From contig NZ_CP029642.1 in the NCBI RefSeq assembly GCF_003268655.1, forward strand, positions 496,001-560,000: a stretch of 64,000 bases of DNA. The letters run 5' to 3'. The notes under the pieces were generated by a model. It ran no database searches. It saw only the letters and a list, made by a program, of their open reading frames with translations, and was not told the origin of the DNA. The translations under genes and the position numbers were made by a program. Origin of the DNA: Arthrobacter dokdonellae. GTDB taxonomy: Bacteria; Actinomycetota; Actinomycetes; Actinomycetales; Micrococcaceae. Shown one piece after another: positions 1 to 64,000 of this stretch. Every line of letters starts with the position of its first letter. The first letter of the stretch is position 1.

Positions 1-191
1 AGGATGTTCTGGAACTGACCCCGGCCGGCACCATCGCCGTCGAGGGCCGCTCCTCGAAGACGTCCATTCCGGGCGTGTTTGCCGCGGGCGACGTCGTCGA
101 CCCCACTTATCGCCAGGCCATCACCGCGTCCGGTTCCGGCTGCGTGGCAGCACTGGACGTGGAGCACTACCTTGCCGACCAAGATTCCTAA
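1..191 (+). CDS. trxB: Thioredoxin reductase, C-terminal end (partial)
   Basis: Only the last 62 codons are in the window, read in the frame that ends at the TAA at 189-191. The visible sequence contains the flavoenzyme signature [11 protein letters not shown] followed by [16 protein letters not shown], the second FAD-binding motif of thioredoxin reductases. The family uses NADPH and FAD to reduce the disulfide of thioredoxin in the cytoplasm. trxA follows 16 bases later on the same strand, so the two form the usual trxB-trxA operon next to the origin. The start and the CxxC redox centre lie upstream of the window and cannot be checked. Confidence 0.93.
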
Positions 192-207
192 GAGAAAGTA
201 GATTGCC

Positions 208-534
208 ATGAGCAACGCAAAGAGCGCGACGGACGCTACGTTTACCGACGACGTCCTGAATTCCAACAAACCCGTGATCGTCGATTTCTGGGCCGAATGG
301 TGCGGCCCCTGCCGCAAGCTTGGTCCCATCCTCGACGAGATGTCCGTGGACTACGCGGACAAGGTCGAGGTCATCAAGGTGGACGTTGACGCCAACCCGG
401 CCATCTCCGCCAAGTACGGCATCACGTCCATCCCGGCCGTCTATCTGTTCCAGGGTGGCGAGGTCAAGAGCACCGTCATCGGTGCCCGCCCGCGCCAGTA
501 CTTTGAGAAGGAATTTGCCGACTACCTGCAGTAG
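208..534 (+). CDS. trxA: Thioredoxin
   Basis: A 108-residue protein, the normal length of a single-domain thioredoxin. The redox motif WCGPC sits at about residues 31-35 after the usual VDFWAEWCGPC lead-in, and the cis-proline segment TSIPAVYLF is present. It would act as a cytoplasmic disulfide reductase, recharged by the TrxB encoded just upstream. The ATG at 208 is preceded by a purine-rich stretch (agagaaag). A 16-bp perfect inverted repeat at 553-586 closes the transcription unit. In many actinobacteria further genes lie between trxA and parB; here the next recognisable gene is a transposase. Confidence 0.97.
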   Translation: MSNAKSATDATFTDDVLNSNKPVIVDFWAEWCGPCRKLGPILDEMSVDYADKVEVIKVDVDANPAISAKYGITSIPAVYLFQGGEVKSTVIGARPRQYFEKEFADYLQ

Positions 535-552
535 CGGCAGGTGGCTTAAAAT

Positions 553-586
553 GGTTGTGGACCGGACAAATGTCCGGTCCACAACC
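553..586 (+). terminator. Perfect 16-bp hairpin after trxA
   Basis: ggttgtggaccggaca (553-568) and its exact reverse complement (571-586) are separated by two bases. The hairpin starts 18 bases after the trxA stop and is followed by ctttaag rather than a long T run. It is most likely the trxBA transcription terminator. Confidence 0.75.
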
Positions 587-589
587 TTT

Positions 590-2472
590 AAGCGCTTCTC
601 CCAGATTGATCCTAAGCGCCACGCTCCGAACTGCAGCGCCCCGGTTTCAACGCGCAAAACCGTCGAGGTTCGAGATAATGACCTCCCTCCCCGTCGAGGT
701 TGGAGATACCCCCCCTCTGCTGAACCTTTTGTTTCACGTGAAACGATGTGGCAGCAAGGTCACCTGGCGCCTGATGGTCACATCCGAGCACGCTGATCGC
801 CCGCGCTGGCTCCACCATGGGATAGCATGCGGCGGACCGTATGAAAGTGGATTTCGAAGGGTCCTTCCAGAGCAAAGCCAGAAGCGACCTCCCTCCCTTG
901 GCACGCACGCGTCGCGAGCCACGCACCAGCGCCATGACACGGACGACAGATCTGTTGCGTATCCACTCTCCTCGTTTGCACACGCATTAATCACATCACC
1001 GACAGTCGAACTGATCATTTCGATGGGACCATGCCCATGGACCATCCATAACGGTACGTTCCGCTTGCTTGAACCCGCACTCACAGGCAGTGGAAGTAGA
1101 TGGGTTCCTCGCCTTACGGTGCTGAACAAGGTGAACCCGGTGGGTGGCCTCCAATGGACAGGTGCCACCGAGATAGGTGGGCACCATTAAGAGCCCACCG
1201 CGGTAACAGATCCGCGGACTCATCCGGCGGGTCTCCACTTCGTTCTCGGCTGGCGCCGCCGCAGCAAGACGGTATGGGCTGGCAGGACGCCCCGGCTCCG
1301 CTGCAAGGCAGAGCCTCCCCGCAGCCCGTTCCAGCCACCGATTGATCGGCCTTTTGGGCAGGTTTCCGGTCCCCGAACACGGTGGCAGTGGCTTACAGCT
1401 CCCCGGTGACGAACGGGATGCCGTCCGATTTGCAGTGCTCCCCGGTCTCCCATGCCTGTCCAGGCGTGGGTGGGTGTGCCCGACTTTCAGGGCCTGCTGG
1501 CGGTGCCGACGAGAAGTGGCTGCGGGGCCCGATATGCGTCAATATCGGCGAAGCACCCGTGTGCCGGCATCGAAGCGGCTACCGTCATAGAGCAGCGAGC
1601 CGACCCAGACCTTCGTGCCGTCCTACTCGAACTGGCGCCACTCCATCCCGTCGAGCTGTCAACCTCCATCGGATACGACCGAGCCAACCGCATCCAGACG
1701 CTTTGTGGTTTCTTGCGGGGATTGGTGTCCGTCAGGCCCGCCTCGGACAGTTTCCTGCCGGTCGTTGCCACCGCAGGGACCTTCCCAACCGGACTCGTCG
1801 GTATCACCACCTTCGAAGCAGATTGACCGCGGGCCTAGGTCCCACGCCTATCTCCTCAGGTGCTACCGGATGCGCCAAACCATACCCTGAGAGTGGTCCC
1901 CTAGACTCGCGCGGTGGTGTGGGCCATCGAATGCGGACTGAGTGCCTTGTCGCCCTTAGCGAGGCAGTGTTTCGTGACCTCCCGTTGGGAGGCGCCTGCT
2001 GATCTCCACTTGTTTGCAGACCCGCGAGATGCTCGCTGCCTCTGACAGGTGCACGTAGAACTCAATGATCTGACGGGGCATCGAACCAGACAATGTATTT
2101 GACATATCGCACCATCCAAAGCACCCGTGGCCACGATTGGGCCGGCCAACACGCCTCCTCCCTGTAAACGCTGCCTGAGAGAGGATCCTGTCGTTGCAGG
2201 TATCCATAGTGCAATGGGTTGCCGTAACTGCGTCTCCACTCCACGGTGGCGTGTAGCCGCTGACCACCCTTGCGGCGGCCCCGCCGGCGCCGCCCGCGCC
2301 AGGCGGACACGTCTGTTCAGAGCCGCCATTTGGCTGGAATGGTCATAGCGGAGACGAAGAAGTGTACTTAGACTGGCGCCCACCGTAGGAAGCTCCGATT
2401 CAGCGAGGTAGAGGCCGCGGCGACGTTTCCGACTGCCGGAAAGGGATGGGAACGGGCTCCCCACCGAAGGTG
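590..2472. other. Gene-poor spacer between trxA and the IS21 element
   Basis: About 1.9 kb with no reading frame that resembles a known protein. Several open frames overlap each other on both strands, none has family motifs, and none has a convincing ribosome-binding site. One parS-like site lies at 730-745. A minus-strand stretch around 1956-2115 encodes a helix-turn-helix-like run (EAASISRVCKQVEISRR) that could be the relic of a DNA-binding protein or transposase, but I could not identify it. The stretch may be decayed gene DNA or a long non-coding centromere flank. Confidence 0.5.
730..745. promoter_or_regulatory. parS: parS site (15/16)
   Basis: The sequence TGTTTCACGTGAAACG matches the bacterial parS consensus TGTTTCACGTGAAACA except at the last base. 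ParB, encoded at 10.9-11.9 kb, is expected to load here and spread along the origin region. Confidence 0.85.
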
Positions 2473-2516
2473 TGTCGACGCCAACCGAAAATAGGGCCAG
2501 TTTTGCCAAGTGAAAA
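2473..2516 (+). repeat. IS21 left inverted repeat
   Basis: It begins tgtcgacgccaaccgaaaat and continues with gggccagttttgcca and a second tgaaaatgaggcca unit. It pairs with the right end at about 8205-8254. Confidence 0.8.
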
Positions 2517-2534
2517 TGAGGCCACCTGACATCA

Positions 2535-3356
2535 TTGAAGGTGATCAATTTGGATGATTGGGTGACTATCCGCCACCGCTTTGCGAACGAGAAGATCTCG
2601 AAGCGGGAGTTGGCGAAGCAGCTGGGTGTCTCTCGCAGGACCGTTGATCGGGCGTTGGCAGCGGAGACCGCCCCGAAGTATGAGCGCCGGCCTGCTGGTT
2701 CGTCGTTCGACGCGTTTGAGAAGGATGTGCGGCCGGAGTACGCGCCGGCGGATCCGGCGGACCGGCTGGTCCATGAACCGGGCAAAACGGTGCAGTGTGA
2801 TCTGTGGTTCCCGCACCAGGGGCTGCCGTTGGGGTATGGGCAGGAGGGCAAGCCGCCGGTGTTGGTGATGACCAGCGCCTATTCCGGCTTCGTGCAGGCA
2901 CGGATGATTCCCTCCCGGACCACCGAGGACCTGCTCGGGGGCATGTGGGAGCTGATCCAGGAAGCGGAGGCCGTCCCGGCCCGCCTGTTGTGGGACAACG
3001 AGACCGGGATCGGGCGCGGGAAGCTCACCGAGGCTGCCAGCGCGTTCGCCGGTGTGTCGGGCACCGAGATCAAGCTCCTGCCGCCGAGGGACCCTGAGTC
3101 CAAGGGCATGGTGGAGCGGATGAACGGGTTCTTCCGGCGCGGGTTCATGCCGGGCCGGGACTTCATTGACCCGCATGACTTCAACGACCAGCTCATCGCC
3201 TGGCTGCCACGGGCCAACGCCCGGTACACCCGCTCCCGCGGCGGCACGCCGGCGGACCTTGTGGCTGCGGACCGGGCGGCGATGCGCCCGCTGGGCCCGA
3301 TCGCACCGGATGCAGTTTTCCGCAAGGAAGTCCGGCTGCCGAGGGACTACTACGTG
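2535..3356 (+). pseudogene. istA: IS21 transposase IstA, N-terminal fragment (interrupted)
   Basis: The protein begins with a helix-turn-helix (SKRELAKQLGVSRRTVDRAL, about residues 20-40), followed by the DDE integrase core. The core shows an Asp in VQCDLWF, an Asp in LLWDNETGIG and a Glu in SKGMVERMNGFF, a plausible catalytic triad. Reading stays IstA-like up to RLPRDYYV (codon at 3354-3356) and then enters the inserted element, where a stop comes at 3372-3374. The homologous frame resumes at 7103. The segment between the HTH and PEYAPADPADR is short compared with the actinobacterial IstA proteins I know (about 40 residues missing), so an in-frame internal deletion is likely but needs alignment. 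Both changes argue that the transposase is dead. Confidence 0.85.
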
Positions 3357-3403
3357 TTCTCTGAACTCGAATGAGTCATATATATCATCGCGAATCGCCG
3401 GCG

Positions 3404-5863
3404 TCAGCCAGCGGGCTGGTGGCCGATGGTCGGGATGCCGAGGGCGACGGATGTGTTGGTGCGCCGTTGCACTTGGGCCAGTTTGTCTTCGGCGCCGGCG
3501 AGACTGACTTCGAGGCCTTCGACTTCACCGAGCCAGCCTTGCTCATGGGCTTCGACGACGCGGGCTTTGAGGTTGTCGCGGATCTCGAGTAGGCGGGTCT
3601 GCTGGTTCGGATCGGGCCAGAGCAGGGAGCAGCGGATGCAGGCGTGTTCGTGGATGCAGTTGCTGCCGAACGCGCGGCCGCAGGTCCCGACCGATACCTT
3701 GCGGCGTTGGAAATGGCCAAGGAATTGCTGCCACTCGTCGTCGGTGGGCTCGCGGTATTCCTCGCTCGGTCGCAGGGCGCGGCGCCGGGCTATAAACGCC
3801 CGGTGGGCGGTGATCGTTTCCTCTGGATAGACGGCCTTGTATCCCATGGTGACGCCGATGTCCTGGTGGCCGGCGATGACCTGCGCGATGTGCGGCGGAA
3901 GCCCGTTCATGATTGCATCGGTGATGAAGATCCTGCGGAAATCATGCGGGGTGAACCGGAGCGGCTGCCCGTCATCAGGGCCTGTCAGGCCGGTGCGTGC
4001 CAGCGCTTCGTCGAGCAGGGTGGAGACAAATCGTGCGGTAATGGCACGGTGTTCGCCGTTGACGAGGTGTTGGAACAGGAGCGGGGCAGGTCGGCGCCAA
4101 ACCAGTTCGTGTTCGTCTCTGGCGCTGACCAGGGGGATGGTGCCCTCGGGTTTGCGGTGGCGGCTGATGATCGTGGAAAGCACCTCGGCCAGTTCGGGGC
4201 TGACCACCAGCAACCGTTCGGTGTCGGTTTTAGACGGGGCGATCTGCAAGAGCGGAACGAGTTCCCCACTGTCCGGCAGCCGGTATTGGATCAGGCTGTG
4301 GTGGCTGATCTCAAGCAGTTCCTCGATGCGGACGCCGGTGTGCCGCAGCACCTCGATGACCGCCCACGCCCAAAATGCATGGTCTTCATCGCGGTTGAGC
4401 AGGGTTTTTTTGGCGGTGTCCGGGTTGGTGACCCAGACGTTGGCCTGCGTGCCGTGCGGACGTTTAATCCTGGTCATGGTGATGCCGTCGGAGGTGAACG
4501 GTTCGCCGGGCGCGGCGCGTAGCCCGGCGGCGAGGAGCGCTGTTGATTGACGGCGCCAGGTGGTGGTGGAGTTGGTCAATACGGGCATTACCGGCAATCG
4601 GGAGCGGGTGCGGCTGTCCATGCGCGCCTTGCGGTGCCGCACCATTTTCCGGCGTGACAGATCGTCCTGGCTGATAGGACACGGTGCCACCCATGGGGCC
4701 CACCGGCTAGGGTCTTCTAATGCCCACTGGGACAGGTCGAGGTAGAACGCCCGGACCGCTGCCAGAATATCCAGGTGCGACAGTCGCTCGGTCTCGATCT
4801 GGATTTCCTTGCCGTCGCGGACAATGGTGCGAATTTTGGTGCTCAGTCGTCGCTTCCACGCCCCGGCAATATTGCGGGGTAGGTTCAACGATTCGATGCC
4901 CTGGTGGTGGCGTTCCAGGTCGGCCCAGAAGCAGCGGACCAGCGCGTAGGCCAGCGACAGCAGTGTGGAGTAGTCGACGGACGGCTGCCGCTCACGCAGG
5001 TAGTCGACCAGCAGGTCGCGTATTGGGATGCAGGCAATGTTGTAGCGGTCGACGAGTTGTTCGACGGTGCGTTGCCCGGTGCTGTGGATCTGTTTGAGGC
5101 TCGGTACGTCTGCTGTAATGATCCCGGTTTGCCGCAGGACGCGGATGCTCGCCCCGGCTGAGGGTGCTTTGGCGCGAATCTCCTTCTCCAGGTCGATGAC
5201 CTCGAGGACATCACCGACGGTGATGTCCTCGACTGTGCCGCCTTTTGCGGCGACGATCACGGCGCAACGAAACAGCACGTGCTTGCCCACGTCGGTGCCG
5301 ACTGTCTCGTCACGCTCGCAGTGGTCGCCCAGCCGGGCGAATCCTTCACCGTCGCGGGTACGGGTCAGGTGACGGACCAGCTTGCGTTTCTTTCCTCCGG
5401 TCAGCAGCCACCGCAAGGACGGGCGAACCACATCGAGTCCGACGGCGATCAGGAAGGAACTGGTCATCACCTCCAGCCGGGAGGGCGAGTAGTCGCCGCG
5501 CTCACGTAGCCACCGGGCGGGCAGCTCGGCCCAGTCGTCGCCCGCCGCGTCCGCTCCGCTGGCCAGCCATCGTTCCTGCCAGGTGTCGCCCGGGTGCTCT
5601 GACAACCAGTCCAGGAGCATCAACAATCCGCGAAGGCCCAGCAGCCGCATCGATTTCGATACCGGGGCACACAGCGCTTCCGACGCCCGTTGATCCAAGG
5701 TCCGCCTGTCAACGCCGGTGGCCGGCCACCGATCGACGGTGGGCCTCGGGGGAAACCGTGCCCGCCATGCGGCCACGTCCCTGGTGTCATCCGACTGTGG
5801 TGGCCAGTCGCCGTTGGTGTCTTTGCTTTGTTCTGCCGGGGCCATAACGGCGCTGATGCTCAT
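3404..5863 (-). CDS. Large tyrosine recombinase (Tn554 TnpB-like)
   Basis: An 819-residue protein with a tyrosine-recombinase catalytic domain in its C-terminal half. Visible residues are the first Arg in LRHTGVRIEELLEI, a Lys in the SKTDTERLL strand, HDFRRIF (His-x-x-Arg), AGHQD for the next His, and a Tyr in MGYKAVYPEE. A cysteine/histidine-rich stretch (CGRAFGSNC, then HEHACIRC) follows the catalytic domain and could bind zinc, and a charged, probably coiled-coil tail ends the protein. The long N-terminal half would hold the core-binding region. The start ATG overlaps the stop of the 404-residue recombinase (ATGA), so the two are translationally coupled and probably act together to move the element. 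It is larger than the roughly 630 residues of Tn554 TnpB. Confidence 0.85.
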   Translation of the reverse strand: MSISAVMAPAEQSKDTNGDWPPQSDDTRDVAAWRARFPPRPTVDRWPATGVDRRTLDQRASEALCAPVSKSMRLLGLRGLLMLLDWLSEHPGDTWQERWLASGADAAGDDWAELPARWLRERGDYSPSRLEVMTSSFLIAVGLDVVRPSLRWLLTGGKKRKLVRHLTRTRDGEGFARLGDHCERDETVGTDVGKHVLFRCAVIVAAKGGTVEDITVGDVLEVIDLEKEIRAKAPSAGASIRVLRQTGIITADVPSLKQIHSTGQRTVEQLVDRYNIACIPIRDLLVDYLRERQPSVDYSTLLSLAYALVRCFWADLERHHQGIESLNLPRNIAGAWKRRLSTKIRTIVRDGKEIQIETERLSHLDILAAVRAFYLDLSQWALEDPSRWAPWVAPCPISQDDLSRRKMVRHRKARMDSRTRSRLPVMPVLTNSTTTWRRQSTALLAAGLRAAPGEPFTSDGITMTRIKRPHGTQANVWVTNPDTAKKTLLNRDEDHAFWAWAVIEVLRHTGVRIEELLEISHHSLIQYRLPDSGELVPLLQIAPSKTDTERLLVVSPELAEVLSTIISRHRKPEGTIPLVSARDEHELVWRRPAPLLFQHLVNGEHRAITARFVSTLLDEALARTGLTGPDDGQPLRFTPHDFRRIFITDAIMNGLPPHIAQVIAGHQDIGVTMGYKAVYPEETITAHRAFIARRRALRPSEEYREPTDDEWQQFLGHFQRRKVSVGTCGRAFGSNCIHEHACIRCSLLWPDPNQQTRLLEIRDNLKARVVEAHEQGWLGEVEGLEVSLAGAEDKLAQVQRRTNTSVALGIPTIGHQPAG

Positions 5864-7068
5864 GGTGTGGCCTTTCCAAAGAGCACGGCGAGGGTTTCTG
5901 GCGAGTAGCCCGGCGCCGCCGGGGGCGGCTGCTCGATGCGGTCGCGGGCGGAGTGGTGCGCCAACACGCGGGCGATCACGTCCTCCTTTCGCGGCGTGAT
6001 GTAAATCTGGGTGGTCGTCAGCCGGGCATGACCAAGGACGTATTGCACGTCTGTGAGCGGCATCGAGGGGTCCTCGGCCATCCGGTAGGCAGCGGTGTGC
6101 CGAAGCGCGTGTAGCGTTGCTTCTTGGCCGGCCGCCTGGCCGGCACGCTCAAACATCCGGTGTGCCGCGTGGTAGGTCAATGGCCGCGCCGGCCGGTCCA
6201 GCGTCCACCACAACGGCTGCAGCGGACCCTGCCCGATCGCATCTTTCATCTCGACCTGATACAAACGTAGCCACACAAACGCGTCTGGTGACGCCGGCAA
6301 TTCCTGCACTTCCCGGGTTCCCTTGCGCACCACCGTTATCAGTTGCCTTCCGGGGTCCACGCCTCCCTGAGTGGCCGATAACAACTCCGAGGCGCGCGCA
6401 CCGGTAGACACGTAGAAGGCCACCATGGCGCGGTCCCTGTTCGAGCGCAACTTCGCGAAGATGTCGTCGAAAACCCGATCAGGGATGCTCCGTGGAATCC
6501 TGCGCTGCGGCTTGGGCCGGTACAAGCCCGACTTTTCCAGCCGGTAGGGATCCATAGGATTGTGATGGGCGTTCGCCCGTCCGGTGCGTCGGGACCGAGC
6601 AAGCGGGAACGGATTGACCAACGGGCCCGATCCGACATCGCGGTGGAAATCGTAGAAGCCCCGCAGCACCGTCTCGCTGTGGAGCCGGGCCGAAATTGAA
6701 TACCCGCGGCCTTCCCGGGCCACTACCGCCAGCCAGCGGCAGAAATCCCGCGCCTCGATCCGGGATGCACGATCCCAGGCCACGCCAATCGCCCACAAGA
6801 AACGGAACCAGCGCAGCAGATCCATGCCATACGAGCGGACGGTTGCCTCGCTGCGCCCGGCCGCCAGCAGATCAGCGAAAAACGCCTCGACGGCATGGAC
6901 TGTTCCGCCGTCCGCGCCCACCAGCCGATACGGCTCCCACCGCGACCCGGTTGCCTCCAGCGAACCGACCGCAGGCACACGCAGATATTCCAACTCCCTG
7001 GAACAATCAGATTCTTCGACCATGATCCAAGACGCTATGTCCCCAGCTGACCCGTCCCTCTGCGACAT
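5860..7068 (-). CDS. Tyrosine recombinase (Tn554 TnpA-like)
   Basis: About 402 residues from the ATG at 7068; a TTG at 7074 and an ATG at 7023 are alternatives, and no ribosome-binding site decides between them. An N-terminal SAM-like core-binding domain (around AFFADLLAAGRSEATVRSYGMDLLRWFRFL) is followed by the catalytic domain. That domain shows Arg in STGARASELL, Lys in VRKGTREVQELP, LHALRHTAAYRM (His-x-x-Arg), VLGHARLTTT and the nucleophile Tyr in TQIYITP. All residues expected for an active strand-exchange enzyme appear present. It is the first gene of the inserted element and lies about 30 bp inside its right end. Confidence 0.87.
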   Translation of the reverse strand: MSQRDGSAGDIASWIMVEESDCSRELEYLRVPAVGSLEATGSRWEPYRLVGADGGTVHAVEAFFADLLAAGRSEATVRSYGMDLLRWFRFLWAIGVAWDRASRIEARDFCRWLAVVAREGRGYSISARLHSETVLRGFYDFHRDVGSGPLVNPFPLARSRRTGRANAHHNPMDPYRLEKSGLYRPKPQRRIPRSIPDRVFDDIFAKLRSNRDRAMVAFYVSTGARASELLSATQGGVDPGRQLITVVRKGTREVQELPASPDAFVWLRLYQVEMKDAIGQGPLQPLWWTLDRPARPLTYHAAHRMFERAGQAAGQEATLHALRHTAAYRMAEDPSMPLTDVQYVLGHARLTTTQIYITPRKEDVIARVLAHHSARDRIEQPPPAAPGYSPETLAVLFGKATP

Positions 7069-7102
7069 GCCCAAACCCGGCAGGCTGTTCAGTCAACAGG
7101 TG

Positions 7103-7423
7103 CGGGTGCATTCGAACGACTATTCCGTGGATCCGTCCGCGATCGGGCGGATGGTGCAGGTCACCGCGGATTTGGATACCGTCACCGTCACCGCCGGCGC
7201 CACGGTGCTGGCACGGCATGAACGCCGGTGGGCCAGGCACCAGATCTTCACCGACCCGGCCCATGTCAGTCGCGCCGCCGAGCTGCGGCGGGACTACCGG
7301 TCCTCCATGGCCAGGAAACCTCCAGGGCAGGCCGTTGTGCAGGAACGGGACCTTTCCGTCTACGACCAGGCCTTCGGCATCACCACCGGCGAAGCCCCCG
7401 AGCTGGTCGGGGCAACGCTATGA
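7103..7423 (+). pseudogene. istA: IS21 transposase IstA, C-terminal fragment
   Basis: The frame from 7103 (RVHSNDYSVDPSAIGRMVQV...) to the TGA at 7421-7423 is the beta-barrel C-terminal part of IstA and continues exactly where the N-terminal fragment stops at 3356. It ends in the normal way, with the ATGA overlap to istB. It has no start of its own and should not be made as an independent protein. Confidence 0.85.
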
Positions 7424-8190
7424 GCGCGGTGGCAGCCAATGCCGGCAGGGACATTGAGTACTACGCCCGGGCGCTGCGGGCGCCGCGGATCGGGGACGGC
7501 TACCGGCACCTGGCCGACACGGCCCGCACCGCGGGCTGGTCCCATGAGGAATACCTCGCCGCCGTCCTCTCCCGGGAAGTCGCCGAACGCGAAGCTTCCG
7601 GCGCCGCGTTGCGGGTCAAGGCCGCGAAGTTCCCCGGGCACAAGACCCTGGAGGAGTTCAATTTCGACCACCAGCCCGCCGCGGACCAATCCCTGATTGC
7701 CCACCTGGGCACCGGGGTGTTCCTGGAGGAAGCGAAGAACGTGGTCCTGCTCGGCCCGCCCGGCACCGGCAAAACCCATCTGGCCGTCGGCATCGCCACC
7801 CGGGCCGCCCACGCCGGGCACCGGGTCCTGTTCGACTCCGCCATCGGCTGGGTCGCCCGCCTCGCCGAGGCCCACAACCGTGGTCAACTCGCGGCGGAAC
7901 TCGCCAAGCTCCGCCGCTACAAAGTCCTCGTCATTGACGAAGTAGGGTACATCCCGTTCGACCAGGACTCCGCGAACCTGTTCTTCCAGCTCGTCTCCTC
8001 CCGCTACGAGCGGGCCTCGCTGATCCTGACCAGCAACCTGGCCTTCAGCCGCTGGGCCGACGTCTTTGGCGACGCCACGATCGCCTCGGCCATGATCGAC
8101 AGAATCGTCCACCACGCCGAGGTCATCAACCTCTCCGGCAACAGCTACAGGCTCCAAGGCCGACTCAAGCCACAAACTCTGGCACAATAA
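7420..8190 (+). CDS. istB: IS21 helper ATPase IstB
   Basis: A 256-residue AAA+ protein related to DnaC. Walker A is LLGPPGTGKTHLA and Walker B is VLVIDEVGYIPFD, with sensor residues in ILTSNLAFSRW and a C-terminal arginine-rich segment. IstB assembles on target DNA and stimulates IstA, and by itself it does not transpose. The ATG at 7420 overlaps the istA stop, the classical IS21 arrangement. The gene looks intact, so it might still assist other IS21 copies in the same genome if a whole IstA is made elsewhere. Confidence 0.93.
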   Translation: MSAVAANAGRDIEYYARALRAPRIGDGYRHLADTARTAGWSHEEYLAAVLSREVAEREASGAALRVKAAKFPGHKTLEEFNFDHQPAADQSLIAHLGTGVFLEEAKNVVLLGPPGTGKTHLAVGIATRAAHAGHRVLFDSAIGWVARLAEAHNRGQLAAELAKLRRYKVLVIDEVGYIPFDQDSANLFFQLVSSRYERASLILTSNLAFSRWADVFGDATIASAMIDRIVHHAEVINLSGNSYRLQGRLKPQTLAQ

Positions 8191-8204
8191 AACAACACAC
8201 CGTG

Positions 8205-8254
8205 GCCCCGTTTTCAAACGGCAAAAATGGCCCTATTTTCAGTCAGCGTTGACG
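8205..8254 (-). repeat. IS21 right inverted repeat
   Basis: Read on the minus strand from 8254, it contains gaaaatagggccatttttgcc and a second tgaaaacggggccac unit, matching the left end at 2473-2516. Confidence 0.8.
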
Positions 8255-9357
8255 AGCGGGCCAACTTCCCCTTGTGGCTTTACGTCGCGTCAAAGAATAG
8301 CGACCTCGCGGCAGTACGACCGGAAGCCTGAACATTGCGGAGCTCAATCGTCCCCGCACCACGGACGTAGACAAGTATTGCGAGACCCAGACAAGCACAG
8401 GTGGGAATACCGCCTTCCGCCATGCTCGGATCCTCACAGAGAATTCCCGCAGGCTGCGGGCGCCGCCTTGGGCCCGGGTCTCCGCCAACTGTCAAGAACT
8501 CCGAGGCGCGCTGCGAACCATAGACAACCTCGCCCCCTCAGCGGTGATGGGATCGTACTCATCGACAGATGGCATCGTGGACCACGCAGCGGCACAATCG
8601 GCAATCACCGATTCCAGCGAATAGAGTCCACGCTGTACCTGAGGCGTTTAAAAGGTCGCATGACAGAAGGCGCTCCGTGGGACCAATCCGGCGACCTTCA
8701 CATCCTCAGCCAGTGCTTACTGGTCAACGTTCAGCGGCGACGACCTCATGGCAGATCGGCACAACGATCGACGGTTGCGCAGAACGCCATCTTTTAGCTG
8801 CAACTTGAAACTGACCATTCGCGGCAACGTTGAGGTGGACATGTCCGGCACCGCTTTTGACGACTTGCGGCAACGAGGCTGAAATCATTCGTTCGGCGCG
8901 ACCGGCATCTCCATGGCGTCCAACGCTGTTCCCGCAGGCACAGGTCCTCCTGGGCTCAATGGAGCTCCATGGGTTCAGCAATCAACCAACAGCAATCCAG
9001 GCTTGCTCCAAGAGGCGTTGGAACATTTGCCGACCTGACTCTGAAAGCCGTGCAAGGAGCGCCCCGTGCGAGTCCGCCACGAAGAGAGCCGCCAGGTAGC
9101 GGCAGCGCTGGTGCTCCGCTCGGACCAGCCGCTGTCGTCGCGCCCCATTCCAGGCACGTCCTGGGCCGCCTCGTCATGCTCATGCTCATGCTCAACCGGA
9201 CCATCACGGCTAGAGCAGTCAAAATCACTGCTGCCTCGGTGGCATTACTGCACGGAAGCATTCAGCAACATACCCCATCGCAGACGGGTCTGTGTCTGGC
9301 AACTCCCCGTGCCGCCCTTCAGACTGGCAAAGGGTCCGCGCCGATAGTGAACGGTGC

Positions 9358-9373
9358 AGTTTCACGTGAAACA
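9358..9373. promoter_or_regulatory. parS: parS site (15/16)
   Basis: AGTTTCACGTGAAACA differs from the consensus only at the first base. It lies in non-coding DNA 1.5 kb from the 3' end of parB. Confidence 0.85.
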
Positions 9374-10179
9374 GGACTCGTCCAAACGCTGCCGCCAGTT
9401 CGCGTGCGACCCATGACCAAGAATCGCTGAGTCCACGACGGACCGTCGCTCGGAAAGCAATCCCGCAATTCTCCCGACACAGCCAGCGTAAATGCGTCAC
9501 CGCTGCCCGTTCCCTGACCGGTCGATCACCGCTCATGGAACTACCGATGTGCCCTTGCGCCGCGCCAGCTACCTCCGAGAGACGTTCGTCTATCGAGCCG
9601 CTTCATTGGATAAACGGCAACCCCCAGCGCTGCCGGATTCGCGTCGTTGTCAACAGGGCTCGTAAACGGGTCGGTATCGACTCTTGGCCCTGCCGCGGAG
9701 GTCGGCCAGCCATAGGCGTGTCGGCGCGCAGGCCATCAGGTTCCGCGGGATGAACAGTCGATTTCAGGGTGCCACCATTCGGCCCTGCCGTCTGGGGCAG
9801 TGTATACGGGCAATACCAGTGGCACCCACATGTACCAGTAGCTCCTATTGACCGAGCAACGTCCTAGTCGGGTCCCGCCGTCGCGCATGGGACAGTGCTG
9901 GTCGAGAATGTGATCCGCGAACAGCACGCGTCTCCCCCTTAGACCGCTTCGACGGAGGCTTTCCAGGAGCCTGTACGCGGGCGCCTGATGGCCTTCCGGG
10001 GCACCAGTGTGCGACCGGGCCGCCCGAGGAATTTGAACCGCTCACGCGCTCATACGCCGCGCGTCGTCTAACCGAACGAGCCGCCATGCGGACCCATCCA
10101 ATCCGATCGGGCCATATCAGATACTCTGCACAGATGGTCATGTCCTCCGTGCACCGGCCGGTCTGGGCACCCGCAGGGA

Positions 10180-10195
10180 GGTGTCACGTGAAACA
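10180..10195. promoter_or_regulatory. parS: Degenerate parS-like site (14/16)
   Basis: GGTGTCACGTGAAACA keeps the central CACGTG core and the right arm but has two changes in the left arm. Binding by ParB is probable but weaker than at the perfect sites. Confidence 0.65.
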
Positions 10196-10828
10196 CGGAA
10201 GGCTCATGCTCGAGAAGGGAAGAGTCGTCGAGCGCGCGCTTCTCGCGGGGGCCCCGATGAGGGCGCACGCAGGGCCGTCGCCGACCAGTGTGACCGGGCG
10301 GGTTTGTCGTAGTGTGCGTCCAGACCCAGCCGATGCGTGCCGACGTTGAAGCCGCACCCGTCTCTCGTGGTCTTGCTTTTAGGCCCTCATGAAGCGGGTG
10401 CCGGCTCGCCGTCCGCGGAGCTTTTGTGTTTTCGATCGGCCTTTTGGCCGTCTGTTCCGGCACCAGCATGGGATATCGCGAACCCGCAGGAGGCCCCAAA
10501 TATCGTTGTCGTCCCTGGCGCCGCCCGGAAGGGTCCCTCCATGACCCGGTCCAAGCAGCGAGCACCATGGACAGCATACGGGTTATCAACGCAGCCCCAA
10601 TTTTGCCTCAGGTCCGGTCGGGGGCTATGGGTGTGGCGCCGCTTTCTCGTCGCTTGCCTCGTCCTCGAATCCGGGGAAATCCCGGTCCAATACCGAAAAA
10701 TGACATCCTCGGGCCTCAACTGGGAGCCAGTAGCGGGACGTGCGGGTTTGTCCGGGGGCGCAGTCATCACCCGCGCAGAAGTCCTGAGGATCAATCCTGG
10801 CGAACGCCGTTCAAATGCGATGCGGCAG

Positions 10829-10844
10829 TGTTTCACGTGAAACA
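10829..10844. promoter_or_regulatory. parS: parS site (perfect)
   Basis: TGTTTCACGTGAAACA, a 16/16 match, placed about 25 bases beyond the parB stop codon. Confidence 0.95.
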
Positions 10845-10867
10845 CCGCCGCATCGCCTGTGCCCAAG

Positions 10868-11884
10868 CTAGTTCGAGGTCGGCGCCAAAACGTCCATGAT
10901 CCTGTTCAGGTCCTCGACTGAGGCAAACTCAATACTGACTTTTCCCTTTCGAGCGCCGAGGGAAATCTTGACATTGGTATCAAGACGGTCGGACAGTGAG
11001 CTGGCAAGAAAGTCCAGACGCTCATGGCGCGGGCTAGGCTTCGTCAAGCGCGCCTTGTGGTCCTGGGCCGGCGCTTGATACAACTGAACTGCCTCTTCGG
11101 TGGCACGAACCGACATTCCCTCGGCAACAATCTTCTGCGCGAGCTGCTCCATTACCTCCGCGCCCGGCAATGACAAAAGGGCCCGGGCGTGGCCAGCTGA
11201 CAGGACACCGGCCGCCACACGTCGCTGCACGATGGGCGGGAGCTTCAACAACCGCAAGGTGTTGGACACCTGCGGTCGCGACCTGCCAATCCTGTCGGCG
11301 AGCTGCTCATGTGTGGTGCCAAAGTCTTCCAGCAACTGTTGGTATGCTGCCGCTTCTTCCAAAGGATTGAGCTGACTGCGGTGCAGGTTTTCAAGGAGAG
11401 CGTCTCGCAACAGGTTGTCGTCAGTGGTTTCCCTGACGATTACCGGTATGGTGTCAAGCCCCGCCGCTTGCGATGCGCGCCAGCGGCGTTCACCCATGAC
11501 CAGTTCATAGGGCTGGTCCCCGGTTTCGGGCGACTTGCGCACCACAATCGGCTGCAGGATGCCGATTTCCCTGACGGAATGGACCAATTCGGCCATTTCA
11601 TCTTCATCGAACACCGTTCGTGGCTGTTTCCGGTTCGGGTGGATCTTCCCCACTGGGAGCTCCATGAAATGCGCGCCCGGCACTTCCACGAGCTCCGGCT
11701 CAGGCGCCGGTGCAGCTTCACGCTTGGTGACCCGTGTGGCGGGAGGCATCTTCCTCTCCTTGGGTTCCGGGAAGAACAGGTCCACGGGGCGGCTGGGTAA
11801 GGAGGAAGAACCGGATTCGTCCTGGGCCGAGTTGGGAATCAAGGCTCCTAAGCCGCGACCAAGCCCTCTACGCTTGTCGGTCAT
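10868..11884 (-). CDS. parB: Chromosome partitioning protein ParB
   Basis: A 338-residue ParB. The N-terminus [13 protein letters not shown] (residues 5-17) is the short ParA-contacting peptide of the family. The CTPase/ParB domain contains GERRWRAS (about 130-137) and [14 protein letters not shown] (about 165). The HTH region around [20 protein letters not shown] recognises parS, and the C-terminal dimerisation segment follows. ParB loads at parS, clamps and slides on DNA with CTP, and recruits SMC and ParA for origin segregation. parA lies about 100 bp upstream on the same strand. Five parS-like sites are in the window, two of them perfect. Confidence 0.97.
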
Positions 11885-11985
11885 CGATTATTCCTCCATA
11901 GAACGAGCCCAGTCTGTTGCGGGCCTAGTGAATTGCACATTAAACCGGGGGACTCACTGTTTCATCTTGTTCTCCCAGCAGAAGT

Positions 11986-13056
11986 CTAGCGCTCGGCGAT
12001 CTCCGCCGCCGCTTCCAGGTACGACAACGCGCCGGTGGACGACGGATCATAGGTCATGACGGTCTGCTGGTAGCTCGGAGCCTCGGAAATCCTAACCGAT
12101 CGAGGAATAAGCGCCTTGAGCACCTGATTGGGGAAGTGTTCCCGCACATCAGCTGCCACGTGCGCCGCCAGGTTTGTCCGTCCGTCATACATGGTGAGGA
12201 GGATCGTGGAAACGACCAAATCGGAATTAAGATGCTTTTGGATCATTTCGATGTTTTTCAACAGTTGGCTCAGCCCCTCAAGCGCGTAGTACTCGCACTG
12301 GATGGGGATCATCACTTCGTTGGCGGCGCAAAAAGCATTAACGGTGAGCAGACCCAAGCTCGGAGGGCAGTCGATAAAGACGAAATCGAGGCGTTGTTCG
12401 CCGTTTTCGTCGCGGAACTTTACATATTCGTCGATGGCACGGCGCAGGCGCTGCTCACGCGCGACGAGGGAGACTAGCTCAATTTCCGCCCCCGCCAGGT
12501 GGATGGTTGCAGGCGCACAGTACAGGTTGTCGATGTCGGGACACGCCGCTACTACATCGGCAAGCGTGAAGTCATTGATCAGCACATCGTAAATGCTGTC
12601 AATGTCTGCATGGTGGGGCACGCCCAGGGCCGTAGACGCGTTGCCCTGGGGGTCGATGTCAATGACGAGGACGTGCAGGCCGGCCGATGCCAAGGCGGCC
12701 GCGATGTTTACCGTGGTCGTAGTTTTTCCCACGCCGCCCTTTTGATTGGCCACGGTAAGAATGCGGGTCCGCTGAGGACGGGGAAGCGCCCGTCCAAGCA
12801 ACCGTTCGCGCCGCTTCGTCTCACTGACCAGTTGACTGGCAATGGGGCTGCTGTCGTCGAAATCGTCCCCGAGCGACGATGGCCCCCTCTGGGGGGATGT
12901 TTCACGTGAAACACGGACAACTTTCTTTTTATCAACTGAATTAAGTTGATTTGAAGATCGCAATCCGGTGGCCATGCCGCCCGTTATGTCAGACCGTGCC
13001 GACCCCAGCGACATAAAGGGTGGTATCCGTTGCGAAGCTGCTTCGCTGCTCGTCAC
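11986..13056 (-). CDS. parA: Chromosome partitioning ATPase ParA
   Basis: A ParA/Soj ATPase with the deviant Walker A KGGVGKTTT at residues 106-114 when read from 13056, Walker B in FVFIDCPPSLG, and the family signature DIDPQGNAS. The N-terminal extension of about 95 residues is long for the family, and a shorter form starting downstream is possible. The segment VSRET (residues 49-53) is the translation of a perfect parS site embedded in the gene, which shows that selection acts on the DNA as well as the protein here. ParA forms the nucleoid-bound gradient that moves ParB-parS complexes. rsmG lies upstream on the same strand. Confidence 0.95.
   Translation of the reverse strand: MTSSEAASQRIPPFMSLGSARSDITGGMATGLRSSNQLNSVDKKKVVRVSRETSPQRGPSSLGDDFDDSSPIASQLVSETKRRERLLGRALPRPQRTRILTVANQKGGVGKTTTTVNIAAALASAGLHVLVIDIDPQGNASTALGVPHHADIDSIYDVLINDFTLADVVAACPDIDNLYCAPATIHLAGAEIELVSLVAREQRLRRAIDEYVKFRDENGEQRLDFVFIDCPPSLGLLTVNAFCAANEVMIPIQCEYYALEGLSQLLKNIEMIQKHLNSDLVVSTILLTMYDGRTNLAAHVAADVREHFPNQVLKALIPRSVRISEAPSYQQTVMTYDPSSTGALSYLEAAAEIAER
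12898..12913. promoter_or_regulatory. parS: parS site (perfect), inside parA
   Basis: TGTTTCACGTGAAACA lies within codons 48-53 of parA. Embedding of parS in the partition operon is also seen in other bacteria. Confidence 0.95.
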
Positions 13057-13130
13057 GCTGACACTCTCACTTTCATTTGGCTGGGTTTGCCCGTCACTAG
13101 CCTATCCGTTCCACCGTGGCGCACGGTGGA

Positions 13131-13769
13131 TCAGCGGCGTTGCACCTTCACTCGTACCACCGTGGTGGGCTCGGACAGTATCCCTGCACCGGCCGTCAAC
13201 ACTTCGGTTTGAATGCCGCCAAGCTTCTTGATCGTCTTGGCCGCCTTGCTGATCTCTTCTTCTGCGCTGCGTCCCTTGATTGCCAGCAGCTCACCGGCGC
13301 CTCCCAGCAGCGGAATGGTCAACGGCGCCAGAGTGTTCAGTGCCGAAACCGCCCTGGCCGTCACGACATCGCACTCCACTTTTTCGACCGCCTGCTCGGC
13401 CCTGGCCCGGATGATCTCCACATTGTCCAGTCCAAGGTCCATGACCACTTCCTCCAGCCAGACCACCCTGCGCTCCAGAGGTTCGATCAGGGTCAGGTAG
13501 AGGTCCGGCCGGGCGATGGCCAGGCAGAGGCCGGGAAGACCCGCACCGCTACCCACATCGGCGACCCTAGCGCCGTCGTCAATCAACTCCGCGACAACCG
13601 CGCAGTTGAGTACGTGACGGCTCCACAGCCGTGGAACTTCGCGCGGACCGATCAGCCCGCGCTCAATGCCGGATGTGGCAAGGTGTTCCACGTAGCGTTT
13701 GGCCAGGTCCAGCCGGTCCCCAAAAATCTGCTCGGCGGCAATGGCTTCTTCAGCGGTTAGATCTGCCAT
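13131..13769 (-). CDS. rsmG: 16S rRNA (guanine-N7) methyltransferase
   Basis: 212 residues. The class I SAM-binding motif VADVGSGAGLPGLCLAIARPD (about residues 68-88) and the RsmG signature around VVTARAVSALNTL are present. RsmG (GidB) methylates G527 of 16S rRNA (E. coli numbering); its loss gives low-level streptomycin resistance in other bacteria. The ATG at 13769 has a GAGGGG-type ribosome-binding site. The gene sits in the conserved order parB-parA-rsmG-khpB-yidC. Confidence 0.96.
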   Translation of the reverse strand: MADLTAEEAIAAEQIFGDRLDLAKRYVEHLATSGIERGLIGPREVPRLWSRHVLNCAVVAELIDDGARVADVGSGAGLPGLCLAIARPDLYLTLIEPLERRVVWLEEVVMDLGLDNVEIIRARAEQAVEKVECDVVTARAVSALNTLAPLTIPLLGGAGELLAIKGRSAEEEISKAAKTIKKLGGIQTEVLTAGAGILSEPTTVVRVKVQRR

Positions 13770-13853
13770 AACGGTGGTCCCCTCGCAAGCGGTCCCGTCC
13801 GCTTGCCCGGGGGCAGGGGAACGGGACCAACCCAGTTGAATTACGTTTGTTCT

Positions 13854-14384
13854 TTATTGCCCGGCCGTAACAACAATGTGGCGGTTCGCGCCTTCGCCCT
13901 CGGATGCCGACTCCATCCCCAGCTCTGCAATGGCGTCGTGGACGATCTTCCGTTCGTAGGGCCCCATCGGTTCCAGTGCCACTGAATTGCGCCCAGCCTT
14001 GATCTGTTCCGCGGCGTCGTTCGCCGTCCGCATCAGCTCGGCATTGCGGCGTTCCCTGTATCCGGCGATGTCCAGCACCAGGCGGGAACGGCTTCCTGTG
14101 GCGGACAGGACGCTCAAACGGGTCAGTTCCTGAAGTGCGTCCAGCACTTCCCCCTCGCGCCCGACCAAATCCGTCAGCGCATCCGATTCCTGGTCCGAAA
14201 TGATGGAGATGTACGTGCGGCCGTCGCGGACTTCAATGTCAATGTCGCCATCAATGTCCGCGATGTCGAGAAGCTCTTCCAAGTAATCCGCAGCGATGTC
14301 GCCCTCTTCTTCGAGGCGGCTCACTCCAACTTCACCATCGTGTGCAGGCGTTTCTTCGGCGACAATTTCAGTTTCAGCAGGCAT
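13854..14384 (-). CDS. khpB: RNA-binding protein KhpB/Jag (KH and R3H domains)
   Basis: 176 residues. An acidic N-terminus leads into the Jag/KH region (YLEELLDIADIDGDIDIEV, then DLVGREGEVLDALQELTRL). The C-terminal R3H domain has SRLVLDIAGYRERRNAEL and ends with MGPYERKIVHDAIAELGMESASEGEGANRHIVV. Proteins of this family bind RNA and influence cell elongation in Gram-positive bacteria. The start ATG shares one base with the yidC stop (TAATG), so the two genes are translationally coupled. Confidence 0.93.
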   Translation of the reverse strand: MPAETEIVAEETPAHDGEVGVSRLEEEGDIAADYLEELLDIADIDGDIDIEVRDGRTYISIISDQESDALTDLVGREGEVLDALQELTRLSVLSATGSRSRLVLDIAGYRERRNAELMRTANDAAEQIKAGRNSVALEPMGPYERKIVHDAIAELGMESASEGEGANRHIVVTAGQ

Positions 14385-15352
14385 TACTTCTTCTTCCTGT
14401 TCTTCCGTTGTGGTTGGCTGCGCTGTCCCTTGGGCTCAGGAACATCTTCAACTTCAACTTCGGCGGCCACGGCCTTCTTTGAGGCACCCAATAGCGGCAG
14501 GCCCTTGGCCTCACGGCGCTTCTGGTATTCCTTGTAGGCAGGTGAGCCGGGAGTGGGCATGCGGCGGATCACGAAGAACTGCTGACCCATGGTCCAAATG
14601 TTGGTGGTGGTCCAGTAAATCAGCACGCCGATGGGAAAGTTCACGCCGCCAATGCCGAAGACCAGCGGCAGGACGTACAGCATCATCTTCTGCTGCTTCA
14701 TGAACGGTCCCTGCATGGCCTCTTCGGACATGTTCTTCGTCATGATCTGCTTCTGCGTGATGAACTGCGAGGCAATCATCGCAATGATCATGATCAGCGA
14801 CAGCACCACAACGGCGACCTTGAGGTCTCCTCCCTGCAACTGCGGCAGGAAGGCCGCGGAAAGCGGAGCCCCAAAGATGCTGGCGTGGTCAAACTGCGCC
14901 ACCTGCTGCGGGTTCATCGCGCCAATGCTGACGCCGTTCGATGCGGCCTTGGACACTCCGGAAAGGACCCGGAACAGGGAGAAGAAGAACGGCATCTGGA
15001 TCAACATGGGCAGGCAGGCGGAGAACGGGTTGGTGCCGTGCTCTTTGTAGAGAGCCATTTGTTCCTGCGCCATGGCCTGGCGTGAGAGCTGGTCGGTCTT
15101 GCCCTTGTACTTTGCCTGCAGCTTCTTCATGTCCGGCTGCAGCGCCTGCATTCCGCGCTGGGCCTTGATCTGCTTGACGAAGACAGGGATCAGGGCGCCC
15201 CGGATCACCAGCACCAGGCCGATGATGGAAAGTGTCCAGGTGACGCCGGATGCGGCAGGCAGCCCGAGGAATGTCAGGCCGTCATGGAACAGCACCATGA
15301 TCATGGACACGAGCCATTCGAAGGGCGTCAGAATCGTCTGGAGGAAATCCAT
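14384..15352 (-). CDS. yidC: Membrane protein insertase YidC
   Basis: 322 residues of the Gram-positive YidC/Oxa1 type, lacking the large periplasmic domain of E. coli YidC. Hydrophobic segments include TWTLSIIGLVLVIRGALIP, FSACLPMLIQMPFFFSLFRVL, VAVVVLSLIMIIAMIASQF and LYVLPLVFGIGGVNFPIGVLIYW. The conserved cytosolic loop before TM2 (QIKAQRGMQALQPDMKKLQ) is present, and the C-terminal tail is very basic (ends RKNRKKK), as expected for ribosome contact. It inserts membrane proteins with or without SecYEG. It lies downstream of yidD and rnpA in the standard order. Confidence 0.96.
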   Translation of the reverse strand: MDFLQTILTPFEWLVSMIMVLFHDGLTFLGLPAASGVTWTLSIIGLVLVIRGALIPVFVKQIKAQRGMQALQPDMKKLQAKYKGKTDQLSRQAMAQEQMALYKEHGTNPFSACLPMLIQMPFFFSLFRVLSGVSKAASNGVSIGAMNPQQVAQFDHASIFGAPLSAAFLPQLQGGDLKVAVVVLSLIMIIAMIASQFITQKQIMTKNMSEEAMQGPFMKQQKMMLYVLPLVFGIGGVNFPIGVLIYWTTTNIWTMGQQFFVIRRMPTPGSPAYKEYQKRREAKGLPLLGASKKAVAAEVEVEDVPEPKGQRSQPQRKNRKKK

Positions 15353-15361
15353 ATTTCTTTT

Positions 15362-15772
15362 CTATTCTCCTGAAGCCGCATGGCGGCTTTGTGTCTCCGC
15401 TTGAACCGCCAGAAAATAATCCGGGTGGTTCAGTTGGACAATGAGGGGGACCGAGGACGGATCATCCCAGCGGGCATGAGCCGGGGATGGCACCGGGTCA
15501 ATGCCGCCGGCATTCCAGGGATGGCACCGCACGATGCGGCCGGCTGCATACCAACTGCCCTTGACGGCGCCATGGACGGTTATTGCCTCAAGCGCGTAAG
15601 CCGAACATGATGGAAAAAACCGGCACACCTGCCCATAAGCGGGTGAGATGAGGCGCCGGTAGGTTTTAAGGATGGCCATCAAGATGTTGCGGGGAACATG
15701 CCACAAGAACCTGCCGACAAGGGCAGATTGGTACAACGCGCGACGTTCAAGCCCGGCTTGGGTCACAGACAT
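15362..15772 (-). CDS. yidD: Membrane protein insertion efficiency factor YidD
   Basis: The YidD/DUF37 core is clear: LKTYRRLISPAYGQVCRFFPSCSAYALEAITVHGAVKGSW, then RIVRCHPWNAGGIDPVP, with the conserved Cys residues. YidD sits at the membrane and helps YidC-dependent insertion. I place the start at 15772 (MSVTQAG..., about 136 residues) because that ATG has a strong AAGGAG 6-8 bases upstream. An upstream ATG at 15835 overlaps the rnpA stop by ATGA and would add 21 residues that do not resemble the family. The C-terminal 40 residues beyond the core are longer than in most YidD proteins. Confidence 0.92.
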   Translation of the reverse strand: MSVTQAGLERRALYQSALVGRFLWHVPRNILMAILKTYRRLISPAYGQVCRFFPSCSAYALEAITVHGAVKGSWYAAGRIVRCHPWNAGGIDPVPSPAHARWDDPSSVPLIVQLNHPDYFLAVQAETQSRHAASGE

Positions 15773-15831
15773 GTTCTCCTTCAATCCTTCAGGCCCTGTC
15801 CACTGCGGAAGTTGCGTCTGTCCCGCCGGCG

Positions 15832-16200
15832 TCAACCGGCGGTTCCACTGGCTGACGCCGAAAGCCCGGATTCAACCTTGGAAAATGCCCTTTGGTAATC
15901 ATTGACAAGTTCACCCCACGAGGCGGCTGCTGATGCGGGCAGAGCCCTCACCACAACGTTGATCCCGTATGGATGGCGGCGAACAGTGTCAACCGCTATT
16001 TCCCGTAGTCTCCTTTTAACGAGATTCCGGGTCACAGCGTTCCCAATTGCCTTTGAAACGATGAACCCGATCTGGCTGGGTTCCTCGGACAAAGTGGACA
16101 CCACATATAACACTACGTTCCGGCGTCCGTTGCGGACGCCGGAACGTACAGTATGTGAGAAGGCAGCGGATGTCCGCATTCTGTTTCTGGTGGCCAGCAC
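15832..16200 (-). CDS. rnpA: Ribonuclease P protein component
   Basis: 122 residues with the RNase P protein motif KAIGNAVTRNLVKRRLREI (the RNR signature) and the N-terminal RMRTSAAFSHTVRSG segment. It is the protein cofactor of the RNase P ribozyme, which trims tRNA 5' leaders. It follows rpmH in the universal rpmH-rnpA order, with 56 bp between them. Confidence 0.95.
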   Translation of the reverse strand: MLATRNRMRTSAAFSHTVRSGVRNGRRNVVLYVVSTLSEEPSQIGFIVSKAIGNAVTRNLVKRRLREIAVDTVRRHPYGINVVVRALPASAAASWGELVNDYQRAFSKVESGLSASASGTAG

Positions 16201-16256
16201 CCTGCGCTCTACCGCTGCTTCCCTAGGGCCTGACGGATCGCCAGGCAGTTATTGGT

Positions 16257-16394
16257 CTATGCCGACAGCTCGGCGCGGCCCTTGCCACGGCGTGCGGCCA
16301 GGATGGCGCGGCCGGCACGGGTGCGCATGCGAAGGCGGAAGCCGTGCTTCTTGGCACGACGGCGGTTGTTCGGCTGAAAAGTCCGCTTGCTCAC
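16257..16394 (-). CDS. rpmH: 50S ribosomal protein L34
   Basis: A 45-residue, highly basic protein (begins [19 protein letters not shown] after the initiator), the standard length and sequence of L34. The start is GTG (plus-strand cac at 16392-16394) preceded by GGAG at a suitable distance; the stop is TAG at 16257-16259. It is the first gene of the rpmH-rnpA-yidD-yidC-khpB-rsmG-parA-parB series and diverges from dnaA. Confidence 0.95.
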
Positions 16395-16957
16395 GGTAGT
16401 TACTCCAAGACAATCAAAGATGCGCCTTGCCCGAAGCTAAGTAAGGGAAAGAACAGGCCGACGCTAAGTATATGGATGCCCGCCTTTGTCTCCTTCTTCA
16501 AGGAGTCGCGCAAAAGCGCAAAGCAGACACATGGGACTTCACAACGTTAGGTCATGGCGGTCCCGCTAGTCAAACGGTGACCCTGGCCAACGTGCTGCTT
16601 CCGGGCCGTCCCCGCTGCGCCTCACCGGGAGCCGGATGTTGGCCTGTGTACGGCTCCGTGGATAACCCGTGGACAAACTGTGAGGACGCCAGTCGCCGGC
16701 GACCCGTCGTGTGACATTTATCCACAACCCCATTCCCTCGCTATCTTCTGCTCTTTTGATCACCTAGGCTAGCCCGTGACGGAGTTATCCACGGCTGTGA
16801 ATAACTCTGTGGATGACGCAGTCAGAGGGTCTTCCTGGCAGCCGGGCCCAAGCGGGGCCGTGTAAGGGAAATCACGCGGCAAAATGCGTAAATACGAAAA
16901 TCCGGCGGCACGACCGTCTGGCAGTAAAGGTGGAACACACAATGGGCGGAACGGTCA
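16395..16957. promoter_or_regulatory. rpmH-dnaA intergenic region with DnaA boxes
   Basis: About 560 bp between divergent rpmH and dnaA. DnaA-box-like 9-mers include a perfect TTATCCACA at 16718-16726 (+). One-mismatch copies are TTATCCACG at 16658-16666 (-), TTGTCCACG at 16669-16677 (-), TTATCCACG at 16785-16793 (+) and TTATTCACA at 16796-16804 (-); TCATCCACA is at 16809-16817 (-). The boxes probably autoregulate dnaA and may belong to a bipartite origin. Promoters for both flanking operons must lie here, but I cannot place them with confidence. Confidence 0.75.
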
Positions 16958-18439
16958 ATGAGCACTGAGGAAATCAATGACGTTGGAAGTTCGTGGCGCC
17001 GGGTTATCCGAATTCTTGAACAGGATGACCGCGTGTCACCGCGTCAGCGTGGCTTCGTCGTTCTCACCCAACCGCAAGGACTCATCGGAAATACGCTTCT
17101 GGTGGCCGTCCCCAACGAGCTGACCCGCGAAGTCCTTCAGACCCAGTTGAGCAAAACACTCGTTGACGCGCTGCGGCAGGTCTTCCCTGAAGAAATAAGC
17201 TGCGCCTTCAGTGTCAACGCGGACCTGGTGCCTCCTGCCAAGGAGGAGGAAGCCGCCCCCGCCGATGACCCGGTCCGGACCGCCCGCCCGGAACGCGCCG
17301 AACGGACCGAGCGCATCGACCGAAGCGAGCGCATCGAGCGAACCCACGGCAGTGATAGCGCCTCCAAGCCGTCCCCGATGCTTCCGAGCACCTCCCATGA
17401 ATTTGGGCGCCTCAACCCCAAGTACATCTTTGACTCCTTTGTGATTGGTGCGTCCAACCGCTTCGCCCATGCTGCGGCCGTGGCCGTGGCGGAGGCACCT
17501 GCCAAGGCCTACAACCCGCTGTTCATCTACGGGGACTCCGGGCTGGGCAAGACCCACCTTCTCCACGCCATCGGCCATTACGCCCGCCGCCTTTACACCG
17601 GAATTCGTGTCCGTTATGTCAACTCCGAGGAGTTCACCAACGATTTCATCAACTCGATCCGCGACGATGAAGGAGCAAGCTTCAAGCAGCTCTACCGCAA
17701 TGTGGACATCCTGTTGATTGACGACATCCAATTCCTGGCCAACAAGGACGCCACCCAGGAAGAGTTTTTCCATACCTTCAACGCCCTTCACAACCACAAC
17801 AAGCAGGTGGTCATCACCTCCGACCTTCCGCCCAAGCGATTGCAAGGCTTTGAGGAGCGCATGCGCTCACGGTTTGAGTGGGGCCTGCTCACCGACGTCC
17901 AGCCGCCGGAGCTGGAGACCCGCATCGCCATTTTGCGTAAAAAAGCCATCGGCGAAGGCCTGTCCGCGCCCGACGACGCCCTGGAGTACATCGCGTCCAA
18001 GATCTCGACGAACATCCGTGAGCTTGAAGGTGCCTTGATCCGGGTGACGGCCTTCGCGAGCCTCAACCGCCAGCCCGTGGATGTGGGGCTGGCCGAAATG
18101 GTGCTGAAGGACCTCATCACCGACGACGGCGCCCAGGAAATCACGTCCACCGCGATCCTGGGTCAGACGGCCGCCTACTTCAACATCTCCATGGAAGAGC
18201 TGTGCAGCAAATCGCGGACCAGGACCCTGGTGACGGCCCGGCAGATCGCCATGTACCTGTGCCGTGAACTGACGGACATGTCCCTGCCCAAGATCGGCCA
18301 GGAGTTCGGCGGTCGCGACCACACGACGGTGATTCACGCGGACCGCAAGATCCGCGAACTCATGGCGGAGCGACGGGCAATCTACAACCAGGTCACCGAG
18401 CTCACCAACAAGATCAAGCAGCAGCAGCGCGAGGGCTGA
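16958..18439 (+). CDS. dnaA: Chromosomal replication initiator DnaA
   Basis: 493 residues. Domain I (residues 1-90) is the DnaB/partner-binding region and domain II is a charged linker. The AAA+ domain III has Walker [10 protein letters not shown] (192-200) and Walker [11 protein letters not shown] (251-260). Domain IV ends with the DNA-binding signature [15 protein letters not shown]. The linker (about residues 107-130) contains a near-periodic Glu-Arg run ([18 protein letters not shown]), which is unusual but plausible for a disordered spacer. DnaA binds the boxes on both sides of this gene and opens oriC. Confidence 0.98.
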
Positions 18440-18908
18440 GGTCCGCGAAGCGGCGAAAAAAATGTCACTCATTAACAGCTGTGGATAAGCCTGTGGAAAC
18501 TTAAGTGCACAACCGCACTTTACTTGCGGACAACCACCCCCTCGCCTGTGGATCCCATAGTTGGCGCGGAAAGTTCTCCACCGTTCCCCACAGCGGCAAG
18601 CGGGCCAGCCCCACATCTTGTGCACAGGGCAGATCTCGGCGGTACCGCGTCCCAGCGAGGTTACCCACAGTATCCACAGGACTTATTACCACTACGAATC
18701 CCAAGAATTCTTCGTTTCAAACAACATTTTCATTTCCACCACGGACCCACCGATCCGGCCCATCGTCGATGTCAGCCTCGGCTGGTCAAAGGGCTAAGCT
18801 GTCTGCAAGCATGTAATTCCAAGCGCCGACCTCGATGCCCATTCAAGTCCCGGGGAACGCCACACCGGCACCACACACTTTTTGCTCGATGAAAGGCGGC
18901 ACCCTTCC
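18440..18908. other. oriC: Putative origin of replication (oriC), dnaA-dnaN spacer
   Basis: About 470 bp in the place where actinobacterial oriC is normally found. DnaA-box-like 9-mers include a perfect TTATCCACA at 18480-18488 (-). Weaker copies are TTGTGCACT at 18505-18513 (-), TTGTCCGCA at 18525-18533 (-), TTGTGCACA at 18618-18626 (+), TTACCCACA at 18661-18669 (+) and GTATCCACA at 18670-18678 (+). An AT-richer stretch at about 18675-18740 could be the unwinding element. Gene orientation largely diverges from this zone. Most boxes are imperfect. Confidence 0.8.
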
Positions 18909-20033
18909 GTGAAGTTCCGAGTCGAACGGGATGTTCTGACTGAAGCAGTCAGCTGGGCCGCACGTTCCCTGTCGCCCCGGCCCCCTGTTCCGGTGTTGTC
19001 GGGGCTCCTGCTCAAGGCCGAGGCCGGTACCTTAAGCCTGGCCAGCTTTGACTATGAGATTTCGGCCCGCTTGGAGATCGCCGCCGACATCGCGGAGGAA
19101 GGCACCATCCTGGTTTCCGGCCGCCTGCTCGCAGACATCTGCCGCAGCCTGCCCTCCGCTCCGGTCGAGGTCGAAACCGACGGCTCAAAGGTCACACTGA
19201 CGTGCCGCAGCAGCCGATTCCATCTGTCAACCATGCCGGTCAACGATTATCCAGAACTGCCGGCGCTCCCCGAACTCAGCGGAACGGTCGACGGCGAAGC
19301 CTTCGCCCAGGCTGTATCCCAGGTGATCATCGCTTCAAGCAAGGACGACACCCTTCCCATCCTGACCGGCGTCAAGATGGAAATTGAAGGGGACCTGATC
19401 ACGCTCCTGGCCACCGACCGCTACCGGCTCGCATTGCGGGAGGTCCGCTGGAACCCGACGACGCCGGGAATCTCCACGGGCGCCCTGGTCAAGGCCAAGA
19501 CACTGAGCGAGGTCGCCAAAACACTCGGCGGCGCAGGCAACATCAACATCGCGCTTTCGGACAACAGCGAATTGATCGGCTTTGAAAGCGGCGGCCGCCG
19601 CACCACGTCGCTGCTCGTAGACGGCGACTATCCCAAGATCCGATCGCTGTTTCCGGAGAACACCCCCATCCACGCGACCGTGGAAACCACTGCCCTGGCC
19701 GAGGCGGTCAGGCGTGTGTCCCTTGTTGCGGAACGCAACACCCCGGTCCGTCTGATCTTCACCGACGGCCAGTTGACCCTGGACGCCGGAACCGGCGAGG
19801 ACGCCCAGGCTTCGGAAAACCTTGAAGCGGCGTTGTCCGGGGACGACATCACGGTCGCCTTTAACCCGCACTACCTCAGCGAAGGCCTCAACGCGTTCGA
19901 CAGCAAGTACGTCCGCTTCTCCTTTACCTCGGCGCCCAAGCCGGCCATGCTCACGGCCCAGGACGATCTCGACGGTGAAAACAGCGACGACTACCGCTAC
20001 CTGGTCATGCCCGTCAGGCTGCCGAACCAGTAA
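18909..20033 (+). CDS. dnaN: DNA polymerase III sliding clamp (beta subunit)
   Basis: About 374 residues starting at the GTG at 18909 (MKFRVERDVLTEAVSWAARSLSPRPPVPVLSG), the start used by relatives; an in-frame upstream start at 18882 would add nine residues that look unlike the family. Three clamp domains are recognisable, and the C-terminal end (YRYLVMPVRLPNQ) contains the MPVR(L/M) motif typical of beta clamps. The dimeric ring tethers Pol III to DNA. The gene follows oriC and precedes gnd and recF. Confidence 0.97.
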   Translation: MKFRVERDVLTEAVSWAARSLSPRPPVPVLSGLLLKAEAGTLSLASFDYEISARLEIAADIAEEGTILVSGRLLADICRSLPSAPVEVETDGSKVTLTCRSSRFHLSTMPVNDYPELPALPELSGTVDGEAFAQAVSQVIIASSKDDTLPILTGVKMEIEGDLITLLATDRYRLALREVRWNPTTPGISTGALVKAKTLSEVAKTLGGAGNINIALSDNSELIGFESGGRRTTSLLVDGDYPKIRSLFPENTPIHATVETTALAEAVRRVSLVAERNTPVRLIFTDGQLTLDAGTGEDAQASENLEAALSGDDITVAFNPHYLSEGLNAFDSKYVRFSFTSAPKPAMLTAQDDLDGENSDDYRYLVMPVRLPNQ

Positions 20034-20080
20034 GGCCTGCCCTTCCGCCCAGCGCCACCCAACCAGAAAAGAGAAACGCC

Positions 20081-20968
20081 GTGCACGTCGGACTTGTCGG
20101 ACTTGGAAAAATGGGCTTCAACATGCGCGCCCGGTTGCGAGAGGCGGGAATCGAGGTCACCGGCTACGACCGCAATCCGGACGTCACCGACGTTGCGGAT
20201 CTCGCGGGCCTGGTTGCGGCAGTTGAGGCACCGCGACTCATCTGGGTGATGGTGCCTTCCGGCGACATCACGGATTCGGTCATCACGGAACTTGCCCAGC
20301 ACATGGAAGCCGGCGACCTGATTGTCGACGGCGGCAACTCCCGCTTCACCGAGGACCAGCGCCACCACACCCAGCTGGGTGAAAAAAACATTGGGTTCAT
20401 GGACGTTGGCGTGTCCGGCGGCGTCTGGGGACTGAAAAACGGTTATGGCCTCATGGCCGGCGGATCCGCCCACCATGTGGAGTGGGCCCTGCCCATCCTG
20501 GATGCACTGCGCCCCGAGGGCGACCGCGCGGACAGCTTCGTCCATGTGGGCGACGTCGGCGCGGGCCACTACGCGAAAATGGTGCACAACGGCATTGAAT
20601 ATGGCCTGATGCAGGCCTACGCCGAAGGCTATGAGCTGCTGTCCAAGAAGGAAATCATCAAGGACCTTCCCGGAACGTTCCGTGCGTGGCAGAAGGGAAC
20701 TGTGGTCCGTTCCTGGCTGCTGGACCTGATGGTCAAGGCGCTGGACGAGGATCCGGGCCTGGAGACCATCGACGACTACGTGGAGGACTCCGGCGAGGGA
20801 CGGTGGACCGTGGAGGAGGCCATCGCCAACGCAGTGCCGGCGCCGGCCATCACGGCCGCCCTTTTTGCCCGCTTCTCCTCACGCGAGGACAATTCCCCCG
20901 CCATGAAGATGGTCTCGGCCCTCCGCCACCAGTTTGGCGGCCACGCCACCAAGCCGTCGGGTTCCTGA
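20081..20968 (+). CDS. gnd: 6-phosphogluconate dehydrogenase (decarboxylating), short NAD-type
   Basis: 295 residues from a GTG start. The Rossmann motif VGLGKMGFNM (residues 4-13) is followed by the substrate motif DGGNSRFTED and the catalytic segment HYAKMVHNGIEYGLMQAYAEGYEL. The length matches the short GndA/YqeC type rather than the 470-residue enzyme. It converts 6-phosphogluconate to ribulose 5-phosphate and CO2; NAD preference is inferred from the subfamily, not shown. Its place between dnaN and recF is conserved in many actinobacteria. Confidence 0.93.
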   Translation: MHVGLVGLGKMGFNMRARLREAGIEVTGYDRNPDVTDVADLAGLVAAVEAPRLIWVMVPSGDITDSVITELAQHMEAGDLIVDGGNSRFTEDQRHHTQLGEKNIGFMDVGVSGGVWGLKNGYGLMAGGSAHHVEWALPILDALRPEGDRADSFVHVGDVGAGHYAKMVHNGIEYGLMQAYAEGYELLSKKEIIKDLPGTFRAWQKGTVVRSWLLDLMVKALDEDPGLETIDDYVEDSGEGRWTVEEAIANAVPAPAITAALFARFSSREDNSPAMKMVSALRHQFGGHATKPSGS

Positions 20969-20991
20969 AGAAGCCAGGCTAAGCAGTACCC

Positions 20992-22260
20992 GTGTATCTT
21001 GAGCATCTTTCCCTGACGGATTTCCGCAGCTACGCACAGGTGGACCTGGAGCTTTCACCCGGGGTGACCGTCCTGGTGGGTTCCAACGGGCTCGGCAAGA
21101 CCAACCTGGTCGAGGCCATCGGCTACCTCTCCAGCCTGTCCTCACACCGGGTCAGCTCCGACGCCCCGCTCCTGCGCTTCGGCACCGAGCAGGCGCTGAT
21201 CAGGGGACGGCTGGTCAGGGGGGCCCAAAAGGTCACCGTCGAAGTGGAAATCAATGGCAGCCGGGCAAACCGCGCACGCATCAACCGTGCCAATCCCATC
21301 CGTTCGCGGGACGTCCTGGGCCTGTGCCGCAGCGTACTGTTCGCCCCGGAAGACCTGGCCCTGGTCAAGGGGGACCCGGCCAGCCGGCGCCGTTTCCTGG
21401 ACGACCTGCTGGTAGTTTTGATGCCCAGGCACGCCGCCACCCGCCAGGAGTATGACAAGGTCCTCAAACAGCGCAACGCCCTCTTGAAGTCCGCACGCTC
21501 GGCCCGTTTCTCCCGCGGCGGCGTCACCGAGGGCCACCTGTCCACCCTGGACGTGTGGGATGCCCACCTGGCTGCCGCGGCCGCGAACCTCCTGGCCGCC
21601 CGGCTTGACCTGGTGGAGCGGCTCCGCCCGCACATGGCCGAGGCCTACGCGCAATTGACCGACGGATCCAAGCTGTTGCGCGGCCTGTACCGCAGCAGCC
21701 TGGACCCGGCCGGAGAGGCGGCAGGCCAGGACGACGCCGGAACCCCCGACGCCGGCGGCCTCCCCCGTGCCACTTCCGCCAGTGAGGCGGAGGACCTGTC
21801 GCTGTGTACCGTGGAGGAGCTCACCGCACTTTATGTTAAGGCGCTGGCTGACTCGCGGCCCCGCGAACTGGAACGCGGCATGTCCCTGGTGGGTCCGCAC
21901 CGCGACGAACTGGAATTGCTTTTGGGACAGGCACCTGCCCGCGGCTACGCGTCCCATGGGGAATCCTGGTCCGTGGCGCTGGCGATGCGCCTGGCGTCCT
22001 ACTATGTCTTGGACGAGGATTCGCACATTCCCGACAACCAGCCCATCCTGATCCTCGACGACGTGTTTGCCGAACTGGATGTCCAGCGCCGTCGCAAGCT
22101 TGCCGCCATGGTGGGCGGCGCGGAACAGGTATTGGTGACGGCCGCCGTCGCCGGTGACATCCCGGCGGAACTGGCCGGCGCCCACGTCCAGGTCATTCCC
22201 GGCGGCATCCTCCCCGGCACCGCCAATCCTGAAGGGGAAGCGGCGCACGATGGCGCCTGA
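20992..22260 (+). CDS. recF: DNA repair protein RecF
   Basis: 422 residues from a GTG start. Walker A is GSNGLGKTN (residues 29-37), the ABC-type signature region lies near SHGESWSVALAMRLASY, and Walker B is PILILDDVFAELD. RecF helps load RecA at gaps and stalled forks. A poorly conserved insert (about residues 240-270, DPAGEAAGQDDAGTPDAGG) is rich in Gly, Ala and Asp and probably forms a loop. The stop overlaps the start of the next gene. Confidence 0.96.
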   Translation: MYLEHLSLTDFRSYAQVDLELSPGVTVLVGSNGLGKTNLVEAIGYLSSLSSHRVSSDAPLLRFGTEQALIRGRLVRGAQKVTVEVEINGSRANRARINRANPIRSRDVLGLCRSVLFAPEDLALVKGDPASRRRFLDDLLVVLMPRHAATRQEYDKVLKQRNALLKSARSARFSRGGVTEGHLSTLDVWDAHLAAAAANLLAARLDLVERLRPHMAEAYAQLTDGSKLLRGLYRSSLDPAGEAAGQDDAGTPDAGGLPRATSASEAEDLSLCTVEELTALYVKALADSRPRELERGMSLVGPHRDELELLLGQAPARGYASHGESWSVALAMRLASYYVLDEDSHIPDNQPILILDDVFAELDVQRRRKLAAMVGGAEQVLVTAAVAGDIPAELAGAHVQVIPGGILPGTANPEGEAAHDGA

Positions 22261-22843
22261 CGACGCGTCCAAAAGCCGCGGCAGCGATGATGCCACCGGA
22301 CGGACCAGCCGGCTGCAGGCCCAGGCGTCGGATCACGCCACCGAGGTGGATGCCGCCCAGGCCGCACTGAACCGGATGCGCACCATCGCCAAAAGCCGGG
22401 GTGAACTGCGCATACCGCGCAGCCGGCTGGGCGCAAAGCCGGTGCCGAAAGCCAAGCGCGCTGCATTCCTGGATTCCCTGGACGGCGGCCGGGACCCGCA
22501 GGGGCTGGGCAGGGTGGTCAGCCGGCTGGTGTCGGACCGCGGCTGGACTTCGCCGCTGGCCGTGGGATCGGTCATGGCCCAATGGGACACGCTCGTCGGC
22601 GCGGACATCGCGGCCCACTGCCAGCCGGAGAGTTTCGAAGTCACCACCCTTCACGTCCGCTGCGACTCCACCAGCTGGGCCACGCAGCTCAGGCTCCTGT
22701 CGTCGTCGCTCCTGGCCAAGTTTGACGCCGAACTCGGCGCCGGCGTCGTCACCAAGATCCTTGTCCTGGGACCGGCGGCCCCCAGCTGGCGCAAGGGCTA
22801 CCGCAACGTCAAGGGACGCGGCCCCCGCGACACGTACGGATAG
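22250..22843 (+). CDS. DUF721 (DciA-like) protein
   Basis: 197 residues from the ATG at 22250, which overlaps the end of recF by 11 bases and has GAAGGGGA just upstream. The C-terminal DUF721 domain (LGRVVSRLVSDRGWTSPLAVGSVMAQWDTLVGADIAAHCQPESF...) matches the family found between recF and gyrB in actinobacteria, related to the helicase loader/operator DciA. The N-terminal 80 residues are polar and likely disordered. A role with DnaB at initiation is inferred from the family. Confidence 0.92.
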   Translation: MAPDDASKSRGSDDATGRTSRLQAQASDHATEVDAAQAALNRMRTIAKSRGELRIPRSRLGAKPVPKAKRAAFLDSLDGGRDPQGLGRVVSRLVSDRGWTSPLAVGSVMAQWDTLVGADIAAHCQPESFEVTTLHVRCDSTSWATQLRLLSSSLLAKFDAELGAGVVTKILVLGPAAPSWRKGYRNVKGRGPRDTYG

Positions 22844-25285
<2,442 letters not shown>

Positions 25286-25361
25286 CCTGATGGGGACGCG
25301 GATGTTCCCGCACGCGAATATAACGAACCGGACATATATTTGGAATGGAATATAAAAGATT

Positions 25362-28054
<2,693 letters not shown>

Positions 28055-28058
<4 letters not shown>

Positions 28059-28612
28059 GCACGAATAACCCGAATCAGCGGCCAGGTACCGCCCCGAGGG
28101 TAAGTGCACCGGCCCGCCCTGCGCAGCGTCCCGGAACGGGCGGCGCCGCGAAATCAGCGCCCACGGCCACGAAGTCCGCACCTGTTGCCGCCAAGCGGCC
28201 GGCGCCTGCGCGGCCACCGCTGGTCAAGCCCACCCCCAAGGCCAAGGCCCGCAGGGCCCGCCTGCTGGTCAGCAAGGTCGAACCGTGGTCCGTCCTGAAA
28301 ATGGCGTTTCTGCTCTCCGTGGCCCTGGGCATCATCACGGTGGTCGCGGCCATCGTGCTGTGGTCTGTCCTGGACGTGATTGGCCTCTTTGACAAGGTCA
28401 ACTCCCTCATGACGGACATTCAGGGCTCTGAAGGCGGCACCGCGTTTAACCTGATGAAGTACGCTTCGCTCGGCCAGGTGGCTTCGTATTCAACGATCAT
28501 TGCCGTTGTCAATGTGGTGCTTTTGACGGCACTGTCCATGCTGTCCGCGGTGCTTTACAACATCTCCGCCACACTGGTCGGCGGCATCGGCGTCACGCTG
28601 ACCGACGACTGA
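28055..28612 (+). CDS. DUF3566 membrane protein
   Basis: 185 residues starting at TTG (28055), which overlaps the gyrA stop (TTGA) and has GGAGG 8 bases upstream. About 75 residues of Ala/Pro/Lys-rich sequence are followed by the DUF3566 domain with two membrane segments: [23 protein letters not shown] and [35 protein letters not shown]. It is conserved directly downstream of gyrA in actinobacteria, including mycobacteria, with no established biochemical role. Translational coupling to gyrA is visible. Confidence 0.93.
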
Positions 28613-28632
28613 AATCCGGCACCAATCCCTGC

Positions 28633-28666
28633 ATCGGCGGTCCTGGCACGTGCCAGGACCGCCGAT
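28633..28666. terminator. 34-bp perfect palindrome after the gyr operon
   Basis: Bases 28633-28649 (atcggcggtcctggcac) are the exact reverse complement of 28650-28666. It lies 20 bases past the DUF3566 stop and is followed by a TTTGGG stretch, so it is the likely terminator of gyrB-gyrA-DUF3566. A role as a protein-binding palindrome is not excluded, because the loop is zero-length on DNA. Confidence 0.75.
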
Positions 28667-28724
28667 TTGGGACTTTGGGAATGTGTGGGGTAAAGTTTTG
28701 TCTCGGCCCGATGCGGGCCAGTGG

Positions 28725-28798
28725 GGGCGTATAGCTCAGGCGGTTAGAGCGCTTCGCTGATAACGAAGAGGTCCCAGGTTCAAGTCCTGGTACGCCCA
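28725..28798 (+). tRNA. tRNA-Ile (GAU)
   Basis: A 74-base cloverleaf. The acceptor GGGCGTA pairs with TACGCCC, the anticodon loop is CTGATAA with anticodon GAT, and the T arm is CAGG-TTCAAGT-CCTG. The discriminator is A and CCA is not encoded. Confidence 0.97.
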
Positions 28799-28836
28799 CG
28801 GAATCAACTCAGGTTCTTGCGTAAGGCAGGTGCGAT

Positions 28837-28956
28837 GTGAAGAAGTTGCTCGTGATCGTGGCAGCTCTTGGCGCCGCAGCGTTGCTGAACAAGAAGTGGC
28901 AGCATTCCAAGGTTGCGAAAGCGACGTGGAGCAAGGCGACGGACACCGTCAACTAA
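28837..28956 (+). CDS. DLW-39 family small protein
   Basis: Exactly 39 residues from a GTG start (MKKLLVIVAALGAAALLNKK, then WQHSKVAKATWSKATDTVN). An N-terminal hydrophobic segment is followed by a charged tail. The family is named for its length and a DLW motif; here the motif position reads ATW. It sits between tRNA-Ile and tRNA-Ala as in other actinobacteria. A membrane association is suggested by the hydrophobic segment; the function is unknown. Confidence 0.85.
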   Translation: MKKLLVIVAALGAAALLNKKWQHSKVAKATWSKATDTVN

Positions 28957-28977
28957 GCTCCAAACGAACCACCCCAT

Positions 28978-29053
28978 GGGGGCATGGCGCAATTGGTAGC
29001 GCACCTGCTTTGCAAGCAGGGGGTTCGGGGTTCGAGTCCCCGTGCCTCCACCA
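28978..29053 (+). tRNA. tRNA-Ala (UGC)
   Basis: 76 bases including an encoded CCA. The acceptor GGGGGCA pairs with TGCCTCC, the anticodon arm CCTGC-TTTGCAA-GCAGG has anticodon TGC, and the T arm is CGGGG-TTCGAGT-CCCCG. Confidence 0.97.
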
Positions 29054-29058
29054 TGAAC

Positions 29059-29093
29059 AAACACCCTGGTCCCTGCGGCCGGGGTGTTTTTGT
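29059..29093 (+). terminator. Terminator after tRNA-Ala
   Basis: A hairpin with aacaccctgg and ccggggtgtt arms (one G-T pair) is followed by TTTTTGTCTT. It is a typical intrinsic terminator. Confidence 0.8.
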
Positions 29094-29151
29094 CTTAACG
29101 TCCGGGGCGGCCGGTACCGCGCACGGGCCCGTGATGCCCTACTGTTGAGAC

Positions 29152-30021
29152 GTGATCCTGCTCCTGGCCGTCGTCGGCATCTTAGGCGTTTCGGCTTCGG
29201 GGCCGATCATGGCCGCGACGGCCGCGCCGGCGCTCACCATCGCCTTTTGGCGCAATGCCATCGGAGGCGTGGCCATGGGCACACCGGTGCTCCTGCGCAA
29301 CCCCGGCACGCTTAAGAACCTCTCCCGGGCCGAACTGAAATGGTCGGGCCTTGCAGCCGTCGCGCTGGCCCTGCACTTTGCCTGCTTTGTGACTTCGGTC
29401 AAGCTGACAAGTGTTGCCGCCGCAACAGCCCTGGTGTGCCTGCAGGCGGCATGGATTGCGCTGTTCCAGTGGACGCGCGGGCACCGTCCCGCCCGGGCCC
29501 TTCTCCTCGGGCTGGGGATATCCCTCGCCGGGGTCGTGGCGATTACTGGTTTTGACGTGGGCGGGTCCGGCCGCGCGCTGACGGGCGACATCCTGGCACT
29601 CGCCGGGGGCGCGCTGGCCGCCGTCTACACTCTCGCGGGTTCGAAGGCCCGCAGGAGCATGTCCACCACCTTGTACACGGGACTGTGCTACTCCATCGCC
29701 GCCCTGCTCCTGCTGGTGATGTGTCTGGTGGCCCGGCAGCCCCTGATCCACCTTCCACCCGAAGCATGGTGGGGGATCCTTGCCGTGACTGTCGCCGCCC
29801 AGCTGCTGGGGCACACGATCTTCAACCACCTGCTCGCCACCATATCCCCCTTGGTGGTTTCCATGATGATTCTGCTTGAAATTCCCGGTGCCGCCCTGCT
29901 GGCCGGCTTCTTCCTTGGCGAGACGCTGCCGGCCGGCACCTACGCCGGGTTGGCGCTGATCATCGCCGGCCTGGCCGTGGTGGTTCTGCAGCAGGGGCGC
30001 AGCGGCCTCACAGGCAAGTAA
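29152..30021 (+). CDS. DMT-superfamily (EamA) transporter
   Basis: 289 residues from a GTG start, with about ten hydrophobic segments arranged as two EamA repeats (for example ILGVSASGPIMAATAAPALTIAFWRNA in the first half and GHTIFNHLLATISPLVVSMMILLEIPGAALLAGFFLGETL in the second). Family members export amino acids or small metabolites across the cytoplasmic membrane; the substrate cannot be read from the sequence. It stands alone between tRNA-Ala and a convergent gene. Confidence 0.88.
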   Translation: MILLLAVVGILGVSASGPIMAATAAPALTIAFWRNAIGGVAMGTPVLLRNPGTLKNLSRAELKWSGLAAVALALHFACFVTSVKLTSVAAATALVCLQAAWIALFQWTRGHRPARALLLGLGISLAGVVAITGFDVGGSGRALTGDILALAGGALAAVYTLAGSKARRSMSTTLYTGLCYSIAALLLLVMCLVARQPLIHLPPEAWWGILAVTVAAQLLGHTIFNHLLATISPLVVSMMILLEIPGAALLAGFFLGETLPAGTYAGLALIIAGLAVVVLQQGRSGLTGK

Positions 30022-30051
30022 AGGGGCCCGGCCGATTCGGTCCGGACCCCT
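30022..30051. terminator. Convergent-gene hairpin
   Basis: The arms aggggcccgg and ccggacccct pair with one mismatch, starting at the transporter stop codon. The spacer lies between converging genes, so the hairpin may serve both strands. Confidence 0.55.
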
Positions 30052-30091
30052 ATCACGCCGGCGCCCCGATGGGGACGCGACGATCGGTGCG

Positions 30092-31003
30092 CTACTTGTT
30101 GGGTGCCTTGGGCTTGGGAACGGCGTCCGTCGCCGCTTCCCCGGCCTGGTGCCTGCCGGCTTCCGGCGCGGGTTCCGAGGGGTTCTCCGAGACATCGGCG
30201 GGGGTCGAAGTATTCTGGGCAACGGCGTCGTCAGCGGGGACCGGGGCGGGCACCTCAGCGTCCCGGGCGGGCACAACCGCCGGGGCCAGAGGGGTGGCGG
30301 GGGACACGGCGACGGGAGTCTTCCACGGATCGGGCACCGGCTTGGACGCCTTCCACGCGGCGATGCCGGCCGCCGTTGCCGCGGCAAGAACACCGAGCAC
30401 GATCCAGCCCTTCCCGCCCTTCCTCTGACTCTTCTTCAGTTCCGCGGCGGCGGCCTTGGCTGCCTTGGCGGCAGCCTTTTCAGCGTGCTTGATGGCTTTC
30501 CTGCTGCCGCCGAGTTTGGCAATCACCAGATCTACCTGCTCCGGAGACTTGGCGTTTTCCAAGATGGCACCCAAGGTATTGGCGGCGTCACCGAGCTTCT
30601 CGGAAAACTTGGGAATGTATTCGCCCACCACCTTGTCACGCGCTGCCGCGATGACGGGCGTGGCGTTGTCCAGCGCCTCGTGCATGCGCGGACCGGCCTC
30701 GTCCACCACCTCCGAAATCCTCGGGGCCAGCTTCTCCAGCCCTTCCTGAATCCTGGGTGTGACGGCAGCGACGCCGCCGGCCGTGTACTGGGCCGCCTTC
30801 CGAATGCCGTCCTGAACCTTGGGCGAGGCAGTCTCGATACCTTTCTCGATACGTGGGGCGGCCCAACCCCAAGCCGCCTCCACGCGCGGTGCCGTCCATT
30901 CGCGGGCACTCTCCACACGGGGCCCGGCCCAGTCCCGGGCGTTGTCCACACCGGCGTTCAGCGAGTCTTCCAGGCCATGGGTAAAGCGGTCCACTGTCTT
31001 CAC
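30092..31003 (-). CDS. 11-residue-repeat amphipathic helix protein with C-terminal membrane anchor
   Basis: 303 residues from a GTG start with a very strong GGAGGAG site. Residues about 23-132 consist of ten consecutive 11-residue units: for example ARDWAGPRVES, AREWTAPRVEA, AWGWAAPRIEK and GLEKLAPRISE. The approximate consensus is A-x-x-x-A-x-P-R-(V/I)-x-E. Eleven-residue periodicity is seen in proteins that lie on lipid surfaces or in LEA-type proteins. An Ala/Lys-rich helix (AEKAAAKAAKAAAAELKKSQ) precedes a single membrane segment (GWIVLGVLAAATAAGIAAW) and a Pro/Ala-rich tail of about 85 residues. I do not recognise a named family. A membrane-surface structural role is inferred. Confidence 0.8.
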   Translation of the reverse strand: MKTVDRFTHGLEDSLNAGVDNARDWAGPRVESAREWTAPRVEAAWGWAAPRIEKGIETASPKVQDGIRKAAQYTAGGVAAVTPRIQEGLEKLAPRISEVVDEAGPRMHEALDNATPVIAAARDKVVGEYIPKFSEKLGDAANTLGAILENAKSPEQVDLVIAKLGGSRKAIKHAEKAAAKAAKAAAAELKKSQRKGGKGWIVLGVLAAATAAGIAAWKASKPVPDPWKTPVAVSPATPLAPAVVPARDAEVPAPVPADDAVAQNTSTPADVSENPSEPAPEAGRHQAGEAATDAVPKPKAPNK

Positions 31004-31144
31004 GTTTCTCCTCCAGATGTCGTCCGTGTTCAGTTGTTAGCCTACGTCGGACGCCGTCCGCGTGCTATCCCTGCACAGTTCGCCCGGCGCGGAATGTGCC
31101 CGGGAGTTGGCAAAATTGCCAGTTTGGCGTGGCAGAATGACGCC

Positions 31145-31687
31145 ATGACTGCTATCCCAACCGCAAAAGCAACCATCAGCACCAGCCTGGGCGACATCGT
31201 GGTGAACCTCTTCGGCAACCACGCCCCCAAGACTGTCAAGAACTTCGTTGGCCTCGCCACTGGGGAGATCGAGTGGACGCACCCCGCCACCAGCGCCAAG
31301 ACCAACGATCCCTTGTATAACGGGACCATCTTCCACCGGATCATCAAGGACTTCATGATCCAGGGCGGCGATCCGCTGGGCCGCGGCGTGGGCGGACCCG
31401 GTTACCAGTTCGACGACGAAATCCACCCGGAGCTGAACTTCAACGAGCCGTACATGTTGGCGATGGCCAATGCCGGCGTCCAGGGCGGCCGCGGCACCAA
31501 CGGTTCACAGTTCTTCATCACCACCATTCCCACCGGCTGGCTGCAGGGCAAGCACACCATCTTCGGTGAAGTGGTCGACGCCGACTCCAAGGCCGTCGTC
31601 GACGCCATTGAAGGCGTTGCCACGGGCCCCGGCGACAAGCCGCGCGAGGACGTTGTCATCAACTCCATCACGGTGGAAAACGTCTAA
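31145..31687 (+). CDS. Peptidyl-prolyl cis-trans isomerase (cyclophilin)
   Basis: 180 residues starting at the ATG at 31145. Cyclophilin hallmarks are FHRIIKDFMIQGGDP (catalytic Arg and Gln), MANAGVQGGRGTNGSQFFIT and the Trp-containing loop TGWLQGKHTIFGEV. It has no signal peptide, so it should be cytoplasmic, accelerating prolyl isomerisation in protein folding. The same gene is found near the origin in mycobacteria (ppiA). It diverges from the repeat protein across 140 bp. Confidence 0.96.
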   Translation: MTAIPTAKATISTSLGDIVVNLFGNHAPKTVKNFVGLATGEIEWTHPATSAKTNDPLYNGTIFHRIIKDFMIQGGDPLGRGVGGPGYQFDDEIHPELNFNEPYMLAMANAGVQGGRGTNGSQFFITTIPTGWLQGKHTIFGEVVDADSKAVVDAIEGVATGPGDKPREDVVINSITVENV

Positions 31688-31704
31688 GCACGCCTGCAAC
31701 ATCC

Positions 31705-31767
31705 GGCCGCCGGCGGAGGGGATGGCTGAGCCCACACGGGCTCGACGATCGTCCACCGCCGGCGGCC
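31705..31767. repeat. 12-bp inverted repeat with a 39-base spacer
   Basis: ggccgccggcgg (31705-31716) recurs as its exact reverse complement at 31756-31767, between the cyclophilin and rhomboid genes. It could be an extended terminator stem or an operator; no T run follows. Confidence 0.5.
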
Positions 31768-31801
31768 ACTGACATTTCGACCCCGTTTAAGGATCCCGTC
31801 C

Positions 31802-32662
31802 ATGAGCATTCCGCAGCCGGGCGCAGGGGCACCTGCCAATGCACCTGTTTGTCCCCGCCACCCCGAGCGTGTCTCCTATGTGAGCTGCCAACGGTGTGGG
31901 AGGCCAACGTGCCCCGAATGCCAGCGCAGTGCCGCCGTCGGCGTCCAGTGCGTGGATTGCGTGCGGGAAACCGCCAGGACCATGCCCGCCCGCAGGACCA
32001 TCTTTGGGGGCGCAGTGCGGGCCGGCCGCCCCGTGGCTACGCTGACCATGATGGCGATCTGTGTTGCGGCCTATGTCCTGGACCTGGTCATCCCGAACGG
32101 CTTTGTTTTCCAGACCTTCGCCTACGCGCCCTTTTTGACCGAAAGCGAACCCTGGCGCATGGTGACCTCGGCTTTCCTGCATTCGACGAACATCATGCAC
32201 ATCGGCTTCAACATGTACGCGCTGTGGATTTTGGGACAGGCCCTGGAACCGGCGTTCGGGCGGGCACGCTTCCTGGCCGTTTACATTATCAGCGCCCTGG
32301 CGGGTTCGGTCGGCGTGCTGTTGATGACCCCCGTCGACACAACCGTTGTGGGTGCGTCCGGAGCCATCTTTGGCCTGTTCGGTGCGCTCTTTGTGGTGCA
32401 GAGGAAGCGCGGCGGCGACCTGCGCTCGATCATTGTCCTGTTGGTCATCAATGCGGCCCTTGGCTTCATCATCCCCGGCATCGCCTGGCAGGCGCACCTT
32501 GGCGGCCTCATCGCCGGTGCGCTGTGCGCCGCGGTCATTGCCTACGCGCCGCGAAGGAACCGCGCCCTCGTCCAGTGGGGCGGCATGGCCGCCGTCGTGC
32601 TCCTCATGGTGGGCCTGACCTTGTACAAGGTGTCAACATTTCCGGCCTACGTCCTTTATTAA
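31802..32662 (+). CDS. Rhomboid-family intramembrane serine protease
   Basis: 286 residues. An N-terminal cytoplasmic zinc-binding-like module has Cys/His pairs (CPRH, CQRC, CPEC, CVDC; residues 17-56). It is followed by six or seven membrane segments. The catalytic serine lies in GASGAIFGLFGA and the catalytic histidine in WQAHLGGLIAGAL; HSTNIMHIGFNM is the conserved His/Asn region. It would cleave transmembrane substrates within the membrane; the substrates are unknown. This zinc-rhomboid layout is common in actinobacteria near the origin. Confidence 0.94.
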   Translation: MSIPQPGAGAPANAPVCPRHPERVSYVSCQRCGRPTCPECQRSAAVGVQCVDCVRETARTMPARRTIFGGAVRAGRPVATLTMMAICVAAYVLDLVIPNGFVFQTFAYAPFLTESEPWRMVTSAFLHSTNIMHIGFNMYALWILGQALEPAFGRARFLAVYIISALAGSVGVLLMTPVDTTVVGASGAIFGLFGALFVVQRKRGGDLRSIIVLLVINAALGFIIPGIAWQAHLGGLIAGALCAAVIAYAPRRNRALVQWGGMAAVVLLMVGLTLYKVSTFPAYVLY

Positions 32663-32710
32663 GGGGGCGCTCCGCCGCTGAAAGGCGCGCAAGCGAGCGC
32701 CGCGAGTTTC

Positions 32711-33265
32711 CTACTGCGCCTTGATGCTGCGGTAGTCCCCCGCATAGTGCAGCAGCGGCGACTTGCCTGAATGCCAGCCGGCGTCGCTGCCCATTGACAC
32801 CACCTCCCCAACAACCAGCAGGTGGGTTGCCGCCTCGTGCACCACGGTGGTGGCGGCTTCAAAATAGGCCAGACCGCCTTCCAAGACGGCGCTGCCGGTC
32901 GCGGGTCCGCGCCGGAACGGCACCTGTGCCAGCAGGCCCTCGATGGGCGTGCCCGGGCTGGCAAGCCAGTTGGCCTGCCGCCGCTGGTCCGCGCTGAGAA
33001 GTGTCAGGGCCCAGCGCGCGGATGCCGCAACGGCCTGGGCAATCCTCGAGCCTTCATAGAGGCTCACCAGGATTGTCGGCGGGTCGTAGGAGACTGACAG
33101 ATACGCACTCACCGTCGCGGCGTAATCGCGCCCCCTCCACACCGTACTGACAATCCCCACACCGGCAGCCTGTTCCGCGCTGAGACGGCGGTATTCGTCA
33201 ATGTCCTCACGGGTGGGGGCCTGTGGGGAAAACTGCTGCGCATCGAGCGGGCTGGCGATTTCCAT
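32711..33265 (-). CDS. Flavin reductase-like domain protein
   Basis: About 184 residues from the ATG at 33265. The fold is that of FMN-binding split-barrel flavin reductases: GIVSTVWRGRDYAATVSAYLSVSYDPPTILVSLYEGSRIAQAV, then GSAVLEGGLAYFEAATTVVHEAATHLLVVGEV. The usual activity is NAD(P)H-dependent reduction of free flavin for a partner monooxygenase; no partner gene is nearby. A TTG start at 33313 would extend the protein by 16 residues into the DnaA-box cluster and is less likely. Confidence 0.82.
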   Translation of the reverse strand: MEIASPLDAQQFSPQAPTREDIDEYRRLSAEQAAGVGIVSTVWRGRDYAATVSAYLSVSYDPPTILVSLYEGSRIAQAVAASARWALTLLSADQRRQANWLASPGTPIEGLLAQVPFRRGPATGSAVLEGGLAYFEAATTVVHEAATHLLVVGEVVSMGSDAGWHSGKSPLLHYAGDYRSIKAQ

Positions 33266-33291
33266 GTCTTCATCGTCCCACTGATCCACGC

Positions 33292-33622
33292 TTGTCCACA
33301 GGATTGTCCCCAACTGGGCATAACTTACAGAGTTGTAGTTCTAGAAATTCAATGTTCGTCGAACACGTTCTTGTCCACAGGGTTGTTCACAAGGGTCCTA
33401 AGTTACACACATGTAATTCCACAGCTGTGGATTACTTTGAGGCGGCAATTATATCGATTTGGACGGAAAGACCACCAAGGTTATCCACTACTGTGGATAA
33501 CCTTGTGAACAACTGGAGACAACCATGTCTTCGAAGATCGCCTGTGGACAGTCCCGGAAAGTTGTCAAGGGCCGTGGATAAGTGTTCGTCGCCCTGTGGA
33601 CGGATACCCACAGTGTGGACAA
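33292..33622. promoter_or_regulatory. Dense cluster of DnaA-box-like sites outside oriC
   Basis: Within 330 bp lie perfect 9-mers TTGTCCACA at 33292-33300 (+), 33371-33379 (+) and 33614-33622 (-), and TTATCCACA at 33492-33500 (-). TTGTTCACA occurs at 33383-33391 (+) and 33504-33512 (-). One-mismatch copies are at 33426-33434 (-), 33481-33489 (+), 33543-33551 (-) and 33573-33581 (-). Two boxes form an 11-bp perfect inverted repeat (33478-33488 with 33493-33503). The left boxes point right and most right boxes point left. By sequence this is a better DnaA-box array than the dnaA-dnaN spacer 15 kb away. It could titrate DnaA, take part in initiation or control the LuxR-type gene downstream. Confidence 0.8.
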
Positions 33623-33807
33623 CCTTGGGGACAACGTGTGTACAAGCGGTGCCCGGAAGGCTTGGTGTAGGTTCCGGAGCGGTGGGCAGGGACGGACATG
33701 TCAGTGCTGGCAGTTAATATGTCGACTAATGCCGTGCCGCATCCATAGAATGAGGGCGGGGCATGCGGACGGTGAGCGTGAATGATCCTGCCGCACGTGG
33801 GTCTTGG

Positions 33808-33835
33808 CAAATCCGTCAGCATGCTGACGGATTTG
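33808..33835. promoter_or_regulatory. 28-bp perfect palindrome before the LuxR-type gene
   Basis: Bases 33808-33821 (caaatccgtcagca) are the exact reverse complement of 33822-33835. It ends 17 bases before the ATG at 33853. It looks like an operator for a dimeric regulator, plausibly the downstream gene itself, or it could form a leader hairpin. Confidence 0.7.
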
Positions 33836-33852
33836 GCGTTGAAGGGGGAAGC

Positions 33853-36516
33853 ATGGCACGACGCGCTGACGTGGATGACATTGTTGCGCAGCTCAAGGAC
33901 AGTTCGTCCAGGGGTGTACTCATCGTGGGGCCGCATGGCGCCGGAAAAACGTGGATGCTGGGACGCGTCATGGACTCCCTGGGTTCGGGATGCACCACCA
34001 TCAGGCTGTCGCCCAGCCAAGCCCTGTCGACGGTGCCTTTCGGCGCGGTCAATGCCCGCGTCGGCCAGAACCTGGTACGCAGCAGTGATTTCTACACTGT
34101 GCTGCAGGGCCTGCTGGATCAGGTCGAGGCGGGCATTGCTGCCGGCGAGCTGGTATTCCTTCTCGTGGACAACGGTGAATACCTCGATGGGCAAAGCGCC
34201 GCCGTCATCACCCAGGTGGTCATGTCGACCGAGGCCAAGTTGATTCTGGTGGACCACCCCGGGGGCCGTGACACCCACCTGCGCGAATTGTGGAGGGAGG
34301 GCCACCTGGCCCGGTTTGAACTGGCGCCGCTGAAGTCCGAAGACGTGCAAAACTTTATCGGGAACGTGTTGGGCGGCGGCGTGTCCATTGCTGCCGCCGA
34401 CTACCTTTCCAGCCGTTCTGCCGGAAATCCGCTGGTTCTGAAGGGGCTGGTGGCCGGCGCAATGGAAGAGGGCTCGCTTCAGCAGGTGGACGGTGTCTGG
34501 GTGCTTGACCATCCGGGCGACAGGCTCGGCACGGAAACGCGTGACTTCCTGCAAATGGACCTTGACCAGTTGGAACCCGAATCACGGCGCATGATTGAAA
34601 TCCTGGCTCTGGCCGGTCCGCTGCCCTTGGATGTGCTGCTTGACCTGACGGCGACGGAGACCATCGATGACATCCAGCAGCGGGATTTGGTCGCGATCTC
34701 CCCGGGAAAGGTCTTGACGATGGGTCTCTCCCGTCCAGCAACGGCCGGTCCCATCCGCCAGATGGTCCCCGTGGGGCGCAGCCGCCGGTATCTTGCCGAC
34801 GTGTCCAAGGTGATAGTTCCCGGTCCCGGGTCCGGACCTGACATGATCATCAACTTCACGCGGTGGTCGCTCGACTGCGGCATGCCTGTCGACGACGGGC
34901 AGGTTGTGGCGGCAGCAGCCATGGCCAACCATCTGCTGCGGCTCACCGACGCCATGCAGCTAAGCAGCCTGCATGTCTCCGCCCAGCACACGGCGGCCCT
35001 GCTCGCCCAGCGGTCCATCGCGCACCTCAACCGCAACTGGACGGACCAGGCCCGCACGCTGGCCACCAAAAGCCTTGAGCTTGCCCCTACGCCCGACGCC
35101 GGGGCTGCCGCCCTCCGTGCCGTCCACCTCGCCTACTTTGCGGACCTCGACTATGCTTCCCGGTTTTCGGCCGGGCTGGCCACGTATGAAGAAAAATTTG
35201 GCCCGGTCCGCCTGACGCCGACGTCAACGCGTCCGGACGTCGATGTCATGATTCTGCAGGCCTCGAAGGAACTGACCTTGGGGCATGTGCAGGAGTCATC
35301 CGAACGCATCCAGGCCCTGCTGGCCCACCCGCACTGCCGCGGCCGGCTGGACCAGACGCTCCTGAAGTCCATGCTCTGCGAAATTCTCTCCACCACCGGA
35401 TACCTGACGTCAGCCACCAAGGTTGCCTGCGAGGTCATAGCCGAGCTGCAAAGCGTGGACGGTTTCCCGCGGCCTGACATTGCCCTTCTGGCCTACGCCC
35501 GTGCGGTGGCGGCCTTTATTTACGACGGTGACTGGGACCTGGTCCGGGAGGGCCTGGAACCCACGGTGTTTGTCAATCCGGACCTGATGCTCTTTGCGGG
35601 TGGACTTCGCGACCTGGGTGCGGCGATGGCCTACGTCAGACTCGGCCATATCGACGAGGCACTGGCGGCCCTGAGGCCCGCGGTGGCAGCCCTAATCAAC
35701 TACGATCCCTGGCTCGTCCTGCCCTCGGCGCTCGGCCTGTTTGCCTACTGCCTGGCACTTCGCGACGACACTGCCGGGGCAAGGCAGCGGCTGGACCAGT
35801 TCTACGCAGTGGACCGTCGTGGCAGCAGGTTCTATCACCTTGAGGGTTCCGCCTACGCGGCCGCGGCGGAAATCATGACGGGCAACGACCAAGACGGCAT
35901 GCGGCGGCTGAAGGAAGTGCGGGAGGAGTGCCAGGACCTGGGTTACACGGGTACAGAGCTGACGGTGCTGACACTGCTGGTCCGCATGGGTGAAACTTCG
36001 GAGGCGCGCAGAATGCTGGACGTGGCAGAATCCGTTGAATCTGCCTACCGGGACTTCTACCGGGAGTGGGCGGATGCCCTGCTGTCCGGAGACCCGGCAG
36101 CCCTGGACGAGGCCAGCACCACCGCCGCGGCCCACGGATTCGAGCTCATTGCCGCCGAGCTCGCCACCTTGGCGCGGCGGGGCTACGCGGACGGCGGCAA
36201 GGGGAGGAGCAGCCGGAAGACGGGTGCCAAGGCCGTCGACATGAGGGACAAGCTGCCGGGACTCGTTTCGCCCGTCTTCAGGTCCAACGACCTGCCCCAG
36301 ATGACGCGCCGCGAACAGGAAATTGCGCAGCTCGTCGCCGAGGGCGAGTCCAACAACTCCATCGCCGAGCAGCTCGGCGTGTCACTGCGCACCGTTGAAG
36401 GCCACCTGTACCGGACCTTCATCAAACTGGACCTGCAGTCCAGGGACCAGCTGGCGGCGCTGGTCAGGGAAGGCAGGGGGGCCAATGCGGGCGCCCCCAT
36501 ATCGTCCAGCAGGTAG
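33853..36516 (+). CDS. Large ATP-binding LuxR-family transcriptional regulator (LAL-like)
   Basis: About 887 residues from the ATG at 33853, chosen because it follows AAGGGGGAA and a palindrome; an in-frame ATG at 33763 would add 30 residues. The N-terminal AAA/NACHT-like ATPase has Walker A VGPHGAGKTW and a Walker B-like LVFLLVDNGEYLD. A long helical middle of TPR-like character (many Ala/Leu repeats) leads to the C-terminal LuxR helix-turn-helix MTRREQEIAQLVAEGESNNSIAEQLGVSLRTVEGHL. Such proteins sense an unknown signal through the ATPase and TPR parts and activate promoters. It stands alone, next to the DnaA-box cluster. Confidence 0.9.
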   Translation: MARRADVDDIVAQLKDSSSRGVLIVGPHGAGKTWMLGRVMDSLGSGCTTIRLSPSQALSTVPFGAVNARVGQNLVRSSDFYTVLQGLLDQVEAGIAAGELVFLLVDNGEYLDGQSAAVITQVVMSTEAKLILVDHPGGRDTHLRELWREGHLARFELAPLKSEDVQNFIGNVLGGGVSIAAADYLSSRSAGNPLVLKGLVAGAMEEGSLQQVDGVWVLDHPGDRLGTETRDFLQMDLDQLEPESRRMIEILALAGPLPLDVLLDLTATETIDDIQQRDLVAISPGKVLTMGLSRPATAGPIRQMVPVGRSRRYLADVSKVIVPGPGSGPDMIINFTRWSLDCGMPVDDGQVVAAAAMANHLLRLTDAMQLSSLHVSAQHTAALLAQRSIAHLNRNWTDQARTLATKSLELAPTPDAGAAALRAVHLAYFADLDYASRFSAGLATYEEKFGPVRLTPTSTRPDVDVMILQASKELTLGHVQESSERIQALLAHPHCRGRLDQTLLKSMLCEILSTTGYLTSATKVACEVIAELQSVDGFPRPDIALLAYARAVAAFIYDGDWDLVREGLEPTVFVNPDLMLFAGGLRDLGAAMAYVRLGHIDEALAALRPAVAALINYDPWLVLPSALGLFAYCLALRDDTAGARQRLDQFYAVDRRGSRFYHLEGSAYAAAAEIMTGNDQDGMRRLKEVREECQDLGYTGTELTVLTLLVRMGETSEARRMLDVAESVESAYRDFYREWADALLSGDPAALDEASTTAAAHGFELIAAELATLARRGYADGGKGRSSRKTGAKAVDMRDKLPGLVSPVFRSNDLPQMTRREQEIAQLVAEGESNNSIAEQLGVSLRTVEGHLYRTFIKLDLQSRDQLAALVREGRGANAGAPISSSR

Positions 36517-36518
36517 TA

Positions 36519-36731
36519 TTACATGGTCTTGGAGTGGCCCGGGTGCAGGAAATAGAGTGGCCGCCACTCGAGATTCGTCCCCAGGGCCCTCCGTAACCTG
36601 AAGGAGCACGCCGTCCAGGTGTGCCCCTTCCGGAGGCGCGGACTGTCCGCGGAAAACCGGCAGGGGAATGTACCTCCAGCGATCCAAGCGTTGGGGACCC
36701 GTGGCAGCCAAGTCCCCCAGCTGGCTGTCAC
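36519..36731 (-). CDS. Possible small protein (about 70 residues), unrecognised
   Basis: A minus-strand frame from a GTG at 36731 to the TAA at 36519 ends RRALGTNLEWRPLYFLHPGHSKTM. Its third codon positions are mostly G or C, as in the real genes here, especially in the last 40 codons. No clear ribosome-binding site precedes the GTG and I do not know the family. It converges with the LuxR-type gene, 2 bases apart. It could be a remnant of a longer gene. Confidence 0.35.
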   Translation of the reverse strand: MTASWGTWLPRVPNAWIAGGTFPCRFSADSPRLRKGHTWTACSFRLRRALGTNLEWRPLYFLHPGHSKTM

Positions 36732-36742
36732 ACCGCAGGACG

Positions 36743-36777
36743 CAAGAGCCCCCGCCTCCCCCGCGGGGGCTCTTGTG
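36743..36777. terminator. Strong GC hairpin
   Basis: The arms caagagcccccgc and gcgggggctcttg are perfectly complementary with a short C-rich loop, followed by tgtttcc. It is likely the terminator of the LuxR-type regulator transcript. Confidence 0.75.
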
Positions 36778-36914
36778 TTTCCGGCAGGCGCTCCCCTGTC
36801 CCCGCGCCCCTGTCCCCGCGTGCCAGTGCGGTTTAGACTGAAAAATGCACAGGTCAGGGACCCGGCCGCCGGCCGCGGCAGCCGCAACCACAGTGCGGGA
36901 AGTTGGGCGGAGCA

Positions 36915-37235
36915 ATGGTCGGGGAAAACGCGGACGACGTGTCGCGGGATGACGAGGGGACGGCGCCGGCGGAGGACCGCGGAAGGTACGTTGAAGGCGC
37001 GTACGGCAAGGCCGGATCGGAACCCGGGCACCATGCCGCCGATGGCCAGGGCCGGTACGTGGAAGGGGACTACGGGCATTCCGGTTCCGAGCCTGCCGGA
37101 CCGGACGACGCCTCAGGAAGATTCGTTGAAGCGGACTATGGCACCGCGGGCGACGTCCCCGGGCACGGCCCCGCGGACCGCAAGGGTGAGTATGTCGCCG
37201 GCGACTACGGCGATGCCGGCGAAGTGGAGGACTGA
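36915..37235 (+). CDS. Small acidic repeat protein (G-(R/E)-(Y/F)-V-x-x-x-Y-G-x-(A/S)-G units)
   Basis: About 106 residues from the ATG at 36915 (TTG at 36903 is an alternative). Four units of roughly 23 residues are visible: GRYVEGAYGKAGSEPG, GRYVEGDYGHSGSEPA, GRFVEADYGTAGDVPG and GEYVAGDYGDAGEVED. The protein is hydrophilic, acidic and free of Cys, with no signal peptide or membrane segment. I do not recognise the family. It stands between the LuxR-type gene and the convergent crgA. Confidence 0.75.
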   Translation: MVGENADDVSRDDEGTAPAEDRGRYVEGAYGKAGSEPGHHAADGQGRYVEGDYGHSGSEPAGPDDASGRFVEADYGTAGDVPGHGPADRKGEYVAGDYGDAGEVED

Positions 37236-37239
37236 GACT

Positions 37240-37491
37240 CTAGCTGCGCCACCGGGTAGTCATCATGAAGCCGGCCAGCGCAATGGCAAACCCAATGCCA
37301 ATGTTCCAGTTGTTGATGTTGGGAATGGGGAACCGGCCGTCGGAAATGTAGTACGTGATGATCCAGAACAGGCCGACCAGCATCAAGGTGACCATGAGCG
37401 GCAGGAACCATGCCGCGTTGGGCTGTTGCGCCTTTGAAGACGGCGTTTGGGCTGGACCCCTGGTACGGCGGCGCGGTTTGGACTCGGGCAC
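37240..37491 (-). CDS. crgA: Cell division protein CrgA
   Basis: 83 residues from a GTG at 37491, with GAGGAG seven bases upstream. It has a basic N-terminus (KPRRRTRGPAQTP) and two membrane segments (AAWFLPLMVTLMLVGLFWIITYYIS and NIGIGFAIALAGFMMTTRW) joined by the conserved PIPNINNWN loop. CrgA is an actinobacterial septum protein that contacts FtsZ, FtsQ and PBPs. It is next to the kinase/PBP cluster as in mycobacteria and streptomycetes. Confidence 0.95.
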   Translation of the reverse strand: MPESKPRRRTRGPAQTPSSKAQQPNAAWFLPLMVTLMLVGLFWIITYYISDGRFPIPNINNWNIGIGFAIALAGFMMTTRWRS

Positions 37492-37673
37492 GGTGGCACT
37501 CCTCGACGTTGGTGAGCTGGCAGCTGCTGGACGGCCGTCCATTGCCCGCGGTGTGGCGGAATGAATTGTTCCAAGGCGCTGAACTGCCGGTATTGTTGAC
37601 GTAATTCTAGCCGCAATTGCCCCAGCCCAGACTTCGCTGGGCCCAGCCCCCGCCTTTAAGGAGCATCCAGCGC

Positions 37674-38534
37674 GTGGTCCGATCGCCCGAGCACGTCGAT
37701 TCCGCCGTGGGCATGGAGGAGAGGCCGGCTGGAAATGTGGCCGTGGCCAGGCGCCAGACGCGCACGGGGCCCCGGAGGTCCGCCCGGCGGCCACGGCGCG
37801 GCGCGTTCCGGAACTTCGTCCAGGTGGTGGGCGAACTCCTGATCACCGCCGGCGTGATCCTCCTGCTCTTTGTGGCGTGGGAGCTGTGGTGGACCAACCT
37901 CGAGGCCAACAACACCCAGCAGCAGGCCGTCGCGAAGTTCGTCCACGACGTCCAGGGGCCCGTGGCGCCGGCGGCCGTGCCGGGGAACCCGCCGAAGGAC
38001 TATGGAAGGCCCGTGGTGATGCCGGAGCTCAAATCTCCGGGGACGGTTTTTGGCGTGGTCTACATCCCCCGGTTCGGCAAGGACTACAGCAGGCCCCTGG
38101 TGGACGGCACCGCCCCGGCGCAGCTGAACACCCTGGGCCTGGGCCGCTATGAGACCTCGGCCATGCCCGGCGGCCTCGGCAACTTTGCCATTGCCGGCCA
38201 CCGCCAGACCCACGGGGCGGTGCTGGATGCCATCCACACGCTCGTCCCCGGGGACAAGATCTACATCCAGACGAAGGACGGCTACTACACCTATGTGTTC
38301 CGGAACGATGAGATTGTGCTCCCAGACCGTGCCGACGTCCTCCTGCCCGTGCCCACACAGCCCGGCGCCAAGCCCGCCGAACGTTTGCTGACCATGACCA
38401 GCTGTAACCCCAGGTTTGGTTCGGAGGAGCGCATCGTTGCCTATTCCGTCATGGACTCCTGGCAGCCCGCCAGCGCGGGCCCCCCGGCGGCCATTGCAGC
38501 CCAGGCCGCCGCAAACAGGGCCAGGGGGCGGTAG
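37674..38534 (+). CDS. Class E sortase
   Basis: About 286 residues from a GTG at 37674 with TAAGGAG upstream; a longer frame begins at 37617. A basic N-terminus is followed by one membrane anchor (ELLITAGVILLLFVAWELWW) and an extracellular sortase domain. Catalytic His is in AIAGHRQTHG, Cys in LLTMTSCNPRF and Arg in GSEERIV. Class E enzymes attach LAxTG-type proteins to peptidoglycan. The gene diverges from crgA and leads a short operon with a small membrane protein and trpG. Confidence 0.93.
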   Translation: MVRSPEHVDSAVGMEERPAGNVAVARRQTRTGPRRSARRPRRGAFRNFVQVVGELLITAGVILLLFVAWELWWTNLEANNTQQQAVAKFVHDVQGPVAPAAVPGNPPKDYGRPVVMPELKSPGTVFGVVYIPRFGKDYSRPLVDGTAPAQLNTLGLGRYETSAMPGGLGNFAIAGHRQTHGAVLDAIHTLVPGDKIYIQTKDGYYTYVFRNDEIVLPDRADVLLPVPTQPGAKPAERLLTMTSCNPRFGSEERIVAYSVMDSWQPASAGPPAAIAAQAAANRARGR

Positions 38535-38536
38535 GC

Positions 38537-38707
38537 ATGTACGGATGGATTTTCCGCCACCTGCCCGGTCCCCTCTGGTTGCGCATCCTCACCTCCACGC
38601 TGCTCATCGCGGCGGCGGTCCTGGTCCTGATGCAGGTAGTCTTCCCATGGTTGAACCAGTTCAACCCGCTCAACGATTCAACGATAGGTGGTACGTCCCA
38701 GCCATGA
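38537..38707 (+). CDS. Small membrane protein between sortase and trpG
   Basis: 56 residues (MYGWIFRHLPGPLWLRIL, a hydrophobic helix TLLIAAAVLVLMQVVFPW, then LNQFNPLNDSTIGGTSQP). It starts 2 bases after the sortase stop region and its stop overlaps the trpG start (ATGA). One membrane segment is evident. A gene like this is commonly found here in actinobacteria; the function is unknown. The tight coupling suggests expression together with sortase E. Confidence 0.82.
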   Translation: MYGWIFRHLPGPLWLRILTSTLLIAAAVLVLMQVVFPWLNQFNPLNDSTIGGTSQP

Positions 38708-39342
38708 CCACGCGCATTTTGGTGATCGACAATTACGACAGCTTTGTCTACACCCTTGTGGGGTACCTGCAGCAGCTGGGGGCGGAGACGACGGTTGTGA
38801 GGAACGACGACGTCACGCTGGCCGAGGCGGTTGAGCTTGCCTCCGCCCGTGACGGGGTCCTGGTTTCGCCCGGCCCCGGCACGCCCGCGGAGGCGGGCAT
38901 CTGCATCGAGCTGATCCGCTGGTGCGGTGAAAACGCCAAGCCGATGCTCGGGGTCTGTCTCGGCCACCAGGCCCTGGCAGAGGCCTATGGCGGCGTCGTC
39001 GCGCACGCCAAACAGCTCATGCACGGCAAGACCAGCAGAGTGTTCCACCACGGCGGCGGCGTGTTTGCCGGTCTGACGAGCCCCGTCACCGCCACCCGCT
39101 ACCATTCCCTGGCCGCCGTCCGGGAGAGCATTCCGGACGTTTTGGAGGTCACGGCCGAGACCGAAGACGGCGTCGTCATGGGGCTGGCCCACACGTCTGC
39201 CCCACTGTGCGGAGTGCAGTTCCACCCGGAGTCCGTCCTCACCGAGGGTGGCTACCAGATGGTGGGGAACTGGCTGGAATCCGTGGGCCTCAAGGGCGCG
39301 GCGGCGCAGGCAGCCACGCTGAGCCCGCTCATTAATAACTGA
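38704..39342 (+). CDS. trpG: Glutamine amidotransferase (anthranilate/aminodeoxychorismate synthase component II)
   Basis: 212 residues. The class I amidotransferase triad is visible: Cys in GVCLGHQALAEAYGG (about residue 85), and His and Glu in CGVQFHPESVLTEGG. The N-terminus ILVIDNYDSFVYTL is typical of TrpG/PabA. It supplies ammonia from glutamine to a chorismate-using partner. The partner gene is not in the window, so the choice between tryptophan and folate synthesis is open. The position next to pknB matches the trpG/pabA gene of mycobacteria. Confidence 0.92.
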   Translation: MTTRILVIDNYDSFVYTLVGYLQQLGAETTVVRNDDVTLAEAVELASARDGVLVSPGPGTPAEAGICIELIRWCGENAKPMLGVCLGHQALAEAYGGVVAHAKQLMHGKTSRVFHHGGGVFAGLTSPVTATRYHSLAAVRESIPDVLEVTAETEDGVVMGLAHTSAPLCGVQFHPESVLTEGGYQMVGNWLESVGLKGAAAQAATLSPLINN

Positions 39343-39383
39343 TACGTTAACCGGCGGCAGGCGGGGGGCCGCAAGCCCCGGCG

Positions 39384-41315
39384 TCAGTGCTTATTGGGGT
39401 TTTTGGGTTTCGGCGTCGGCGGAGCGGACGTTGCTGCCTGCGTCGGTGTGGCCGTCGGCCCGGCGGTGGGTGCCGGCTTTGGCGGCGCTTTCGCCAAGGT
39501 CACCGTGATGAGAGTGCGCTGCGGCACCTCGGTTCCGGCGCTTTGCGACTGCCCCGTGACCATTCCGGGGGCGACGGCTGTGTTGACCTGTTCCTCAAAC
39601 GTGACCTGAAGGAGCGGGGAGACCTTGTGCACGGCGTCCTCGACGGCCTGCTTCACCTTGGCCGGATCCTTGGTGAGGTCGAACAGCGATGGCACGGCAA
39701 CCTCACCGCTGGAGATTTTCAGCGTGATTTGCTGTCCCACCGGAACGGTTTCGCCCGGCTTCGGGTCGGTGGTCACCACCCTGTTGGCTTGGATCAGGGG
39801 ATCGTCGACAAACTCATTGGGCGCGAATTGGAGATTCAGCGCGGACAGCTCCGCTCGGACCTCGGACTCCGTCCGTCCCGCCACGTCCGTGGGGATCTTG
39901 ACTTCCGACGGCCCCTGCGAGACGAGGAGGACAATGGAGGCATGCTGGTCCAACAGGCCGCCGGCTGGCGGGTCCGTTCCGATGACCTCGCCCGCGGGGG
40001 CCGTTTTGGAATATTCCTTGGTGGTCTGCGGTTCCAGGCCAACCTCGAGCAGCTTCGTGGTCGCGTCGATCTCGTTCATGCCGGACACCGGGGGGATGTC
40101 CACCTGTACCGCGGCGGGCGGCTTGGCGTTCACCAGGTTGTAGCCGAAATATGCTCCGCCGCCCAGGATGACCACCAGGAACACAAACAAGGTCACCACC
40201 CAGGCCCGGCGGCGGCGCTTGACGGCACGGTCGGGTTCCCCGGGCACCTCGGGAGCCCCGCCGTCGTCCGAGGTCAGGGCGCCCCCCGCCAGGACCTTGG
40301 CCATGGCACGGGTGGCCGGTCCGTTGTCGTCGTGGGCCACGGGGCCGGCCTGCGGAGCGGCGGAGACAGCCACGACCGGCTCGGGGACCGGCGCGGCCAC
40401 GGTGGACAGCGGGTCGGTGACGGCCGGGACAGCCGGCGAAACCAGCGAAACGCCTGTCCGCGCGGCGCGGAGGGCCCGCCGGAACGATGCGGCGTCCTGA
40501 AAGCGGTCCTGGCGGTCCTTTTGCAGCGCCCGGAGCAGGACACTGTCCAGCGCGGGGGACACCTCGGGCCTGAAGGTGCTGGGCGCGGGCGGCACTTCGC
40601 GCACGTGCTGATAGGCGACGGACACGGGCGAATCGCCCGTGAACGGCGGCCGGCCCGCCAGCATTTCGTAGAACAGGCAGCCCGCCGAGTACAGGTCGCT
40701 GCGGGCGTCCACGGACTCCCCCCGGGCCTGCTCCGGCGAGAGGTACTGCGCGGTGCCCATGACGGTCTGGGTCTGGGTCATGGTGGCGGCCGAGTCGGAG
40801 ATGGTCCGGGCAATGCCGAAGTCCATGACCTTCACACCGCCCGGATGTCCCTGTGAATCTTCCACCACCATGACATTGGCGGGCTTGATGTCCCGGTGCA
40901 CAATGCCGGCGCGATGGCTGTACTCGAGGGCGGAGAGCACACCCAGCGTAAAGTCGATGGCCTGGTCGACGGAGATGTCGTCGGCCCGCACCAGGTCCCG
41001 CAGCGTGGTGTGGCTGACGTATTCCATGACAATGTAGGGCAGCTTCGCGCCGTCGCCGAGGGCATCGCCGCTGAGGTGCTCCCCGGTGTCGTAGACGGCA
41101 ACGATTGAAGGATGGTTCAGCCCGGCAACAGCCTGCGCCTCGCGCCGGAAGCGGGCCTTCAGCTGGGAATCGCGTGCCACGTCGCCGCGCAGCACCTTGA
41201 TAGCCACGGTGCGGCCCAGCCGGATGTCACGGGCCATGTAGACGTCGGCCATGCCGCCGCGGCCCAGCAGTTCGCCAATTTCGTATCGTCCACTGACGAC
41301 GCGTGGAACATTCAT
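39384..41315 (-). CDS. pknB: Ser/Thr protein kinase PknB with PASTA repeats
   Basis: 643 residues. The kinase domain shows LLGRGGMADVYMA, AIKVLRG, HRDIKPANVM and VKVMDFGIART. A juxtamembrane linker leads to one membrane segment (AWVVTLFVFLVVILGGGAYFGYNL, about residue 380). Three PASTA repeats and a Pro/Thr/Ala tail lie outside the cell. PASTA domains sense muropeptides or lipid II, and PknB phosphorylates division and wall-synthesis proteins and is reversed by PstP. It is the last gene of the operon, 80 bp after pknA. Four PASTA repeats are usual in mycobacteria, so three is slightly short. Confidence 0.96.
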   Translation of the reverse strand: MNVPRVVSGRYEIGELLGRGGMADVYMARDIRLGRTVAIKVLRGDVARDSQLKARFRREAQAVAGLNHPSIVAVYDTGEHLSGDALGDGAKLPYIVMEYVSHTTLRDLVRADDISVDQAIDFTLGVLSALEYSHRAGIVHRDIKPANVMVVEDSQGHPGGVKVMDFGIARTISDSAATMTQTQTVMGTAQYLSPEQARGESVDARSDLYSAGCLFYEMLAGRPPFTGDSPVSVAYQHVREVPPAPSTFRPEVSPALDSVLLRALQKDRQDRFQDAASFRRALRAARTGVSLVSPAVPAVTDPLSTVAAPVPEPVVAVSAAPQAGPVAHDDNGPATRAMAKVLAGGALTSDDGGAPEVPGEPDRAVKRRRRAWVVTLFVFLVVILGGGAYFGYNLVNAKPPAAVQVDIPPVSGMNEIDATTKLLEVGLEPQTTKEYSKTAPAGEVIGTDPPAGGLLDQHASIVLLVSQGPSEVKIPTDVAGRTESEVRAELSALNLQFAPNEFVDDPLIQANRVVTTDPKPGETVPVGQQITLKISSGEVAVPSLFDLTKDPAKVKQAVEDAVHKVSPLLQVTFEEQVNTAVAPGMVTGQSQSAGTEVPQRTLITVTLAKAPPKPAPTAGPTATPTQAATSAPPTPKPKNPNKH

Positions 41316-41395
41316 GGTGTCAGTGTCCTTTCACTTGCTGGCGGTTTGGGCGGGCCCGTTCGGGGCCCGTTGGTGCTCTCGGGTGGGGGGTGGTG

Positions 41396-43189
41396 CTACC
41401 CCGTGGGTGTCGGGGCCGGCGCGGTGGTGGGCGGTTCCGCCGGTGCCGTCGGTGCCTTCGCGGCCGGTCCGGTGGAGACGACGTAGGTGACGGTGCTGCC
41501 CTTGGCCGCCTGGGTTCCGGGCGGGGGGTCAACACTGATCACGTTGCCCTCGGCGACGGTGTCGGAGGCCTCTTGGGACCGGCTGGGCACGAAGCCTGCG
41601 GCCACCAGGGCCTGGTCGTATGCGTTGCCGGTCTGCCCTTGGAAGGACGGCACGGCCACGGTCTCCGCTCCCTTGGAGACGGTGACGGTAACCGTGGAGC
41701 CGGCGGGCACCGAGGGGCCGCTGGGGCTGATGTCGCTTACCGTGCCCGCGGCGACGTCAGGGTCAAAGGCGTCCTGGCGTTGCACCTGCAGGCCCAGTTC
41801 GTTGGTCAGGGTGTCCCTGACTTCGGCGTAGGGCTTGCCCAAGAACCGGTCCAGCTGTACGTTCACCGTTTTGGGTGCTTCAGTGGTCGGTTCCGGCGTC
41901 GGCGTTTCCGATGGGGTTTGCGACGGCGTCGGCGGTGCGGAGCTTACGGTGGGGGTGGTCGATTGCGTGGCGGCCGGCTTGGCGTCAAAGACGCCCATGC
42001 TTTGGAGCACCAGGGCCGCCAAGGCAAACAGCAGGAGCGCGATCAACGCCACGGCGGGCCAGGTCCAGGGGCTGCGGCCGCGCTTGACGGGCTCCGCCGG
42101 TGCGTCCTCTTCCTCGAAGTCGGCCATCAGCGAACTGTCCTGCGGCTCGGCATTCCAGGCGCGCTCCGCCCCCAGGGCCTCCGCCCGGGTGGGGGGACCG
42201 GAGGGGACGGCGGCGGCGGCGACCGTGGGCAGCGCCGCCGTGCCTGGTTCCGAGACGCTTCCGACCACGGAGGTGGGAGCCGTTGCGTTGATGTCCACGG
42301 GTGCCGTGATGGGCCCGGTGGTGGCTTCGAACAGCAGCATGCCGGGAACGGCGGCGTGCGCGGCCTTGGTGTTGCCGGCCCTGATGGCTTCGGCGGCCTC
42401 GGCCAGCTTCAGCGCGTTGGCGGGCCGGTTGGCCGGGTCCTTCGCCAGCATGGACATGAGCAGCGCGCGCACCGGCGTGGGCAGCGTGTCCGGCAGCGGT
42501 GGCGGTGCGTCGTTGACCTGCGCCAGGGCAATGGCGATCTGCGACTCGCCTGTGAACGGGCGGTGGCCGGTAATGCACTCATAGCCAATGACGCCCAGCG
42601 AATAGATGTCGCTGGAGCCCGTGGCGATCTGGCCCGTGGCCTGCTCGGGTGCCAGGTACTGGGCCGTGCCCATGACCTGCCCGGTCTGGGTCAGCGGCAC
42701 CTGGTCAGCCAGGCGGGCAATGCCGAAGTCGGTGATCTTCACGCGGCCCTCGGGGGTGATGAGCAGGTTGCCGGGTTTGACGTCGCGGTGCACCAGGCCC
42801 TGGGCGTGCGCCACGGAGAGGGCACGCGCCGTCTGGGCGATCATGGACAGTGTCCAGTCGGCGGAGAGCACGTGTTCGCGCTCGATCAGGGTGGACAGCG
42901 GTTCCCCGGGTACCAGTTCCATGACCAGGTAGGCCGAGCCGTCCTCTTCACCGTAGTCAAAGACGTTGGCGATCCCCACATGGTTCAGCAGTGCGGTGTG
43001 CTTGGCTTCGGCACGGAAGCGCGCCCGAAATCCAGGATCCCCTGTGTATTCGTCCTTGAGGATCTTGATCGCGACAATGCGCCCCAGGACCTGGTCCTGG
43101 GCTTTCCAAACTTCGCCCATGCCGCCGATGGCAATGCGTGAGGTGAGTTGGAATCTGCCGCCTAAGGTGATTCCTGAAGTAGGCCTCAC
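41396..43189 (-). CDS. pknA: Ser/Thr protein kinase PknA (PASTA-containing)
   Basis: 597 residues from a GTG start overlapping the pbpA stop (GTGA). Kinase motifs are [33 protein letters not shown] and [12 protein letters not shown] Pro/Ala/Thr-rich linker precedes a membrane helix ([18 protein letters not shown]) and two PASTA repeats (around [17 protein letters not shown] and [21 protein letters not shown]). Mycobacterial PknA has no PASTA repeats; here both kinases of the cluster carry them, so the pknA name rests on gene order. Confidence 0.92.
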
Positions 43190-44643
43190 TTTTTCAACAC
43201 CGCCTTGAAGAGTTTGCTTGCATTGGGACTTGTTAGTGCTGCACCGGTGGCGACGTCAACATTGGGCATCATGATCGTCACCACGTATTGGGGATCATTG
43301 GCCGGCGCGAAACCGGTAAACCACGCATTGTTCAACCCAGTATTGCCGACTTCGGCGGTGCCGGTTTTGCCGGCCACTTCCACGCCGGGAACGGCCGCCG
43401 CCCCGGCAATTCCGTTTTCCACCACACTGACCATCCAGTCGGTGATCTGCTGCGCAATTTCCGGCGTGGTGGACTGGCGGAGCATTTGCGGCTTGAGGCT
43501 TTCCACGGTCCTCAAGTCCGGGGTCCTGACGGTCTGGACCAGGTTCGGTTTCATCTGCTTGCCCCCGTTCGCAATGGCCGCCGTCATCATGGCGATCTCC
43601 AGCGGTGTTGCGCTCACATCCTGCTGGCCGATGGCGCTGCGGGCCAGGGCCGGTTTGTCCAGGGTCGCCGTGGAGCCGGGAAAGCGGCTCCCCGTGACGG
43701 AGTCCGGGAAGGAAAGGGACTTGTCGTTGAAGCCGAATTTGTTCGCCTGTGCCGTGATGGCGTCCTGGCCCAGGTCCAGCGCGATGCTGGCAAACGGCGT
43801 ATTGCAGGAGTTCTCCAAGGCAAAGGTAAAGCTCGCCTTGTCCTGGGTGTCGCACTGGCCGTAGAGGTAGTTGGGCAGCGTGTAGTCGATGCCGGGGAAC
43901 TTCAGCGCCGCCGGGTTGGGCAGGACACTGTCCTTGTTGTATTTGCCGGACGCCAGCGCGGCGGCGGTGTCGACGAGCTTGAACACCGAACCTGGCGCGT
44001 ACGTCTGCTTGTAGGCGGCCGAACCGAACAAGTTGATGCCGGGTTCGTTGACCAGCTTGGCATAGGCCGTGTCAACGGATTTCTGGTCATGGCTGGCCAT
44101 GAGGTTCGTGTCGTACGACGGCTTGGAAACCATGGCGACGACGGCGCCGGTCTTGGGGTTCATGACCACGATGGACCCGGCGATGCCGTCGGGGATCATG
44201 TCATACGCCATTTTCTGGATGGCCGGATCGATGGTCAGCTCCACCGACTGTCCCTGCGGCCGCGTACCGGTGAAGGCCTGGGAAATGCGGTCGAACACGG
44301 CCTCATTGGTGGTGCCGGCCAGTTCATCGCGCATGGCGGATTCCAGCCCGTACTGACCGGCATACTTGCTGAAGAAGCCTGTCAGCCCGGCGTACAGCAG
44401 GGGATCGTTGTACTTGCGCTGGTACTTGCAGTCCGAATCCGTGGCGACGGATTCCGCGATGGGATGGCCGCCCACCAGGATGGGGCCGCGGTCGCTGCAA
44501 AAGGTCTTCAACAACTGGCGGTTGTTGCTGGGGTTGGCATTGAGCGAATCTGCGTCAAAGAACTGCACATAGGAGATGGAGCCAAAAAGCAGGATGAACA
44601 GTGCCACGGCGACTATCCAGGAGTTTCGAATGGCCTGGTTCAT
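43186..44643 (-). CDS. pbpA: Penicillin-binding protein (class B transpeptidase) PbpA
   Basis: 485 residues. An N-terminal membrane anchor ([21 protein letters not shown]) precedes the transpeptidase domain with SxxK in [10 protein letters not shown], SxN in ENSCNTPF and KTG in [12 protein letters not shown]. It cross-links peptidoglycan together with the SEDS protein encoded next to it. Starts and stops overlap with rodA upstream and pknA downstream, so the genes are translationally coupled. Confidence 0.96.
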
Positions 44644-46010
44644 GACGCGGGCACCTCCTTCCGGGGCTGGTCATCGGGCTTTGCGGCCGGCGCGGCCGGC
44701 CGTCGGGCGGCGTCTGAAATCTTCAGGAGCAGCGCAACGATGATCCAGTTGGCGAGCAGGGAGGACCCGCCGGCCGCCAGGAACGGCGTGGTCAACCCGG
44801 TCAATGGAATGAGCCGGGTGACTCCGCCGATGATCACGAAGCACTGCAGGGCGAACGCGAAGGCCAGTCCGACGGCGAGCAGCTTGCCGAAGGAGTCCCT
44901 CGTGCCCAGTGCTGCCCGGAAGCCGCGGGCAATGAACAGCGCATAAAGGCAGACGACCGCGAACAGTCCCACGAGCCCGAGTTCCTCGCCAATGCTGGCG
45001 ATGATCATGTCGCTGTTGGCCAGGGGCACGCTGTCCGGGGACCCTTCCCCGAGGCCGGTGCCCAGCAGTCCGCCGTTGGCCATGCCGAACAGGCCTTCAA
45101 CAACCTGCCCGCTGCCGCCGGTGGCGCCAATGACCTGGGGATCCAGGGCGTGGATCCAGGTGTCGATCCGGCGGGTGACGTGGGGAAAGATCTTGTAGGC
45201 GGCGTATCCGCCCACGGCCATGAGCACCAGCCCGATCAGGACCCAGCTGATGCGGCTGGTCGCCACGTAGATCATGACCATAAAGAGGCCAAAGAACAGG
45301 ACGGAGGTGCCGAGGTCATGCTGGAACACGAGAACGCCCACACTGGCGATCCAGGCCACGACCATCGGCCCCAGGTCGCGGGAGCGCGGCAGCTGCAGGC
45401 GGCCGATCTTCTTTCCGGCCAGGAGGATCAGGTCACGGTTGGAGGACAGGTACCCCGCAAAGAAGACAGCAAGCGTGATCTTGGCGATTTCACCGGGCTG
45501 GAAGGTGAAGGGCCCGAGCTTGATCCACACGGTGGCGCCGTTGACATCACCGGCCGAGATGCCCGGTACCAGTGGCAACAGGAGCAGCAGCACGGACAGG
45601 ACCAGTGAGATGTAGGTGAAGCGGCGCAGGATCCGATGGTCCTTGAGCAGCCAGAGCACGGCGACGGCGGCGGCCACGGCAAGCCCCGTCCAGAGCCACT
45701 GGCGCTGCCCCGCGGTATCCCCGGTGACGATGTCCAGGCGGTGGATCACCGCCAGTCCCAGGCCGTTGAGGGCAACCACGACGGGCAACATGACCGGGTC
45801 GGCATATTTGGCGCGGAACCGCAGGGTGATGTGCACGGCCAGCGACAATCCGGCCAGGACGGCCGCCTGCGTGTAAAAGTCCTTGTCAAAGGTCCGGCCC
45901 AGGTTGAGGTTGACCAGGGCGTTGGCCATGACGCCCATGCCAAGGGCGAGCACCAGCAAGAGCAGTTCAATGTTTCGGCGTGGCTTGGCAACGGTCATCA
46001 GCTGGCTCAT
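44640..46010 (-). CDS. rodA: SEDS-family glycosyltransferase RodA/FtsW
   Basis: 456 residues from the ATG at 46010, which overlaps the pstP stop (ATGA) and has GGGAGG just upstream. About ten membrane segments are visible; conserved SEDS sequences include FQPGEIAKITLAVFFAGYL, VFQHDLGTSVLFFGLF and TGLTTPFLAAGGSSLLANW. The protein polymerises glycan strands from lipid II and works with the PBP encoded downstream. Its place between pstP and pbpA supports RodA rather than FtsW. Confidence 0.95.
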   Translation of the reverse strand: MSQLMTVAKPRRNIELLLLVLALGMGVMANALVNLNLGRTFDKDFYTQAAVLAGLSLAVHITLRFRAKYADPVMLPVVVALNGLGLAVIHRLDIVTGDTAGQRQWLWTGLAVAAAVAVLWLLKDHRILRRFTYISLVLSVLLLLLPLVPGISAGDVNGATVWIKLGPFTFQPGEIAKITLAVFFAGYLSSNRDLILLAGKKIGRLQLPRSRDLGPMVVAWIASVGVLVFQHDLGTSVLFFGLFMVMIYVATSRISWVLIGLVLMAVGGYAAYKIFPHVTRRIDTWIHALDPQVIGATGGSGQVVEGLFGMANGGLLGTGLGEGSPDSVPLANSDMIIASIGEELGLVGLFAVVCLYALFIARGFRAALGTRDSFGKLLAVGLAFAFALQCFVIIGGVTRLIPLTGLTTPFLAAGGSSLLANWIIVALLLKISDAARRPAAPAAKPDDQPRKEVPAS

Positions 46011-47782
46011 TGTCCACCTCCCGGAATGCAGGTTGGGGTGGCCGACGGCGATGCCGTGGGCGTACCCGAATGCTTGGTCGTGGCGCTGGCGGTTGCCTTG
46101 GCCGTTGTCTTGGGGGCTGCCTTGGCGGGGACGGCGGATTTGGCCGCCGTCGTGGCGGAAGGGGTCGCCTTGGAGGAGCCTGCGGCCTTGCCGCTCGCGG
46201 CGCGGGAGGACGTGGCGCCGGGCGTGCCGGAGGGTGGATGCGTGGCCGCGACCCGGTCGCACGGCGGCGTGCTGGTGCCGGTTCCCAACTGCAGGTCCGT
46301 GACGATCTGTTCGGCTGCGCCGAGCGTTCCGGCCGGGAGCGTCTGGGCAACCAGCTGCTGGGAGTATTCAGGCAGCGACTGCACCGAGACGCTGGTTTCG
46401 CGTTGCAGGTGGGAGAGCGGGATGGGGCCCAGATTTTGCGAGACGCCCTGGAAGATGGCCACGTTGCCGTGGGAGACCCCGACAAAATACTGCGTCTGCG
46501 TCCAGGCAAACGCCGTCCACGCGCCGGCCACGATGGCAATGGCGGCCAGGCCTCCCACGATGGGGAACAGCCAGCGCCGGTAGCGGGCCCGGGGCAGCGA
46601 CTCCTCGGTGTCGTCGTCCAGCGGCGGCGCGTCGATCGGCTTGTGCGTGAGCACGGTTGCGGCCCGCTGTGTGGCCGGGTGGTTCGCCAGCTGCGGAATC
46701 TTGCCCTCCGCGTTGGCCGTGAGCGCGGCACCCACCAGCTCGTGCGGCCGTTGGGAGAGTTCACGGCGGACGACGGCGGCACGAATGTGGGCGTCGAGCC
46801 CGCCCGTTTCCTCGTCGTCGCCTTCCGCGCCGTCCGAGGAAATGGTTTCCGGGGTATCCGGACCCGCGTTGCCGCCGTCCTTGCCGCCGTCCTTGCCGCC
46901 GTCCTTGTCGCCGGCCTCGCCGCCGTCCTGGCCGGGGACGGCAGCCGGGGAAGACTGCGTGCCTGGCGCGCCGCCGTCGTCCGGGCCGGTACCGGCAGCC
47001 AAAGGCACAGCTATGGCGTCCAGCGCGGCGGTGGCCGTGTCGTTCGGGCTCGCGGCAGCCACGTCAAAAACCACCACCGTGACATTGTCCGGCGACCCGA
47101 CGGCAAGCGTCAGGTCGATGAGCGTGTCCGCGCAGTGGGCCAGATTGGTTGTGTGGCGGACCACCTCCTCCACGGTCTCGTGGCGGACAAAGTTCAGGCC
47201 GTCCGAACACAGCAGCCAGCGTTCGCCGGGTTCGGCGTCGAAGTACTTCAAGTCCAGTTCGGGGGACGCATCGACGTCTCCGAGCACCCGCATGAGGACG
47301 TTCTTGTGGGGATGGACCTCGGCTTCGGCCACGGTCATGCGGCCCTCGTCGATCATGCGCTGCACAAAGGTGTGGTCCGTGCTCATCTGCTCGAAGACGC
47401 CGTCCTTGAGCCGGTAGGCACGCGAATCGCCGATGTGGGCGTAGGCGAGGCGCCGCCCGGACAGAAGCAGCGCTGTCACCGTGGTGCCCATGCCGGCCAG
47501 CTTGGGATTGACATGGACCAGCTCGGACAAAAGTGAGTTGGCAGTCTGGATCTCGTCGGCAAGGAGGTTGCCGGCGTCGTCCCCGTCGTAGCCGTCGCGG
47601 TCCAGGTGGATCAAGTCCAGCACCGTCGAGGAGCTGGCGACGTCGCCGCCAGCGTGGCCGCCCATGCCGTCGGCAACCACGGCCAGGTGCTTGCCCGCGT
47701 AAGCGGAATCGTCGTTCTTCGCCCGGACCAGCCCCACGTGCGACCTGGCCGCATAGCGCAGGATCAACGGGTGTTCGGCCAT
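46007..47782 (-). CDS. pstP: PP2C-family Ser/Thr phosphatase PstP with long C-terminal extension
   Basis: 591 residues. The PP2C catalytic domain (residues 1-240) has RSHVGLVRAKNDDSAY, VVADGMGGHAGGDVAS and LLLSGRRLAYAHIGDSRAY, with the metal-binding Asp residues. A low-complexity linker contains DGGKDGGKDGG, from three 12-bp repeats at about 46867-46905. One membrane segment (WLFPIVGGLAAIAIVAGAWTAFAW) and an extracellular domain follow. The protein ends in a Ser/Ala/Thr-rich tail of some 80 residues. It removes phosphates placed by PknA and PknB. It is longer than mycobacterial PstP. Confidence 0.95.
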   Translation of the reverse strand: MAEHPLILRYAARSHVGLVRAKNDDSAYAGKHLAVVADGMGGHAGGDVASSSTVLDLIHLDRDGYDGDDAGNLLADEIQTANSLLSELVHVNPKLAGMGTTVTALLLSGRRLAYAHIGDSRAYRLKDGVFEQMSTDHTFVQRMIDEGRMTVAEAEVHPHKNVLMRVLGDVDASPELDLKYFDAEPGERWLLCSDGLNFVRHETVEEVVRHTTNLAHCADTLIDLTLAVGSPDNVTVVVFDVAAASPNDTATAALDAIAVPLAAGTGPDDGGAPGTQSSPAAVPGQDGGEAGDKDGGKDGGKDGGNAGPDTPETISSDGAEGDDEETGGLDAHIRAAVVRRELSQRPHELVGAALTANAEGKIPQLANHPATQRAATVLTHKPIDAPPLDDDTEESLPRARYRRWLFPIVGGLAAIAIVAGAWTAFAWTQTQYFVGVSHGNVAIFQGVSQNLGPIPLSHLQRETSVSVQSLPEYSQQLVAQTLPAGTLGAAEQIVTDLQLGTGTSTPPCDRVAATHPPSGTPGATSSRAASGKAAGSSKATPSATTAAKSAVPAKAAPKTTAKATASATTKHSGTPTASPSATPTCIPGGGQ

Positions 47783-47784
47783 AC

Positions 47785-48270
47785 CTACGGCCTCAATTCG
47801 ATGACCGTTTTGCCGATCCGAACCGGGACGCCGAGCTCCACGGGAAGCGCCCGCGTCAGCTGCGCGCCGCCGAGGTAGGTGCCGTTGGTTGACCCGAGGT
47901 CCTCAATGAACCAACGCGTGCCCTGCGGGAACAGCCGGGCATGGCGGCCGGAGGCGTAATCGTCCTCGAGCACCAGCGTTGACTCCTGCGCACGGCCCAG
48001 CAGGATGGGGGCGCCGGCGAGCTCCAGCGTGGTCCCGGTCAGCGGACCTTCGGTGACCACCAGCTCGCGGGCCTGCGCCTTGGCGGGAGCAGGCTCGTCG
48101 ACCAGCTCAGGATGTCTGCGGGCCTGGCGTGCGGTGGGCGCGCCCACCTTGGCCTTGCGTCCGATCACCAGATCGCGCCGCATGGCCGCCACCACGCTGA
48201 AAACCATGACCCACATGAGGATCAGGAAGCCAAAGCGCAAAATGGTGACTGTCAGGCTCAGATCATTCAT
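47785..48270 (-). CDS. fhaB: FHA-domain protein FhaB (FipA-type)
   Basis: 161 residues. An N-terminal membrane segment (VTILRFGFLILMWVMVFSVVAAM) is followed by an FHA domain with ILLGRAQESTLVLEDDYASGRHARLF and LGSTNGTYLGG. The FHA domain reads phosphothreonines made by PknA or PknB and links them to the division machinery. It ends 2 bases before pstP, and its start overlaps the fhaA stop. Confidence 0.94.
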   Translation of the reverse strand: MNDLSLTVTILRFGFLILMWVMVFSVVAAMRRDLVIGRKAKVGAPTARQARRHPELVDEPAPAKAQARELVVTEGPLTGTTLELAGAPILLGRAQESTLVLEDDYASGRHARLFPQGTRWFIEDLGSTNGTYLGGAQLTRALPVELGVPVRIGKTVIELRP

Positions 48271-49067
48271 GCGCGGCCGCCATTCCGTGCCGGCAGGACG
48301 CGGAAGATGATCTCCGTCCGGCCCATGGTGATGGTTGTTCCGTCGGTCAGGTCCACACTGCCGTGAACCCGGTGTCCGTTGACGTAGCTGCCGTTCGTGG
48401 AGCCGAGGTCGACGGCGGTGCTGACGCCGCCGCGCGTGCGGATCTCCAGGTGCTTGCGGGACACCCCGGTGTCGTCAATGAGAATGTCCGCCTCCGAGGA
48501 CCGGCCCAACGTGATGGAGCTGGCGTTGAGGGAATACCGCTGGCCCTCAATGTCCAGCACGGGCTGGCCCTCGGGCGCGGCCTTCTGCGCCGGAGGTTCC
48601 TGCCTCTTGTACAGGGGCGCGGGCTCCTGCCGGGACCGGGCGGGTGCATGGGCTGGCGCCGCGGGGGCAATGCCAGGACGCTGGGCCTCGGCCCGGTTCT
48701 CCTTTTCGGTGGCGGAGGACACCTCGAAATGCCCTGCGCGCAGCTCTTCCCTGTGGTTGAACGTGACACGGACGGGACCCTGTAGCACATAGCCCTGGCT
48801 GCGGGAGTGGTTGATGACAACATCGCAAAGTTCTTCGGCGAGCGGCACGCCCCAGGAGCGCGCACGCTCAAAGTCGGAATCGCCCAGCTGGATGTTGAAC
48901 ACGTTGGGCGCCAAGGTGCGGCCGGCATCGAGCGTCATGGACTTGTCATCCAGTTCGCGGCGAAGGGCACTGGCAACCTCAACGGGTTGCAGGGCCTTCG
49001 AACCGCGGGAGAAGGCGCCGCGAACTGCCTTCTCAATGCCTCTTTCAACATTGTCAAACAATCCCAT
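48267..49067 (-). CDS. fhaA: FHA-domain protein FhaA (DUF3662 + FHA)
   Basis: 266 residues. The N-terminal DUF3662 domain starts MGLFDNVERGIEKAVRGAFS, a low-complexity linker holds the middle, and the C-terminal FHA domain has ITLGRSSEADILIDDTGVSRKHLEI and LGSTNGSYVNG. In mycobacteria FhaA binds the phosphorylated pseudokinase MviN/MurJ and modulates lipid II export. It is the first gene of the fhaA-fhaB-pstP-rodA-pbpA-pknA-pknB operon, whose promoter must lie in 49068-49400. Confidence 0.94.
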   Translation of the reverse strand: MGLFDNVERGIEKAVRGAFSRGSKALQPVEVASALRRELDDKSMTLDAGRTLAPNVFNIQLGDSDFERARSWGVPLAEELCDVVINHSRSQGYVLQGPVRVTFNHREELRAGHFEVSSATEKENRAEAQRPGIAPAAPAHAPARSRQEPAPLYKRQEPPAQKAAPEGQPVLDIEGQRYSLNASSITLGRSSEADILIDDTGVSRKHLEIRTRGGVSTAVDLGSTNGSYVNGHRVHGSVDLTDGTTITMGRTEIIFRVLPARNGGRA

Positions 49068-49456
49068 GCTCTCTCCTCCTCTCCTGGGTGTGGCACCTGG
49101 CGATAAATTCCCGCCCCATGTTCCTCAGCGCCACATGTAAACACGCGTTAAGAAACAGTCGCCCGTATCTCGGGCAACGATCCACAACGTCGATACTACT
49201 GGCCGGGCCTTGGAATAACCCTATTGGGCGCCCCGCCCGGGGTCCATCCCAGACCCCGGGAAGACCCCTGACGGCAGGTCCTCCCGCGGGCGGCGACCCC
49301 GCGTTTTAGGGGCATACGCACCAATTTGAGCCCGGGCACGCTAACCGAAACACCACGGGGAGGAGCCCGTTTAGGAATTTGGCAAAGTGTCCTATATGCT
49401 TGATCTCGCTGTTCCACTGAAACCCGACAAGGGAGACGGTGGAAAACATGCGAAAC
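49068..49456. other. Spacer between fhaA and tRNA-Leu
   Basis: About 390 bp without a gene. It must hold the divergent promoters of the fhaA operon (minus) and tRNA-Leu (plus). A plausible plus-strand -10 (tatgct, near 49394) lies about 60 bp upstream of the tRNA; I could not assign a -35. Confidence 0.5.
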
Positions 49457-49539
49457 GCGCGAGTGGCGGAACGGCAGACGCGCTGGCTTCAGGTGCCAGT
49501 GTCCGAAAGGGCGTGGGGGTTCAAATCCCCCCTCGCGCA
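49457..49539 (+). tRNA. tRNA-Leu (CAG)
   Basis: 83 bases with a long variable arm. The acceptor GCGCGAG pairs with CTCGCGC, the anticodon stem CTGGC/GCCAG encloses TTCAGGT (anticodon CAG), and the T arm is GGGGG-TTCAAAT-CCCCC. CCA is not encoded. Confidence 0.96.
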
Positions 49540-49554
49540 CGTTTGTAAGATGGG

Positions 49555-49593
49555 GTCCCCGGCAGAACCGAAAGGTTCAGCCGGGGACTTTTT
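49555..49593 (+). terminator. Terminator after tRNA-Leu
   Basis: Perfect arms gtccccggc and gccggggac enclose a smaller gaacc/ggttc hairpin and are followed by TTTTT. It is a classical intrinsic terminator. Confidence 0.92.
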
Positions 49594-50153
49594 CGTTTAA
49601 TCGCTGCGCTTGTGACCGGACGCCGCGGGTGCCGGCCGGGCGTCCGTGGGTGTCCCGCCTGGTGTTTGGGGGTCGGTGGGGTGTGGGCGGGGTGCCGGCC
49701 CGGGCGTTGTCGTTGATTTGCGTGGGGGCGGGAAGGTGTGTATTGTTTCTCGAGTTGTCCCGGTGTTCGGGGGAGCGGAAATCCTGTGTTCATGTGGCCG
49801 GTTTTGCCGGTTGTTTTGGCGTGTGTGCGGGTGGTTGTCCGGGTTCTGGTTGGTTGGGGGCGCGGGGGGCCGGGTTTGCTTCTTGGAGGCGGATCGGGTA
49901 AGTTTGAGAAGTTGCCCCGGTGCTGATCGCCACGGACTGTTGGATGGTTCGGGTGTGTTGGCTGGGTGTGGTTGTTGTTTGAGAACTCAATAGTGTGCCA
50001 AGTTTTATTGATACCAATTTATTGTTTTATGGATTGGTTATTTGGTTGTGTGTTGCCGCCCCTGTGGTGATGCATGATCGTTTAGCTGGTTTCGAATTTA
50101 GTGCATGGCTTCGTGTCTTTTTCCGGTGCGTTGTTGTGTGTCTGTTTGTTTTA
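49594..50153 (+). promoter_or_regulatory. rrn promoter and leader region
   Basis: About 560 bp, G/T-rich on the plus strand. The segment gttgtttgagaactcaatag near 49974 closely resembles the one before 23S (gttgtttgagaactatatag at 52091) and is the usual actinobacterial leader/processing element. The promoters are probably within 49700-49960, but no convincing -35/-10 pair can be picked by eye. Confidence 0.65.
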
Positions 50154-55432
<5,279 letters not shown>

Positions 55433-55455
55433 CCACAAAAACAACACCACATGCC

Positions 55456-55469
55456 CGCGTTCACTATAT
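55456..55469 (+). repeat. 3' arm of the 23S processing stem
   Basis: cgcgttcactatat, the exact complement of 52106-52119. Confidence 0.8.
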
Positions 55470-55661
55470 GGTTCCCCAACAACAAACCCAACAGGTTTGC
55501 GCCCCGGGAAAAACCAGCACACCCCACCCACCCCCCCCAAAGGGGCCGGGAAGGGCGTGTATAATCAAATACTGTTGTCCACAACAGGACACCAACTACA
55601 GAATTCCCCCGCACCACCGAAACCCCAACACCAAGGGGCCGGCACCGCGGGCGGAGGAAGA

Positions 55662-55779
55662 GTTACGGTGGTCATAGCGTGGGGGAAACGCCCGGTCCCA
55701 TTCCGAACCCGGAAGCTAAGACCCACAGCGCCGATGGTACTGCATTCGAGAGGATGTGGGAGAGTAGGACACCGCCGGA
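55662..55779 (+). rRNA. rrf: 5S ribosomal RNA
   Basis: About 118 bases beginning gttacggtggtcatagcg, with the conserved cccggtcccattccgaacccgg and ending gagagtaggacaccgccgg. The 5' and 3' ends pair to form helix I. Confidence 0.96.
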
Positions 55780-55796
55780 CAACACCAACAAGGGTA

Positions 55797-55826
55797 GAGG
55801 CCCCAACACACCAGTGTTGGGGCCTC
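55797..55826 (+). terminator. Terminator of the rrn operon
   Basis: gaggccccaacac pairs with gtgttggggcctc around a short loop, directly after 5S, followed by cccaacttt. Confidence 0.85.
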
Positions 55827-55860
55827 CCCAACTTTAACAACCAACTACCACACGCCCGGA

Positions 55861-57039
55861 TCAGACCGCCGCCGCCACCGCCGCCGCCACCGCAGGGGCA
55901 ACGCGCGGGTCCAGCGGGCTCGGGACTATGTGGTCCGGCGCCAGGCTGCCGGCCGCCAGCTCCGCAATGGCCTTAGCCGCCGCCAACTTCATGGCGGGCG
56001 TGATGCGCCGGGCGCCGGCGTCGAGCGCGCCACGGAAGATGCCGGGGAACGCCAGCACATTGTTGATCTGGTTGGGGAAGTCGCTGCGGCCCGTGGCCAC
56101 CACGGAGGCGTACTGCTGCGCCACCTCGGGCATGACTTCCGGGTCCGGGTTGGACAGGGCAAAGATGATGGCATCCGGATTCATGCCGGCCAGAGCTTCT
56201 TCGGGGATGGTCGAGGAAGACACACCGACTACAACGTCCGCCCCGTTGAGGGCCTCGGTTATGCCGCCCCGAAGGCCCTCCCGGTTGGTCTTCGCCGCGT
56301 AGACGGCCTTGACGGCGTTGAGCCCGTCCCGGTCCCGGTGGATGATTCCGCGGGAGTCCAGAAGCACCACGTCGCCAAGGCCCGCGTCGATCAGGATCTG
56401 CGCCACGGCTATCCCGGCGGCGCCCGCGCCCGAAATGACGGCGCGCATGTCGCCAAGTTCCTTGTCCACCACCTTTGCGGCGTTGCTGAGGGCGGCCAGG
56501 ACCACAACGGCGGTGCCGTGCTGGTCGTCGTGCATGACGGGGCAGTCCAGCGCCTCGATCAGGCGTTCTTCCAGTTCGAAGCAGCGCGGGGCGGAAATGT
56601 CCTCAAGGTTGACCGCGCCAAAGCTGGGGCGGAGCCGCACCAGGGTCTCGATGATTTCCTCTACGTCCGTGGTGGCCAGCACCAGGGGGATGGAGTCCAG
56701 GCCGCCAAAGGTCTTGAAGAGGGCGGACTTGCCCTCCATGACGGGCAGGGACGCGCTGGGGCCGATGTCTCCCAGGCCCAGGACGGCTGTTCCGTCGCTG
56801 ACCACGGCCACCAGCCGGCTGGCCCAGGTGTGGCTGCCGGCCAAGGCAGGATTGGCGGCGATGGCGCGGCTGACCTGGGCCACGCCCGGCGTGTAGGCGA
56901 TGGACAGGTCCCGTAGGCTGTCCAGGGGGACCTTGCTGCTGACGGAGAGCTTGCCGCCACGGTGGGCCGCGAAGATCTCCTGTTCCGAAAGGGCAATCTG
57001 GCTGCCGGTGGATGGGGTCAGGGTTGCTTCTAGTGACAT
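55861..57039 (-). CDS. NAD(P)-dependent malic enzyme
   Basis: 392 residues from the ATG at 57039. The malic enzyme signature includes SIAYTPGVAQVSRAIA, the metal-binding FELEERLIEALDCPVMHDDQHGTAVVVLAAL and the nucleotide-binding GAGAAGIAVAQILIDAG. It oxidatively decarboxylates malate to pyruvate, giving NAD(P)H. The length is that of short bacterial malic enzymes without the phosphotransacetylase domain. The extreme C-terminus is an Ala/Val run (PAVAAAVAAAV) from GCC-like repeats, which is odd but harmless. A 10-bp inverted repeat (57161-57170 with 57181-57190) in the upstream gap could be an operator or the terminator of the jet operon. Confidence 0.95.
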   Translation of the reverse strand: MSLEATLTPSTGSQIALSEQEIFAAHRGGKLSVSSKVPLDSLRDLSIAYTPGVAQVSRAIAANPALAGSHTWASRLVAVVSDGTAVLGLGDIGPSASLPVMEGKSALFKTFGGLDSIPLVLATTDVEEIIETLVRLRPSFGAVNLEDISAPRCFELEERLIEALDCPVMHDDQHGTAVVVLAALSNAAKVVDKELGDMRAVISGAGAAGIAVAQILIDAGLGDVVLLDSRGIIHRDRDGLNAVKAVYAAKTNREGLRGGITEALNGADVVVGVSSSTIPEEALAGMNPDAIIFALSNPDPEVMPEVAQQYASVVATGRSDFPNQINNVLAFPGIFRGALDAGARRITPAMKLAAAKAIAELAAGSLAPDHIVPSPLDPRVAPAVAAAVAAAV

Positions 57040-57160
57040 GTGTTTTTCCTGCGTCGCTTCCAAGGTGGGAGACGCGAGAGCGTCCGGGCGGAGATTTGCC
57101 TGGACGACGGCGACTGCCGCGCAGAGTGGTGGGGCGCGGCACTGCCTCGCAGCGCCGGTC

Positions 57161-57190
57161 CCATGCCTGTACGTCGGTGGACAGGCATGG
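57161..57190. terminator. Inverted repeat between jetC and the malic enzyme gene
   Basis: ccatgcctgt and acaggcatgg are perfect complements around a 10-base loop, about 100 bp after the jetC stop in transcription order. It may end the jet transcript or act as an operator for the malic enzyme gene. Confidence 0.5.
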
Positions 57191-57284
57191 GTGCGTCCGG
57201 CATGTGCTGAAAGTTTGTTGACACCGACACTACCCGGGGCGGCGGCAGGAATCACAAAACCGCGTGAAATCGTGTCACATTGGG

Positions 57285-60200
57285 TTACCGCAGGATGATG
57301 TCCGTCGCCGTGGCGGGGGAGCGGCCCGAGGCGACAAAGCCGGAGATGTTCGCCTGCGGGTGCTTGATGATGTCCGTTACCGAGCCAAGGTGGCGTGAGA
57401 GGTCCACCTTGTCCTCGGGCGCGGCCAGCAGCAGCTGGAAGCCGAATTCCTGCAGCGCGTTGATGCCGGCACCGGCGTACTCGGAGTTGGCCTGGATAAA
57501 GGCCTCGTCGATCATGACCGTTCCATAGGTGCTGTAGCCCTGGGTGTCGATGCCCAGCTGGTAGGCCAGGGCGGCGCCCATGATGAACGACGTGAAACGC
57601 TGCCCCTCGCCGCCGGACAGGGTGCCCGGTTCCAGGCCAAGCTCCACCTCGCCGTTGGGCCGGTGCTCATTGCAGCTGATTCTCACGTGCTGGCGGACAT
57701 CCAGGACGGTGTCGGCCCAGGACTGCAGGGAGGGATCGCTCAGGGCGTCCACCAGCCGCTCCAGCTGCTGGTAGCTGGCGGCCATTTTTTCCTCGGTGGC
57801 CTTGGCGTACGCGTTGCCCAGGGCTTCCTTCAGGTCGGTGCGGAATGCACGGGCTTCGTCGGGGACGGTGGTGGCCACATCCAGGCGCAGCCGGCTGCCC
57901 TTCTCAAACGGCACGTCCGCGAGGATCTGGTTCAGCGGCAGGATCCGCTCGGCGATGGCGCGCCGCTCCTCCTCCAGCAGCTGCAGGAGGTCGGAAAAGC
58001 GCTCGTAGGAGCGGTTGTTGAAGTATTCGCGGAATTCGTCCTGGCGCTGCGGCAGCCCGTCGGCGATGATCCGCCCGTACAGCTCTTCGTAGTGTTCGGC
58101 CGCGTCGGCACCGGTGCCGTAGCTGGCGCCCATGCCCGGCCCGAACTCGCGGGCAAACGCCTTGAAGAGTTCGGTCAGCGCGGCTTCGGTGCGGAATACG
58201 CGTTCCTTGGCCGTGGCCGCGCGCTCCCCGAGATCTACGGCTGCATGGCCAAAAAGCTGTTCCAGTTCCTCCAGGGTGGCCGGCCCGCCGTCGGCAGTGT
58301 AGGGGGTGAAGGCCTCCACGGCCCACCCGGCTGGCGGCTCCTTGGCGGCCTTCGCGGCGGTGGCCTCGGCCGCGTCCTGGACCGTTTTCAGTTCACGCTC
58401 CACCGTGGAGAGGCTGTTGTTGAGCACGGCCACGCGTCCGACGGCGGCCTCCAGCTCCGCTTTTGCCCCGCCCAGCTGCTTCCTGATGCTGGCGAGCGTG
58501 GCGCTGCTGTCGATGGTCGTCTGGAGTGCCTGCCGGAGTTGCTCCAGCTGCGCGGCCAGGGAGCCGGAATCGAGCTGTTCAAATGGCCGGACGTCCTTGG
58601 CTACCCGCCGGAGCGCCTCCAGCCTGCCCTTGAGCTGGTCCTTGGCCTTGCTGCGTTGGTCGGCGAGGGCCGCCGCGCTTTCGCAGGCGCCTGCCAGCTC
58701 GTCGGCGCGGGCCTCCAGTTGTGCAATCTTGTCCACATTGGTGAAGCCAAGGAGGTAGTCGGCCGGGTTGACCGCCCGGGTGTCGCGCTCAAATGTGGAG
58801 GAGCTGGCCTTCACGGTCCCCGCCAGGGAGATGGCCCGCTCATGGGCGTGCAGTTCCGCGTCGTTGTCCACGCAGCGGAAGGCGAAGTCGCGGGCCACCT
58901 TGGCACGCAGCCAGCCTCCGGCGTCGGACGCATGGAATTCCAGCTTGGCCGCAAGGTGGTCCTCGCCGGGCTCGGTCTGGCGCGCCGGCGTTCCCATGTC
59001 GATCCACCGCACCCGGCCGAAGCCGTCCAGCCCGTTGACGGCGCGCGTGACGGCCTTGATGTCCCCGCCGCGCACCAGCAGGGTGGTGGCCAGGGAACGC
59101 AGCACCTTTTCAGCGGCGGGACGCCAGGCGGCGTGGCCGCCGGCGATGTCCACGAGCTCGCCGGCAAAAGGCAGGTCCGCGGGGTCAAGGCCGGTCTCGG
59201 CGCAGATGGCGCGCCGGGCCGCGGCATTGCGGCCGTCGATGTTGGTGCCACGCCGCTGGTACGAGGCAATCTCCGCGCGGAGCTTCTTCTCCTCGGCTTT
59301 GGCGTTGATGCTCTCAGCTACGGCCTCGTACTCGCGCGTGCGGGCCGTTTCTGTTTCCGCCTGCTGAAGCTCGACGCCGGCGCCCGCGCTTTGGCGTGCG
59401 GCCGCCAGTCCCTCCGGGGTCCAGCCGACCTCGAGGCCGGCCGCTTCGAGGTCCTCGCGGACCGACGTCTCCACGCGCACGCGCTCCTCCAGCTCGCGCC
59501 TGGCCGCACGGATGTCCTTCTCCAGGCCTTCAATGGCGCGGCCGCCGTGGTTGGCGTGCTGTTCGTCGAGGGCCGCCACGGATTCGGCCAGGAGGTCCTT
59601 GGCGGCCGCCGCCGCTGCGATTTCGGATTGCGTCAGCGCACGCTGCTCCTGCAGGGCAACTGCCTTGGCGGCGAGCAGCTCCGCCTGGAACTGGAGCCGA
59701 AGGAGCGGCAGCTGGACATTTTTTAGCTCAACTGTGCGGCCGTGGGAATCCTTGAATTCCCGCAGTTTTTGGTGGAGTTCGGGCACGGGCGCCAGGGCGT
59801 CGCGCTGGCCCCGGGCGTCCTCGAGCTGGCGGTAGATGCCGCGCAGGTGGCTGAAGTCGTCCACGGCCGCCCGGGCCGCGGCCAGGGTGGCGGGCTTGTC
59901 CAGCACCTCATAGCGGAAGAACCTGTTGACGCCCTTGTCCAGGCCCTTGCCGTTCTGCAGGGTGCGCAGCAGGCTGAAGGCCTTGTCATTGTCGATCCCC
60001 AGCTTCCGGCGGAAGCGCTCGGCAAACGTCTTGTGAACGTCGAAGGCCTCGCAGCCCGGCAGCGCGGCATGCAGGGACGACGGCGAGAAGCGCCGGCTCC
60101 CGTGCCTTTCCAGCGCTTCCGTGTCGAGGGGGCGGTCGTGGATCACGTAATGCTTGCCCACCTGGCCCTCCAGACCGTTGGCGGGCAGGTCAAAGAGCGC

Positions 60201-60587
60201 GGCGATCGTGACGTGGCGGCCCAGGCCGTCCTCGAAAACGAGGGCCGTGGCGGACCAGGTGGCGCTGGGCCGCTGGTACACGGTGCCGTCAGGGGTTTTG
60301 ATCTTTCGCCCGCGCATGTAGCTGAAGGTGGTGCGGCGGTCCTTGCGGTTGGATGCCTCGTGGGCGGATTCGTTCAGCCGCGGGGCGGCGTAGAAGATGT
60401 GTTGGATGCCGTCAAAGAGGGTTGACTTGCCCACGCCCGGATGGCCCGTGAGCAGCGTGCCGGCGCGGTCAACGTACATGGCGTGGCGGCCGTGGAAGGT
60501 GCCCCAGTTGATGATCTGGATCTGGCTGAGCCGGTATTGGCCGGGGTTGATTTCCGTGCCGATGGGCAAGGTGGTGGCGATGCTCAT
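57285..60587 (-). CDS. jetC: Wadjet SMC-like ATPase JetC
   Basis: 1100 residues with a MukB/JetC-type layout. Walker A is TGHPGVGKST (about residues 47-56), long coiled-coil arms rich in Ala/Glu/Arg flank a central hinge near residues 480-600, and the C-terminus has the ABC signature LSGGEGQ (990-996) and Walker B TVMIDEAF (about 1023-1030). In Wadjet systems JetC pairs with JetA and JetB to form a condensin-like motor that extrudes small circular DNA. The ATG overlaps the jetB stop. In known type I systems the jetD nuclease gene follows jetC; here the next gene is a malic enzyme, so JetD is missing from this place. Confidence 0.9.
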   Translation of the reverse strand: MSIATTLPIGTEINPGQYRLSQIQIINWGTFHGRHAMYVDRAGTLLTGHPGVGKSTLFDGIQHIFYAAPRLNESAHEASNRKDRRTTFSYMRGRKIKTPDGTVYQRPSATWSATALVFEDGLGRHVTIAALFDLPANGLEGQVGKHYVIHDRPLDTEALERHGSRRFSPSSLHAALPGCEAFDVHKTFAERFRRKLGIDNDKAFSLLRTLQNGKGLDKGVNRFFRYEVLDKPATLAAARAAVDDFSHLRGIYRQLEDARGQRDALAPVPELHQKLREFKDSHGRTVELKNVQLPLLRLQFQAELLAAKAVALQEQRALTQSEIAAAAAAKDLLAESVAALDEQHANHGGRAIEGLEKDIRAARRELEERVRVETSVREDLEAAGLEVGWTPEGLAAARQSAGAGVELQQAETETARTREYEAVAESINAKAEEKKLRAEIASYQRRGTNIDGRNAAARRAICAETGLDPADLPFAGELVDIAGGHAAWRPAAEKVLRSLATTLLVRGGDIKAVTRAVNGLDGFGRVRWIDMGTPARQTEPGEDHLAAKLEFHASDAGGWLRAKVARDFAFRCVDNDAELHAHERAISLAGTVKASSSTFERDTRAVNPADYLLGFTNVDKIAQLEARADELAGACESAAALADQRSKAKDQLKGRLEALRRVAKDVRPFEQLDSGSLAAQLEQLRQALQTTIDSSATLASIRKQLGGAKAELEAAVGRVAVLNNSLSTVERELKTVQDAAEATAAKAAKEPPAGWAVEAFTPYTADGGPATLEELEQLFGHAAVDLGERAATAKERVFRTEAALTELFKAFAREFGPGMGASYGTGADAAEHYEELYGRIIADGLPQRQDEFREYFNNRSYERFSDLLQLLEEERRAIAERILPLNQILADVPFEKGSRLRLDVATTVPDEARAFRTDLKEALGNAYAKATEEKMAASYQQLERLVDALSDPSLQSWADTVLDVRQHVRISCNEHRPNGEVELGLEPGTLSGGEGQRFTSFIMGAALAYQLGIDTQGYSTYGTVMIDEAFIQANSEYAGAGINALQEFGFQLLLAAPEDKVDLSRHLGSVTDIIKHPQANISGFVASGRSPATATDIILR

Positions 60588-61276
60588 TCTGTGCCGTCCT
60601 CGGTCGTGTCATCCGCGTCCAGGGCGGCCAGGTAGGCCGGGATCTGGTCGATGGCATCAAAGGGCAGCGCCAGTGCCATGGCGTTGCTGACCCGGTACTC
60701 GCCGGGGAGCTCGGTGGGCAGGAGCAGTTTCAAGGCCAGCAGCCGGGCGAGGGACGCATCCGTCTGCTCGTCCAGGCGCTTGTCATCCACGGCTCCGGGC
60801 TGCCGGTGCTCGGCCAGGATTTCCCGCGCCCCGCCGCGGGTGATGGTGGCGTCCGTTCCCGTACCGGACTGCCGGTCCAGCAGCAGGCGCAGCCGCAGCG
60901 CCAGCAGGGTCTCCTCGCGGCGCAGCGGCTTGCGGGCCACGATGGGCTGCGTGTGGACCGCGTCGATCCCGGCCGGGGTGAGCAGCGCGATCTTGCGTTC
61001 CGGATCCACCGTCAGCAGCAGGAACACTTCGCTCAGGTACTGCTGCAGCGAGGCCCGGTGGGTGAGGATCGTGGTCCACAGCGGCGCGTCCACGGTGCCG
61101 TCGATGTACGGTCCACGCAGCAGGCGGACCAACGCCTGGCGCAGCTCCAGGGGGAACGATCCAGTGTCCCCGGGGAAGAGGGAGCGTTCGGAACGGTACG
61201 CGTCACCGGGGCCGGCAGCGGTGGGCGGGGCGCCGGCGTCGTACGTTTCCTGGGAAGTCACGGAACTGGGGGTCAT
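60584..61276 (-). CDS. jetB: Wadjet subunit JetB (DUF4194)
   Basis: 230 residues with the DUF4194 core (ELRQALVRLLRGPYIDGTVDAPLWTTILTHRASLQQYLSEVFLLLTVDPERKIALL, then RREETLLALRLRLLLDRQ), a winged-helix kite subunit related to MukE/MksE. It bridges the kleisin-like JetA and the JetC heads. Start and stop overlap the neighbouring genes (ATGA on both sides), which fixes a stoichiometric operon. Confidence 0.9.
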   Translation of the reverse strand: MTPSSVTSQETYDAGAPPTAAGPGDAYRSERSLFPGDTGSFPLELRQALVRLLRGPYIDGTVDAPLWTTILTHRASLQQYLSEVFLLLTVDPERKIALLTPAGIDAVHTQPIVARKPLRREETLLALRLRLLLDRQSGTGTDATITRGGAREILAEHRQPGAVDDKRLDEQTDASLARLLALKLLLPTELPGEYRVSNAMALALPFDAIDQIPAYLAALDADDTTEDGTE

Positions 61277-62730
61277 GGGGCGGTGTCCTTTGTGAACGTC
61301 ACCAGCGGCAGGCGGGCGGTGCGCTCCGTGCCGTCGATCTGGGTGAAGCGGAGGGCCTCGGTGCGCGCCGGGTCCACGGCCTGGTCGGTGGCGCGGGCGG
61401 CGAGGATGAGGCCGCGGATGGTGTTGATGTGGCGCTGCTGGGCCGGCATCTCGGCGTAGGCGTCGGCGAGGGTGGCGGTGCCGTTGCGTGTGCTGCGCGC
61501 CAGTGCGACGGCGGCGTGGACGGCGGCCATGTCCGGCAGCGGCGTGGCGGGGGTGCGGTGGATGTCGGCGCCGCTGAGGGCTGGAGGGGCGGCGAGCGGG
61601 GGCGGCGGGACGTGGTCTTCGGGGTTGAAGATGCCCAGCCCGGCAAGTGTTTCAAAGGCGGGGGCGTACAGCAGCGGCTCCATCACGGGCGTCCGCGGGC
61701 CCAGCGGGGCGCGGGCCACGGCCTGTTCGGCGGCGTGGATGGCCTTGCGCAGCAGGACGGACTCCCGGAATTCGTCGCTCATCACGTAGCTGTGGAGGCT
61801 CTCGGACAGGCGGCCGTAGATGGCGTGGACGTCCGCTGCCTGGCGGCGCATTTCGCGGACCAGGGTGGCCAGCGTGCCGCGTTCCTCGCCCGTGAGCTGG
61901 TCCGTGAAGCCGCGTTCGAGCACCTCGTTGACGGCCTGCCGGAAGCGGGCCTGGCGGGCGGGGTCGTTGAGGAACTCGGTGAACCCCTGGAAGGTTTCGC
62001 CCTCGGCGGTGTTGCGCAGCGCCTTGTCGCCTTCCAGCACCTGGCCCACCGCCACGCCCTTGGTGACGGAGGATTCCATGATTTCCTGCCGGATGGTGTG
62101 CAGCATCCCCTCCACGCCGTCGCGCATGCGCTTGAAGTCGGCAGGGAGGCTGGAGGCCAGGTCGAGGACGCTGCGCGTGGCCGCCAGGGCGGAGTTCTCG
62201 GAGAGGACGGCGGGGTTCCGGCCGTTCCGCAGGGCCTCAATCTCTCCAAGCCGATCGGCGATTTCGGCCTCAAGCACGGCAACGCGGTGATCCGGGTTGG
62301 GGTCCGTCTGGAAGGACAGCGTTTCAATGCTGGTCAGCAGGGTGCTCAGCCTTGAGCTGTTCAGGTTGGTGCGCTCCACCGTGAACGAGTCCAGGAACGC
62401 GAGCACGCGGGTGGTGGCGGCGGTGGGTTCGTAGACAAAGCGGCCGTCCACCATGGGGCGGGACAGGAACTGGCTGCGCACCCACGAGTCGGCATAGTTG
62501 GAGGCCTGCCACGACTCGTTAAGGCTCAGGTTCTCGTGCCGCAGCTCCTTCATGAACGCGGCGAGGTCCGCGTGGAATTCCTCCAGTGGAACGCGCTGGC
62601 GGGCCGCGGTGAATTCCGCCCTCAGGAAGGCGACGGACCAGGGCGCGGCCTGCAGGAGCCGCCAGGCCGGGCTGAGCCGCAGCTGCTTTTGGGCATGCCA
62701 CTGCGCAACGGCGTTGTCAGTGGAGCGCAT
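61273..62730 (-). CDS. jetA: Wadjet subunit JetA (DUF3375)
   Basis: 485 residues matching DUF3375: WRLLQAAPWSVAFLRAEFTAARQRVPLEEFHADLAAFM at the N-terminus, then a long helical region, and a winged-helix-like C-terminal part. In type I Wadjet this protein is the kleisin that closes the JetC ring. It is the first gene of the jetA-jetB-jetC operon and lies 61 bp after a helicase gene on the same strand with no hairpin between them, so they may be co-transcribed. Confidence 0.9.
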   Translation of the reverse strand: MRSTDNAVAQWHAQKQLRLSPAWRLLQAAPWSVAFLRAEFTAARQRVPLEEFHADLAAFMKELRHENLSLNESWQASNYADSWVRSQFLSRPMVDGRFVYEPTAATTRVLAFLDSFTVERTNLNSSRLSTLLTSIETLSFQTDPNPDHRVAVLEAEIADRLGEIEALRNGRNPAVLSENSALAATRSVLDLASSLPADFKRMRDGVEGMLHTIRQEIMESSVTKGVAVGQVLEGDKALRNTAEGETFQGFTEFLNDPARQARFRQAVNEVLERGFTDQLTGEERGTLATLVREMRRQAADVHAIYGRLSESLHSYVMSDEFRESVLLRKAIHAAEQAVARAPLGPRTPVMEPLLYAPAFETLAGLGIFNPEDHVPPPPLAAPPALSGADIHRTPATPLPDMAAVHAAVALARSTRNGTATLADAYAEMPAQQRHINTIRGLILAARATDQAVDPARTEALRFTQIDGTERTARLPLVTFTKDTAP

Positions 62731-62791
62731 CGGGGCCTTTGGGGAGTCGGGGCACGGTCTTTCATTTTATCGCGTGGAACGCCGGTCGGGT

Positions 62792-64000
62792 TCAGCGGCC
62801 GCACAGGCCGATGAACGCGCCGAGTTCGGCCATTGCTGCCGGCTTTGAGGGCATGAAGTTGGTCAGCTGGGGGGAACGGATGATGACCGCGCGCCACTGC
62901 CCGCGTGAGACCGCCACATTGATCCGGTTGCGGTTTAGCAGGAATTCCATGCCGCGCGGCGCGCTGGCGGGGTCGGCGCAGGCCATGGTCACAAGCACGA
63001 CGGCGGCTTCCTGGCCCTGGAACTTGTCCACGGTGCCCACCCTGACATCCTGCAGTCCGGCGTGGTCGAGGCTGCCGCGGACCAGGTGGACCTGGGCGTT
63101 GTAGGCCGCCACCACCAGGATGTCCTCCTGGCGGAGCGGGCGGGGGGCCTCGCCGGCGCCGGGCGTCCACGGCAGTCCGATGTGCGCCTTCGCCTGGGCC
63201 ACCACCTCGGCGGCCTCTTCCGGGGAGGACTGCCTGTTCTCGCGGCCGTTGTCCGGGGCCTGCGCCACGAGGACGGTTTCCACGCCTGCGGGCCGCCCGG
63301 CCAGGTGGCGTGTGGACGCGGCCGGCGCGGATTTGAGCCTGCCCTCGTAACTGAGCATTGACACGGCGGCACACAGATCCGGGTGCATGCGCCAGGAGTC
63401 GGCCAGGAAGTAGCCCTTCTCCGGCGACAGCGTGGACTCGCCCGCCGAGATCCAGCCGAGCGCCGATTCGTCCACGGGCGCCGGGTGCGAGCCCTGCGTG
63501 ACCTGCGGCAGCTGCTGTGGATCGCCCAGCAGCAGCAGCCGGCTGGCGGCCTGGGCCACGGCGAGGGTGTTGGCCAGCGAGTACTGCCCGGCCTCGTCAA
63601 TGACCAGCAGGTCCAGCGAGCCGGGCGGCACGCCGGCGCCGGTCATGGTCCACGCCGTGCCGCCGATCAGTGCTCCGCCCCGTCCGCCCAGCAGCCGGCC
63701 GAATTCCTTGTCGTCGGTGACGAGCCACGGCACCTGGTGGGGCGCCTTGAGGGATTTGCCCACCCGGGCCGGGTCCACTCCGGCCTTCTCCACCGCGGCC
63801 CGCAGCATGTTTTCCACCACCGCGTGGGACTGTCCCACCACGCCCACCTTCCAGCCGCGGGCCACCAGGTTGGCGACCACGTGCGATCCGACATGCGTCT
63901 TGCCGGTGCCGGGCGGCCCCTGGACGGCCAGGTAGGAATGGTCCAGTGCCAGCACCGCCTCCGTGATGGCGCCAATGTAGTCCACCTGTTCCGGGCTGTG
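62792..64000 (-). CDS. SF1 (Dna2/Upf1-like) helicase, C-terminal part (partial)
   Basis: The reading frame is open to the window edge, so only the C-terminal 400 or so residues are seen. SF1 helicase motifs appear in order: VQGPPGTGKTHVG (I), LLVIDEAGQYS (II), LLGDPQQLPQV (III), ADSWRMHPDL (IV), VGTVDKFQGQEAAVVL (V) and NVAVSRGQWRAVII (VI). Relatives of this layout often carry an N-terminal RecB-like nuclease domain (TM0106 type); whether this one does cannot be seen. It would unwind DNA or RNA with ATP. It sits directly upstream of jetA in the same direction. Confidence 0.88.
   Translation of the reverse strand, partial: HSPEQVDYIGAITEAVLALDHSYLAVQGPPGTGKTHVGSHVVANLVARGWKVGVVGQSHAVVENMLRAAVEKAGVDPARVGKSLKAPHQVPWLVTDDKEFGRLLGGRGGALIGGTAWTMTGAGVPPGSLDLLVIDEAGQYSLANTLAVAQAASRLLLLGDPQQLPQVTQGSHPAPVDESALGWISAGESTLSPEKGYFLADSWRMHPDLCAAVSMLSYEGRLKSAPAASTRHLAGRPAGVETVLVAQAPDNGRENRQSSPEEAAEVVAQAKAHIGLPWTPGAGEAPRPLRQEDILVVAAYNAQVHLVRGSLDHAGLQDVRVGTVDKFQGQEAAVVLVTMACADPASAPRGMEFLLNRNRINVAVSRGQWRAVIIRSPQLTNFMPSKPAAMAELGAFIGLCGR

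Follow-up and report, generated by a model that had tools for sequence, protein, structure and literature searches.

The window, by which is meant the whole 64,000-nucleotide stretch of Arthrobacter dokdonellae DNA analysed here, carries a three-gene operon, jetABC, on its reverse strand. The operon and the features discussed with it are as follows:

61273..62730, reverse strand: jetA, 485 amino acids, MksF/kleisin-like, DUF3375
60584..61276, reverse strand: jetB, 230 amino acids, MksE/KITE-like, DUF4194, with an N-terminal LFPGDTG motif
57285..60587, reverse strand: jetC, 1100 amino acids, MksB/SMC ATPase, with intact Walker A, signature and Walker B motifs
57043..57284, reverse strand: short gap 3' of jetC, where jetD starts in complete systems; no jetD here
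55861..57042, reverse strand: malic enzyme gene, a local neighbour only
62792..64000, reverse strand: 3' part of a gene for a TM0106-family RecB-like nuclease and SF1 helicase, which continues beyond the window (L003:8793-12440)
16958..18439, forward strand: dnaA, marking the origin region

The jetA/jetB and jetB/jetC junctions each overlap by 4 bp and all three frames are open, which, together with the motifs of JetC, bears out a preliminary description of overlapping genes that carry all the ATPase motifs. The family matches are to DUF3375 for JetA (307 bits), DUF4194 for JetB (88 bits) and AAA_29 and SbcC_Walker_B for JetC, and the PADLOC profiles JetA1, JetB1 and JetC1 score 753, 257 and 1078 bits, respectively. 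The operon encodes a JetA, a JetB and a JetC that belong to the type I Wadjet families, and it shares with type I Wadjet (JetABCD, MksBEFG or EptABCD) its gene order, its overlaps, its DUF3375, DUF4194 and SMC families and its PADLOC assignment. It differs in lacking JetD, the fourth gene, which combines DUF3322 with TOPRIM; a kleisin-KITE-SMC operon of three genes without MksG has the gene content of MksBEF. In comparisons with solved Wadjet structures (8dk1-8dk3, 8as8 and 8q72), JetC and JetA match strongly (E 3.5e-66 and 2.7e-22), whereas a single JetB sequence matches weakly (E 0.2) and a profile of 27 JetB sequences reaches 1.7e-16. An rRNA operon (50154-55780, forward strand) adjoins the jetABC locus, and several draft contigs of relatives stop soon after jetC. 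A scan for promoters and terminators gave a yield not above chance.

JetD in the genome of A. dokdonellae

The 19 kb around the window's jetABC (L003) contain no match to a JetD profile from 33 JetD-bearing loci, which was built from matches of at least 300 bits and whose final matches all score 333-498 bits. Matches of up to ~130 bits, obtained with a JetD profile that had drifted, were shadow hits in GC-rich frames and were discarded. A JetD hidden or displaced near jetABC was rejected on the profile searches of the genome, the family and the loci. The claim of the preliminary description that jetD is absent from the locus is thus upheld, and the next gene is that for malic enzyme, 242 bp after jetC on the assumption that it starts at the ATG at 57042. 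That a metabolic gene has taken the place of jetD is true only locally, since malic enzyme was found in just 5 of the 101 loci that represent the clade described below, two of the five being the same contig; 11 of the 101 end within 1.5 kb of jetC.

A jetD gene in the same genome, which the preliminary description had named as refuting its reading, does exist. PF09983 and PF11795 have a single match each, both to the same gene (G000:C1:824.4-825.5 kb). This is the one JetD match of the genome; it lies 267 kb away from the window's jetABC and closes a complete jetABCD (L002). For the other class of JetD (DUF2399, PF09664) there was no match in this genome, nor any in the control, so that this result carries no weight. 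DUF3375 is accordingly found twice in the genome, once per jet system. The two systems are 24% identical in JetA and 26% in JetC, and the resident jetABCD belongs to another lineage than the window's jetABC. As JetD occurs only in this distant, complete system of another lineage, the window's jetABC is a separate three-gene cassette. The genome encodes a canonical Smc as well, which brings its SMC motors of this sort to at least three, the others being the full Wadjet and the nuclease-free JetABC.

Distribution and conservation of the JetD-less clade

JetA of the window's type, referred to here as orphan, was found in 138 of 295 sampled genomes of the family (Micrococcaceae, as judged from the names of the fetched loci), at 42-100% identity and with the next match at 30%; the remaining 157 genomes are without it. 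Within the genus the orphan clade is present in 23 of 23 genomes sampled, and in most genera the band of JetA identities is narrow. Presence throughout the genus, narrow identity bands and the gap from 42% to 30% form the pattern expected of vertical descent, and inheritance of this kind, with a copy in every sampled genome of the genus, is a further difference from type I Wadjet. In a sample of the order (n=297), 15 places score 698-822 bits, all of them in this family, and the others score at most 222 bits; in a sample of the phylum (n=396) the high-scoring type occurs in two genomes, both of this family, with six others weaker. A record named Sporosarcina beigongshangi scaffold19 (L076) has a JetA 79% identical to that of the window and is probably contaminated or mislabelled.

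The orphan type (at least 44% identity, full length) is present in two of 72,556 plasmid records, both of them large Arthrobacter replicons (754 kb and 1.35 Mb); for JetA of the complete system L002, 11 plasmid records match, one at 69% and the others below 60%. Arthrobacter sp. ERGS1:01 carries its orphan jetA on the 754-kb replicon NZ_CP012477.1, which is filed as a plasmid and agrees in length, and in the position of jetA, with the contig of L038 (G263:C1, 754,192 bases). The preliminary description had mentioned chromosome organisation near the origin, and the operon does lie close to it in this genome, where dnaA (window position 16958) is 44 kb from jetA. Among 20 chosen relatives, the seven that could be placed, having dnaA no more than 6 kb from the start of the record, carry orphan jetABC at 0.15-0.37 of the half-chromosome; the other 13 were unplaceable, and with only 7 of 20 placed, origin proximity was not adopted as a trait of the clade.

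JetD itself is patchy in the family, with PF09983 matches in 70 of 295 genomes. JetD without the orphan clade is found in 28 genomes and neither in 129. One conceivable role for the nuclease encoded elsewhere is that orphan JetABC borrows the JetD of a complete Wadjet, acting as a second sensor for it. Such a JetD is available 267 kb away in this genome, and PF09983 matches occur in 42 of the 138 orphan carriers (36 once fragment-like matches are set aside), but the other 96 have no match, which argues that the cassette can do without a JetD encoded elsewhere, and the resident JetD comes from the distant lineage noted above; borrowing is therefore very unlikely. Consequently, of the three options raised in the preliminary description, a JetD encoded elsewhere is accurate for this genome and fails as an account of dependence. 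Ignoring relatedness, JetD matches are mildly associated with orphan carriage (42/138 against 28/157 in non-carriers; odds ratio 2.0, p 0.013).

The gene content of the clade was followed in 101 loci, namely the window's own, 20 from relatives and the best 80 of 201 named loci, which together represent 94 distinct JetA sequences. A profile search found JetD in none of the 101, of which 90 have at least 1.5 kb after jetC and 11 end sooner. In the window's own locus and those of the 20 relatives jetABC forms a constant trio amid changing neighbours, and the flanking genes differ between genera and often face the opposite way. One locus, L046, has a ~5 kb insertion between jetA and jetB.

Neighbours of this kind include the gene 5' of jetA, which encodes a 1215-residue TM0106-family RecB-like nuclease with an SF1 helicase and ends 61 bp before jetA. 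It is the best local candidate for another nuclease that replaces JetD. In all 42 of the 101 loci in which it was found it lies upstream on the same strand as jetA, and in eight (two being the same contig) it ends less than 200 bp before jetA, but 56 loci with at least 9 kb of upstream sequence have no copy. A test of 18 genomes gave matches in 10. Of the 10 orphan-bearing genomes among them, six have full-length copies far from jetABC (G163, G122, G020, G072, G063 and G291), three have no match (G146, G249 and G047) and one has a weak, partial match only (G207). Matches were obtained in three of the eight orphan-less genomes (G018 and G031 near full length, G002 partial) and in none of the other five. 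Copies distant from jetABC, copies without the orphan and orphans without a copy all argue against a replacement of JetD by this enzyme, which is accordingly very improbable; as an obligate effector, a tempting idea in this genus, it was rejected for want of constant co-occurrence. Malic enzyme and the nuclease-helicase are mere neighbours.

The motor itself is well preserved. Intact SMC ATPase motifs, the second feature of MksBEF, are present in 99 of 101 loci, where JetC has Walker A, signature and Walker B; the two failures are L046, in which jetC is cut by the locus end, and L146, in which the frame is split. In 15 of 15 comparisons (five locus pairs, three genes each) dN/dS is 0.08-0.35 and mostly near 0.15, for frames taken stop to stop and aligned by BLAST, such that bases outside the gene may enter, mostly for jetB; the near-identical pair L089/L090 was left out. 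Orphan jetABC is thus under purifying selection in the pairs tested. Two pairs of the canonical system give 0.08-0.27 for JetABC and 0.17-0.25 for JetD. The missing effector gene might mark orphan jetABC as a decaying remnant of Wadjet, but dN/dS values of about 0.15 and the near-universal motifs largely refute this already, and it is scarcely credible.

JetB has the motif L[FY]xGDxG at its N-terminus in 100 of 101 orphan loci. Across the wider set, L[FW]xGDxG is found in both JetD-bearing and JetD-less JetB: phenylalanine occupies the variable position in 16 of 19 JetD-less proteins with the motif (seven lack it) and in 4 of 23 JetD-bearing ones, the other 19 having tryptophan (10 lack the motif). 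The choice of residue follows the tree and, being phylogenetically confounded, was not used as a mark of JetD dependence. According to a review, the JetB N-terminus contacts JetD through an IFDR motif (PMC10586767), with which the motif described here is not equated.

Phylogeny and a probable loss of JetD

In trees of JetA (71 rows) and JetC (66 rows) the 13 orphan rows form one side of a branch with 100% support. These were quick trees with SH-aLRT support only and several long branches flagged; they hold 13 of the 101 orphan loci and no Pseudomonas sequences. The JetC tree omits L227, which is in the JetA tree and whose contig ends 141 bp after jetC. From the family f84, the JetA tree excludes the jetA-only loci L175, L180 and L184 and includes L214-L217, which have no jetC for the other tree. 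A tree of JetD (33 rows) preserves the groups found in the JetA and JetC trees, which indicates that JetD is inherited with its JetABC and that its absence reads as loss. For the orphan clade a single old loss of JetD is likeliest. The deep place of the clade differs between trees, lying beside mostly JetD-bearing groups for JetA and beside a second JetD-poor group for JetC, so that the preference for 'lost' over 'never had', although the likeliest, rests on parsimony. The preliminary description had looked to related genomes for a decision between these two; they establish absence from 101 loci, and the choice between loss and original lack is made by parsimony.

Absence of JetD is not peculiar to the orphan clade. 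In the order sample, jetA places outside the orphan clade were counted if they resembled the orphan JetA profile sufficiently, with up to five scored candidates per genome. Of 115 such places, 59 have a JetD no farther than 10 kb away and 56 do not (single-gene fragments were merged by hand in this count, and G797 and G831 are too near a contig end to be judged). Family f84, in which jetA is seen without jetC, accounts for 22 of the 56; excluding it, 34 of 91 places are JetD-less. Twenty of the 34 were fetched, and 19 proved to be jetABC trios in which jetC is followed by 3.4 kb or more of sequence without JetD, L227 being too short. The second group, from other families, is mostly JetD-less (L190, L206, L207, L218-L226 and L228-L232) and has four JetD-bearing members (L191, L193, L208 and L213), and L179, L192 and L233 are single JetD-less rows amid JetD-bearing ones. 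Other families of the order thus have jetABC without JetD as well, a hint that the motors of Wadjet may be of repeated use even when the nuclease is missing. In the f84 loci L214-L217 (also L175, L180 and L184) a JetA relative is present and jetC was not detected in up to 19.5 kb; jetB, where seen, is 2.6-5.6 kb from jetA, such that the jet genes are scattered.

A nuclease-free motor and its possible role

Two characterised relatives frame the question of function. The MksBEF of Pseudomonas aeruginosa, a kleisin, KITE and SMC complex that likewise has no nuclease and exists beside an Smc, has likely lost JetD and contributes to chromosome organisation and segregation, as summarised in a review (PMC10586767); its likeness to the window's operon is one of gene content only, the trees having held no Pseudomonas sequence. 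By contrast, the nuclease-bearing MksBEFG of Corynebacterium glutamicum is reported to have no effect on chromosome folding (PMC7083940). Set against each other, the two systems pair nuclease loss with a chromosomal role as a working hypothesis. The window's locus is probably a nuclease-free SMC motor resembling MksBEF, with a type I Wadjet-like system as its ancestor and the chromosome as its place of action.

By analogy with these complexes, the loss of JetD, loop extrusion and a chromosomal role would most likely be connected as follows. The ancestor would have been a type I Wadjet-like JetABC (MksFEB-type) SMC motor, from which JetD was presumably lost a single time, no later than the base of the clade that today extends across much of Micrococcaceae. 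JetABC would load on DNA and extrude loops like other JetABC and MukBEF complexes, and with JetD missing, extrusion could not finish with cleavage. The complex would work on the chromosome, whether for organisation, segregation or tethering, and would do so alongside Smc, as proposed for Pseudomonas MksBEF. This comes closest to the last two options of the preliminary description taken together, loss of JetD and a use other than plasmid cleavage, which are the best of its three and are partly supported. Counting against a chromosomal role are the finding in C. glutamicum, the mild positive association of JetD with orphan carriage, the retention in orphan JetB of an N-terminal motif common to many JetD-bearing systems and the absence of the clade from more than half of the family genomes (157/295).

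The main competitor is a non-cutting restriction or destabilisation of plasmids (or phage DNA) by JetABC, for example through compaction, replication block or mis-segregation. Its relatives are plasmid-defence complexes (PMC10586767; PMC7083940), as was probably its deep ancestor, PADLOC calls the locus Jet, and a JetABC-only locus of a related species has been filed as Wadjet (PMC11719660). However, no sampled genome of the genus is without the orphan type, which is mostly chromosomal rather than patchy, and Wadjet restriction in the Bacillus subtilis test system is described as requiring all four subunits (PMC10586767). Restriction without cutting is, on balance, unlikely.

The related species is Paenarthrobacter lasiusi, in which strain S21 has a second system given as 'Wadjet: JetA, JetB, JetC' beside a full type I (PMC11719660, Table 6). 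The resemblance is by description only, and unlike the interpretation favoured here, the consulted portion of that paper files the locus as a defence system with the missing JetD undiscussed. No discussion of a nuclease-free JetABC clade in Micrococcaceae was found in the literature searched, including the accessible parts of PMC10586767, PMC10123090, PMC10512200, PMC7083940, PMC4255302, PMC12287153 and PMC11719660; most subscription papers lay outside the search, which is not proof of absence.

The counts for the order bear on the annotation of defence systems. Since JetD is missing within 10 kb at 56 of the 115 jetA places outside the orphan clade, a tally of 'Wadjet' that relies on JetABC alone overstates defence, and the listing of the JetABC-only locus of P. 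lasiusi as a defence system is an example (PMC11719660). For the chromosomal role favoured above, the broader possibility is that a Wadjet motor has been domesticated in this family, with a single nuclease loss yielding a third SMC machine that became fixed in at least one genus and took on a chromosomal job such as origin-proximal organisation; this has slightly less than an even chance of being right. Such a domesticated JetABC may share its cell with a complete Wadjet and with Smc. A vertically inherited nuclease-free JetABC, sometimes beside a complete Wadjet, means that natural strains offer the motor for study separately from the cut, and the many members of this family that inherit a motor with no cutting subunit suggest that a defence machine has become an ordinary chromosome-handling one.
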